The position numbers were made by a program, and so were the translations under genes. Shown piece after piece: positions 1 through 47,834 of a stretch of 47,834 bases of DNA. Numbering within the stretch: position 1 is the stretch's first letter; each line of letters starts with the position of its first letter. Under the pieces are notes generated by a model, which saw only the letters and a list, made by a program, of their open reading frames with translations, searched no databases and was not told where the DNA came from. Origin of the DNA: Comamonas jiangduensis (GTDB taxonomy: Bacteria > Pseudomonadota > Gammaproteobacteria > Burkholderiales > Burkholderiaceae_C); contig NZ_CADEPJ010000035.1 of NCBI RefSeq assembly GCF_902829245.1, forward strand, positions 1 through 47,834, given 5' to 3'.

Positions 1-228
1 CGGTATGGTGCAGAGCCGCACGAAGTGTGGGTGGTTGGGCAAAACGCCAAGCATTTGCAGGCTGGTGAAGCAATGCATGCCCATGTGATTTGGCTGCAAC
101 TGGATGAGCAAGCGCCTGCCGCTGACATGGCGCCGCATATACCGCGCTACACCAGCTGGAAAGCGCTGGCCGATGCGCTGGCGCCCGATGTGCAGGTGCC
201 GCCTCCTGCCCCCGTGGTTGCGGGTTAA
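1..228 (+). CDS. C-terminal end of an unrecognised protein (partial)
   Basis: The frame is open from the window edge and ends in TAA at 226-228, so only the last 75 residues are present. The segment reads as an alternating strand/helix fold (HEVWVVGQNAKHLQAGEAM, then HVIWLQLDEQ) and ends in a Pro/Val-rich tail. The VVG-x-N-x3-L-x-AG pattern faintly recalls the last motif of HAD-type phosphatases, but the usual Asp residues are absent (GQ instead of GD). I therefore do not assign a function. It lies 51 bp upstream of plsC in the same direction and may be cotranscribed with it. Confidence 0.5.
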   Translation, partial: RYGAEPHEVWVVGQNAKHLQAGEAMHAHVIWLQLDEQAPAADMAPHIPRYTSWKALADALAPDVQVPPPAPVVAG

Positions 229-279
229 TTGGTGCACACTCTCTGTTTTTGACACTGGCCTATTGTTAGGACTGCCTTC

Positions 280-1053
280 ATGTCGTTTATTCGCTCTGTG
301 ATCCACATGCTGTGGATGGGCATCACTGTCGTTCCTTATACCTTGCTGATTTTGATCGTGCGCCTGTTCGGTGGCTCTGCAGCGCTGCGCTGGAAGATTG
401 CCCGCGCGTGGCTCAAGCTGAGTGTGGACAGCGCTGGCTGGTTTTGTGGCGTGAAATACCGTGTGCAAGGCATGGAAAACCTGCCTACGGATGCGCAGCA
501 AGGCGTGGTGCTGCTGTGCAAGCACCAATCGACCTACGAAACCTTTTTGATGCCTGCGATCATGCCGCGCGCTTTGGCCTATGTGTTCAAGAAAGAGCTG
601 CTGAGCATCCCCTTCTTTGGCTGGTCGATTGGCAGCCTGGACATGATCCACATTGACCGCAAGCACGGCTCTCGTGCGTTCCACAAGGTGGTGGAGCAAG
701 GCAAACGCCTGCTGGCGCAAGGCATCTGGGTCATCATGTTTCCCGAAGGTACCCGCGTGGCCCGTGGCGAAGTGGGCGAATACAAAACCGGCGCAACCCG
801 TTTGGCCATCATGACGGGCGTTCCCGTGGTGCCGATTGCCGTGACTTCTGCCAAATGCTGGCCCCGCAAATCGTTTGTGAAAACCCCCGGTGTGGTGGAT
901 GTATCGGTGGGCCCGATGATTGCCAGCGCAGGGCGCAAGCACGAAGAGCTGATGGCGGAAGTGCAAGCCTGGATCGAAGCCGAAATGCGCCGTCTGGACC
1001 CCGAGGCCTATCCGGCAGCTACCGCAGCCATCAGCAACGACGGTCAAGCTTGA
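280..1053 (+). CDS. plsC: 1-acyl-sn-glycerol-3-phosphate acyltransferase
   Basis: This 257-residue protein should transfer an acyl chain to lysophosphatidic acid at the inner membrane, giving phosphatidic acid for phospholipid synthesis. A hydrophobic N-terminal segment (about residues 9-30) anchors it. The acyltransferase block I motif is seen as KHQSTYE (H82 to E87, the HX4E variant of HX4D/E), and block III is FPEGTR at 154-159. Length is normal for the family and the frame is intact. The ATG at 280 begins MSFIRS. Its stop codon overlaps the start of the downstream metalloprotease gene (TTGA), so the two are translationally coupled. Confidence 0.95.
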   Translation: MSFIRSVIHMLWMGITVVPYTLLILIVRLFGGSAALRWKIARAWLKLSVDSAGWFCGVKYRVQGMENLPTDAQQGVVLLCKHQSTYETFLMPAIMPRALAYVFKKELLSIPFFGWSIGSLDMIHIDRKHGSRAFHKVVEQGKRLLAQGIWVIMFPEGTRVARGEVGEYKTGATRLAIMTGVPVVPIAVTSAKCWPRKSFVKTPGVVDVSVGPMIASAGRKHEELMAEVQAWIEAEMRRLDPEAYPAATAAISNDGQA

Positions 1054-1802
1054 ATCCCTTGGAGTTTGCCCACCCGAAAGCCACGCACACCGCCCCCCTG
1101 GGCAGTGCCCGCGTGGCTTATTGGTTGGTGCGCAGCAGCCGATGCAGCATCGGGCTGGAGGTCAGTGACAGCGGCCTGACCGTACGCGCGCCCTTGCGTG
1201 CCAGTATGGCCAACATTGAAGCAGTATTGCAGGAGAAGGCGCGCTGGGTGCTTGCCAAGCTGGGTGAGCGCGAAACACGCAACCAGCAGGTGCCGCAGAT
1301 AGCTTGGCAGCACGGCGCCTACTTGCCGTATCTGGGCGGCGTGCTGCAACTGCACTTGCACCCAGCAGCCCCAGGGGGCGGCGAGTTACTGGCCGTGGGA
1401 GAGCAGCGCTGGGCGTTGCATGTGAGCTTACCCACCGATGCAGCAGGTGCCAGCGTACGTGCGCAAGTCAATGCATGGTGGCTGCGCCATGCACGGGCCT
1501 TATTTACCGAACGCCTGCAGCGCTTTGCACCCGAGCTGGGCGTGCAGTGGCGCAGCCTGCGCTTGTCCAATGCACGCACCCGCTGGGGCAGCGCCAAGGT
1601 GGATGGAGGCATCATGCTCAACGGGCGGCTGCTGCACTTTCGCCTGCCAGTGCTGGATTACGTGGTGATTCACGAACTCTCGCACCTGCGCGTGATGGAC
1701 CGCAGCCCCAGGTTTTGGGCGGTCGTCGCATCGGCATGCCCAGACTACGCACGTCTGCGCGCAGAACTGCGCCAGCACCCAGCCCCAGACTGGGTGATAT
1801 GA
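1050..1802 (+). CDS. YgjP/WLM-like metal-dependent hydrolase (DUF45)
   Basis: The protein is about 250 residues and belongs to the YgjP-like (DUF45, M48-type) zincin family. A C-terminal HELSH motif lies at residues 208-212, preceded by the family signature RWGSA. I place the start at TTG 1050, which overlaps the plsC stop as TTGA; the frame is open further upstream, but only inside plsC. The family usually has a third zinc ligand in an N-H-S triplet just after HExxH. Here the triplet reads D-R-S (VMDRSPRFW), so the third ligand seems to be missing. A role in membrane or protein quality control is inferred only from its coupling to plsC. Confidence 0.85.
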   Translation: MNPLEFAHPKATHTAPLGSARVAYWLVRSSRCSIGLEVSDSGLTVRAPLRASMANIEAVLQEKARWVLAKLGERETRNQQVPQIAWQHGAYLPYLGGVLQLHLHPAAPGGGELLAVGEQRWALHVSLPTDAAGASVRAQVNAWWLRHARALFTERLQRFAPELGVQWRSLRLSNARTRWGSAKVDGGIMLNGRLLHFRLPVLDYVVIHELSHLRVMDRSPRFWAVVASACPDYARLRAELRQHPAPDWVI

Positions 1803-1812
1803 AAAGAATAGC

Positions 1813-1892
1813 GGTCAGCGCTTGGCTAGTAATGAATTGGTGTTGAAAGCTATCTAAGGCTGTTGTTTTGAAAGCGCTGACAGCTATGTTTT
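1813..1892. repeat. Degenerate copy of the GCGCTT/AAGCGC intergenic repeat
   Basis: The 169-bp gap between the metalloprotease and rhodanese genes holds two repeat-like cores: GTCAGCGCTTGG near 1815 and AAAGCGCTGACAGCTATG near 1871. They resemble the cleaner copies at 5903 and 11293. No gene is seen here. Confidence 0.55.
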
Positions 1893-1971
1893 TTTAGTAA
1901 ACATGATGTGGCGTACCCAGCGCCCGTGTGCGAAACTGCCCAGCAATCTAGCCATTCATAAGGACCGTGCG

Positions 1972-2400
1972 ATGACCACTCCGCAAACGCTTCAAGTCAT
2001 TCCCGCCGCAGCTTACGCGGGGATATTCCTGCGCCTTTGGCTTGGCATTGGGTGCAGACGGGTGAAGCCGTGTTGATTGATGTGCGCACCGACGCCGAGC
2101 GCGCCTGGGTGGGGCAAGTTCCGGGCGCCGTGCCCGTGCAGTGGAAGCTGTGGCCCGGCATGGCCAACAACCCCGATTTCGATGCGCAACTCCAAGCCGC
2201 TGTGCCCGCTGGCGGCAAGGCCGTTTTGCTGTGCCGCAGCGGCGTGCGCTCGGTGGCTGCCGCAGCACGTGCCCAGCAACTGGGTATTGAGGCCTACAAC
2301 ATCCTCGAAGGTTTTGAAGGGGATGTGGATGCGAATGGCCACCGCGGCAATATTGGCGGCTGGCGCAAACAAGGGCTGCCTTGGCACAGAGGTATGCTAA
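1972..2400 (+). CDS. Rhodanese-like domain protein (frameshifted)
   Basis: The gene starts at ATG 1972 (MTTPQTLQVIPAAAYAG) and changes frame near 2026, where one G appears lost from GCGGGGAT. The restored sequence continues DIPAPLAWHWVQTGEAVLIDVRT. A single rhodanese domain follows, with active-site loop LLCRSGVRS (catalytic Cys) and the family ending GNIGGWRKQGLPWH. Such proteins of about 140 residues carry sulfane sulfur as a cysteine persulfide, but the acceptor is unknown. The true stop is probably TAA 2398-2400, which needs a second one-base correction; without it the frame runs on through the terminator. A T-rich hairpin follows immediately. Confidence 0.8.
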
Positions 2401-2426
2401 AAAAGGCTCCAGGTTCGAGCCTTTTT
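2399..2426. terminator. Bidirectional intrinsic terminator
   Basis: An A run, stem GGCTC (2405-2409), a 7-nt loop, stem GAGCC (2417-2421) and five T's form a hairpin usable in both directions. It sits between the convergent rhodanese gene and the minus-strand LysM gene. Confidence 0.8.
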
Positions 2427-2440
2427 ATTGCCGCTATAGC

Positions 2441-2918
2441 TTACAGCGCAGGAATGCGCAGCTTTGGCCGGGGTAGATTTTGTCAGGGTGGCTCAACATG
2501 GGCTTGTTGGCTTCAAAGATCACTGGGTATTTGTTGGCATCGCCATAGTATTTTTGGCAATCGCAGACAACGTATCACCGCGCACCACGTCGTGGTACTG
2601 GGCTTCGGGTTCAGGGGTGGTCACCGTCATCTGGTTATCCACCGAGGTGACGCTGGCCACGTTGCCGCAGCACAAGGTGACTTTTTCTTTGATGGCCTGG
2701 GTAGGGGCCTCGCCCGCCACCGTGACTTTGCCCTGGCTGGCGTCATAACTGACTTTGAGGTTGCTGACGCCCAGCTTTTGCACATGGATGTAATTCTCAA
2801 TCGCTGCGGCTGCCTTGCTATTGAGTTCGCCTGGCGAGGCCGCCGGGGTTGCCGCTTGTGCATCTTTGCCGCCAAACAGCTTCTCGCCAGCTTCTTTGAT
2901 AAAACTAAACAGGCCCAT
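2441..2918 (-). CDS. BON and LysM domain protein (YgaU/Kbp-like, frameshifted)
   Basis: From ATG 2918 the protein begins [20 protein letters not shown]. It has a BON-type domain (about residues 35-95) and then a LysM domain starting [15 protein letters not shown]. The recorded frame stops early at 2520. Adding one A to the AAAAA run near 2532 restores [18 protein letters not shown], and one more A near 2456 gives the normal ending YPGQKLRIPAL with TAA at 2441. The restored protein is about 159 residues, typical of YgaU/Kbp, a potassium-binding stress protein of the cytoplasm or envelope. It converges on the rhodanese gene across a shared terminator. Confidence 0.85.
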
Positions 2919-3099
2919 ACATTCACTCCTGAAAAATAGTTGGGAAAGAGCAATCAATGTACCGGCAAACAATTTGTCTGCAAGGCCAGACACTTCCTAC
3001 GCGCATTTTTTGACAATTTGCGCTGAAATGGTGCGTTGACCGGGTGGTCGTGTCGCAAAGCACACGTACGCAGGGCCAAAAATCTTGATAATGCCGCCC

Positions 3100-3908
3100 A
3101 TGACTTTTTTGGCCATTGATATCGGCAACACCCGCTTGAAGTGGGCGATGTATGACGCCCCACGTCCCGGTGCAGCTTTGCTGGCTCATGGCGCGGAGTT
3201 TTTGGAACACATTGAGCGCTTGGCAGAAGGGCCTTGGAGCAAGCTGCCCGCGCCTACCCATATGCTGGGCTGCGTGGTGGCTGGGGAGACGGCGCGCCGC
3301 CGTGTGCACGATCAGATGGAGTTGATGCTCGGCTGGAACTTCGAGCCTCAATGGGTGGTGCCTTCTGTCCATGAAGCGGGGGTGAGCAATGGTTACGAAC
3401 ACCCATTGCGCCTAGGGGCCGATCGCTGGGTGGCCATGATTGGTGCACGCCATCATATCTTGCAGCGTGGCAACGAGCGCCCCTTGATTGTGGTGATGGT
3501 GGGTACGGCCGTTACGGTTGATGCTCTCGATGCGCAAGGCAACTTCTTGGGCGGCTTGATTTTGCCCGGGCATGGCATCATGCTGCGTGCGCTGGAAAGC
3601 GGTACCGCAGGGCTGCATGTGCCAACCGGCTCGGTCACCCCTTTTCCCAAGAATACGAGCGATGCTTTGACCAGCGGTGGTACCTATGCGATTGCCGGCG
3701 CGGTCGAGCGCATGTACCAGCATTTGTATCTGCACTGCAGCATGGAGCCCGCCTGTGTATGGCCGGCGGTGCGGGCTGGAAGATGGTGCCCAGCATGACG
3801 CGTCCCTTTGAGTTGGTGGATAACCTGATCTTTGAGGGGCTGCTGGTGATGGCGCAGCAGCGGTGGGGCCAAGGCCGCGTGCCTCAAGGTGCTGTAGGTG
3901 TTCGATAA
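3100..3908 (+). CDS. coaX: Type III pantothenate kinase (frameshifted near the 3' end)
   Basis: CoaX phosphorylates pantothenate in the first step of coenzyme A synthesis. The ATP-binding phosphate-1 motif is DIGNTRLKW near the N-terminus, followed by LGADRW and the GTAVTVD segment of the ASKHA fold, with [15 protein letters not shown] after them. The recorded frame derails near 3758. One inserted base restores [14 protein letters not shown] and carries the frame to TAA 3906-3908, giving about 269 residues. The start could be ATG 3100 ([11 protein letters not shown], preferred because the motif follows directly) or ATG 3091. It precedes rfbB by 34 bp. Confidence 0.9.
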
Positions 3909-3942
3909 TGGGCGCCATTCCTTGACGTACTGAGTATTCCCC

Positions 3943-5013
3943 ATGATTCTTGTCACCGGCGGCGCAGGCTTTATTGGCGCTAATTTTGTTTTGGACTGGC
4001 TGGCTTCCAACGACGAGCCTGTAGTAAATGTTGATAAGTTGACCTATGCAGGTAACTTGGAAAACTTGGTCAGCCTGCAAGGCGATGCACGTCACGTGTT
4101 TGTGCAAGCCGACATTGGCGATAGCGCGGTCATCAGTGCCTTGCTGCAGCAGTACCAGCCCCGTGCGGTGATCAACTTTGCGGCGGAAAGCCACGTGGAC
4201 CGTTCCATTCACGGCCCTGAAGATTTCATTCAAACGAATGTGGTGGGCACTTTCCGTTTGTTGGAAGCGGTACGTGCTTACTGGAATGAGCTAGAGCACG
4301 AAGCCAAGTCCAGCTTCCGTTTCTTGCATGTGTCCACCGATGAGGTGTATGGCACTTTATCGCCCACCGAGCCGGCTTTTGCCGAAGACCACAACTACGA
4401 GCCCAACAGCCCGTACTCAGCCAGCAAAGCGGCATCAGACCATTTGGTGCGTGCCTGGCACCACACCTATGGCCTGCCGGTGCTGACCACCAATTGCAGC
4501 AACAACTATGGCCCGCTGCATTTCCCGGAAAAGCTGATTCCGCTGATGATTGTGAATGCCTTGGCGGGCAAACCGCTGCCCATTTATGGCGATGGCATGC
4601 AAGTGCGCGACTGGCTGTATGTGCGCGACCACTGCTGTGCCATCCGTCGCGTGCTGGAGGCAGGCAAGCTGGGCGAAACCTACAACGTAGGTGGCTGGAA
4701 CGAGAAGGCGAATATTGACATCGTCAAAACGGTGTGTGCGCTGCTTGATGAGCTGCGTCCGCGCGGAGATGGCCTGTCGTACGCAGAGCAGATCACCTAC
4801 GTCACAGACCGCCCAGGCCATGACCGCCGCTATGCCATTGATGCCCGCAAGCTCGAGCGGGAACTGGGCTGGAAGCCGGCAGAGACCTTTGAAACCGGCA
4901 TTCGCAAAACGGTGCAGTGGTACTTGGACAACCCGCAGTGGGTGCAGAACGTCCAGTCTGGCAGCTACCGCGACTGGCTGCAAAAGCAATACGCGCCAAA
5001 GGCATCGGCATGA
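3943..5013 (+). CDS. rfbB: dTDP-glucose 4,6-dehydratase
   Basis: The 356-residue extended SDR enzyme converts dTDP-glucose to dTDP-4-keto-6-deoxyglucose, the second step of dTDP-L-rhamnose synthesis. Visible features are the NAD-binding GGAGFIG at residues 6-12, the catalytic TDE triad region in STDEVYG (T132, D133, E134) and the YxxxK pair Y158/K162 in [10 protein letters not shown]. The frame is intact and the length is normal. The last codons overlap the rfbD start (ATGA at 5010). It heads the rfbBDAC run. Confidence 0.97.
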
Positions 5014-5900
5014 AGATTCTGCTCTTGGGCTGCAATGGTCAAGTGGGTTGGGAGCTTCAGCGCAGTTTGGCTGTCTTGGGGAAAGTCACTGCACTGGGGC
5101 GTGATAGCACGGCACTGTGCGGAGATTTGGCGAACCCTGAAGGTATTGCGACTACGGTGCGGGCGGTGGCACCTGATGTGATCGTCAATGCTGCTGCCCA
5201 TACCGCCGTGGATCAAGCCGAGCGGGACGTGGAGTTGGCACGGCTGCTCAATGCGATCACCCCTGGCGTATTGGCTCGCGAAGCCCATGCGTTGAATGCC
5301 TTGCTGGTGCACTACAGCACCGACTATGTGTTTGACGGGAGCGGCAATGCGCCGCGTGCAGAAGACGCTGCCACGGCCCCGCTGTCGGTGTACGGCCAAA
5401 CCAAGCTGGAAGGGGAGCAACTCATCCAGGCCAGCGGCTGCAAACACCTGATCTTTCGCGCCAGCTGGGTCTACGCGGCGCGCGGTGACAACTTTGCCAA
5501 GACCATGCTGCGGCTGGCACAAGAGCGCGAACAACTGAACGTGATCAACGACCAGTTTGGCGCGCCGACAGGCGCGGATCTGCTGGCGGATGTCACGGCG
5601 CACGCGATTTGTCATGTTGTGCAGCACCCGGCGCATCTGGGGCTGTACCACTGCGTGGCGGGTGGGGAGGCCACATGGCATGCGTATGCCGAATTTGTGA
5701 TCGCCACGGCACGGCAGTTGCGCCCTGAGTTGGCTTTCAAGGTACAAGCCATCCAAGCCGTGCCCACCAGCGCATTTCCTACATCGGCACAGCGCCCCTA
5801 TAACTCACGCTTGAGCACCAGCAAACTGCAAACCGCCTTGGGGCTGCACCTGCCTGATTGGCAGCAAGGTGTACGGCGGATGTTGCAAGAGATTTTGTAA
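5010..5900 (+). CDS. rfbD: dTDP-4-dehydrorhamnose reductase
   Basis: RfbD reduces dTDP-4-dehydro-L-rhamnose to dTDP-L-rhamnose, the last step of the pathway. I chose ATG 5010, which overlaps the rfbB stop as ATGA; translation then begins [17 protein letters not shown] with the nucleotide-binding GxxGxxG at residues 7-13. The SDR catalytic pair is Y128/K132 in YGQTKLEGE, and STDYVFDG spans 103-110. The 296-residue length is normal and the frame is intact. Confidence 0.96.
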
Positions 5901-5902
5901 AG

Positions 5903-5948
5903 AAATTGGCCTCTGGCGCTTATCTATCAAGCGCTGGCAGCTATCAAA
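5903..5948 (+). repeat. GCGCTT/AAGCGC dispersed repeat, well-preserved copy A
   Basis: This 46-bp element fills the rfbD-rfbA gap. Its two half-sites TGGCGCTTATC and AAGCGCTGGCA can pair, and it ends CAGCTATCAAA. It differs at only a few positions from the copy at 11293-11338, 5.4 kb away. Confidence 0.85.
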
Positions 5949-5960
5949 CATAGGTTTTTT

Positions 5961-6850
5961 ATGACAACACAAGCGCGCAAAGGCATCATCCTCGCAGGTG
6001 GCTCTGGCACACGCCTGCACCCGGCCACGCTGGCCATCAGCAAGCAACTGCTGCCCGTGTATGACAAGCCCATGATCTACTACCCGCTCAGCACCCTGAT
6101 GCTGGCCGGGATTCGGGATATCCTGATCATCAGCACCCGCAGGACACGCCGCGCTTTGAGCAATTGCTGGGCGACGGCAGCCAGTGGGGACTGAACCTGC
6201 AATATGCCGTGCAGCCCAGCCCCGATGGCTTGGCGCAGGCATTTTTGATTGGTGAAGCTTTCCTGAGCGGTGCTCCCAGTGCGTTGGTGTTGGGGGACAA
6301 CATTTTTCATGGGCATGACTTTCAAAGTCTTTTGGAAGAGGCCCGCGCGCAACCGGATGGCTCCACGGTATTTGCCTACCACGTGCAAGACCCCGAACGC
6401 TATGGCGTCGCGGAGTTTGATGCCTCGGGCAAAGTGCTGTCGCTGGAGGAAAAGCCTGCAGTGCCCAAGTCCAACTATGCGGTCACCGGCCTGTATTTCT
6501 ACGATAGCCAGGTGGTGGAACTGGCCAAGTCGCTCCAGCCTTCCCCGCGTGGCGAGCTAGAGATCACGGACTTGAACAAGTTGTACCTGGAAAAGGGGCA
6601 GTTGAACGTGCAATTGATGGGGCGTGGCTATGCATGGCTGGACACGGGTACGCATGACAGTTTGCTGGAGGCTGGGCAGTTCATCGCAACGTTAGAGCAG
6701 CGCCAGGGCTTGAAAGTGGCTTGCCCCGAAGAAATCGCTTACCGTGCGGGCTGGATTGATGCTGCGCAGGTCGAGAAACTGGCCCAGCCGCTGCTCAAGA
6801 ATGGCTATGGCCAGTACCTGATGCAGGTGCTCAAAGGTGGCGTGCGATGA
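5961..6850 (+). CDS. rfbA: Glucose-1-phosphate thymidylyltransferase (frameshifted)
   Basis: RfbA makes dTDP-glucose from dTTP and glucose-1-phosphate, the first step toward dTDP-rhamnose. It begins [20 protein letters not shown], with the nucleotidyltransferase signature GGSGTRL. The frame breaks near 6142, where ACCCGC should read ACCCCGC. Restoring one C gives [20 protein letters not shown] and joins the second part, which contains LGDNIFHG and the sugar-binding region around [15 protein letters not shown]. The restored length of about 296 residues is normal. The stop overlaps rfbC (ATGA at 6847). Confidence 0.93.
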
Positions 6851-7401
6851 AAGCAACCCCCACCGCCATTCCAGAAGTGATGGTGATTGAGCCCAAGGTG
6901 TTTGGGGATGCACGAGGCTTTTTCTACGAAAGCTTCAACCAGGCAGCGTTCAATGCCGCTACCGGCACGGTGTTCGAGTTTGTGCAAGACAACCACAGCC
7001 GCTCCAGCAAAGGGGTGCTGCGTGGGCTGCACTACCAACTGCCTCCGCATGCCCAGGGCAAGCTGGTGCGTGTGGTGCGCGGTGCCGTATGGGATGTTGC
7101 GGTAGATATCCGCCAGAACTCGGCCACTTTTGGTCAGTGGGTGGGGCAGGAGCTGACCGAAGATAACCATAAGCAGTTCTGGATTCCCCCCGGCTTCGCC
7201 CATGGTTTTGTGGTGCTCAGCGACAGCGCAGATTTTTTGTATAAGACCACGAATTACTACGCACCGCAGTCAGACCGGGGGCTGCTCTGGAATGATCCAG
7301 ACATTGGCATTGCCTGGCCCGATTTAGGTATGGAGTTTTTGCTGTCTGACAAAGACCAAAAGCAACCCCTGCTGCGCAGCGCCGAGGTATTTGGCGCATA
7401 A
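6847..7401 (+). CDS. rfbC: dTDP-4-dehydrorhamnose 3,5-epimerase
   Basis: This 184-residue cupin enzyme epimerises dTDP-4-keto-6-deoxyglucose at C3 and C5. The catalytic RGLHYQ block is at residues 59-64 (base H62), with the acid Tyr at Y132 in FLYKTTNYY. The [10 protein letters not shown] loop is also present. The frame is intact, and the gene starts by ATGA overlap with rfbA. It closes the rhamnose operon and is followed by a hairpin. Confidence 0.97.
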
Positions 7402-7451
7402 ATTGTGGGCACACTGGGAATACGGATTGCGCTGTGTGTGGCTCTACCACG

Positions 7452-7480
7452 TACAAGGGCTGCGATGGCAGCCCTTTGTA
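7452..7480 (+). terminator. Probable terminator after rfbC
   Basis: TACAAGGGCTGC and GCAGCCCTTTGTA form a strong stem with a GATG loop and one unpaired T, 51 bp after the rfbC stop. There is no long T run, so its strength is uncertain. Confidence 0.55.
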
Positions 7481-7497
7481 TTTACGTAAGCCTTGTT

Positions 7498-7592
7498 GAA
7501 AACATAGCTGATAGCGTGTGCTAGAAGCCAATTTTTAATACCAAACTATTGGAAGTGGCTATTTACAAAGCGCTGCCAGCTATTGTTTTTGG
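7498..7592. repeat. GCGCTT/AAGCGC repeat, two degenerate half copies
   Basis: The region holds AACATAGCTGATAGCG (reverse-oriented half) and CAAAGCGCTGCCAGCTATTG (forward half), facing each other around an AT-rich centre. It lies between the rfb terminator and the minus-strand zinc-ribbon gene. Confidence 0.6.
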
Positions 7593-7605
7593 ATGATGCG
7601 TGCGG

Positions 7606-8760
7606 TCATGCGTTTTGCATGATGCCCAGCACGATGGCCGCCACGATCAGCGTGCACACTATCGCAAGGCCAATCTTCACCCAGCTGTACGGCCGCTCGC
7701 CCGCAATCTGGCCGGTATAGCCATTGGCAATGATCTGGTAGTTTTTGCTGCCGTAGGTATAGCCCACGATCCACACAGGCACCAGTACGTGCTTGAAAGT
7801 GCGGCCCGCGTATTCCCGCTGTACGCGCAGGTTGCGGTAGGTGTCGCCGGGCACCTGGCGCGCGCACAGGGCTTCCACTTGGCTGTCCATGTCTTGCTCG
7901 TTGAGCTTGGCCGCCTTGCCCAGATCAACCTGGTAGCGCTCCACCGTCCAGCCGCGCACAAATTCGGGGGTGTAGGGCTTCAGATCTGTGGTGGTCGGGA
8001 AGGGCTCTACCTGTCGCAGCAGTTGGGGGTGTACCCCCACAGTGCCGGGCACGAGTTCATCATCAAAAAAGTGGCGCAGGCTGCCCGATGCAGGTTGCCA
8101 GCGTACATGGCGCACCTGTCGCGTCTGGGTGGTGCCATTCGCATCGCGGTAGGTTTCGGTGGTGTAGTAATAAAACCCTGCGTCGGCCTGCCATACCGCA
8201 CTGACATGGGCGTCAAACGTCCAGTACGGCAGATACACGCCGTGCAGCGTGTCCGTCAGCGCGGCGTGCTTGAGCTTGTTGGGCGCAAACCAGCGGCTGC
8301 CGTACCATTGGCGGATACGGTCGCGGATCTGCCCATCACTCACTTTGAACGGCAGGATGCTCTGCGGCGTGATGGCGTCGCTGCGCTCTTCATGCGCCAC
8401 GATGGCGGGCGAGCCGCAAAAATCGCAGCGCTGGGCCACGCGGCCATCCACAAAGACCGAAATTGCCTGGCAGTTCTGGCACTGCACCTCTTGGCGCTGG
8501 CCGCCCCAGCCACGCCCGCTGGCTGGGTTTTGCAGGGCTGCGTACAGGTCTTGCTCAACGATCTCCTGACCCAATTCCTCCCTCAGCTCGTCGCTCCACG
8601 GCACCAAAGTGCCGCAGTAGGGGCATTGGAGCGATTGCGCCTTGGCATTCCACTCCAGGTTGGCACCACACTCCGGACAGGGGTGCTTGCGCACCATGGA
8701 GGGTTGAGGGGGGCCGCTGGCCGCAGCGTAAGAAGAGGCAGGGGTATCAGTCACTGACAA
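7606..8760 (-). CDS. Double zinc-ribbon, membrane-anchored protein
   Basis: This 384-residue protein has two zinc ribbons near its N-terminus: CPECG...CPYCG (about residues 28-50) and CQNC...CDFCG (about 94-117). A central beta-rich domain begins near ILPFKVSDGQ and contains VYLPYWTFDAHVSA. A single C-terminal membrane segment covers about residues 359-382. Relatives are often labelled primosomal protein N'-like because of the ribbons, but there is no helicase domain here. It lies just downstream of the SPFH gene in the same direction (87 bp apart). That pairing recalls the Bacillus YdjG/YdjI partners of PspA. A membrane-stress role is inference only. Confidence 0.8.
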   Translation of the reverse strand: MSVTDTPASSYAAASGPPQPSMVRKHPCPECGANLEWNAKAQSLQCPYCGTLVPWSDELREELGQEIVEQDLYAALQNPASGRGWGGQRQEVQCQNCQAISVFVDGRVAQRCDFCGSPAIVAHEERSDAITPQSILPFKVSDGQIRDRIRQWYGSRWFAPNKLKHAALTDTLHGVYLPYWTFDAHVSAVWQADAGFYYYTTETYRDANGTTQTRQVRHVRWQPASGSLRHFFDDELVPGTVGVHPQLLRQVEPFPTTTDLKPYTPEFVRGWTVERYQVDLGKAAKLNEQDMDSQVEALCARQVPGDTYRNLRVQREYAGRTFKHVLVPVWIVGYTYGSKNYQIIANGYTGQIAGERPYSWVKIGLAIVCTLIVAAIVLGIMQNA

Positions 8761-8847
8761 TGATCCAAAGAATCACGAGCGCTATGGGCAAGAAGCAAGG
8801 GCCTCCCCGCAGCGAATTGGGGGAGCGCAGCGGCTCAGGGTGCGTGC

Positions 8848-9973
8848 TTAAGCTCCGCGCAGAAACTCATCCAGCGCGGCCTGCGCAATCCGCCAGTTCG
8901 CGCCGATCTTGCGGCCTTTGAGCTGACCGGTCTCCAGCTCGGCAAGCACGTCGGCCACGTCCACGCCCAGCAGCTGGGCGGTCGGCTCCGGCGTGTAGAC
9001 CTGCAACGCAGGGGCAGCGCCGACCGGAGTGGCCTGAGCATCTTGGGTTGCGGCGGCTGAGAAGGCATCGTTCCCCGGAGGCACGACCAGTCCAGGCTGG
9101 GCTCCCGGTGCGGTGCTCGGTTGCTGCATCTGCCGCATCATCTCCTGGGCCATGCCAAAGCCCATGGCCATGGTGGCGGGCAGGGTGGCTGCCGCCGCGC
9201 CTTCGCCGCCGTGTGCCATGGCCTGGCCCATCTGGTACTTCACATAATCGTTGAGGTTGCCGATGGCGCCATGCTGGAGCGCTTGTCGATGGCCTGCTCC
9301 ACCTCGGGCGGCACGGAGACGTTCTCCAGCACAAAGCTGGTCACCTCGATGCCGTACTTCTCCACCATCGCCGGGTTGATGATCTGCACCAGCGCCTGGC
9401 CCAGGTCGCCATAGCGCGTGGCCACGTCCAGCACCGGCACCTGGGCCTTGGCCAGGGCTTCGGTAAACACGCTGACGATGCGCGAGCGCATGGTGTCGGC
9501 AAACTCGTCGATGCGGAAGTTCTGGTCCGTGCCCGCCACTTCCCTGAGGAACAGCGCAGGCTGCACGATGCGGAAGTCGTAGGTGCCGAAGGCGCGGATG
9601 CGCACCACGCCAAAGTCCTTGTCGCGCATCAGCACGGGGTTGGAGGTGCCCCACTTGTTGCCCGTGAACAGGCGTGTGTTGATGTAGTAGACGTCGCACT
9701 TGAAGGGCGACTGGAAACCGTACTTCCAGCCCAGGATGGTGGACAGCACGGGCACGTTCTCGGTGCTCAGCGTGTGCTTGCCGGGGCCGAACAGGTCGGC
9801 GTACTGGCCGGCGGCCACGAACTGCACCTGCTGCGATTCGCGCACGATCAGCTGGGCGCCATTCTTGATTTCCTTGTCGTCGTCCGGCCAGCGGTAGGAG
9901 AGCGTGTCGCGCGAGTCATCGGTCCATTCGATGACCTCGATCAGTTGGTTCTGATGATGTTGAACAGATTCAT
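8848..9973 (-). CDS. SPFH-domain (virion-core-like) protein with C-terminal HTH tail (frameshifted)
   Basis: The protein starts at ATG 9973 (MNLFNII). After a one-base correction near 9948 it reads NQLIEVIEWTDDSRDTLSYR. The SPFH/YdjI-like domain follows, with YADLFGPGKHTL and FGTYDFRI. A second lost G near 9263 separates it from the C-terminal part NLNDYVKYQMGQAMA. A Met/Gln/Pro-rich linker leads to a last 45-residue module, QLLGVDVADVLAELETG plus KIGANWRIAQAALDEFL. That module matches the excisionase/MerR-type helix-turn-helix pattern. The restored length is about 375 residues. SPFH proteins usually form membrane-associated oligomers; a DNA-binding-like tail on one is unusual. Confidence 0.8.
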
Positions 9974-10331
9974 GCCACGCCTCGCTAGCCGGTCAGAAGA
10001 AAAAGGGTGGAGCCATTGTAGGGCGGGCTTTTGGGCCGTGTGGCACAGAGAAATTCAAAAATATAGCTATTGGTGCTTATTGCATATATGTTTAAGCCAT
10101 AAATAGTGTTGAAGTGACTGCGAGGAAAGCGTAAGGTGCTCCCTTATTGAAAGCGTCGCAGCCTTTGTTGACCATTGAAAGGCGCTGTAACTGCCGATAG
10201 GGTAGCGAGAGGCCTAGAATCACCCCTTTGCGCGCGCGAGCGGGGCCTTTGCTGTGCCCGCTGGTTGTGCGGTCTCTTATAACGATGGGGTTGGCGCTTG
10301 CGTGCCAGCCTTCTACCCTTTTTCAGACACC
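9974..10331. other. Gene-free divergent region between the SPFH gene and glyQ
   Basis: This 358-bp stretch should contain the promoters for both divergent genes. It holds a degenerate dispersed-repeat copy (AAATATAGCTATTGGTGCTT near 10057, AAGCCATAAATAG after it). I found no convincing sigma-70 promoter pair, RNA gene or riboswitch. Confidence 0.5.
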
Positions 10332-11267
10332 ATGCTGACCTTCCAACAAATCATTCTGAAACTGCAGTCCTACTGGGCCGAACACGGCTGCGCACTGCTC
10401 CAGCCCTATGACATGGAAGTCGGCGCCGGCACGTCGCACACCGCCACCTTCCTGCGCGCCATCGGCCCCGAGCCCTGGAAGGCCGCCTACGTGCAGCCCA
10501 GCCGCCGCCCCAAGGACGGCCGCTACGGCGAAACCCCCACCCGCCTGCAGCACTACTACCAGTTCCAGGTGGTCCTCAAGCCCGCGCCCGACAACATCCT
10601 GGAGCTGTACCTGGCTCGCTGGAAGCGCTGGGCTTTGATCTGAAGAAAACGACATCCGCTTTGTGGAAGACGACTGGGAGAACCCCACGTTGGGCGCTTG
10701 GGGCCTGGGCTGGGAAGTTTGGCTCAACGGCATGGAAGTGACCCAGTTCACCTACTTCCAGCAGGTCGCCGGCATCGACTGCAAGCCTGCCACAGGCGAG
10801 ATCACCTATGGTCTGGAGCGCTTGGCCATGTACCTGCAGGGCAAGGAATCGGTGTACGACCTGGTCTATACCGACGGCCTGACCTATGGCGACGTGTTCC
10901 ACCAGAACGAGGTGGAGCAGTCCACCTACAACTTCGAGCATTCGAATGCCGAGTTCCTGTTCAGCGCCTTTGCGGCCCACGAAGACACCGCCAACCAGCT
11001 GATTGACGCGCAGTTGGCGCTGCCTGCCTATGAGCAAGTGCTCAAGGCCGCCCACACCTTCAACCTGCTGGATGCGCGCGGTGCCATCTCGGTGACCGAG
11101 CGTGCCGCTTATATTGGCCGCATCCGCAACCTGGCCCGTGCCGTGGGCAAGAGCTATCTGGACAGCCGCGCGCGCCTGGCTTCCCCATGGCGCCCAAGGC
11201 ACATGCCGATGAAGTGCTGGCCGAGCTGGCCAAAGCCGCAGAGCAACAAGCCAAGAAGGCTGCGTAA
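10332..11267 (+). CDS. glyQ: Glycyl-tRNA synthetase alpha subunit (three frameshifts)
   Basis: GlyQ is the catalytic subunit of the alpha2beta2 glycyl-tRNA synthetase. It begins [20 protein letters not shown], followed by [12 protein letters not shown] and the class II motif region [13 protein letters not shown]. Three one-base losses interrupt it: a G near 10617 (should give [12 protein letters not shown]), an A near 10650 ([15 protein letters not shown]), and a G near 11180 ([15 protein letters not shown]). The restored protein of about 311 residues ends EQQAKKAA with TAA 11265-11267. The gene is essential, so these breaks are most likely sequencing errors. glyS follows after a repeat. Confidence 0.95.
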
Positions 11268-11292
11268 GCGGGCCCTGTCTGAATACTTAATC

Positions 11293-11338
11293 AAATTTGC
11301 CTCTGGCGCTTATCTGGTAAGCGCTAGCAGCTATCAAA
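11293..11338 (+). repeat. GCGCTT/AAGCGC dispersed repeat, well-preserved copy B
   Basis: This copy lies in the glyQ-glyS gap. TGGCGCTTATC and AAGCGCTAGCAGCTATCAAA match copy A at 5903-5948 with few differences, and the paired half-sites GCGCTT/AAGCGC are kept. Confidence 0.85.
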
Positions 11339-11344
11339 AATACC

Positions 11345-13456
11345 ATGACCGCACAGAATCTTCTTGTTGAACTGTTTGTTGAAGAATTGCCTCCCAAGGC
11401 CTTGCAAAAGCTGGGCGAGGCCTTCGCCGGCGGGGTGTTGGAGCAACTGAAAGCGCAGGGTCTGCGGGCCTCCAGCGAGTCGCGCTTGACGGCTTACGCC
11501 TCGCCCCGCCGTTTGGATGCGCACATCACCGAAGTACTGCCCCAGGCCGAAGACAAAGCAGTGTCGCAAAAGCTCATGCCCGTGTCGGTGGGACTGGACG
11601 CCGAAGGCAAAGCCACGCCCGCGCTGCTCAAGAAGCTGGCGGCACTGGGCGCTGACGCGTCCGCCGTCGCTGGCCTGCTGCGCGAAGGTGAAGGCAAGGC
11701 CGAAGCCCTGTTCTACGCTTCCACCGTCAAGGGTGTGGTGCTGGCCGATGGCGTGCAAAAAGCACTGGACGAAGCGATCGCCAAGCTGCCCATCCCCAAG
11801 GTCATGCGCTACCAGTTGCAAGACGGCTGGACCAGCGTGAACTTTGTGCGCCCGCCCACGGCTTGGTCGTGCTGCACGGCACGCAAGTGCTGGTCGGTGT
11901 GAAGACGCTGGGCTTGACCGCAGGCAACGCCACGCACGGTCACCGCTTTGAAGCCAAGGTCGACCCCGTCGTGGTCCACAACGCGGACAGCTACGCGGAG
12001 CAGCTGCGCGAAGAAGGCGCCGTGATCGCCAGCTTTACCGAGCGCCGTGCCGATATTGCGCGCCAGCTGCAAGCTGCTGCCGAGCATGTGGGTGGCGGTG
12101 TGCGCCCGATTGACGATGCCGCGTTGCTGGACGAAGTGACCGCGCTGGTCGAGCGCCCCAACGTGCTGGTCTGTGAATTTGAAAAAGAATTCCTGGCCGT
12201 GCCCCAGGAATGCCTGATTCTGACCATGAAGGCCAACCAGAAGTACTTCCCGCTGCTGGATGCCCAAGGCAAGCTGACCCACCAGTTCCTTATCGTCAGC
12301 AACATCGTCCGCGGATGCCTCCGCCGTGATCGAAGGCAACGAGCGCGTGGTGCGCCCCCGCCTGGCCGACGCCAAGTTCTTCTTTGACCAGGACCGCAAG
12401 AAAACCCTGGAAAGCCGCGTCGAAGGCTTAGGCAAGGTCGTCTACCACAACAAGCTGGGCACCCAGGGCGAACGCGTGGACCGCGTACGTGCCATTGCCA
12501 AGGCGATTGCCCAACAATTGGGTGACGCGCAACTGGTGGCACAGGCTGATCTGGCCGCCAAGCTGGCCAAGACCGACCTGGTGACCGACATGGTGGGCGA
12601 ATTCCCCGAGCTGCAAGGCATCATGGGCCGCTACTACGCGCTGAATGACGGTCTGGATGAAGCTGTTGCAGACGCTATTGAAGACCACTACAAGCCCCGC
12701 TTTGCCGGTGACGAACTGCCCCGTGGCGATGCAGGCGTGGTGGTGGCGCTGGCTGACAAGCTTGAAACCTTGGTCGGCATGTTCGGCATTGGCAACCTGC
12801 CCACGGGCGACCGCGACCCCTTCGCCCTACGCCGCCATGCGCTGGGCGTGATCCGCATGCTGGTGGAAAAGAACCTGCCGCTGGAACTGCACGCCCTGCT
12901 CCAAAGCGCCGTGCCCGCCTTTGGCGACAAGATCACAGACGCCACTGCCCAGCTGGAAGACTTCTTCTTTGACCGCCTGTCCGTCAGCCTGCGCGAGCAA
13001 GGCTATACCGCCCAGGAAGTGGAAGCCGTGCTGGCCCTGCGCCCACAGCGCCTGTCGGATGTGCAAAAGCGCCTGGAAGCTGTGCGTGCTTTTGCGGCAC
13101 TGCCTGAAGCACAGGCACTGGCCGCCGCCAACAAGCGCGTGAGCAATATCCTGAAAAAGGCCGAAGACGAAGTTCAAGCCCAAGTCAACGAAGCGCTGCT
13201 GGTGGAGCAGGCAGAAAAAGACCTGTTTGCAGCGCTGCAAACCGTGGCACCCAAGGCACAGCAGCAGTTTGAATCAAGCGACTACACTGCCAGCCTGCAG
13301 ACCCTGGCCGCCTTGCGTGCCCCAGTGGATGCGTTCTTTGAGCATGTGATGGTGAATGCGGAGGATGCCGCTTTAAAGGCCAATCGCTTGGGCTTGCTGG
13401 CTACGCTGCATGCAGCGATGAATCGGGTGGCGGATTTGGCGAAGTTGGCGGTTTGA
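11345..13456 (+). CDS. glyS: Glycyl-tRNA synthetase beta subunit (two frameshifts)
   Basis: GlyS is the beta subunit needed for tRNA-Gly binding. It starts [20 protein letters not shown], the standard N-terminus. A G is missing near 11854 (restored: [14 protein letters not shown]). A G appears extra near 12307 (restored: [19 protein letters not shown]), so the original frame is regained. The core includes [19 protein letters not shown] and [13 protein letters not shown]. The C-terminal DALR-like anticodon-binding region runs to a stop at 13454-13456. The restored length of about 703 residues is normal. Base composition falls abruptly just after the stop, marking the edge of the O-antigen island. 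Confidence 0.95.
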
Positions 13457-13575
13457 GCTTCAGGCTAGGTGTTGAGGAAATGAAGTGTAAACAGCTAGTT
13501 TGGTAAAAAAAGATATGAACCAGTCTATTGATGAAGGTTTTCTTGTGGCAACCAATATTAGCTGCAAATAATTTT

Positions 13576-14789
13576 ATGAATATTACTATTGTTGGCACCG
13601 GCTACGTTGGACTTGCTAATGCAGTTCTTCTGGCTCAACACAATCAGGTTACCGCTTTGGATGTGATTCCTGAAAAAGTGGAGAAGATTAATAATCGAAT
13701 TTCTCCAATTGAAGATGCTGAAATTCAGTATTATCTATCTCATCAACAACTGCAGTTAACGGCTACACTGAATAAAAAGCAAGCCTACAAAAATGCTGAT
13801 TTTGTGCTGATTGCCACGCCAACGAATTATGAAGCAAAAAGCAATTATTTCGATACATCCAGTGTCGAAAGCGTTGTAGATGATATTCAAAAAATCAATC
13901 CTAAGGCCACAATTGTTATTAAGTCAACAGTGCCGGTTGGTTATACTCTGAAGCTTCGTGAAAAATATCCTGATTTGACCATTATTTTTTCGCCGGAATT
14001 CTTACGAGAGGGGAAGGCGCTTTACGACAACCTGTATCCAAGCCGTATTGTTGTTGGGTCAAACTGTGAAAAAGCTGAAATCTTCGCCAAAATTTTACAG
14101 CAGGGTGCAATAAAGCAGGATATACCTGTGCTTTTTACAAAAAGCACAGAAGCTGAAGCCATTAAGCTTTTTTCTAACACTTATCTGGCTATGCGTGTTG
14201 CTTATTTTAATGAGCTTGACACTTATGCTGCTGTACATGGGCTTGATACAAGGCAAATCATTGAAGGGGTAGGGCTGGATCCCCGTATTGGTAATCACTA
14301 CAACAATCCCAGCTTTGGCTATGGCGGGTATTGCTTGCCTAAAGATACAAAACAACTATTGGCTAACTATGACAAAGTGCCTAGTAATTTAATCAAGGCT
14401 ATTGTTGATTCCAATCGAACCCGTAAAGATTTCATTGCACAGGATATTATTGAACGTGCATTAATGAGCGAGTTGCATAAAACTGAAGGTAATGGTTTTC
14501 ATGCTCCTCCGACTGTCGGAATTTATCGTTTGGTGATGAAGGAAGGTTCAGATAATTTCCGTGCTTCGGCGATTCAGGGTATTATGAAACGAATCAAGGC
14601 TAAGGGTATTCAGGTTGTGGTTTATGAACCGGTGCTTAAGGAGAATCACTTTTATCATTCCCCTGTCATTAATGACTTGAAGGTTTTTAAGGAAAAGAGT
14701 TGCCTAATCGTGGCTAATCGAATGACAGATGATTTGATTGATGTGAAAGAAAAATATACACTAGAGACTTATTTAATGAAGATCTATAG
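13576..14789 (+). CDS. ugd: UDP-glucose 6-dehydrogenase (AT-rich, 3' frameshift)
   Basis: Ugd oxidises UDP-glucose to UDP-glucuronate for surface polysaccharide. I start it at ATG 13576 ([19 protein letters not shown]), giving the NAD-binding GTGYVGL at once. Further motifs are [19 protein letters not shown], and the catalytic-Cys segment [14 protein letters not shown]. The recorded frame reads past the natural end; one A added near 14754 gives [10 protein letters not shown] with TAG 14787-14789. The compact form of about 404 residues resembles the enterobacterial Ugd type. A short insertion (about residues 298-310) lies before VGIYRLVMK. Codon use is AT-rich, unlike neighbours, which suggests transfer. 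Confidence 0.93.
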
Positions 14790-14961
14790 AGGATGGGTTC
14801 GGAGGCTTTTGTTTTTCGTAGCATGCTAGCACCTTCTCAGCATGCACTCATTAAATAATTTCTGAACACTCTATTAATTCATGTGAGAACGGAAAATTAG
14901 TTCACTTTGTGCAAAAAATACAGGTGCTTGCGATTCGAGCTCGGAACGATGTATTAACTTC

Positions 14962-14973
14962 GGCGGTAGCGGA
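14962..14973 (+). promoter_or_regulatory. ops/JUMPstart-like element upstream of the ddh genes
   Basis: GGCGGTAGCGGA matches the enterobacterial ops element GGCGGTAGCGTG at 10 of 12 positions, including the whole GGCGGTAG core. It lies 45 bp before the ddhD start in the untranslated leader. The preceding TGTATTAACTTC also loosely resembles JUMPstart flanking sequence. In enterics this element recruits RfaH to O-antigen operons; its use here is inference. Confidence 0.45.
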
Positions 14974-15018
14974 GTTCACTATAAGCCCATGAGTAATAAA
15001 GGGGCTGATATATAAGTT

Positions 15019-16005
15019 ATGCCAACTGTAAAACTCGTCAACAACAAAACTTTTGACTGCCAGTCCGGGCAAACACTGCTCGAGGCTGCGTATGCACATG
15101 GCATTGCGCTCGAACATAGTTGCCGTACAGGCCGCTGTGGTGTCTGTAAAGCACAGATGCTCGATGGCACTACAAAGGCTATCAAAGCTGAAGAATCGCT
15201 CTGTGCAGAAGAGCAGGCTGTTGGATTCATTCTTACCTGCTGCCGGACAGCAGTTACTGACGTTTCTCTTGACATCGAAGACTTGGGCGAATTCGGCAAA
15301 ATTGCAACAAGGACGCTTCCCTGTCGTATCGATAGTCTTTCGCATCTCACGGACGACGTTATCGAGGTTACACTGCGCACCCCGCCGGCGAGCCGTCTCA
15401 TCTATTTGCCTGGGCAGTACATTGACGTGATTGGCAAAGACGGGTTGCGTCGCAGCTACTCGATTGCCAACGCCCCTCGCGACGACGGCAAACTCACGCT
15501 CCAGATTCGAAAGGTTCCAGGGGGCATGATGAGTCGTTACTGGTTCGAAGAAGCGCAAGCGAACGACTTATTGCGTCTGGAAGGTCCGCTCGGCACCTTC
15601 TTTCTTCGTACTTCGGATGCCTCGCAACTGGTATTGCTCGCAACTGGCACAGGCATCGCCCCCATCAGGGCGATGCTTGAACAACTCGCCGCTAAACCTG
15701 CTATGAACACGTACCGCCGGATACACGTTTACTGGGGGGGGCGCACCGAGAAAGATCTTTATTGGACGCCGGACTATTCTGTACTCCCGCTGTGTTTCGT
15801 TCCGGTTCTCTCGCGTTCACCAGACAGCACTGGGGCCAAAGGCTATGTGCAGGATGCTGTACTGGCTGACGGCATTGACCTTGCAGATGCCATCATCTAC
15901 GCCTGCGGCTCCGAATCCATGATTTCCAGTGCCATGAACAAGCTCATTGCAGCTGGCCTCCGACGCAAAAACTTCTATTTTGATGCTTTTGTAAGCTCTA
16001 ACTAA
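15019..16005 (+). CDS. ddhD: CDP-6-deoxy-delta-3,4-glucoseen reductase (E3)
   Basis: DdhD (AscD/RfbI) passes electrons from NADH through FAD and a plant-type [2Fe-2S] cluster to the PLP enzyme DdhC, removing the C3 hydroxyl of CDP-4-keto-6-deoxyglucose. The N-terminal ferredoxin domain shows C35, C40, C43 (CRTGRCGVC) and C74/C75. The FAD-binding RSYS lies at 145-148, and the pyridine-nucleotide segment is ATGTGIAPI. The 328-residue length is normal and the frame is intact. It is the first gene of the ddhDABC run, 18 bp before ddhA. Confidence 0.93.
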   Translation: MPTVKLVNNKTFDCQSGQTLLEAAYAHGIALEHSCRTGRCGVCKAQMLDGTTKAIKAEESLCAEEQAVGFILTCCRTAVTDVSLDIEDLGEFGKIATRTLPCRIDSLSHLTDDVIEVTLRTPPASRLIYLPGQYIDVIGKDGLRRSYSIANAPRDDGKLTLQIRKVPGGMMSRYWFEEAQANDLLRLEGPLGTFFLRTSDASQLVLLATGTGIAPIRAMLEQLAAKPAMNTYRRIHVYWGGRTEKDLYWTPDYSVLPLCFVPVLSRSPDSTGAKGYVQDAVLADGIDLADAIIYACGSESMISSAMNKLIAAGLRRKNFYFDAFVSSN

Positions 16006-16023
16006 CTTGAACCTGTAGAAAAA

Positions 16024-16797
16024 ATGAAAGCTGTCATTCTTGCCGGCGGCCTGGGCACCCGACTCAGTGAAGAAACCAGTACACGCCCTAAACCTATGGT
16101 CGAAATAGGTGGACACCCAATCCTGTGGCACATCATGAAGATGTATTCGTCCCACGGCATCAACGACTTCGTGATCTGTTGCGGTTATAAGGGCTACGTG
16201 ATCAAGGAATACTTTGCCAACTACTTCCTGCACATGTCGGACATCACGTTCAACATGCGCGATAACAGCATGGAAGTTCACAACAAACGTGCCGAGCCTT
16301 GGACTGTCACCCTCGTGGACACTGGCGACAGCTCCATGACGGGTGGTCGCCTGCGTCGGGTGCGCGACTATGTCAAGAATGAAGAAGCCTTTTGCTTCAC
16401 CTATGGGGATGGCGTTGGCAACATTGACATCACAGAAACCATTCGCTTTCACAAGAAGCATGGCAAAGCCGCTACCTTGACTGCTACCTACCCTCCCGGT
16501 CGTTTCGGTGCGCTTGACGTCCGCCAGGGGCAAGTCATGAGCTTCAAGGAAAAGCCCAAAGGCGACGGTGCCATGATCAATGGTGGCTTCTTTGTGCTTA
16601 GTCCGAAAGTGCTCGACTACATCACCGATGACAGCACGATTTGGGAGCAGGAGCCGCTCAACAACCTGGCTAAGGATGGGCAGTTGATGGCTTATGAGCA
16701 CTACGGTTTCTGGCAGCCCATGGATACGTTGCGTGACAAAAACCACCTTGAAGACCTCTGGAAAAGCGGTAACGCTCCCTGGAAGACATGGGACTGA
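16024..16797 (+). CDS. ddhA: Glucose-1-phosphate cytidylyltransferase
   Basis: DdhA (RfbF) makes CDP-glucose from CTP and glucose-1-phosphate, the first step toward CDP-3,6-dideoxyhexoses. It begins [19 protein letters not shown] with the nucleotidyltransferase signature GGLGTRL, then [10 protein letters not shown] and [10 protein letters not shown]. The 257-residue length matches the family exactly and the frame is intact. The gene lies 18 bp after ddhD and 7 bp before ddhB. Confidence 0.96.
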
Positions 16798-16804
16798 GTC
16801 TTTT

Positions 16805-17872
16805 ATGAATGTAAACGTCAATCCAGCCTTCTGGTGTGGCAAAAAGGTTTTTCTCACCGGTCATACAGGCTTCAAGGGCAGTTGGCTTTCGCTATGGCTG
16901 CAGAGCATGGGGGCTCAGGTCAAGGGCTTTGCCCTTGATGCGCCGACCGTTCCTGCGCTCTTCACCGAGGCGAAGGTTGGAGACGGCATGGAATCCCAGA
17001 TCGGTGACATTCGCGATCTTGTCACCATCACTGCCAGCATGAAGGGCTTCAATCCCGACATCCTCATCCACATGGCTGCGCAGCCACTCGTACGCCTGTC
17101 TTATCGCGAACCCGTCGAGACTTACGCCATCAATGTGATGGGGACAGTACACGTGCTGGAAGCTGCGCGCCAGTGCACAAACTTGCGTGCTATCGTGAAT
17201 GTCACCACGGACAAATGCTATGAAAACCGCGAGTGGGAATGGGGCTATCGTGAAAACGAACCCATGGGAGGGCACGACCCCTACAGCAACAGCAAAGGCT
17301 GTTCCGAACTTGTTACTGCAGCTTACCGTAACTCTTTCTTCAACTCGGTGGATGCTCCAGCGCTAGCCACGGCGCGCGCCGGCAACGTGATTGGTGGTGG
17401 TGACTGGGCTGAGGACCGTCTTATCCCAGACATCTTGCGCGCTTTTGAGTGCAAGCAATCCGTTGTCATTCGCAACCCACACGCGACACGCCCATGGCAG
17501 CATGTGCTTGAACCACTGAGTGGCTATCTCTTACTGGCAGAAAAACTCTACACCGAAGGCGCAGCTTTCGCACAAGGGTGGAACTTTGGGCCACGTGATG
17601 ACGATGTTCAGCCGGTTGAATGGATCCTCAATCATATGGTCGCCCGCTGGGGCCAAGGTGCCTGTTGGCAACTGGATACCAGTCCACAACCTCATGAAGC
17701 GCAATTGCTAAAGCTGGATATCTCCAAAGCCCGAGCCAAGCTTAAGTGGCTTCCGCGCTGGTCACTCACGAAGGCGCTGGACAGCATCGTCGACTGGCAC
17801 CAAGCGTGGCTTGGTGGAGCAAATATGCACGACAAGACGCTGGAACAGATCCAGCGCCATCAGAACCACTAA
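16805..17872 (+). CDS. ddhB: CDP-glucose 4,6-dehydratase
   Basis: DdhB (RfbG) converts CDP-glucose to CDP-4-keto-6-deoxyglucose. From ATG 16805 it reads [20 protein letters not shown], followed by the nucleotide-binding [10 protein letters not shown]. The catalytic region shows [10 protein letters not shown] and the YxxxK pair in [11 protein letters not shown]. Also present is [17 protein letters not shown], typical of this subfamily. The 355-residue length is normal and the frame is intact. Upstream in-frame starts fall inside ddhA and are not used. Confidence 0.95.
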
Positions 17873-17907
17873 GGCGGCACTACCGCCACAGCGAACAAAA
17901 AAGACCC

Positions 17908-18726
17908 ATGACCCCAGAAACCCTTCGTCAAGAAATCAGCAAGCTCGTCGAGCAATTCGCCAGCATTACTCACACCGCCAAGCCCTTCACACCAGGTACA
18001 ACGGTCATTCCACCTTCCGGCAAGGTCATCGGTGCACGTGAATTGCACCTTATGGTCGAAGCTGCGCTGGATGGCTGGTTGACAACAGGCCGTTTCAATG
18101 CCGAATTTGAGCGCAAGTTGGCAGAATTTATTGGCGTGAAGCACCTAATCACCGTCAACTCGGGATCATCCGCCAACCTTGTCGCATTTAGCACGCTTAC
18201 CTCACCCAAGTTGGGCGATCGCGCAATCAAAAAGGGGGATGAAGTTATTGGCGTGGCTGCCGGCTTTCCAACTACGGTCAATCCCATTGTGCAATTTGGC
18301 GCTATACCGGTCTTTGTCGACGTCGACATGGCGACGCACAACATCAATGCAGAACTGATAGAAGCTGCCATCACACCCAAAACCAAGGCCATCATGTTGG
18401 CTCACACGTTGGGCAACCCCTTTAACCTCACCAAGGTCAAGTCCTTGTGCGACAAGTATGGTCTGTGGTTGGTGGAAGACTGCTGTGACGCCCTTGGTGC
18501 CACTTACGATGGCAAGATGGTCGGCACCTGGGGTGACATTGCCACTCTCAGTTTCTACCCTGCTCACCATATCACCATGGGTGAAGGCGGTGCAGTATTC
18601 ACCAATAACAGCCAACTCAAGACCATTGCCGAATCCTTCCGTGATTGGGGGCGTGACTGCTACTGTGCACCCGGCTGCGATGACACCTGTGGCAAGCGTT
18701 TCTGCTCCTTTATGCGTAGACTATAA
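17908..18726 (+). pseudogene. ddhC: CDP-4-keto-6-deoxyglucose 3-dehydrase (E1), C-terminally truncated
   Basis: DdhC (AscC/RfbH) is a PMP/[2Fe-2S] enzyme that starts C3 deoxygenation together with DdhD. From ATG 17908 the residue numbering agrees with the known Yersinia E1 pattern: the His that replaces the usual PLP lysine is at 220/221 ([14 protein letters not shown]), and the cluster cysteines are C193, C251, C253 and C261 (C-X57-C-X1-C-X7-C). Family homology ends at GKRF, residue 265 of about 437, and seven unrelated codons lead to TAA 18724-18726. The C-terminal domain is missing. The downstream sequence is the back half of a glycosyltransferase in another frame. Confidence 0.88.
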
Positions 18727-19315
18727 ACGGGAAATGTTCATCTCCAACCAAAAAGACTATGAATCGTTCAACGTTTGCTGGTGGGGTACATATATTCCTC
18801 TACATGGGCTAGAGAATTTGATAAGGGCCTTTTCACATATAGGAAATGATAGAATTAAGCTATATTTATTTGGCGACTCTAATGAAAAAGCAAAACCATA
18901 TGTTTCATTGATAAAAAGTCTTGAGCTGACTGATAGGGTATTCATTAATAATGATTTCCATTTTTCAAATGGAAAGCTAGCTCCAATTTTGGCCGGTACT
19001 TGTGACTTGGCAGTAGGCAATTTCGGGTCAAGCGATAAGGCTAAAACGGTGCTTGTTAATAAGCTTGTTGATGCACTTTCTTTTGGGATCCCATGTTTAA
19101 CAATAAAGACAAGTGCCACAACAGAACTGTTGCCAAACAATGAAGGATTAATTATCACGGAATCAAATCCAGAAAGTATTGCATTTAAAATTGAAGAGTG
19201 TTTTAATAAAAGGTCAACTTTGAATGAAATAGGAATGTCCGGTAAGAAAAAGTATTTTGATTTGTTTTCGCCTGATATTTTCAGAATTAAACTCCTAGCA
19301 ATATTGCAAGAGTGA
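18704..19315 (+). pseudogene. Group 1 glycosyltransferase, C-terminal remnant
   Basis: In a different frame from ddhC, about 200 residues of a GT-B type glycosyltransferase can be read: FNVCWWGTYIPLHGLENLIR, then the domain-closing region with KLVDALSFGIPCLT and LIITESNPESIA. This corresponds to the sugar-nucleotide-binding half only; the N-terminal half is gone. The sequence is AT-rich, in contrast to the preceding ddhC. It ends with a GTGA overlap onto the flippase gene, so the 3' arrangement looks natural and the 5' end does not. Confidence 0.75.
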
Positions 19316-20649
19316 TAGTAGAGTTGAAAAATAATACATCTAACAGCCTTTATCCAGCCATAGCGAAAAGCATGCTTGGGCGTTATGCTGTGTATGCTAC
19401 CAATCTGGTCTCCATGATGGTGCTTGCTCGCATCTTCACTCCCCAGGATTTCGGCACTGTTGCGGCCATCACCGTATTTTGTGCTTTGTTTCAACTGATG
19501 GCTGAGGCTGGATTAGGTCCAGCCATCATTAACGTTGAAAATTTAAGTTGCTCAGACAGGAACGGGATTTTTGGTCTGACCTTATGCGCGGGTATAGCAT
19601 TGGCGCTGATCTTTGCGGCACTAGCACCTGCTTTTCTACTTTTCTATGGCCTACCACGCGTGGATGAGGTGGTTCCATATATTGCATTAACTCTTTTCTT
19701 CTTTGCAGCCAGTACGGTCCCCAATGCCCTGTTGCTCCGTGATAAGGCCTTCTTTCGCATTGCCTACGCCGGACTCATCGCTGAGATTGTTAGCACGTCT
19801 GCGGTAATAGGGCTATCGCAACTCATCGAACCACTTCATGCCCTGGCTGCAAAGAGCGCTTTCAGTGCAGTGTGCATATTTCTTGCTACATGGTATTTTT
19901 CGGAGGGAACTGAATTTGGCCGTCCTATGCCAGGTAAGAAGTTCTCAGCCATCAAACCGATACTTGGATTTACCTCTTATCAGCTCGGTTTCAATTTCAT
20001 CAATTTTTTTTCACGAAATCTTGACAATATTTTGGTTGGTAAATACATGGGAGCAACAGCCTTGGGGAATTACGATAAGGCGTACCAGTTAATGAAATAC
20101 CCACTGATGCTGCTGACCTTTGCAATGACCCCAGCGATTCAGCCAGTCATTCGCAAGCATGCGGGGGATCGTGAAAAGGTAGAGGCTATTCACCGCGATT
20201 TCACGTTGAAGCTCTCGCTCGTTGGTGCCGCTGCCGGACTGGGCATGTTCTTCCTGTCAGATTGGATTATTCTTATCGCCCTCGGTGAACAGTGGTTGGA
20301 CGTAGCACCCATCATCCGCATCCTTGCTATTGCAATTCCTGTGCAGGTCATACTCTCGACCAGTGGCAGCTTCTTTCAGGCAATGAATCGCGCAGATTTA
20401 TTGTTCATAAGCGGCACGCTATCAGCAGTGGTCATGGTCTCTGCCATAATTTTCGGTATTACCGCTCAGGATATAAATTTACTTTGCTGGTGTTTAGTAG
20501 GTGCATTTCACATTAATTTCGTACAGGCATATTACTTTATGTACCGAAAAGTTTTCTTTGCACCGCTTAGTCGTTATTTGGTGCGCATGTTGCCTGCGAC
20601 AGGGGTAGTGCTGGGTATGATTTGCTACTCATTTGTGGATGGGGTCTAG
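19312..20649 (+). CDS. wzx: Wzx-like O-antigen/polysaccharide flippase
   Basis: This protein of about 445 residues, with many hydrophobic segments, belongs to the MOP-type polysaccharide exporter family that flips undecaprenyl-linked repeat units across the inner membrane. Typical family features are MVLARIFTPQDFGTVAAIT near the N-terminus, RNLDNILVGKYMGATALGNY in the middle, and a late STSGSFFQAMNRADLL. It starts at GTG 19312, overlapping the preceding stop (GTGA); TTG 19324 is an alternative. The frame is intact. Confidence 0.85.
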   Translation: MIVELKNNTSNSLYPAIAKSMLGRYAVYATNLVSMMVLARIFTPQDFGTVAAITVFCALFQLMAEAGLGPAIINVENLSCSDRNGIFGLTLCAGIALALIFAALAPAFLLFYGLPRVDEVVPYIALTLFFFAASTVPNALLLRDKAFFRIAYAGLIAEIVSTSAVIGLSQLIEPLHALAAKSAFSAVCIFLATWYFSEGTEFGRPMPGKKFSAIKPILGFTSYQLGFNFINFFSRNLDNILVGKYMGATALGNYDKAYQLMKYPLMLLTFAMTPAIQPVIRKHAGDREKVEAIHRDFTLKLSLVGAAAGLGMFFLSDWIILIALGEQWLDVAPIIRILAIAIPVQVILSTSGSFFQAMNRADLLFISGTLSAVVMVSAIIFGITAQDINLLCWCLVGAFHINFVQAYYFMYRKVFFAPLSRYLVRMLPATGVVLGMICYSFVDGV

Positions 20650-21069
20650 GGTACTTTCGCAGAAGCCGCTTTTTTGTAAATCTTGTTGCTAAAATTTATC
20701 AATTTTATTGGGTTGTTTTTTGAGGGTATTGAATTATGCAGACTTTCCCTTGTTGTGCATTTTGACATTTTGAAGTGATCAGTATCCATCTGAAACTAGT
20801 GTAAATTATGCAAGAAATAGGATTTCCCGTACAGCAAGCTTGAGTCTCCCTTGACTCAGAATCAGATGGTTTATCGAGTGCTATTCTCAGTATGACAGAC
20901 ACATCACCGTAGTACTCTGAAGGTCGAAATGTTTGCAAATGCTCGTCGCAAAAGCAAGCATGATAATTTGAGAGGGCTTTTTATGTCACAAATAGTGGCA
21001 TTAATTTTTTTGTTGTTTATCAATTGCTCGCATTGGCAGATGTCTTGATGAAGTAAAACAGTGGACCAC
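20650..21069. other. Gene-free AT-rich stretch before the IS element
   Basis: No family gene is recognised in these 420 bp. A possible ribosome site GAGAGG precedes ATG 20983, which opens only a 21-residue hydrophobic frame (MSQIVALIFLLFINCSHWQM). This could be the start of a lost membrane gene or chance. Small minus-strand frames here look like noise. Confidence 0.4.
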
Positions 21070-21140
21070 CGGTACATGCCAAGATAGTTGTCGCGTCATT
21101 TATGCCGCTAGACGTATTTTTTGCGTGATGCTTTCGATCC
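21070..21140. repeat. 71-bp IS-end direct repeat, outer copy
   Basis: This is the true right end of the IS, containing the orfB 3' codons (RIESITQKIRLAA, stop) and the inverted repeat. It is identical to 21399-21469 except for one C/T difference at the ninth or tenth base after its start. Confidence 0.9.
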
Positions 21141-21817
21141 TTTCTGGGTTCAAGGCGACAGCTTCGATGGGCTGCCAATTTCTGGTGTGACGGCTCCATC
21201 AGGCAGGTCGGTTTTGCTTGGCTTGTTCATAGACCTGATGGTGATGAGCCAAGATAGCTTTGTCTTGACCCGTATGGCGCTGCTGCGGTGTCACAAACTG
21301 AATGCCGCTGTGGCGGTGCTCATGGTTGTACCAGTGCACAAACTCTGCCGCCCACTGCCGTGCGCTGGCTAAATCACAGAACCCTCGAGCTGGATATTCG
21401 GTACATGTCAAGATAGTTGTCGCGTCATTTATGCCGCTAGACGTATTTTTTGCGTGATGCTTTCGATCCGTTTGTCCGTGGGCACGCAGCACCCGTGCAA
21501 AGCTCGATTCGCTGGCGATATAACGCCCTTCATCGGCAAGCATGGGCACGATGCGCGATGGCGGCATATCCGCAAATCTCGGTTCATTGGCCACACGCAA
21601 GATTTCCTGGCGCTCTTCCTGCGTCAGTGCGTGCAGGCGTTGGTCGCTGGCAATGTTTACGCTGATCTTCCTGTAAGGCCAGCCCTGTGCTGCGCCAACG
21701 CTGCAGCGTGCGCACATCAATGCCAGCCACTTCACACGCAGGGCGCAACCTCGCTCCTTCACGGTGTGCCTGATCAATGTCCCGGACCAGTTTCTGGCGG
21801 TGATCCAAGGGAATCAT
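21100..21817 (-). pseudogene. IS3-family transposase orfB, disrupted
   Basis: orfB begins at ATG 21817 (MIPLDHRQKLVRDIDQAHRE), overlapping the orfA stop as ATGA. The N-terminal helical domain includes LRPACEVAGIDVRTLQRW, and the pre-catalytic segment is FADMPPSRIVPMLADEGRY. The rve integrase core with its first two catalytic acidic residues is missing, replaced by a copy of the IS end. The C-terminal part EFVHWYNHEHRHSGIQFVTP follows, then a further frame change and PIEAVALNPERIESITQ up to TAA at 21100. It cannot give an active transposase as recorded. Confidence 0.8.
21399..21469. repeat. 71-bp IS-end direct repeat, inner copy
   Basis: This second copy of the IS right end lies within orfB, where the DDE core should be. 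It joins VLRAHGQT on one side to EYPARGFCDLAS on the other. Confidence 0.9.
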
Positions 21818-22283
21818 TCTTCCCCGTCCTCTCGCATCATCGCCTCGAGTTTTTTGACAGCACCAGCAGCGCTGCGGGTTCTGCCAAGGCCTTTTCTTTG
21901 CGCCGCAACTCTCGCTCCAGCGATTGAATCAGTTTGCGGTCTTGCTTGCGGGTGTTTTGCAGTGCGGCTGCACCATCACCTGACAGCCCTTGCTGAGCCT
22001 GGAGCTTCCACTGCTCCAGCTCCTGGGGATACACCCCATGGCTGCGGCACCATTCATTTTTGCTTTGTTCGTCCATCGCAGCGGTGATCAGCAATGCATC
22101 AAAGTGAGCAGCAGGCGTCCACTCCTGCGTTTTAGAAGGCTGGGCCAACGCTTCGCTGAGCCACCGCTCCAACGTTGATTCACTAACACCCGTTTGCAAC
22201 GACACCTGCTGCAAGGAGGCACTTTCGGGAGGCAGTAACTTCGCCACCACGCTATCTTTGAAGGCTTGTCCGTATCGAGCCAC
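21814..22283 (-). CDS. IS3-family transposase orfA (frameshifted)
   Basis: orfA encodes the DNA-binding helix-turn-helix protein of the IS (MARYGQAFKDSVVAKLLPPE, then VSLQTGVSESTLERWL). It starts at GTG 22283. A long coiled-coil-like segment (QDRKLIQSLERELRRKEKAL) follows. One A is missing near 21850; restoring it gives LVLSKKLEAMMREDGEE and a stop overlapping the orfB start. The protein is about 155 residues. Confidence 0.8.
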
Positions 22284-22346
22284 TTGTTCCTCTGTTCGTT
22301 TCGCCCCTGATCATTCGATTTATATCGAGGCGACAACTATTCTGAC

Positions 22347-23564
22347 TCAGGGGGCAACTATATAATTATTGAACCTATCGTGCAGAGTATTTTTTTTCAT
22401 TATTGAATCATTGAAAATATAATTGTATATAAAAACTATTGCAAATACTCCAGTACTGCTTAAGAGTAGTGGATTTGTTCCGATTACAAAAATAAATATT
22501 AGCCATGGAAAGAGGTAGATTGATTTTGTTTTTTTTAGTTTTAACAATGGGTATACTAATATTAATATTATTACTGATGCCCCAATATACCGTATATTCT
22601 TAATAGTTCAAAATACGTTAGTTCAAAACTATATCCTATTTCATTAGTCCCTATAGAAAACATGCCAGATCCTGCTCCATATCCAAAAATAAGTAAAGGT
22701 AATGAGTTTTCAAAAAGGGATAAGTATGATAAAAATGCCCGATTTTGATAGAGTTTGAAAGCTCATCTGGGGATAAGAATCTGTCGTAAATTATATTTAT
22801 GTTATATATAACAAATGTCAATAAAAATAAAAATAAAAATGTAATAATAGCATATTTTGTAAGTCTACTTAAATTATCATTAATTTTGTAGTATAGAAAA
22901 ACAATAATAAGAGAAATCGAGGCGAGCATATTTGCTCTGGTTCCGCTAATGAATATAGTGAAAACTGTAAGTATAAATAATATTAAAGATGGAAAGTTAT
23001 TTGCTTTTAATAAGTGTCCGGCCAATATTATTAGTAAGACAGATGTTTTCCAGTAAATCATTGGTAATAAAATATCGCCAAATGTTCTGTAGCCAATCAA
23101 GGCGACTTGAGCATCATAGTTAAAATATTGTATAAATGGCGCGAAAAATCCTGAAATAATAAGGTGAGAGTTATTATTGACAATAAAAAAAATAGTAGAA
23201 TATAGGTTGAATTTAAGAATATCTTTGTGAAATTTATTTTTGCACCAACTACCATTGGTAGGAGAATGGTAGGTATGAATATGCTTGCATAATAGATTGC
23301 ATACTCTTGAGAGTAGAATTGATCTACGAAAACTCCTTGAAAAAAAGCAAGCGAAGAAACTAATAGAAGTAAAAATGGTACTAATAGGTGTTTTTTATGG
23401 ATTTTTATTTTTTTGGTAATTATTCCTAGGGTTAGTGTTATTATGCTGCATAAGAAGCTTGCTTTTTTTATTCCAAATAAATTGTCAGTTGGATCGATGG
23501 TTATAGATAAAAGAGTCAATGAAATAAAAAAAACGGATATTTTTGAATATATATTTATTGGCAT
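22347..23564 (-). CDS. wzy: Wzy-like O-antigen polymerase (AT-rich, several frameshifts)
   Basis: Successive overlapping frames on the minus strand join into one membrane protein of about 405 residues. It starts MPINIYSKISVFFISLTLLS at 23564. One lost T near 23130 restores FIQYFNYDAQVALIGYRTFG; later corrections restore LIFGYGAGSGMFSIGTNEIG and LELLRIYGILG-type sequence. The many hydrophobic segments plus an ISGTRANMLAS loop fit O-antigen ligase/polymerase proteins, which join repeat units in the periplasm. The stop codon at 22347-22349 coincides with the IS end. Start and upstream gene overlap by about 10 bp. Confidence 0.75.
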
Positions 23565-24360
23565 ATAATGCTAATTTTTTTGTAAATAAAAAATAGAAAT
23601 CCTTTGCCAGTGGATAAATTAAATTGTTTAAAGGATGAGGCTATGTTTTTATATAAGATTTTTGGTTTTTTTATTTTTAGAAGGATGGATGATAGGTTGT
23701 GCTTTTTGGCGCCGATAGTATTATTGTCATGTTGACGATAGAGTATGGTAGGGGCGTCTAAAAAAACAACGCGCCCATTATTTTTGAAAGTTTCTATACA
23801 GAGCCACCAATCATGCATTAATGCTTCTGATGGAAATGTTAATTTTTTTAGCAAGGCATTATTGAACATCACGGTACAACCTGTCACTGCATTGTGAGCT
23901 GCTGCATCATAAATCGTTTTTGGAACTTTAAGTCTCTGATAGGTAATCATAGATTCCGATATGACTTTCAAATTCTTGTCGACTACTTTTAAATCTGTGA
24001 ATAATAAAATTGCTTGATCTTGATTATTGATCGAAAGAATTTTTTCTAATGATAATTCTATCTTATTGGGAGCCAGATATCATCTTGGTCCGAGAACATT
24101 AAATATTTAGCAGTTGCATGTTTTAGCAGATGAAAGAAATTGTTTTGGCTCCGCCTGTTCTTATGTCATCATGAATTATTTTTATTTTTCTGGAAATTTA
24201 TTGCAGTATCTATTTAATATTTCTAGAGTTCCGTCTGATGAGCCGTCATCATGAATAATTAGTTGCCAATTATTATAACTTTGACTTAGGATGGATTCAA
24301 TTTGTGCCTCTAAGTATTTTCTCCATTATAAGTGGCCATTAAAATTTCAATTTTATGCAT
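23555..24360 (-). CDS. Family 2 glycosyltransferase 1 (AT-rich, several frameshifts)
   Basis: From ATG 24360 the restored protein begins MHKIEILMATYNGE, then IIHDDGSSDGTLEILNRY, the GT-A nucleotide-sugar site. LMFSDQDDIWLPNKIELSLE follows. After this come TGCTVMFNNALLKKL and MHDWWLCIETFKNNGRVV, typical of rhamnosyltransferase-like GT2 proteins. At least four single-base gaps, mostly in A or T runs, break the N-terminal half; the C-terminal 138 residues are intact. Length is about 268 residues. It would add one sugar, plausibly rhamnose given rfbBDAC, to the repeat unit on undecaprenyl phosphate. Confidence 0.8.
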
Positions 24361-25238
24361 TTTTTGGATTTTAAATAAATAAAGGAGGGCTAGTATTATT
24401 GCTTCTTTATGATTTCTTCGATATGCAAAAGGATTTTTTAGTACCAATATATTTAGTTTTCTAATTTGTTTTTCGTCTATGTTGATGGATTTTAATATTT
24501 CAAGGAGTTCTTTATTGAAGCTTCAGATTTGATTTTTTAAACCTTTTGATATATTGCTGGAGGCCAATATTGGCTCCAATTTGATTTTTTGGTGTTGTCT
24601 GTAGTATATGTTGGGTTGATTATCAATGTGCCATTTGAAGTTATTTGCTCTAGCAAATGCATAGATATACCAATCGTGATGGTATGGTGGATTTATTAAA
24701 TTGTATAATTCTCTTTGGATTGAGAGTGTTAGTTTTTTGTCAATATATAAGTGCATCCAGGACCGGCAGGCTCGAAGTAGTAATCATATTTCTTTTGTGG
24801 ATAAGATTTTTGATAATTTTATTTTTGCGATCTCCAGCGTCCCAAAACACTCAACATCACTAGAATATCCGAAAGCTCGCTCCTCCTCTAGGAGCTGAAT
24901 GCCACGAATAATTTTGCTGGCTTCCATATATCATCTTGGTCAGATAAGGCAATAAAATCAAATTCTTCAAAATCTACATTTTTAATAAGATAGTAAAAAT
25001 TCTTCCCTGCAGAACCAAAGCGTTCTTTGCTTTCATTAATAATGAAAATGTTCTTGTATATTTTTTGAAGTTTCTCGCAAATTTCTAAGGTTCTATCTGT
25101 TGATGCGTCGATGCTGATGTATATATAAATATCTACATCAACTTGGTTGACGATAGATTCAATTTGCTCTTGAATATATTTTTCGCCGTTATAGGCAGCA
25201 AGCAAAACGGCTACTTTGGGTAATTGTTTGGTTTTCAT
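24353..25238 (-). CDS. Family 2 glycosyltransferase 2 (AT-rich, several frameshifts)
   Basis: The gene starts at ATG 25238 (MKTKQLPKVAVLLAAYNGEK). The GT-A fold shows ISIDASTDRTLEICEKL and FDFIALSDQDDIWKPAKL. Restored later parts read EPAGPGCTYILTKKLTLS, HHDWYIYAFARANNFKWHID and NIYYRQHQ, closely parallel in order to the neighbouring GT2, so the two are probable paralogues. Its 3' end runs to near 24353 and abuts or overlaps the next gene. Its start overlaps the stop of the WecA-like gene (ATGA). The acceptor and sugar are unknown. Confidence 0.8.
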
Positions 25239-26345
25239 TTCTTTGGCACCCACCTAAAAAAGCCAACTTACTATACATAGTCAGATAAACCAGAGTGCTG
25301 ACCAGTAGCAGCACAGCACACAACCATGTGTACTGATAGCTAAAACCGCTGCCATACAGGGAATGGCTGCATACAGCCACAGAAAAGGCGAGGTAAAACC
25401 GTTTTGCAGTGTTTTGGAAAAGTTGCCAAATAAGTGGCGTGCCCAGCGCTTGTTGGTCAGGCTATGCAGGTGAAAGGCATCTGGCTGTGTGGCATCACAG
25501 TTAGTGCGTAAAAACTTGCGGCGATAAATACTGAACAGCACTTCAATAATGGGGTACGAACAAATCAGCAAACTGGCCCAAGGCGACACCTGTGCATTGC
25601 GTGCTGGTAGCAAAATGGCAAGCCAGGCCAACGTAAAGCCCAGAAAATACGCGCCACCATCACCCAGAAAAATTTTGCCAAAGGGCCAGTTCACCAGAAA
25701 AAAGCCCAGCACTGCGCTCGCAATAATCAGACAGGTAAAGGCCAGGGGGATGTCGCCTACCCCACGTGCAATCAGGCCAAAGGCGGTGAGCATGATGAGT
25801 GCAACACCCGCTGTCAGGCCATTAAAGCCGTCAATGATATTGATGGCATTGGCTACGCCCCCAACGGCAAAGGCAGTAAAGAGTACGGATATGGCAGTAA
25901 AGCCCAGCAGCCAGTCCACGCCCCAGATATCTACGCTGGTAAGCGAAACACCCGTAATGCCCCAGCCCAGCAGGCCAGAGGCCATGGTGGCCAGCAGGCG
26001 GGTTTTGACGGAGACTTTTTTGGTGATGTCTTCCAGCAGGCCAAAGATAAAGGCGGGCATGCCTGCCATCAAAATAGCACTAAGGATTTGACGTTTTTCT
26101 GCTGCGGCTGGGTCGTGGCTGGAAGCGGCATAGCCTGCCAGCACACCCACGACCAGCGCAATGCCTGCAATGCGCGGGGTGGGCGCGGTATGGAACTTTT
26201 GCACGCCGGTGCTGGAATCCATAGAGAAGGCTCCGTGCCACTTCTTGGTACCGACGAGTAATAGACAGGTGAGGAAAGAGGCGATGGCGGCAATGAGGGC
26301 ATCAAAGCGTGCCAACTCTAGCGGAGAGAAGTGACTGAAGAACAT
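25235..26345 (-). CDS. WecA/WbpL-like undecaprenyl-phosphate sugar-1-phosphate transferase
   Basis: This MraY-family membrane enzyme would prime O-antigen synthesis by loading a HexNAc-1-phosphate onto undecaprenyl phosphate. It starts at ATG 26345 (MFFSHFSPLELARFDALIAA). Motifs include PTPRIAGIALVVG, the catalytic loop NAINIIDGFNGLTAG, NWPFGKIFLGDGGAYFLGF, and the late HLHSLTNKR cytoplasmic loop. The recorded frame derails near 25325. Two one-base corrections give WLCAVLLLVSTLVYLTMYSK, then FFRWVPKK with a TGA overlapping the GT2 start. Composition is nearer the host than the GT2/wzy genes downstream. It diverges from argB. Confidence 0.9.
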
Positions 26346-26433
26346 GTGGGGGCGTAGCTATGTGTGCCACCAGCGTGGACTGGGGCACAATGCAAAGTTT
26401 GTTTGACTTTATTGTCCCATGTACTGCTGGTAG

Positions 26434-27329
<896 letters not shown>

Positions 27330-27350
27330 TTGACTTAATGCATTCTTAAA

Positions 27351-27382
27351 AACGCTGAGCGCCCCAAGCCTCAGCGTTTTTT
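27351..27382 (+). terminator. Intrinsic terminator after argB
   Basis: AACGCTGAG (27351-27359) pairs with CTCAGCGTT (27370-27378) around a 10-nt loop and is followed by TTTT. Confidence 0.88.
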
Positions 27383-27493
27383 CATGGGCGGCTCAAATTC
27401 CAAATAGTCACGGCAGTGACAAAAACTCACTAATATGGCTGCTGAAAACGGGAAAGCAGTTCCGCGTGCGGATTGCAGCATCGAAGACCCGCA

Positions 27494-27600
27494 CATACCA
27501 CCCTGGATGCGTCGTGACTTTGCCTGGACGTACTTTGGTACTGAAGGCGGCTTCGCGTTTCGTCTCCATCGCAAATCCAAGATTTGCTGGGTGGGGTATG
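27494..27600 (+). repeat. 107-bp element with terminal inverted repeats, copy 1
   Basis: The element runs from CATACCACCCTGGATGCGTC to GATTTGCTGGGTGGGGTATG, and its ends are inverted repeats of each other. It matches, in the opposite orientation, the element at 33591-33695. It fills most of the gap between argB and the response-regulator gene. A short open frame across it (27435-27629) looks incidental. Confidence 0.75.
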
Positions 27601-27661
27601 AGCGGCTCAAAAGCAAGTGCAGAGCCTGATAGAGAAAAAGGCGCGCATAAGGGGGCTTGGA

Positions 27662-28383
27662 ATGCGGCTTTTGCTGGTTGAAGACGATTTGATGGTGGCC
27701 AGCGGCATGAAGCTCGGGCTGACCGACGCGGGCTACGCGGTGGACTGGGTCAGTAGTGCGGAACGTGCCTTGGAGGTGCTGGCGCAAGAGTCATTTGATA
27801 TTGCGATTTTGGATATTGGCCTGTCTGGCATGGATGGGCTGGACTGCTGCACCGCATGCGCAGCAAAGGCATGGCTTGCGCCAGCATGCCGGTCTTGATG
27901 CTCACGGCGCGCGATGGGTTGCACGACCGCGTGCGAGGGCTGGATTTGGGGGCGGACGACTACATGGTCAAGCCCTATGAGTTGCCCGAGCTGCTGGCGC
28001 GCTTGCGTGCACTCCTGCGCCGTTCGCAGGCCGCTAATAGTGCGGTGCTCAGTTTTGGACCTTTGGCGCTGGATACTGCCGCGCACAGCGTGGGCGTGTG
28101 GACGGGCGGCGAAGAAGGCGCTGGTGAATTGCAAAGCATTGACCTGGGGCCGCGTGAATGGACGGTGCTGGAGTATTTGCTGATCCACGCGCCCAAACCC
28201 GCCAGCAAAGACAAGTTGCTGCAGGCGCTGACCGGCTGGGACAAAGAGATCACGCCTAACGCTGTGGAAGTGTATGTCTCGCGCCTGCGCGCCAAGCTGG
28301 AGCCCCACGGCGTGGCGCTGCGGTCCATCCGGGGTTTTGGCTACCGCCTCGATTTGCTGCAGGCAGAAACTGCAGCCAGTTAG
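27662..28383 (+). CDS. OmpR/PhoB-type response regulator (QseB-like, frameshifted)
   Basis: It begins MRLLLVEDDLMVASGMKLGL, with the acidic pocket residues D8/D9 and phospho-acceptor D51 in ILDIGLSGMDG. One base is lost near 27847; the restored sequence is GLDLLHRMRSKGMACASMP, followed by LMLTARDG and the switch Lys in DDYMVKPYELPE. The C-terminal winged helix ends VEVYVSRLRAKLE and IRGFGYRLD. The restored length is about 240 residues. The cognate kinase lies about 108 bp downstream. Confidence 0.92.
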
Positions 28384-28389
28384 TTTTTT

Positions 28390-28488
28390 TACAACTTTTA
28401 TAGCTGCTAGTGCTCATTAATCAAGGATTTCAAATAGAAAAGTATCTGAAGTCTCCGTGAATCAAGCGCTGACAGCTCTCTTGTTTGA
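28390..28488. repeat. GCGCTT/AAGCGC repeat, degenerate pair
   Basis: Two facing half copies (TTTTATAGCTGCTAGTGCTC near 28397 and TCAAGCGCTGACAGCTCTC near 28463) lie in the regulator-kinase gap. Confidence 0.5.
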
Positions 28489-28491
28489 TTG

Positions 28492-29574
28492 ATGAAGCCC
28501 ATGCATCTGCTGGTTCGCAAGCGTTTGGTGGCGTTGCTGCTGCCTATGTTGCTGCCCGTCTTGGGGCTGCTGGCTGCCGCGGTGTGGCTGGGTTACAGCG
28601 TGGCGGCACAGATTGCGGCATACCCGGGGCAGCCGCCGCGCTGGGGCGATGTGCTGGTGGCCGCCTTGCCAGCGCTGGTCATGTTGCTGCTGCTGGCCGC
28701 CATGGCACATCTGGCCGCCCGCAATGCCTTGGCGCCTTGGATTACCTTGGCACAGTCCGTGCAGGCGCGCTCACCCAAAGATTTGGGGCAAATTGCGATT
28801 GCACCCGAAGACCCGATGGAGGTGCGCACCATGGCCGAGGCGCTCAACCGCCTGTTTGCGCGTGCCCATGCAGAGCGCAACGCCCAGCAGCGCTTTATTG
28901 CCGATGCGGCGCACCAGCTGCGCACACCGTTGGCTGCCTTGCAGTCGCAGGTGGAGGCCTGGGCCTTGATGGCGCATGCCGCGCCGGAGAAAACCATCCA
29001 TTTGCCTGCACAGCAGGTAGACCAGCTGCGCCAGGCTTCGCGCCGTACCACACAGCTGGCCAACCAGCTGCTGGCGCTGTCGCGCGTGGACAGCCGACTG
29101 GGGCAAGGCGAAGCCGCCCAGCGAGTGGATTTGAAAAGCCTGTGCGAAACGCTGCTGGAATCGTTTCTGGACAGCGCGCTTGAAAAAGGTTTGGATTTAG
29201 GGCTGGAGGCCGAATCTGCGCACGTAAGCGGCCACGAATGGCTGCTTCGCGAATTAATCAGCAATCTTTTGGACAATGCCATCAAATACACGCCCTCCGG
29301 CGGCCAGGTCACCTTGCGCTGTGGTAAACACGTTGGCGATGAGCGGCAGGTGCGCGCTTATGTCGAAGTCGAAGATGATGGCCCCGGCGTGCCTGTGGGT
29401 GAGTACACACGCTTGACGCAGCGCTTTTATCGTGTGCCTGGTGCGCAAGCGGAAGGCACGGGCCTGGGGCTGGCTATTGCAGAAGAAATAGCACAAGAAC
29501 ACGGCGCCGCCTTGTATTTCGGTAAAGGCGCCAACGAGGCCGGAATGAAAGTTCAGCTGTTATTTGGGGAGTGA
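28492..29574 (+). CDS. Sensor histidine kinase (QseC-like)
   Basis: This 360-residue kinase pairs with the upstream regulator. Two membrane segments (about residues 11-38 and 53-75) enclose an unusually short periplasmic loop. After the HAMP-like region, the dimerisation helix carries the phospho-acceptor H141 in DAAHQLRTPLAALQ. The ATPase domain shows the N box LLDNAIKYTPSG, DDGPGV and GTGLGLAIAEEIA. The frame is intact. The short sensor loop suggests membrane or intramembrane sensing; the signal is unknown. Confidence 0.92.
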   Translation: MKPMHLLVRKRLVALLLPMLLPVLGLLAAAVWLGYSVAAQIAAYPGQPPRWGDVLVAALPALVMLLLLAAMAHLAARNALAPWITLAQSVQARSPKDLGQIAIAPEDPMEVRTMAEALNRLFARAHAERNAQQRFIADAAHQLRTPLAALQSQVEAWALMAHAAPEKTIHLPAQQVDQLRQASRRTTQLANQLLALSRVDSRLGQGEAAQRVDLKSLCETLLESFLDSALEKGLDLGLEAESAHVSGHEWLLRELISNLLDNAIKYTPSGGQVTLRCGKHVGDERQVRAYVEVEDDGPGVPVGEYTRLTQRFYRVPGAQAEGTGLGLAIAEEIAQEHGAALYFGKGANEAGMKVQLLFGE

Positions 29575-29664
29575 CAACTTCCGATTCGGTTGATCTGACA
29601 AACGGTTACTTCCACAATTCTCTGTGAGAGAATGAATCGATTTATCTGTTGATTTGCTTGCCTT

Positions 29665-30351
29665 ATGTCCGTATCTGAAGTTCTGAGCCCTCTGACCAAA
29701 ACAGCCGAGACTGTAGTTGCTAACGCCACGTTGGAGGAGCAACCCCGCACGCGCAAGCGCCCTAAACCTGGTGAGCGTCGTGAGCAGATTCTTCAGGCAC
29801 TGGCTGCCATGCTGGAAAGCCCGGCAGCGACCGCATCACCACGGCCGCATTGGCCGCCAGCCTCGGTCAGCGAGGCCGCGCTGTACCGCCATTTCGCCAG
29901 CAAAGCCCAAATGTTTGAAGGCTTGATCGACTTCATCGAGCAATCGGTGTTCTCGCTCGTGCAGCAAGTGGCGGGCCGCGACGGCGAAGCGCTGAAATAC
30001 GCCCCCAAAGGTGGGGCCCGCCGTGCGGCGCGCATCGTCGCTTTGGTGCTGCAGTTTGGTGAGCGCACCCCTGACATGGTGCGTGTGCTGGTGGGCGATG
30101 CCCTGCTGCTGGAGCACGACCGCCTGCAAGCGCGCATGAACCAGTTCTTTGACCGGATTGAGTCCACGCTGCGCCAGTGCCTGCGCCCTGCCGCAGGCGC
30201 TCTGGGCTCTGCCATGCCCACGGTGGATGCCCAAGTGGCCGCCAGCGTGCTCATGTCGTTCGTGCAGGGCCGCTTACAGCGCTTTGTCCGCACCGGCTTT
30301 CGCCGTCAACCGACCGAGCACCTGGACGCCAGCCTGGCGATGATGATCTGA
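29665..30351 (+). CDS. slmA: Nucleoid occlusion factor SlmA (local compensated frameshift)
   Basis: SlmA is a TetR-fold DNA-binding protein that blocks FtsZ assembly over the nucleoid. The signature KRPKPGERREQILQALAAML is present, as are SEAALYRHFASKAQMFEGL and QFFDRIESTLRQCLRP. Residues about 53-67 read as a Pro/His-rich string where the family has a TTAALAASLG-type helix. Restoring one G near 29822 gives GSDRITTAALAASLG, and two further missing bases near 29870 return to the original frame. The recorded helix-turn-helix is therefore scrambled by indels totalling three bases. The regulated site is not visible here. Confidence 0.88.
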   Translation: MSVSEVLSPLTKTAETVVANATLEEQPRTRKRPKPGERREQILQALAAMLESPAATASPRPHWPPASVSEAALYRHFASKAQMFEGLIDFIEQSVFSLVQQVAGRDGEALKYAPKGGARRAARIVALVLQFGERTPDMVRVLVGDALLLEHDRLQARMNQFFDRIESTLRQCLRPAAGALGSAMPTVDAQVAASVLMSFVQGRLQRFVRTGFRRQPTEHLDASLAMMI

Positions 30352-30390
30352 GTGGTGCCCCACTGATCCACTGCATCTACTGATGCACCA

Positions 30391-30421
30391 AGGGTGACAG
30401 CCATGCTGTCACCCTTTTTTT
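30391..30421 (+). terminator. Intrinsic terminator after slmA
   Basis: AGGGTGACAGC (30391-30401) and GCTGTCACCCT (30405-30415) form a perfect 11-bp stem with a CAT loop, followed by a run of seven T's. Confidence 0.93.
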
Positions 30422-30524
30422 ATGGCGCTATGAATGGTTTGTTCAAGGGGAGGTGAAAAATCTCACCAAGCCAAGGGTTAGCACCAATGCTCAAAGCGAG
30501 GGGATGTTTTTACGATTAAAAAAG

Positions 30525-30538
30525 AACGAACGTTCGTT
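30525..30538. promoter_or_regulatory. Perfect palindromic operator before the TetR gene
   Basis: AACGAACGTTCGTT is a perfect 14-bp palindrome, flanked by A and T runs, 14 bp before the TetR start codon. Its position and symmetry fit autoregulation by the adjacent TetR protein and possibly control of the beta-oxidation genes that follow. Confidence 0.75.
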
Positions 30539-30552
30539 TTTATTGGTGATGC

Positions 30553-31253
30553 ATGTCTTCGACCCCACACATTTTCCCTACGGTTCCCACTTCTTCCTCG
30601 CTGGTGCCTAAGCAACGCGGCGCGTCGACGGGGCACCGCGTCTCTGCCAAAGGGCTGCAAACCAAGGCACACATTATTGATGCTGCCTTGCAGCTGGCCA
30701 TGCACAACGGCTTGGAAAGCCTCTCGATCGGCGGTCTGGCTGAAGTGACGCAAATGAGCAAGTCGGGCGTTTTTGCCCATTTTGGCTCGCGCGAAGAACT
30801 CCAGATTTCTGTGATTCGCGAATACCACCAGCGTTTTGAGCAGGAGGTGTTCTACCCGCCATGCAGGTCGCACGGGGTTTGCCGCGCCTGCGCGCATTGT
30901 TTGACAACTGGATGAAGCGCACCACGATCGAGCTCGATTCCGGCTGTATCTATATCAGCGGCGCGATCGAGTTCCAAGACAACATCGGCCCAGTGCGTGA
31001 GGCGCTGGTCAACTCGGTCGGTACCTGGCATGCCGCGCTGCGCCGCACGATTGAGCAGTGCAAAGAGCTGGGCGACCTGCCCGTGGATGCCGATGCGGAC
31101 CAAATTCTTTCTGAAATTCACGGCCTGATTTTGGTGCTGCATTACGAAGCGCGCTTTTTGCGCAGCGCTGGCGCCTTGCAGCGTGCCTTGACTGGCTTTG
31201 AACATATTTTGCAGCGCTGCGGTGACCGTGCTGCGGCCACCCCCAAGGCTTGA
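30553..31253 (+). CDS. TetR regulator of the beta-oxidation cluster (frameshifted)
   Basis: The N-terminal helix-turn-helix reads IIDAALQLAMHNGLESLSIG, then LAEVTQMSKSGVFAHFGSRE, a canonical TetR domain after an extended 35-residue leader. One G is lost near 30858; restoring it gives VFYPAMQVARGLPRLRALFD. The remaining ligand-binding domain ends GFEHILQRCGD. The restored length is about 233 residues. A palindromic operator overlaps its promoter region, and an acyl-CoA dehydrogenase follows 42 bp downstream. A fatty-acyl-CoA-responsive role (FadP-type) is inferred from context. Confidence 0.85.
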
Positions 31254-31295
31254 ATTTTTCACGACTTTATTACTGATTAGACCAGGAGACACACC

Positions 31296-33090
31296 ATGCC
31301 CAGCTACAACCCGCCTTTGCGCGATATGCAATTTTTGATGCACGAAGTCTTCCATCTGGAAGACGAGTACAAGGCATTGCCCAAGCACGCAGAGGTGGAT
31401 GCCGACACCATCAATGCCGTGCTGGAAGAGGCGGGCAAGTTCGCGGCCAACGTCACTTTCCCGCTGAACATCAGTGGTGACGAAGAGGGCTGCCAGCTGG
31501 ACAAAACCACGCACGAAGTGACCACGCCAAAGGGCTACAAAGAGGCCTACCAGCAATTTGTGGAAGGCGGCTGGCCTGCGCTGTCGTGCGACCCGGAGTA
31601 CGGTGGCCAAGGCCTGCCGTTTGCGATCAACTCGGCCTTGTACGAAATGCTCAACAGCGCCAACCAGGCCTGGACCATGTACCCCGGCTTGTCGCACGGT
31701 GCCTATGAAGCCCTGCACGCCCACGGCTCCGATGCGCTCAAGGCCAAGTACCTGCCCAAGCTGACCAGTGGCGAGTGGACCGGCACCATGTGCCTGACCG
31801 AACCCCACTGCGGCACCGACCTGGGCCTGCTGCGCACCAAGGCCGAACCGCAGGCCGATGGCACCTACAAGATTACCGGCAACAAGATCTTCATCTCGGC
31901 CGGTGAGCACGACTTCACCTCCAACATCGTGCACCTGGTGCTGGCGCGCCTGCCGGACGCACCTGCAGGCTCCAAGGGCATCAGCCTGTTTGTGGTGCCC
32001 AAGTACCACGTGAATGCGGATGGCAGCCTGGGCAGCCGCAACGGCATTTACTGCGGTGGCCTGGAGCACAAGATGGGCATCAAGTCCAACGCGACCGCGC
32101 AGATCGTGATGGAAGACGCCGTAGGTGAGATGGTGGCCAGCCCAACAAGGGCTTGCAGGCCATGTTCGTGATGATGAATGCAGCGCGCCTGGGCGTGGGC
32201 AACCAGTCGCTGGGTCTGACCGAAGTGGCCTACCAAACGCGCTGGCCTACGCCAAAGACCGCCTGCAGATGCGCAGCCTCTCGGGCACCAAGGCTAAAGA
32301 CAAGCCTGCTGACCCCATCATCGTGCACCCCGATGTGCGCCGCATGCTGCTGACGGCCAAGGCCTATGCCGAAGGTGGCCGTGCGCTGTCCACGTTCTGC
32401 GCTTTGTTGATCGACAAAGAGCTGAACCACCCCGATGAAAAAGTACGCAAAGACAGTGGTGAGTTGGTCGCGTTGCTAACGCCCATCGTCAAAGCCTTCC
32501 TGACCGACAACGGCTGGATCTCCACCACCGCCTGCCAGCAGGTGTTTGGCGGCCACGGCTTTATCAAAGAGTGGGGTATGGAGCAGTATGTGCGCGACAA
32601 CCGCATCAACATGATCTACGAGGGCACCAACGGCGTGCAGGCGCTGGACTTGCTGGGCCGCAAGGTGTTGGGCAACCAGGGCGCTACGTTGAAGAAATTT
32701 GGCAAGCTGGTGGCGCAGCTGGTGGAAGAAGAAGGCGTCAATGAAAAGATGGCGGAATTTATCAACCCCATCGCCATGCTGGGCGACCAGATGACCAAGT
32801 TCACCACCGAAATCGGCTTCAAGGGCATGCAGAACCCCGACGAAGTGGGCGCTGCATCGGTGGACTACCTGCGCGTGGCCGGTCACCTGGTGTTTGGCTA
32901 CCTGTTTGCCCGCATGGCGCAGGTGGCGCTGCGTGCCATTGCCGCAGGCAACACCGATGCATTCTACGTGGGCAAGCTGCAGACCGCACGCTTTTACTTT
33001 GCCAAGTTGTTCCCTGAGACCGTCACCTTGATGCGCACTGCCCGTGCGGGCAGCAAGGTGTTGATGGATACCGATGCTGCTCTGAATTAA
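31296..33090 (+). CDS. Acyl-CoA dehydrogenase, large FadE-type (two frameshifts)
   Basis: This FAD enzyme catalyses the first oxidation of fatty acyl-CoA. It starts [20 protein letters not shown], the conserved start of the roughly 600-residue bacterial group with an extra C-terminal domain. Flavin/substrate motifs [13 protein letters not shown] and [12 protein letters not shown] are present. A G is lost near 32140 (restored [20 protein letters not shown]) and an A near 32237 ([16 protein letters not shown]). The catalytic base Glu is in [17 protein letters not shown]. The restored length is about 598 residues. A purine-rich GGAGA lies before the start. Confidence 0.93.
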
Positions 33091-33147
33091 GTAGCTGCAG
33101 GCGCACGTATTTCCTTCAATGTGAAATTCTTTGATACGGAGGTTTTG

Positions 33148-33582
33148 ATGAATAAAGCGCTAGCAGCTCTGATGTTTGTAGCGTTCTCTGTGCCTGCCAT
33201 GGCGCAGATGACCCCCGTGGGTCTGTGGAAGAGCTTGGATGAAAAAACCGGTGCGCCCAAGTCGGAGGTGCGCATCTCTGACCAGGGGGGTGTGCTGACC
33301 GGCAAGGTGGAGCGCTTGTTGCGCGAAGGTGCCGATCCGCATGCGGTGTGTGACAAGTGCACGGATGACCGCAAAAACGCCCCCATGGTCGGGCTGGAAA
33401 TCATCCGTGGCGCCAAGCAGGCCGAAGGCAAAACCGTGTGGGAAGACGGCAAGATCCTCGACCCTGAAAACGGCAAGACCTACACCTTGCGCCTGACCCC
33501 AGTGGAAGGCGGCAAGAAGCTGGAAGTACGTGGCTCTATCGGCCCCTTTGGGCGCACCCAAACCTGGGTGCGCGTGCAGTAA
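33148..33582 (+). CDS. DUF2147 exported protein
   Basis: This 144-residue secreted protein starts at ATG 33148 after the Shine-Dalgarno ACGGAGG. The signal peptide MNKALAALMFVAFSVPAMAQ is cleaved after AMA. The mature DUF2147 domain has GLWKSLDEKTG, a CDKC pair (about residues 69-72) and the usual ending TWVRVQ. The biochemical role of DUF2147 is not established. It sits between the acyl-CoA dehydrogenase and fadB, an arrangement I associate with related bacteria. Its first codons overlap a motif like the dispersed repeat (AAAGCGCTAGCAGCT). Confidence 0.9.
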   Translation: MNKALAALMFVAFSVPAMAQMTPVGLWKSLDEKTGAPKSEVRISDQGGVLTGKVERLLREGADPHAVCDKCTDDRKNAPMVGLEIIRGAKQAEGKTVWEDGKILDPENGKTYTLRLTPVEGGKKLEVRGSIGPFGRTQTWVRVQ

Positions 33583-33590
33583 GAGTCGAT

Positions 33591-33695
33591 AACACCACCC
33601 AGCAAATCGAAGATTTGCCTTGGAGACGGGGCGCGAAGCCGCAGGCCGTACCAGCGTACGACTAGGCAAAGCAACGACGTATCCAGGGTGGTGTT
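33591..33695 (-). repeat. 105-bp element with terminal inverted repeats, copy 2
   Basis: AACACCACCC (33591-33600) and GGGTGGTGTT (33686-33695) are perfect 10-bp terminal inverted repeats. The interior holds GTACCAGCGTAC and AGCAAATCGAAGATTTGC, small palindromes. The reverse complement aligns along its length with 27494-27600. It lies in the DUF2147-fadB gap and has no coding capacity. Confidence 0.8.
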
Positions 33696-33793
33696 GGCGG
33701 TCTAAAGAAGAACAACGCTGACCCAGCCTGCACGGCGCCATCCTGGTGGGGCGCCGTGCAGGCCTGACGGGTCTGCATTCCATGGAACATCTC

Positions 33794-36195
33794 ATGTCCC
33801 GATTCAATGTAAAAAAAGTCGCCGTACTGGGCGCAGGCGTGATGGGTGCGCAAATTGCCGCGCACCTGGTCAACGTCAAGGTGCCGGTCATTCTGTTTGA
33901 CCTGCCGGCCAAGGAAGGCCCCAAGAGCGGTATTGCTGAAAAGGCGATTGCCAACTTGAAAAAGCTCAAGCCCTCACCGATTGGGGTGGCCGAAGATGCC
34001 GATCTGATTCAGCCCGCCAACTACGAAGAACACCTGAAGCTGCTCAAGGGCTGCGACCTCATCATTGAGGCGATTGCCGAGCGCATGGACTGGAAGCTCG
34101 ATCTGTACACCAAGGTCGCGCCTTTCATTGCCAAGCACGCGCTGGTGGCCTCCAACACCTCGGGCCTGAGCATCACCAAGCTGTCCGAGGCGCTGCCTGA
34201 AGCCATCAAGCCGCGTTTTTGCGGGATTCACTTCTTCAACCCACCGCGTTACATGCCGTTGGTGGAGCTGATCAACACCCCCACCACCAACCCTGAAGTG
34301 CTGGACCAGCTGGAAGCCTTTGTCACCAGCGGTCTGGGCAAGGGTGTGGTGCGCGCCAAAGACACGCCCAACTTCATCGCCAACCGCATCGGTATTGCCG
34401 GCATGCTGTCGACCATGAAGGAGGTCGAGAACTTCGGCCTGACCTATGACGTGGTGGACGATTTGACCGGCAAGAAGCTGGGCCGGGCCTCCTCGGGCAC
34501 CTTCCGCACCGCCGACGTGGTGGGCCTGGATACCATGGCCCACGTCATCAAGACGCTGCAAGACACCTTGAGCCTGGAGACCGATCCGTTCTACGGCAGC
34601 TTTGGCACGCCCCCCGTGCTGGCCAAGCTGATTGAGCTGGGCCATCTGGGCCAAAAGACCAAGGCCGGTTTCTACAAGAAGGTGGGCCGCGACATTCTGC
34701 AGTTTGAGCTGGACAGCGAGGACTACATCCCCGCCGGTGGCAAGGCCGATGAGGTGTATGCGCGCATGCTCAAAAAGCCTGCGGCCGAGCGCCTGAAACT
34801 GCTGCGCAACGCCGAGGGCGCGCCCGGCCAGTTCCTGTGGGCCATTCTGCGCAACAGCTTTCACTACGCGGCCATCCATCTGGAAACCATTGCCGAATCG
34901 GCGCGCGATGTGGACCAGGCCATGCGCTGGGGCTTCGGCATGAAGCAGGGCCCGTTTGAGCTGTGGCAAGAAGCGGGCTGGCTGCAAGTCGCCCAGATGA
35001 TTCAGGAAGACATCGACGCAGGCAAGGCGCTGTGCAAGGCGCCGCTGCCGAAGTGGGTGTTTGAAGGCCCGGTGGCGCAGGCTGGTGGTGTGCACACCGC
35101 CGAAGGCTCGTGGAGCCCCGCGCACAACAAATTTGTAGCGCGCCGCATACTGCCTGTCTACGAAAGACAGCTTTTCCCTGAAAAACTGCTGGGTGAAGAT
35201 AACTTGCCCGATTGGAAGACCGCCGGTACTACCCTGTTCGAATCCAAGGCGCTGCGCACCTGGACGCTGGATGGCGAGATTCTGATCGCCAGCATCAAGA
35301 ACAAGATGCACGCCATCAGCCCCGAAGTCATGGAAGGCTTGATGGAAGCCGTGGATATGGCCGAGCAGGACTTCCAGGGCATGGTGATCTGGTCCGGTGA
35401 TGCACCGTTCAGCGTGGGTGCAGACCTGGAAGCCACCATGCCTGCCTTCTTGATTGGTGGCGCCGATGCCATCGACAGCATCGAGGGCGAGTTGCAAAAC
35501 CTGATGCTGCGTATTCGTTATGCGCAGGTGCCAGTGGTGGCGGCCATACACGGCATGGCGCTGGGCGGCGGTTGCGAGCTGGCTGTGTACTCGGCCCGCC
35601 GCGTGGCCCACATGGAAAGCTACATCGGCCTGGTGGAAGTGGGCGTGGGCCTGATCCCCGGTGCCGGTGGTCTGACTTACATCGCCCGCCGCGCTGCAGA
35701 AAATGCCAAGAGCAGCACCAGCAAAGACATCCTGCCTTTCCTGACCGAAGGCTTTACGGCTGCGGCCATGGCCAAGGTGGGCACCAGCGCCATCGAGTCG
35801 CGCAAGCTGGGTTACCTGCTGGATTCCGACATCATCGTGCCGCACAAAGATGAAGTGCTGTTCACTGCCATCAATGAAGCCAAGAGCATGGCCGCAGGCG
35901 GCTGGCGCCCACCGCTCAAGCGCCTGTTCCCCGTGGCGGGCCGCAGTGGCATTGCCACCATCAAGGCCCAGTTGGTGAACATGCGTGACGGCGGTTTTAT
36001 CAGCGCGTACGACTTCAAGATCGCCACGCTGATTGCCGAGATTGTGTGCGGCGGCGAGGTGGAAGCCAACTCAATGGTGACCGAGGAATACTTGCTGGCG
36101 CTGGAGCGCAAGGCGTTCTGCCATTTGATTGGCCAGCCCAAGACGCACGAGCGCATTCTCGGCATGCTCAACACCGGCAAGCCGTTCGCAACTGA
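33794..36195 (+). CDS. fadB: 3-hydroxyacyl-CoA dehydrogenase/enoyl-CoA hydratase (3' frameshift)
   Basis: This fused beta-oxidation enzyme has the dehydrogenase first. It begins MSRFNVKKVAVLGAGVMGAQ, with the NAD-binding GAGVMG at residues 13-18, then NTSGLSITKLSEALP and the catalytic His region FCGIHFFNPPRYMPLVEL. The C-terminal crotonase part shows DAPFSVGADLEA and GMALGGGCELAVYSAR. Near 36185 one base is missing; restoration gives the usual short ending GKPLRN with TGA 36193-36195. Without it the frame runs on 100 bp into an inverted repeat. The restored length is about 800 residues. ATG 33782 is an alternative start. Confidence 0.93.
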
Positions 36196-36205
36196 TGAAG
36201 CTACT

Positions 36206-36306
36206 GCGCGTCCTTCATGCCGCATTGGGCGGTGCTCACCATCCTCACGTACCGCAAGTACGTTGCGGTGGTTGCGCTCCGTCCGACTTGCCTGAAGGCC
36301 GCGCGC
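36206..36306. repeat. Nested inverted-repeat element in the fadB-fadA gap
   Basis: The outer arms GCGCGTCCTTCA (36206-36217) and TGAAGGCCGCGC (36293-36304) are inverted repeats. An inner stem CGTAC/GTACG (36248-36252, 36258-36262) encloses CGCAA. The roughly 100-bp unit could fold into a long hairpin in DNA or RNA. It does not look like a simple terminator because no T run follows. Confidence 0.65.
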
Positions 36307-36364
36307 GACGCTTCCTCAGCCGCGAACGCAGTGTCTTTCAAATAAATTCCTGAAAGATCAAAAA

Positions 36365-37558
36365 ATGAAACAAGTACAAGACGCGTACATCGTTGCCGCC
36401 ACACGCACGCCCATCGGTCGTTCGGGCCGCGGTTATTTCAAAAATACCCGACCTGACGATTTGCTGGTGGCCGCGATCAAGTCGGCCATGCTGCAAGTGC
36501 CCACGCTGGACCCCAAGGCGATTGAAGACTCCATCATTGGTTGCTCCTTCCCCGAAGGCGAGCAGGGCATGAACATGGCTCGCATCGCCATGGGGTTGGC
36601 GTTCAACCACCCTGTGGGCGGTATCACCGTGAACCGCTTTTGCGCCTCTGGCATCTCGGCCATCCAGATGGCGGCCGACCGCATTCGCATCGGTGAAGCC
36701 GATGTGCTGATCGCGGGCGGGGCCGAGTCCATGAGCATGGTGCCCATGGGCGGCAACAAGCCCTCGTTCAACCCTGCGGTGTTTGCGCGGGACGAAGATG
36801 TGGGCATTGCCTACGGCATGGGCTTGACCGCCGAGAAGGTGGCGCAGCAGTGGAAGGTGAGCCGCGAGCAGCAAGACGCGTTTGCGCTGGAGTCGCACCT
36901 GCGCGCTGTGAAGGCGCAGCAGGCGGGGGAGTTCACCGATGAAATCACGCCCTTCGAGATCGTCGAGCGTTTCCCGAATCTGGCCAACGGTGAGGTCATC
37001 ACCAAGACCCGAACCGTGAACCTGGATGAAGGCCCCCGCCCGGACACCACGCTGGAAGCGCTGGGCAAGCTCAAGCCGGTGTTTGCGGCGCGCGGTTCGG
37101 TCACGGCGGGCAACTCGTCGCAGACCAGTGACGGCGCCGGTGCTTTGATTTTGGCCAGCGAGAAAGCCGTCAAGCAGTTTGGCCTGACCCCGCTGGCGCG
37201 CTTTGTGAGCTTTGCAGCCCGTGGCGTACCGCCGGAAATCATGGGCATTGGCCCGATTGAGGCGATTCCTGCTGCGCTGCGCTACGCAGGCATTAATTCG
37301 CAAGACATCGACTGGTACGAGTTGAACGAAGCGTTCGCGGCCCAGTCGTTGGCGGTGATGAACACGCTGGGATTGAATCCCGCCAAGGTCAACCCCATGG
37401 GCGGCGCGATTGCGTTGGGTCACCCCTTGGGTGCAACCGGTGCGATCCGTGCCGCCACGGTGGTGCATGCGCTGCGCCGCCACAAGCTGAAGTACGGCAT
37501 GGTGACCATGTGTGTGGGTACGGGGCAGGGCGCTGCCGGTATCTTCGAGCGCGTGTAA
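36365..37558 (+). CDS. fadA: Acetyl-CoA C-acyltransferase (thiolase)
   Basis: This 397-residue thiolase cleaves 3-ketoacyl-CoA in the last step of beta-oxidation. The acyl-accepting C93 is in VNRFCASGISAIQ. ELNEAFAAQSLAVM and the GHPLGATGAIR block carry the catalytic His, and the second active Cys is in CVGTGQGAAG. Length is normal and the frame is intact. It follows fadB across an inverted-repeat element and precedes a hydrolase gene by 3 bp. Confidence 0.95.
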   Translation: MKQVQDAYIVAATRTPIGRSGRGYFKNTRPDDLLVAAIKSAMLQVPTLDPKAIEDSIIGCSFPEGEQGMNMARIAMGLAFNHPVGGITVNRFCASGISAIQMAADRIRIGEADVLIAGGAESMSMVPMGGNKPSFNPAVFARDEDVGIAYGMGLTAEKVAQQWKVSREQQDAFALESHLRAVKAQQAGEFTDEITPFEIVERFPNLANGEVITKTRTVNLDEGPRPDTTLEALGKLKPVFAARGSVTAGNSSQTSDGAGALILASEKAVKQFGLTPLARFVSFAARGVPPEIMGIGPIEAIPAALRYAGINSQDIDWYELNEAFAAQSLAVMNTLGLNPAKVNPMGGAIALGHPLGATGAIRAATVVHALRRHKLKYGMVTMCVGTGQGAAGIFERV

Positions 37559-37561
37559 ACC

Positions 37562-38473
37562 ATGGCAGACGCACGCACAGCCAGCCAGGGTGTCGAGGTG
37601 CGCTGGCAAGCGTCTGCGTTGCAGGTGGCAGGGGCTGCGGGGCCATTGGCCTTGCGCCACTGCCAGCCTGTTGATCAGCAAGTGCTCGGGCAGGTCATCA
37701 TCGCTGCGGCGGTGGGTGTGCCGCAGCGGTTTTACACACCGCTGGCACAATGGTTGGCGGCCCACGGCTATGCCGTCACCACTTTTGATTACCGTGGCCA
37801 TGCAGAGTCTTTGCAGCGGCCGTTGAAACAAGCGCAAGCAAATTTGCTCGACTGGGCCGCCGACTGTGCAGCCGTCGCAAAGCACCGGCGCCAGCACATG
37901 CCCGGGGTGCCGCTGTACTGGATAGGGCATAGCGTGGGTGCGCAATTACCGGGCATTCATGGCAGCCATATGCCGATTGACGGCATGCTGGCGATTGCCA
38001 GTGGCAGCGGTTACTGGCGCGACAATGCGCCGCCCACACGCCGCAAAGTGCTGCTGTGGTGGCATGTGATTGCCCCCGTGGTGACGACGTTGTGCGGCTG
38101 CTTTCCCGGTAAGAAATGGGGGCTGGTGGGGGACTTGCCTGCGGGCGTGGTGTGGCAGTGGCGGGCGTGGTGCATGCACCCCAACTACGGCATCGGCGTA
38201 GAAGGAGAAGTGCTGCGCACAGCGTACGCCGCTGCACGCTACCCCTTGCATGCGTTTTCGGTAGAAGACGATGAAATGATGTCCTGGCGCTCGACCGCAT
38301 CGCTGGTCAGCTGGTACCGCAACTGCCCCCAAAGCATGGAGCGCCTGCGCATGCTGGAGGTGCCGGGCCGCCGTATCGGCCATTTTGGGTTTTTCCGTGC
38401 TGAGATGGCGTCTTGCCTGTGGCCACGTGCTTTGGCGGTGCTAGAGCGCTGGCGTTGCGGGAAAGCCAGCTGA
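37562..38473 (+). CDS. Alpha/beta-fold hydrolase
   Basis: The 303-residue protein has an alpha/beta hydrolase pattern. TTFDYRGHAESLQRPL resembles the strand/helix around the oxyanion site, and the nucleophile elbow is GHSVGAQLPG with Ser as the catalytic residue. A late HFGFFRAE gives a probable catalytic His. Starting at ATG 37562, it lies 3 bp after fadA, so it is probably in the same operon. It resembles the COG4757-type predicted hydrolases; substrate unknown, perhaps an ester or thioester linked to fatty-acid use. Confidence 0.8.
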   Translation: MADARTASQGVEVRWQASALQVAGAAGPLALRHCQPVDQQVLGQVIIAAAVGVPQRFYTPLAQWLAAHGYAVTTFDYRGHAESLQRPLKQAQANLLDWAADCAAVAKHRRQHMPGVPLYWIGHSVGAQLPGIHGSHMPIDGMLAIASGSGYWRDNAPPTRRKVLLWWHVIAPVVTTLCGCFPGKKWGLVGDLPAGVVWQWRAWCMHPNYGIGVEGEVLRTAYAAARYPLHAFSVEDDEMMSWRSTASLVSWYRNCPQSMERLRMLEVPGRRIGHFGFFRAEMASCLWPRALAVLERWRCGKAS

Positions 38474-38590
38474 CGCCTAAGGGTCAGCCATCTGCAGGCA
38501 CAAGCTCTACATTCTCTAAGATGGCACGGAGCACCGGGGCTGTGGACAACCAGCCCGGGCAAGGTGAGCTTTTCTCGGAGAACCCATGAT

Positions 38591-39448
38591 ATGAGCGCCC
38601 CTCAAGATTCTCACAAGGATGCAGTGACTGGCCTTCACCCCCTGGATGTCGCGTTGTGCATGACGCCGCTGCCAGACGGCAGCGTGCAAGCCCAGGCGCC
38701 TGCCGCGTACTGGAACATGGTGGGCCCCTACGGGGGCATCACCGCCGCGCAGATGCTGCAAGCCGTGCTGCAGCATCCCGCTTTGCTGGGTGAGCCCATC
38801 TCCCTCACCGTCAACTTCGCAGGCCCGGTAGAAGCTGGTGATCTGCGCATTGAAGCCGTACCGGTGCGCACCAACCGCTCGACCCAGCACTGGACAGTGG
38901 TCATGGGCCAGACCAATGTGCAAGGTGAGTTTCTGGTGTCCACCACCGCCACCGTGATTACGGCCGTGCGCCGCGCGACCTTCAGCCAAGATGATGTGCC
39001 CCATCCGGCCATGCCGGCCCCCGAACGCTGTGAGCGGTTTGACACGCGCGGTGCGATGGAGTGGCTGCAGCGCTATGACATGCGGGTGGTGCAAGGTGCC
39101 ATTCCCAAAACATGGGATGACAGTGAGCACGAAACCTTGTCCCAGCTGTGGGTGCGCGATGAACCTGCGCGCGCGCTGGACTTTGCGGCTCTGGCAGCAC
39201 TGTGTGATGTGTTTTTCCCCCGCGTGTGGCTGCGCCGTGCACGCCGGGTTCCGGCGGGGACGGTCGGGATGACCGTATATTTCCACGCTGACGCCGCGCA
39301 ATTGGCGCGCCAAGGTGATCGCCACCTGCTGGCGCAGGCCAGTGCCCAGGCTTTTCGCAATGGCTACTTCGACCAGACCGCTCAGCTGTGGGATGCCGAA
39401 GGCAGCTTGCTGGCCACCAGCCACCAAATTGTTTATTACAAAGAGTAA
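38591..39448 (+). CDS. Acyl-CoA thioesterase family protein (double hotdog)
   Basis: From ATG 38591 this is a 285-residue protein with two hotdog-like halves. The N-terminal half shows YWNMVGPYGGITAAQMLQA and EPISLTVNFAGPVEAGDL; the C-terminal half shows GTVGMTVYFHADAAQL and RNGYFDQTAQLWDAEGSLLA. This matches the TesB/thioesterase-superfamily layout that hydrolyses acyl-CoA. The frame is intact. It belongs to the beta-oxidation neighbourhood, separated from the hydrolase by 117 bp without other features. Confidence 0.85.
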   Translation: MSAPQDSHKDAVTGLHPLDVALCMTPLPDGSVQAQAPAAYWNMVGPYGGITAAQMLQAVLQHPALLGEPISLTVNFAGPVEAGDLRIEAVPVRTNRSTQHWTVVMGQTNVQGEFLVSTTATVITAVRRATFSQDDVPHPAMPAPERCERFDTRGAMEWLQRYDMRVVQGAIPKTWDDSEHETLSQLWVRDEPARALDFAALAALCDVFFPRVWLRRARRVPAGTVGMTVYFHADAAQLARQGDRHLLAQASAQAFRNGYFDQTAQLWDAEGSLLATSHQIVYYKE

Positions 39449-39495
39449 GGCCGTGTGCCAAAGCCGGTAGGGGTGCCTTGCACCGCCGCTGGCTG

Positions 39496-39520
39496 AGCGC
39501 GCGCATGCGCTTTTTTTTTT
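39496..39520 (+). terminator. Possible terminator after the thioesterase gene
   Basis: AGCGC/GCGCT can pair around GCGCAT and is followed immediately by ten T's, 11 bp before the next start codon. The stem is short, so confidence is moderate. Confidence 0.5.
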
Positions 39521-39531
39521 CAGGAAAACCC

Positions 39532-39783
39532 ATGACAGACACCACCCAGCAAGACATCCTGGTGCATACCGAAGCCGGTGTGCGCACCATCACGCTCAAC
39601 CGTGTGGAGAAAAAAAATTCCATCACCCAAGCCATGTATGCCGCGATGGCTGCCGCACTGACCAGCGCCGTCGATGATGCTGACGTGCGCGTGGTGGTGC
39701 TGCAAGGCGATGCCACCGTGTTCAGCGCCGGCAGAACCTGCAGGAGTTGCGCCGCGTGCGCCTCAAAAGCCAGCGTAGCTTAA
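39532..39783 (+). pseudogene. Enoyl-CoA hydratase, N-terminal remnant
   Basis: From ATG 39532, the first 67 residues are clearly a crotonase-family start: VRTITLNRVEKKNSITQAMY and DDADVRVVVLQGDATVFSAG, which leads into the oxyanion-hole region. Homology stops at residue 67, about 39731, where the family would continue for nearly 190 residues. The next bases belong to an ABC transporter in another frame, and the recorded frame ends at TAA 39781-39783. It is therefore a cut gene, either by deletion or by misassembly. Confidence 0.82.
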
Positions 39784-40802
39784 GCCTGCTCAATGGCGGC
39801 CAGCAACTCATTATTGCCACGGCCCTGGTAGCCATGCTGTGGCGTGCCACGCAAGGCGTGGTCGCGGGTGAGCTGTCGCTGGGGGACTTTGTCATGGTCA
39901 ACGCCTTCATGATTCAGCTGTACGTTCCGCTGAACTTTCTGGGCACGCTCTACCGCGAAATCAAGCAGAGCATGGCCGACCTCTCGCGCATGTTCGCCCT
40001 CATGGACAAAGAGCGCGAGGTGGCCGACCCCCCTGGCGCCCAGCCCTTGCAGCTGCAGGGCCAGCCCACGGTGCGTTTTGAGAATGTGCAGTTTGCCTAC
40101 GACCCCGAACGCCCCATTTTGCAGGGCGTGAGTTTTGAGATTCCCGCAGGCAAAACCGTGGCCGTGGTGGGCGCTTCGGGTGCCGGCAAAAGCACGCTGG
40201 CGCGATTGCTGTACCGGTTTTATGACGTGCAAAGCGGCAAGATTTCCATTGCCGGGCAGGACATCCGCACGGTCACGCAGGCCAGTGTGCGCAAAGCGAT
40301 TGGCATCGTGCCGCAAGACACGGTGCTGTTCAACGACACCGTGGCCTACAACATTGCCTATGGCCGCCCCGGCGCCACCCAGGCGCAGATTGAAGCCGTG
40401 GCCCGGGCTGCGCGCATTCATGGCTTTATTGCGGCCACGCCCCAGGGTTATGCCACCAAGGTGGGCGAGCGCGGCTTGAAGCTCTCGGGTGGCGAAAAAC
40501 AGCGCGTGGCGATTGCGCGCACCTTGCTCAAAGACCCGCCCGTGCTGATTTTTGATGAAGCCACTTCTGCGTTGGACAGCCAGACGGAGCGTGCCATCCA
40601 GCACGAGCTGGCCAGCGCTGCCCAAGGCAAAACCACGCTGGTGATTGCGCACCGCCTGTCGACGGTGGTGGATGCGCATGAGATTTTGGTGATGGAGGCA
40701 GGGCGCATCATCGAACGCGGCACCCACGCGGACTTGCTGGCCCAAGGCGGGCGTTATGCCCAGATGTGGGCCTTGCAGCAAAGTGCCGATGTGGTGGAAT
40801 AG
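39732..40802 (+). pseudogene. ABC exporter (ATM1/HMT1-type fused permease-ATPase), C-terminal part
   Basis: The readable part starts QNLQELRRVRLKSQRSLSLL inside the membrane domain and keeps the last membrane helices (IIATALVAMLW, FVMVNAFMIQLYVPLNF). The complete ATPase follows: Walker A GASGAGKST, Q loop GIVPQDTVLF, signature LSGGEKQR, Walker B LIFDEATSALD and switch His IAHRLST. About 355 of roughly 600 residues remain. There is no start codon or ribosome site of its own at the junction with the enoyl-CoA hydratase. Relatives export glutathione-type or heavy-metal conjugates. Confidence 0.85.
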
Positions 40803-41274
40803 GCCGTGTATTCATCTTTTTGATAGCTGTAAGCGATTGCCATACTTGCGCTAAAGCCTGGTTGGATGGTTTTTTGCGGTGTTCTGTCACGCACTTGGCA
40901 CCGCGGGATGGGTATTGGTCGGCGCACTCCGCACCTACGGCGAGGCCGTGCGTGTGGGGAGGCGGAAAGTGGTGGATAGCGTTGGGCGCTGCCGCCGCGG
41001 ACGTGGATTGGCGCAGGGGCAATCGGCGGTTACATTTCAGAGGATCGCCCTTGGTTACCCCGGTTGGAACAACTGGGCTGTCCTACACTGCACGGTTTTG
41101 TGACGCTGTGCACGCTAGCGACCGCGCGCAGTCACATGGCCCGAGTGAGCGCCAGCGACAGGCCGTGAGGCTGCAGGGGGCCCACTCAAAAGGCCCCAGC
41201 GGTTCGTTCTGTACGCGCAGCGTGGTGCTGCGGCGTCGCTCTATCACCCCACCCCAAAATTGCAAAGGTGCGAC
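40803..41274. other. Gene-free 472-bp region
   Basis: A degenerate dispersed repeat (TTTTGATAGCTGTAAGCG near 40819, TTGCGCTAAAGCC near 40846) lies at the left. An inverted repeat GGGGCC...GGCCCC surrounds 41176-41196. No protein family is recognised in any frame, although a long GC-driven frame crosses it. It may hold the promoter of the following transporter gene. Confidence 0.45.
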
Positions 41275-43102
41275 GTGCTCAGCCCCGTCTATTCCAAACA
41301 TTCCCTCATCGTGCTGGCCTTTGCGGCTTTGGCATGGTCGTTCTGGTACAGCGCTGGCTGGCTGGTGCTGTGCGCGGGCTTGGCCTTGTTTCTGTTTGGC
41401 ATGCAGAGCCTGGAGCAAGGCCTCAAAAGTCTGGCCGGTGGCAAGCTGGAGCAGTGGCTTTCCAAAAGCACGGCCACCCCTTTCAAGGGGCTGCTGTTTG
41501 GGACGGCGGCAACCTTTGTGCTGCAGTCCAGCACCCTGGTGTCGCTGCTGACCATTGCGTTCTTGAGCACGGGCTTGATCTCCTTGGCAGGCAGCATTGC
41601 CGTGCTGTTTGGTGCCAATTTGGGGGCCACCAGCGGCATTTGGCTGCTGGCCTTGGCGGGGCAGAACATCAGCATGGCCAAGCTGGCCATGCCGTTGCTG
41701 GTGTTTGGTGTGCTGCTGGGCTTTTCGGGCGACAAAGGCAAAGCCATTGGCCGCTTTTTGCTGGGCATTTCACTGATTTTTTTTGGCATTGACCAAATCA
41801 AGGAAGGTTTTTCCAGCTTTGGTGATTTGCGCCTGGATCGCTACAGCGCGCAGGGCATGCAAGGGGCTTTGCTTTTGTGGGGTAGGCACCTTGATTACCG
41901 TGGTGCTGCAATCGAGCCATGCCACGTTGATGCTGACGCTGGCCGCGTTGGCCAGCCAGCAACTGGAGCTGTCGCAGGCGCTGTCGATTGCGATTGGCTC
42001 AAACGTCGGCTCTGCCGTGTCGACCGGTGTGATGGGCATGATTGGCAGTGCCCGCAGCGGCCAGCGTTTGGCGGTGGCACACGTGGTGTTCAACTGCACC
42101 ACGGCGGTGCTGGCGTTTTTCTTGCTGTCACCCATGGCATGGGTGGTCATGCAGGGGGCAGGGCTGATGGGCATGGGAGGCAACAAGCTGATCCAGCTGG
42201 CCATGTTCCACACCTTGTTCAACGTGATGGGCGTGGGCGTTTTTTGGCCGCTGCAGCAGCAACTGGCCAAGGCGCTGGAGCGCTGGCTGCCCGATGCGCA
42301 AGAACCCTCGGTGCTGATTGCGGCGGACGCCACGCAGGTGGTGCAGACCACACGTGCGCGCTATTTGCGGCCTGCGTCGCTGCAAACGGTGGAAAGCGCG
42401 TGCAGTGCCGTCTCCAAAGAGCTGCAGCATATGGGGCGCCTGGGGCTGGAAGTTGTGGCGTATGCCCTGTATGCCCCGCCCCTGCTGCGCACTGCGCTGG
42501 AGCGTGAAGACCCCGACCTGCGCAGCCGTTTGCAGCAGCAGGCGATCAATGCCGATGTGCTCTACAAAACCCACATCAAGGGCGTGTATGCCGATTTGCT
42601 GGAGTTCATGGGCAGCATGGTGCAGCCGATGGACAGCGCCCAGCAAGAATTCTGGCAGCACAGCCAGGTGGCGGCGTTTCAGTTGGTAGAGGCCGTGAAG
42701 GATGCGCACCGCTTGCAGCGCAATATGTACAAATACCTGCAAGAGCCCGATGACTGCGCCGCGCGCAGCAGCTATCTGGAGCTGCGCCTGTACATGCTGC
42801 AAACCTTGAAAGACATCCGGGTGCTGAGCGTGTCGGAGCTGCCTGAATCGCAATGGGTGCAGGAGCTGCAGGCGCTGGATGCCTCGGTGGCCGCTTTTGA
42901 TGCACAGTTTCGCAAGCACCTGTTTGCTTCGATCCGCGGAGGCTTGCTCGATGGCTTGACGGTCAGCTCCTTGATGAACGACTTGGGTTTTGCCCAAACC
43001 ATCATCCATGGGCTGCGCCAGGTGCTGCTGCTGGGCGAGGGCCATGAAGCGGCGCGCCAGCAACAGTTGTTGATGGGCGATGCGCCGTTGATTCAGGCAT
43101 AG
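41275..43102 (+). CDS. Na/phosphate cotransporter family protein (NptA/YjbB-like, frameshifted)
   Basis: The membrane half contains the two QSS signature repeats of the Na/Pi cotransporter family: ATFVLQSSTLVSLLT and, after the break, TVVLQSSHATLMLTL. GANLGATSGIWLL and GSNVGSAVSTGVMGM are the matching second elements of each repeat. One base is missing near 41878. The cytoplasmic C-terminus (about the last 230 residues) is helical and PhoU-like, with SKELQHMGRLGLEVV. The start is probably GTG 41275. The restored length is about 610 residues, and phosphate or related anion transport is likely. Confidence 0.87.
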
Positions 43103-43202
43103 GGTGTGTGCATACCCCGCATGCAATCCCAGGTGTGAACGTTTGTTCTGGGCGTGCTGTGTGAACCCCATGTGGGGTGAACACGCCTTCGCCATGCCCA
43201 TC

Positions 43203-43251
43203 AAAAAGAGCTGCCAACGCTGATGTATCCAGCGCGGGCAGCTCTTTTTTT
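43203..43251. terminator. Bidirectional terminator with long stem
   Basis: AAAAAGAGCTGCC (43203-43215) pairs with GGCAGCTCTTTTTTT (43237-43251), with further pairing of CGCTG and CAGCG inside. It separates two convergent genes. Confidence 0.9.
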
Positions 43252-43261
43252 GTGCGGGTGT

Positions 43262-43654
43262 TTATTGGTGCATGCCAAACAGCGACACTGGCCGCTGTTG
43301 CCGTGGCAGTCTGGCGGACGCCGTAGTGTGCTGAGGGCAGGGGGCCACCGGCTGCAGCGCAGATGTACCCGCGTGGCGGTGGCTGGCCTGGCGTTTGCGC
43401 TGGGGCGGGCGTGGGAGCCAGGCACCCCAGCCCCACCACAGCAGCATGGCTGCCGCACAGGCATACGCCAGCATGGACAGGGTGGTGGGCAGCGGGCGCG
43501 TGGCAGCCATCCACAGCCCCATGATGCTGAGCATGGCCAGGGCACAGCCCACCATCAGGTACACAGTCACCAGCACCGAGGCGGCGAAATGCTGGTCCAA
43601 GACGGGATCCCGGGGGGAATGGATGGGCGCGAAAGCAGAGGAAGCGGCAGACAT
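43262..43654 (-). CDS. Small two-helix membrane protein of unknown function
   Basis: From ATG 43654, preceded by GGAGAG, the 130-residue product begins MSAASSAFAPIHSPRDPVLD. Two membrane segments follow (about residues 23-46 and 54-76), ending in LLWWGWGAWLP. The rest is a basic Pro/Arg/His-rich tail. I do not recognise a family. Convergence on a strong terminator and a sensible ribosome site support it as a real gene, but the tail could be affected by an undetected frame error. Confidence 0.6.
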   Translation of the reverse strand: MSAASSAFAPIHSPRDPVLDQHFAASVLVTVYLMVGCALAMLSIMGLWMAATRPLPTTLSMLAYACAAAMLLWWGWGAWLPRPPQRKRQASHRHAGTSALQPVAPCPQHTTASARLPRQQRPVSLFGMHQ

Positions 43655-44004
43655 GAAAACTCTCCAGCGGACACAACACGCAGCGCGCACCGAGGGGGCG
43701 CGTTGCCATACCAAAGCCAGGAGAGCTGCCGCTACAAGTACCAGAGTCATTCCAGCAAGACGCGTGACTGTAGCGGATATCAGTGAATACCCTTGTTGGT
43801 GCAGCGATGGAATCTGATGCTGGGGTTTTATGGGTTTTTAATCAAAACTGCTCCTATCGCTTATGGGTGCTGCGCGGGTAGCTACTATTTTTTTTGAATG
43901 ACTGTGCCCAATCCGCAACGTGTTGCAGCGCGGGTTGGCTTGTCGTGCGGGCCGCGGGGTGCAGCGTGAAGGGTGCAGCGCAGCGCGCTCGAATCCATGG
44001 GCTG
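43655..44004. other. Gene-free 350-bp region
   Basis: This holds the presumed promoter of the small membrane protein and, at 43836-43897, a degenerate repeat copy (AATCAAAACTGCTCCTATCG facing GGGTAGCTACTATTTT). The GC-rich part at 43920-44000 has no recognisable gene. Confidence 0.45.
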
Positions 44005-44027
44005 AAAAAGGAGCCTGAAGGCTCCTT
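44005..44027 (-). terminator. Terminator of the TRAP transporter operon
   Basis: On the minus strand, AAGGAGCC-TTCA-GGCTCCTT forms a perfect 8-bp stem followed by further T's, 43 bp after the dctP stop. Confidence 0.88.
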
Positions 44028-44069
44028 GTGCAGATGGCCCCTTGGTGAAGGGGCAAATCGGCATGCTGA

Positions 44070-45102
44070 TTACTTCTTGCGCTCCGCGATGGCTTTTTCA
44101 GCCATGTCCACCAGGTTGGTGCCGATCTGGGGCTTCCACTTGGTGTAGACGCTCTTGGTGGCGTCGGCAAACACCTTGCGTTGCGCGGCGTTCAGGTCGG
44201 TCACGGTCCCGCCCAAGGCAGTCAGTTCTTTGACCAAAGGCTTGTCGGCTTCGCTCATGCCCTTGCGGGAAATGACGATTTGCTCTTTGGCGGCATCCAG
44301 TGCGGCTTGCTTGACGATGGCTTGGTCTTCCTTGGTCCAGCTGGCCCACACGTCCTTGTTCACCACGTAGATCAGCGGATCGTTCATGTAGCCCCACAGC
44401 GTCAGGTGCTTTTGGCCCACGGTGTTGAGCTTGGCCGCCATGTACACGGACACGGGGTTTTCCTGGCCGTCCACGGCGCCGCTGGCCATGGCGGGTTGGG
44501 CATCGGCCCAGCTCATTTGCGGGGGTTGGCACCCAAGGCCGTGAAGGTGTCTAGGAACAGGGCGAGCCAACCACGCGGATCTTCATGCCTTTCAGGTCTT
44601 CGGGCTTGGCAATTGCGTGCTTGGAGTTGGAGATTTCACGGTAGCCGTTTTCCCCAAGCAGTGGCAGCACCCCGGCCTTGTCGATGGTCTTGAAGATTTC
44701 CTGGCCCACTTGGCCTTGCACCACGGCATCCACCGCCGCGTAGTCGGGGAACAGGAAAGGCAGCGAGAACAGGTTCAGCGCCTTGACCTGGGGCGACCAG
44801 TTGATGGTGGAGCCCACGGCCATGTCGATCACGCCTTGGCGGATGGCGCTGAACTCGCGCGTTTGGTCGCCCTGGACCAGGGAGGTGCCGGGGTACAGCT
44901 TGATGTTGATACGGCCCTGGGTGCGTTCGCGCACTTTGTTGGCCCACAGCTCAGCGCCCTTGCCCCAAGGGAAGGCCGTGCCCAGCACGATGGATAGGCG
45001 GTATTCATCTTTGTACTTGGCTTGCGCATGGGCGGCAGGCAGGCCCATGGTGAGCAAAGTGGCGGCGGCTGCCGGGACGGTCAGGAAAGTGCGCAATTTC
45101 AT
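44070..45102 (-). CDS. dctP: TRAP transporter substrate-binding protein, DctP family (two frameshifts)
   Basis: The periplasmic binding protein captures a carboxylate-type substrate for the DctQM membrane complex. It starts at ATG 45102 with signal peptide MKLRTFLTVPAAAATLLTMG, cleaved near AHAQA. The DctP domain shows YRLSIVLGTAFPWGKGAELW, GDQTREFSAIRQGVIDMAVG and GMKIRVVGSP, with the Arg that typically binds a carboxylate. Lost bases near 44562 (C run) and 44518 (A run) restore SPLFLDTFTALGANPRKMSW. The rest contains NDPLIYVVNKDVW. The restored length is about 344 residues. It is last in the minus-strand dctQ-dctM-dctP operon. Confidence 0.93.
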
Positions 45103-45136
45103 GGTTTGTCTCCTCTTGGGGTTTAAGTTTTTAAGC

Positions 45137-45170
45137 ACTCAGAAAAATCAGTAACTCAGAAAAATCAGTA
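45137..45170. repeat. 17-bp perfect tandem duplication
   Basis: ACTCAGAAAAATCAGTA occurs twice in a row (45137-45153 and 45154-45170). The second unit contains the stop codon of dctM, so the duplicated unit lies in the dctM-dctP gap. Confidence 0.95.
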
Positions 45171-46463
45171 GCCCAGCTTGGCGGGCAGCCACAGCGCCAG
45201 CTGCGGGAAGGCAATGACCAGCAGCATGACGCCGAACATGGCGATCAGCATCGGGATCACCCAGCGGATGGTGCTTTCCATGCGCACGTTGGCAATCCGG
45301 CAAGAGACCATCAGGTTCACGGCCAGTGGTGGTGTGAATTGGCCCAGGGCCACCTTCAAGGTCAGGATGACGCCAAACCACACGGGGTCCCATTGGTAGT
45401 GGTTCATGATCGGCAGCAGCAGCGGCACAAAGATCAGGAAGATGGAGATGCCGTCGAGGAACATGCCGACGGTGATCAGCAGCAAGATCAGCAGCATCAG
45501 CACGCCGTATTCACCCAGGCCGGAGTTGACGATGGCAGCAGCCACCGGATCAATCACACCCAGCGTGGACAGTGAGAAGGCAAAAATACCGGCCAGCGAC
45601 ACCACCAGCATGATCACGGCCGACAGCTCACCGGCTTCGCGCAAGATGGTGAACAGGTCGCGCAGGCCAATCGTGCGGTGGATGCACATGCCGACAAACA
45701 GGCCGTAGAACACGGCCACCACTGCGGCCTCGGTGGGGGTGAACCAGCCGGCGCGCATACCGCCCAAAATCAATATGGGCGCGGCCAAGCCCCAAATAGC
45801 TTCTTTGAAGCTTTTCCACAGCTCTGGCCGGGGCAGTGCGGCTTCCAGGTGGCCCATCTTGTGTTTGCGCGCCATCCACACAGCAGGCACGATCAAGGCA
45901 ATGCCCGCCAGAATGCCGGGCACCATGCCCGCGGCAAACAGCGCCGGTACCGAGGCGCCGGGCACCAGCACCGAGTAAATGATGAAGGCCACCGAAGGCG
46001 GAATCAGGATGTCGGTGGCGGCAGCCGCGCCCACCACGCTGGCCGAGAAGCTGCCGGGATAGCCTGCGCGGTACATGGCGGCAATCATCACGCCGCCCAC
46101 AGCCGCCGCATTGGCGGGGCCGGAACCCGAGATGCCGCCCAAGAACATGGCCACCACAATCGCCACCAGCGGCAGCATGCCGGCACCACGGCCGACGATG
46201 GCAATCGCAAAATTCACCAAGCGGGCGGCGACGCCGGAGCGGTCAAAGATGGAGCCCACCAGCACAAACATGGGAATGGCCAAGAGCGGGTACTTGCCCA
46301 GACCCGCATAGAAGTTTTGCGGCACAGCCAGCAGGCCGAACCATTGCGTATCCAGACTGGCCAGCGCAATGCAGGCGGCGCCCGCTAAACCCAGGGCCGC
46401 GCCAATCGGCACGCCCAAGAACATCAATACCAAAAAGGCGACAAACAGGAGCGTGGCGATCAT
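45165..46463 (-). CDS. dctM: TRAP transporter large permease, DctM family
   Basis: DctM is the ion-coupled transport subunit. From ATG 46463 it has 432 residues with many hydrophobic segments, starting MIATLLFVAFLVLMFLGVPI. Conserved DctM motifs include GGISGSGPANAAAVG, AAATDILIPPSVAFIIYS and GWFTPTEAAVVAVFYGL. GMFLDGISIFLIFVPLLLP is also present. The frame is intact. Its start overlaps the dctQ stop (ATGA), so the two subunits are coupled. A tandem duplication covers its stop codon. Confidence 0.96.
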   Translation of the reverse strand: MIATLLFVAFLVLMFLGVPIGAALGLAGAACIALASLDTQWFGLLAVPQNFYAGLGKYPLLAIPMFVLVGSIFDRSGVAARLVNFAIAIVGRGAGMLPLVAIVVAMFLGGISGSGPANAAAVGGVMIAAMYRAGYPGSFSASVVGAAAATDILIPPSVAFIIYSVLVPGASVPALFAAGMVPGILAGIALIVPAVWMARKHKMGHLEAALPRPELWKSFKEAIWGLAAPILILGGMRAGWFTPTEAAVVAVFYGLFVGMCIHRTIGLRDLFTILREAGELSAVIMLVVSLAGIFAFSLSTLGVIDPVAAAIVNSGLGEYGVLMLLILLLITVGMFLDGISIFLIFVPLLLPIMNHYQWDPVWFGVILTLKVALGQFTPPLAVNLMVSCRIANVRMESTIRWVIPMLIAMFGVMLLVIAFPQLALWLPAKLGY

Positions 46464-47019
46464 GGCTGCTCCTTGCTGGTGGCTTCGGCGGACTCGATGA
46501 TTTCGCTCTCCAACGCGCCGGGCTTGCCTTGGCGGATGAACAGGCCCATGGCGCGGGCGGGGGGGGCCAGCCGGCGAATGGGCAACCAGATGGGGTACCA
46601 CCACTGCGGCACACCAATGCCGGGCGAGGTTTCTTCATAGCGCCAGTCGTCCCACACGACGCGGGCGCTCAGCACCACCAGCAATCCAAAAGTAGAGCTA
46701 CGGACGCAGAACCCAAGCGCGCCAGCGCCCTTTTTCGTGCTGCAGTGCCGCGACTGGTGAGGAATTCAATGCGGATGTGCTGATCGCGCGCGACGGCTGC
46801 GCTGCCAGCCACCATGGCCAGCAAAATCATCAGAAATATGGAGATTTCTTCGGTCCAGGCAAAGGAGGCATCGGTGAAATAGCGCACCAGCACGTTGCCA
46901 AACGTGATCAGGGCCAGCAGCGCCATGATGATGACGGTGAGCCAATCTTCAATGCGAAGGGAACGTGGCTCGTCAGAGCCTGCGGCCTCAGGGGCCGGGC
47001 TGGATGTGGGTTCGGACAT
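46460..47019 (-). CDS. dctQ: TRAP transporter small permease, DctQ family (frameshifted)
   Basis: DctQ is the four-helix small subunit that joins DctM. It starts at ATG 47019 (MSEPTSSPAPEAAGSDEPRS). Helix 1 is LTVIIMALLALITFGNVLVR, and FAWTEEISIFLMILLAMVAG leads to the conserved HIRIEFL. One T is lost from a TTTT run near 46690; restoring it gives LLFGLLVVLSARVVWDDW. The protein ends with IGVPQWWYPIWLPIRRL and a charged tail. The restored length is about 186 residues. It is first in the operon and divergent from the LysR gene. Confidence 0.9.
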
Positions 47020-47216
47020 GTCGCGGAATCGAAAACAGAAGCAAGAGAGGGCGCTGGTGCGATTCCGGAGCAGGCTGTGTTGTGCACGCCAGCCGGACGC
47101 TGAGCTCGGGCACGGATGGGCGCGCAAGCTCAAGCAGCATTATTGGAGCTTTCTTTTACATTGACTATGCGGAACCTACTGAGGCGTCAGATTCCGGCAA
47201 GGCGATAATCACGGCT

Positions 47217-47834
47217 ATGGAAACAAAATGGCTTGAAGACTTTGTAAGTCTGGCTGAAACGCGCAGCTTCAGCCGCTCCGCCCAACTGCGCCATGTGACA
47301 CAGCCCGCGTTTTCGCGCCGTATTCAGGCGCTGGAGGCGTGGGCCGGTACCGATTTGGTCGATCGCAGCTCTTACCCTACGCGTCTGACGTCGGCGGGCA
47401 AGACCATGTACGACCAAGCGCTGGAGATGCTGCAGTCGCTGCAAAGCACGCGCTCCATGCTCCGCGCCCACTCCAGCAGCGACAAAGGCATGGTGGGCTT
47501 CGCCGTGCCGCATACGCTGGCGTTTACCTTCTTCCCCTCGTGGGTGTCGCAGGTGCAAGAGCAATTTGGCTCTTTCAAAAGCCGCCTGATTGCGCTGAAT
47601 GTGCACGATGCCGTGATGCGGCTGGTGGAAGGCGGCTGTGACTTGCTGATCGCCTACCACCACAGCTCTCAGCCTTTCCAGCTTGACTCTTCGCGCTATG
47701 AAATGGTGCGTTTGGGAGAAGAGCTGCTGGCTCCCTACGCCAAGCCGGATGCCAAGGGCCAGCCTATGTTCATGCTGCCGGGCACGGCGGCAGAGCCCTT
47801 GCCGTTCCTGGCTTATGGGCCTGGAGCCTATTTG
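47217..47834 (+). CDS. LysR-type regulator, HypT-like (3' end outside window)
   Basis: From ATG 47217 206 codons remain open to the window edge. The N-terminal winged helix reads METKWLEDFVSLAETRSFSR, followed by SAQLRHVTQPAFSRRIQALE. This is very like the HypT/YjiE group, which begins ETKWL-DF and has TQPAFSRRI. The linker helix and the start of the effector domain (GMVGFAVPHTLAFTFFPSWV) follow. HypT itself responds to hypochlorite in E. coli; here the divergent position 197 bp from dctQ makes control of the TRAP operon equally plausible. Confidence 0.9.
   Translation, partial: METKWLEDFVSLAETRSFSRSAQLRHVTQPAFSRRIQALEAWAGTDLVDRSSYPTRLTSAGKTMYDQALEMLQSLQSTRSMLRAHSSSDKGMVGFAVPHTLAFTFFPSWVSQVQEQFGSFKSRLIALNVHDAVMRLVEGGCDLLIAYHHSSQPFQLDSSRYEMVRLGEELLAPYAKPDAKGQPMFMLPGTAAEPLPFLAYGPGAYL

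Follow-up and report, generated by a model that had tools for sequence, protein, structure and literature searches.

The window, by which we mean the whole stretch of DNA analyzed, consists of 47,834 nucleotides from contig NZ_CADEPJ010000035.1 of Comamonas jiangduensis. It carries a gene whose product joins an SPFH domain of the Band_7_1 family to a C-terminal winged helix-turn-helix (HTH) and, next to it, a gene for a protein with two zinc ribbons. The features are as follows.

9954..9973, minus strand: start region (ATG at 9973-9971 and the first residues), out of the SPFH frame in this assembly; read from the sequence
9270..9953, minus strand: SPFH/Band_7_1 domain, equivalent to L003 residues 8-235 (PF13421, tblastn)
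8848..9270, minus strand: second frame, with the conserved post-SPFH segment, an Ala/Pro/Gly-rich linker, the HTH tail, and the stop codon (tblastn, L003 residues 236-376)
9127..9270, minus strand: conserved Met-rich segment of about 48 residues after the SPFH domain (median dN/dS)
8854..9000, minus strand: C-terminal winged HTH of the HTH_17, excisionase/MerR type (PF12728, AlphaFold2, fold matches)
8929..8958, minus strand: acidic "recognition" helix, tail residues 25-34, with an invariant Asp at 8950-8952 (model, charge statistics)
8884..8919, minus strand: basic wing hairpin KGRKIGANWRIA (strands E40-42 and E45-49 of the model, wing charge)
7606..8760, minus strand: neighbor gene for a YdjG-like protein with two zinc ribbons, a beta-rich domain, and a C-terminal hydrophobic helix, the proposed partner (Cys pairs, model, co-occurrence)

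The SPFH part scored 255.4 bits against the Pfam model PF13421 (Band_7_1; cut-off, 24), a domain that it has in common with YdjI; we take YdjI-type Band_7_1 proteins to be COG4260. When the protein of L003, an intact relative, was compared with the window by tblastn, its residues 8 to 235 aligned to 9953-9270 with 98.7% identity, its residues 236 to 376 aligned to 9270-8854 in a different frame, and its first seven residues (MNLFNII) were unaligned in the SPFH frame. The copy in the window is therefore not one open frame but is broken twice, once within its first residues and once close to 9270. Relatives have unbroken copies. The host genome is a draft, 75% complete in 322 contigs, and the genes at 5961-6850, 10254-11370, and 11345-13456 of the window, which from their translations are presumably rfbA-, glyQ-, and glyS-like, are each split over at least two frames. 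Because other genes of the draft genome are also split, the breaks in the SPFH gene are likely to be assembly (indel) errors; the split neighbors point to errors in the draft genome and not to decay confined to the SPFH gene.

The tail is unaffected by these breaks. It lies within a single intact frame with no further break (L003 residues 236 to 376), which rules out a frameshift artifact. Among 150 Comamonas pairs (not independent observations), the median dN/dS was 0.114 for the HTH tail and 0.133 for the SPFH domain. The tail is thus under purifying selection, with constraint like that on the SPFH domain. The first 48 residues after the SPFH domain had a median dN/dS of 0.077 in the same mutually dependent pairs, which is strong constraint. 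Everything between the SPFH domain and the HTH had been described as a Met/Gln/Pro-rich linker in an earlier, sequence-only reading of this DNA; given these 48 constrained residues, not all of the stretch is free linker.

The same reading had placed a MerR/excisionase-type HTH in the last 45 residues, and it was right in this: the residues that it quoted are present, on the minus strand, and the tail matched PF12728 (HTH_17; cut-off, 27) with 30.1 bits in hmmscan, with 31.3 bits when the last 84 residues were scored, and with 32.0 bits at 8854..9000 in a genome search. The tails of four relatives scored 32.2 to 38.8 bits against the same cut-off. We also built a profile from only 51 ordinary HTH_17 domains, all strong scorers (21 from one 30-locus set, after removal of 9 SPFH tails, plus 30 more). 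This profile gave the window tail 35.7 bits, and the best of 1,330 scored composition shuffles of the tail (2,000 were made) reached 7.6 bits. A chance match is ruled out by the shuffle scores and by conservation among relatives. Against TIGR01764 (excisionase family DNA-binding) the tail scored 20.7 to 21.8 bits, below the curated cut-off of 28.8; the MamR model gave it 25.4 bits (cut-off, 100), so that it is not a member; and for a role in defense, PADLOC gave a weak HTH match alone (mad1, E 0.0015).

AlphaFold2, run with the window tail and 33 homologs, predicted a winged helix with helices at residues 14 to 21, 25 to 34, and 50 to 59 and strands at 40 to 42 and 45 to 49, in the order helix-helix-strand-strand-helix (mean pLDDT, 83.8; block means of 84 to 92 over residues 11 to 60). 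The nearest folds by VIA-align were BldC (Z 8.6 and 8.4, rmsd 2.1 and 1.2), followed by Pukovnik Xis (Z 8.0) and RdfS (Z 7.6). Foldseek gave no match to the tail at an E of ≤0.001, as expected for so short a domain; its list was headed by BldC, TraN, RdfS, and Xis. The fold matches also included 3ucs, a CbpM complex. As judged from sequence and model, then, the YdjI-like SPFH protein does end in a winged HTH of the MerR/excisionase type; neither outcome that the earlier reading had named as refuting it, a structure prediction lacking a winged helix or another frameshift producing the tail, was observed. It shares the winged-helix fold with BldC, Pukovnik Xis, and RdfS, but those are of the small, free type, whereas the tail is the C-terminal part of an SPFH protein of 360 to 380 residues.

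Such kinship would suit a scaffold that binds DNA through its HTH, coupling the state of the envelope to transcription or to chromosome position. The Pfam HTH_17 score is above the cut-off, the nearest folds are those of DNA binders (BldC-DNA, Xis, RdfS, and TraN), and the closest PDB entry by sequence is 4j2n, Pukovnik Xis, with an E of 8e-6.

The SPFH part was matched in 64 of 100 genomes searched, the host's own included. Among the other genomes of the genus there was a match in 50 of 52, and the tail was seen in 49 of these 50; the fiftieth (L011) ends at a contig end. The best 80 of 574 confirmed relatives came from Comamonadaceae, Lautropia, Lysobacteraceae, Rhodanobacteraceae, Acidobacteriota, and Verrucomicrobiota, the last two assignments resting mostly on the titles of metagenome-assembled genomes (MAGs). 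A complete HTH tail was present in 79 of these 80, and the remaining one, L095, ends at a contig end; since the 80 were chosen by similarity to tailed queries, this proportion is biased, and the counts over an order and a class that follow are less so. In 300 genomes of the host's order, a profile of the tail found 17 places at 89.7 to 109.3 bits and then nothing above 35.6 bits. L122, a Verrucomicrobia MAG, has the genome G500; among 113 genomes of the class to which G500 belongs, the tail profile found 15 at 83 to 104 bits, and the next score was 32.7. By these sequence matches, the HTH-tailed SPFH protein occurs in at least three phyla, Pseudomonadota, Acidobacteriota, and Verrucomicrobiota. 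The fusion thus reaches beyond Burkholderiales, the order across which a survey had been proposed.

Sixteen of the 17 places in the host's order are tails of SPFH genes. The seventeenth, in G199, is a duplicate of linker plus tail that lacks the SPFH part and lies 5 kb from the SPFH gene of that genome. It covers query residues 286 to 375 only; the frame upstream has no SPFH match, and a second zinc-ribbon gene follows. We read this copy as a truncated tandem duplicate. It is found at L236 (G199:C1:686500-698000), with the tail at 8353-8529, and G199 groups with Lautropia. At the loci examined, a model of the tail found no match at an E of 0.01 in open reading frames of at least 50 residues outside the SPFH gene. 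For those loci, we reject the idea that the tail is a docking tag common to other proteins of the locus; the G199 copy is the one apparent second tail.

We compared the charges of 80 tails, the 79 complete ones among the best 80 of 574 relatives plus that of the window, with those of the 51 ordinary HTH_17 domains. Since the tails have a common ancestry, these charge statistics are not those of independent samples. The nine-residue recognition helix contained Lys or Arg in 0 of 80 tails versus 47 of 51 ordinary domains. Helix positions 3 and 4 were an invariant Asp-Val in all 80 tails; at position 3 the ordinary domains had Thr in 33 of 51 and Asp or Glu in none. The charge of this helix ranged from −1 to −4 in the tails (mean, −2.8; n = 80) versus a mean of +0.84 in the ordinary domains, 0 of 51 of which were at −2 or lower. 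Over the whole domain, the mean charge was −1.3 in the tails versus +4.2 in the ordinary domains. An acidic recognition helix also separates the tail from BldC, Pukovnik Xis, and RdfS. The wing is basic in both groups, with a mean charge of +3.8 in the tails (n = 80) versus +3.0 in the ordinary domains, and it has an invariant Arg in 34 aligned tail rows. A basic wing with an invariant Arg is a further point in favor of DNA binding, and the wing might yet make contact with DNA, RNA, or anionic lipid. DNA reading is opposed by the inverted helix, with Asp replacing Thr or Ser, and by the negative charge of the domain as a whole.

The HTH is one of several tails found on this scaffold. Among 399 genomes of the host's order, 107 had an SPFH match to this Band_7_1 family; seven of these (G253, G267, G297, G341, G430, G444, and G455) were excluded because the match was just a fragment or the tail matched weakly, and 100 genomes remained. 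The tail was SHOCT in 57, GYF_2 in 21, HTH in 20, and a zinc ribbon in 1 (G225), and it was unclassed in 1 (G185). The view that YdjI-like proteins tend to end in zinc ribbons or disordered tails was therefore incomplete. SHOCT- and GYF_2-tailed proteins combine the same SPFH domain with a short module that occupies the C-terminal place of the HTH, but both the module and the clade differ from those of the HTH type. We built a tree from the SPFH domain, without the tails, of 49 hand-picked rows; three of them (L121, L131, and L135) gave no match to the start motif and were represented by residues 1 to 225 of the open frame. In this tree, the HTH, GYF_2, and SHOCT types each fell on one side of a branch, with support of 95/88, 99/99, and 100/100, respectively, and HTH and GYF_2 stood together against SHOCT with support of 100/100.

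According to the available text of PMC3581485, SHOCT is found most often together with PF13421 and was proposed as a module for oligomerization, nucleic acid binding, or localization; first experiments described there gave oligomerization no support. In several GYF_2-tailed SPFH proteins (L055, L058, L167-L170, and L175), the GYF_2 domain is flanked by proline-rich stretches, PPPIPG and PPPVPP among them, that might serve as its own ligand. The SHOCT-type SPFH gene of L056 (3930-9103) has a set of neighbors unlike that of the HTH type; these look to us like DUF350, zinc-ribbon/DUF4178, and SpeD proteins.

The gene downstream of the SPFH gene encodes a protein with eight Cys residues (C28, C31, C46, C49, C94, C97, C112, and C115) that are invariant in 34 rows and make up two zinc ribbons. 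Its predicted model has a C-terminal hydrophobic helix at residues 360 to 383, a putative membrane segment. In the high-confidence part of the model there are three strands of 28 to 33 residues (E173-205, E211-238, and E307-336). A YdjG-like protein would be expected to have a YpeB-related/NTF2-like domain between its ribbons and its membrane segment; the model is beta-rich, Foldseek found no PDB match to this protein at an E of ≤0.001, and the best VIA row was 4exr (Z 4.8, rmsd 3.1, 62 aligned), a weak match. The missing PDB match is no demonstration of a new fold.

At 63 of the 80 best named loci, this zinc-ribbon gene follows the SPFH gene at a distance of no more than 1.7 kb. Two of the other 17 (L069 and L095) end at contig ends, and in 14 of the 15 remaining genomes the gene is elsewhere; the genome search found no match in G068 (the genome of L116, HTH type, 99% complete). 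We scored the gene as present when it reached at least 100 bits with a profile whose rows were of the HTH type (13) and the GYF_2 type (2), the SHOCT type being unrepresented. By this count, the zinc-ribbon gene was present in 19 of 20 HTH-type genomes of the host's order, in 21 of 21 of the GYF_2 type, and in 0 of 57 of the SHOCT type; it was present in the zinc-ribbon-tailed G225, absent from the unclassed G185, and absent from all 299 other genomes of the order. Eleven SHOCT-type genomes gave weak matches of 19 to 36 bits, most of them to the first zinc ribbon alone. The pattern was repeated in the class of G500, where 15 of 15 HTH-tailed genomes had the gene (448 to 603 bits) versus 0 of the 98 others (≤24.6 bits; the weak matches were G515, G520, and G526, at 19.7 to 24.6 bits). 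G520, G526, G547, and G585 have another SPFH protein and lack the zinc-ribbon protein. Some 54 kb separate the two genes in G500, and G530 and G612 have them on separate contigs. Because the genome searches scored the best candidates only (up to 4 per genome for SPFH and partner, 21 for the tail), absence is less sure than presence in all these counts.

Thus, the type of tail predicts the presence of the zinc-ribbon gene, and the association is strong. However, the SHOCT, GYF_2, and HTH types are separate clades, so the counts are not independent events and the correlation could follow clade history instead of docking.

DNA binding by the tail is disfavored by these sequence comparisons for two reasons: the recognition helix is uniformly acidic, with Asp in the usual place of Thr, and the HTH clade has its zinc-ribbon/membrane partner in common with the GYF_2 clade. 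That related SPFH proteins have GYF_2 or SHOCT in the same slot also argues against DNA reading, which we consider unlikely. Earlier, the HTH had been proposed to bind either nucleic acid or a peptide; the half of that proposal concerning a peptide or protein partner is the one now favored.

The system closest to the pair in the window is that of YdjI. In the available text of PMC8581546, localization of YdjI requires the membrane proteins YdjG and YdjH, and YdjH, not YdjG, was reported to contact YdjI in a two-hybrid assay of the B. subtilis proteins. YdjG has two zinc ribbons and a transmembrane segment, as described in the part of PMC11237479 available, so that YdjI with YdjG and the pair in the window have the same architecture, in which an SPFH protein is accompanied by one that has two zinc ribbons and a membrane segment (putative in the window). 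There are differences. The B. subtilis protein (called YdjL in that part of PMC11237479) ends in a zinc ribbon, whereas the window protein ends in an HTH. In addition, PspA (PF04012), with which a YdjI-type protein would be expected to work, was detected in no more than 5 of the 19 genomes searched in the genus, and the host's own incomplete genome gave no match. As a general rule, a PspA partnership is a weak candidate, and because PspA is in so few of these genomes, the SPFH/zinc-ribbon pair of the window seems to work without it.

A precedent for a winged helix that docks a protein is CbpM of E. coli. As given in the available text of PMC4063869, CbpM has a MerR fold without the residues that contact DNA, and its ligand is the basic J-domain of CbpA; the contact is a hydrophobic patch ringed by acidic residues including Glu22, Glu26 also bonds CbpA, and helix 4, a dimerizing coiled coil, supplies almost half of the residues that contact the J-domain. 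We found that Glu22 and Glu26 are both in the helix EEELNEIVG, which has a charge of −4. Like the tail, CbpM thus has a winged-helix fold with an acidic helix replacing the one that reads DNA, but its coiled-coil helix 4 is absent from the tail, the identity is 14%, and no J-domain partner is known for the tail.

On balance, we favor a YdjI-type scaffold whose HTH tail docks a protein by its acidic helix, most likely the zinc-ribbon protein. By analogy with its family, the SPFH scaffold would oligomerize at the cytoplasmic face of the membrane, and the flexible Ala/Pro linker would display many copies of a winged HTH that had given up DNA binding. The acidic former recognition helix would dock a basic surface of a protein, and the best candidate is the cytoplasmic part (zinc ribbons plus beta domain) of the protein encoded next door. 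The zinc-ribbon protein would then tether the SPFH assembly to the membrane, as YdjG and YdjH do for YdjI. The membrane topology and the docking surfaces in this scheme are ones that we infer. Points against it are that the B. subtilis two-hybrid contact of YdjI is with YdjH and not YdjG, that CbpM makes so many of its contacts through a helix absent from the tail, and that G068 gave no match to the zinc-ribbon gene.

The charges would also permit the tails to bind one another. The acidic helix (−2.8) and the basic wing (+3.8) are opposite charges in one domain, and the helix of one tail might hold the wing of the next, making a belt of neighboring SPFH subunits without DNA. SPFH proteins oligomerize, which fits such a belt, and assembly on DNA (cooperative or oligomeric) is described for BldC and RdfS in the published text available to us. 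Self-assembly leaves the co-occurrence with the zinc-ribbon gene unexplained, however, and we regard it as improbable.

Alternatively, the tail may dock some other partner, such as an unlinked basic protein or, as in CbpM, one with a J-domain, or the wing may contact anionic lipids. CbpM (PMC4063869, in its available text) is a precedent for this as well. HTH-type G068 lacks the zinc-ribbon gene, and genomes of the GYF_2 type keep the zinc-ribbon protein without an HTH. Because the HTH and GYF_2 types differ in the tail and have the partner in common, the tail could be a docking module that exists in two versions or a plug for a further ligand; in the latter case the SPFH part may be what holds the partner, leaving the tail to bind something else. 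Against another partner stands the exact co-occurrence in the Verrucomicrobiota class, even where the genes are unlinked, and we give this alternative little weight. Docking of the zinc-ribbon protein is the reading that we retain.

The YdjI-type scaffold is known; what is new is the charge-inverted, excisionase-fold tail on it. Among the papers listed in searches of literature available without subscription, none pairs SPFH with an HTH_17/excisionase tail. More broadly, a clade of excisionase-fold HTHs may have passed from DNA reader to protein adaptor by inversion of the charge of the recognition helix and become, in at least three phyla, an exchangeable plug on Band_7_1 scaffolds that chooses a membrane partner, as SHOCT, GYF_2, and zinc ribbons would; we see the case for and against this as evenly balanced. 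For the role of short C-terminal modules on these scaffolds, the HTH, GYF_2, and SHOCT branches are a natural experiment: the HTH and GYF_2 branches, which are related, differ in module but share the partner gene, and in the SHOCT branch there is a third module and the partner is absent. Identifying the partner of the tail would show what interchangeable tails are for. In the meantime, an HTH_17 annotation on a Band_7_1 protein should not be taken to mean a transcription factor.

Two database records of relatives probably carry wrong labels. L080, titled Pantoea sp. 18069, encodes a Comamonas-type protein that is 78% identical to the query, and L120, titled as a Bifidobacterium breve MAG, adjoins an Acidobacteria row in the tree.
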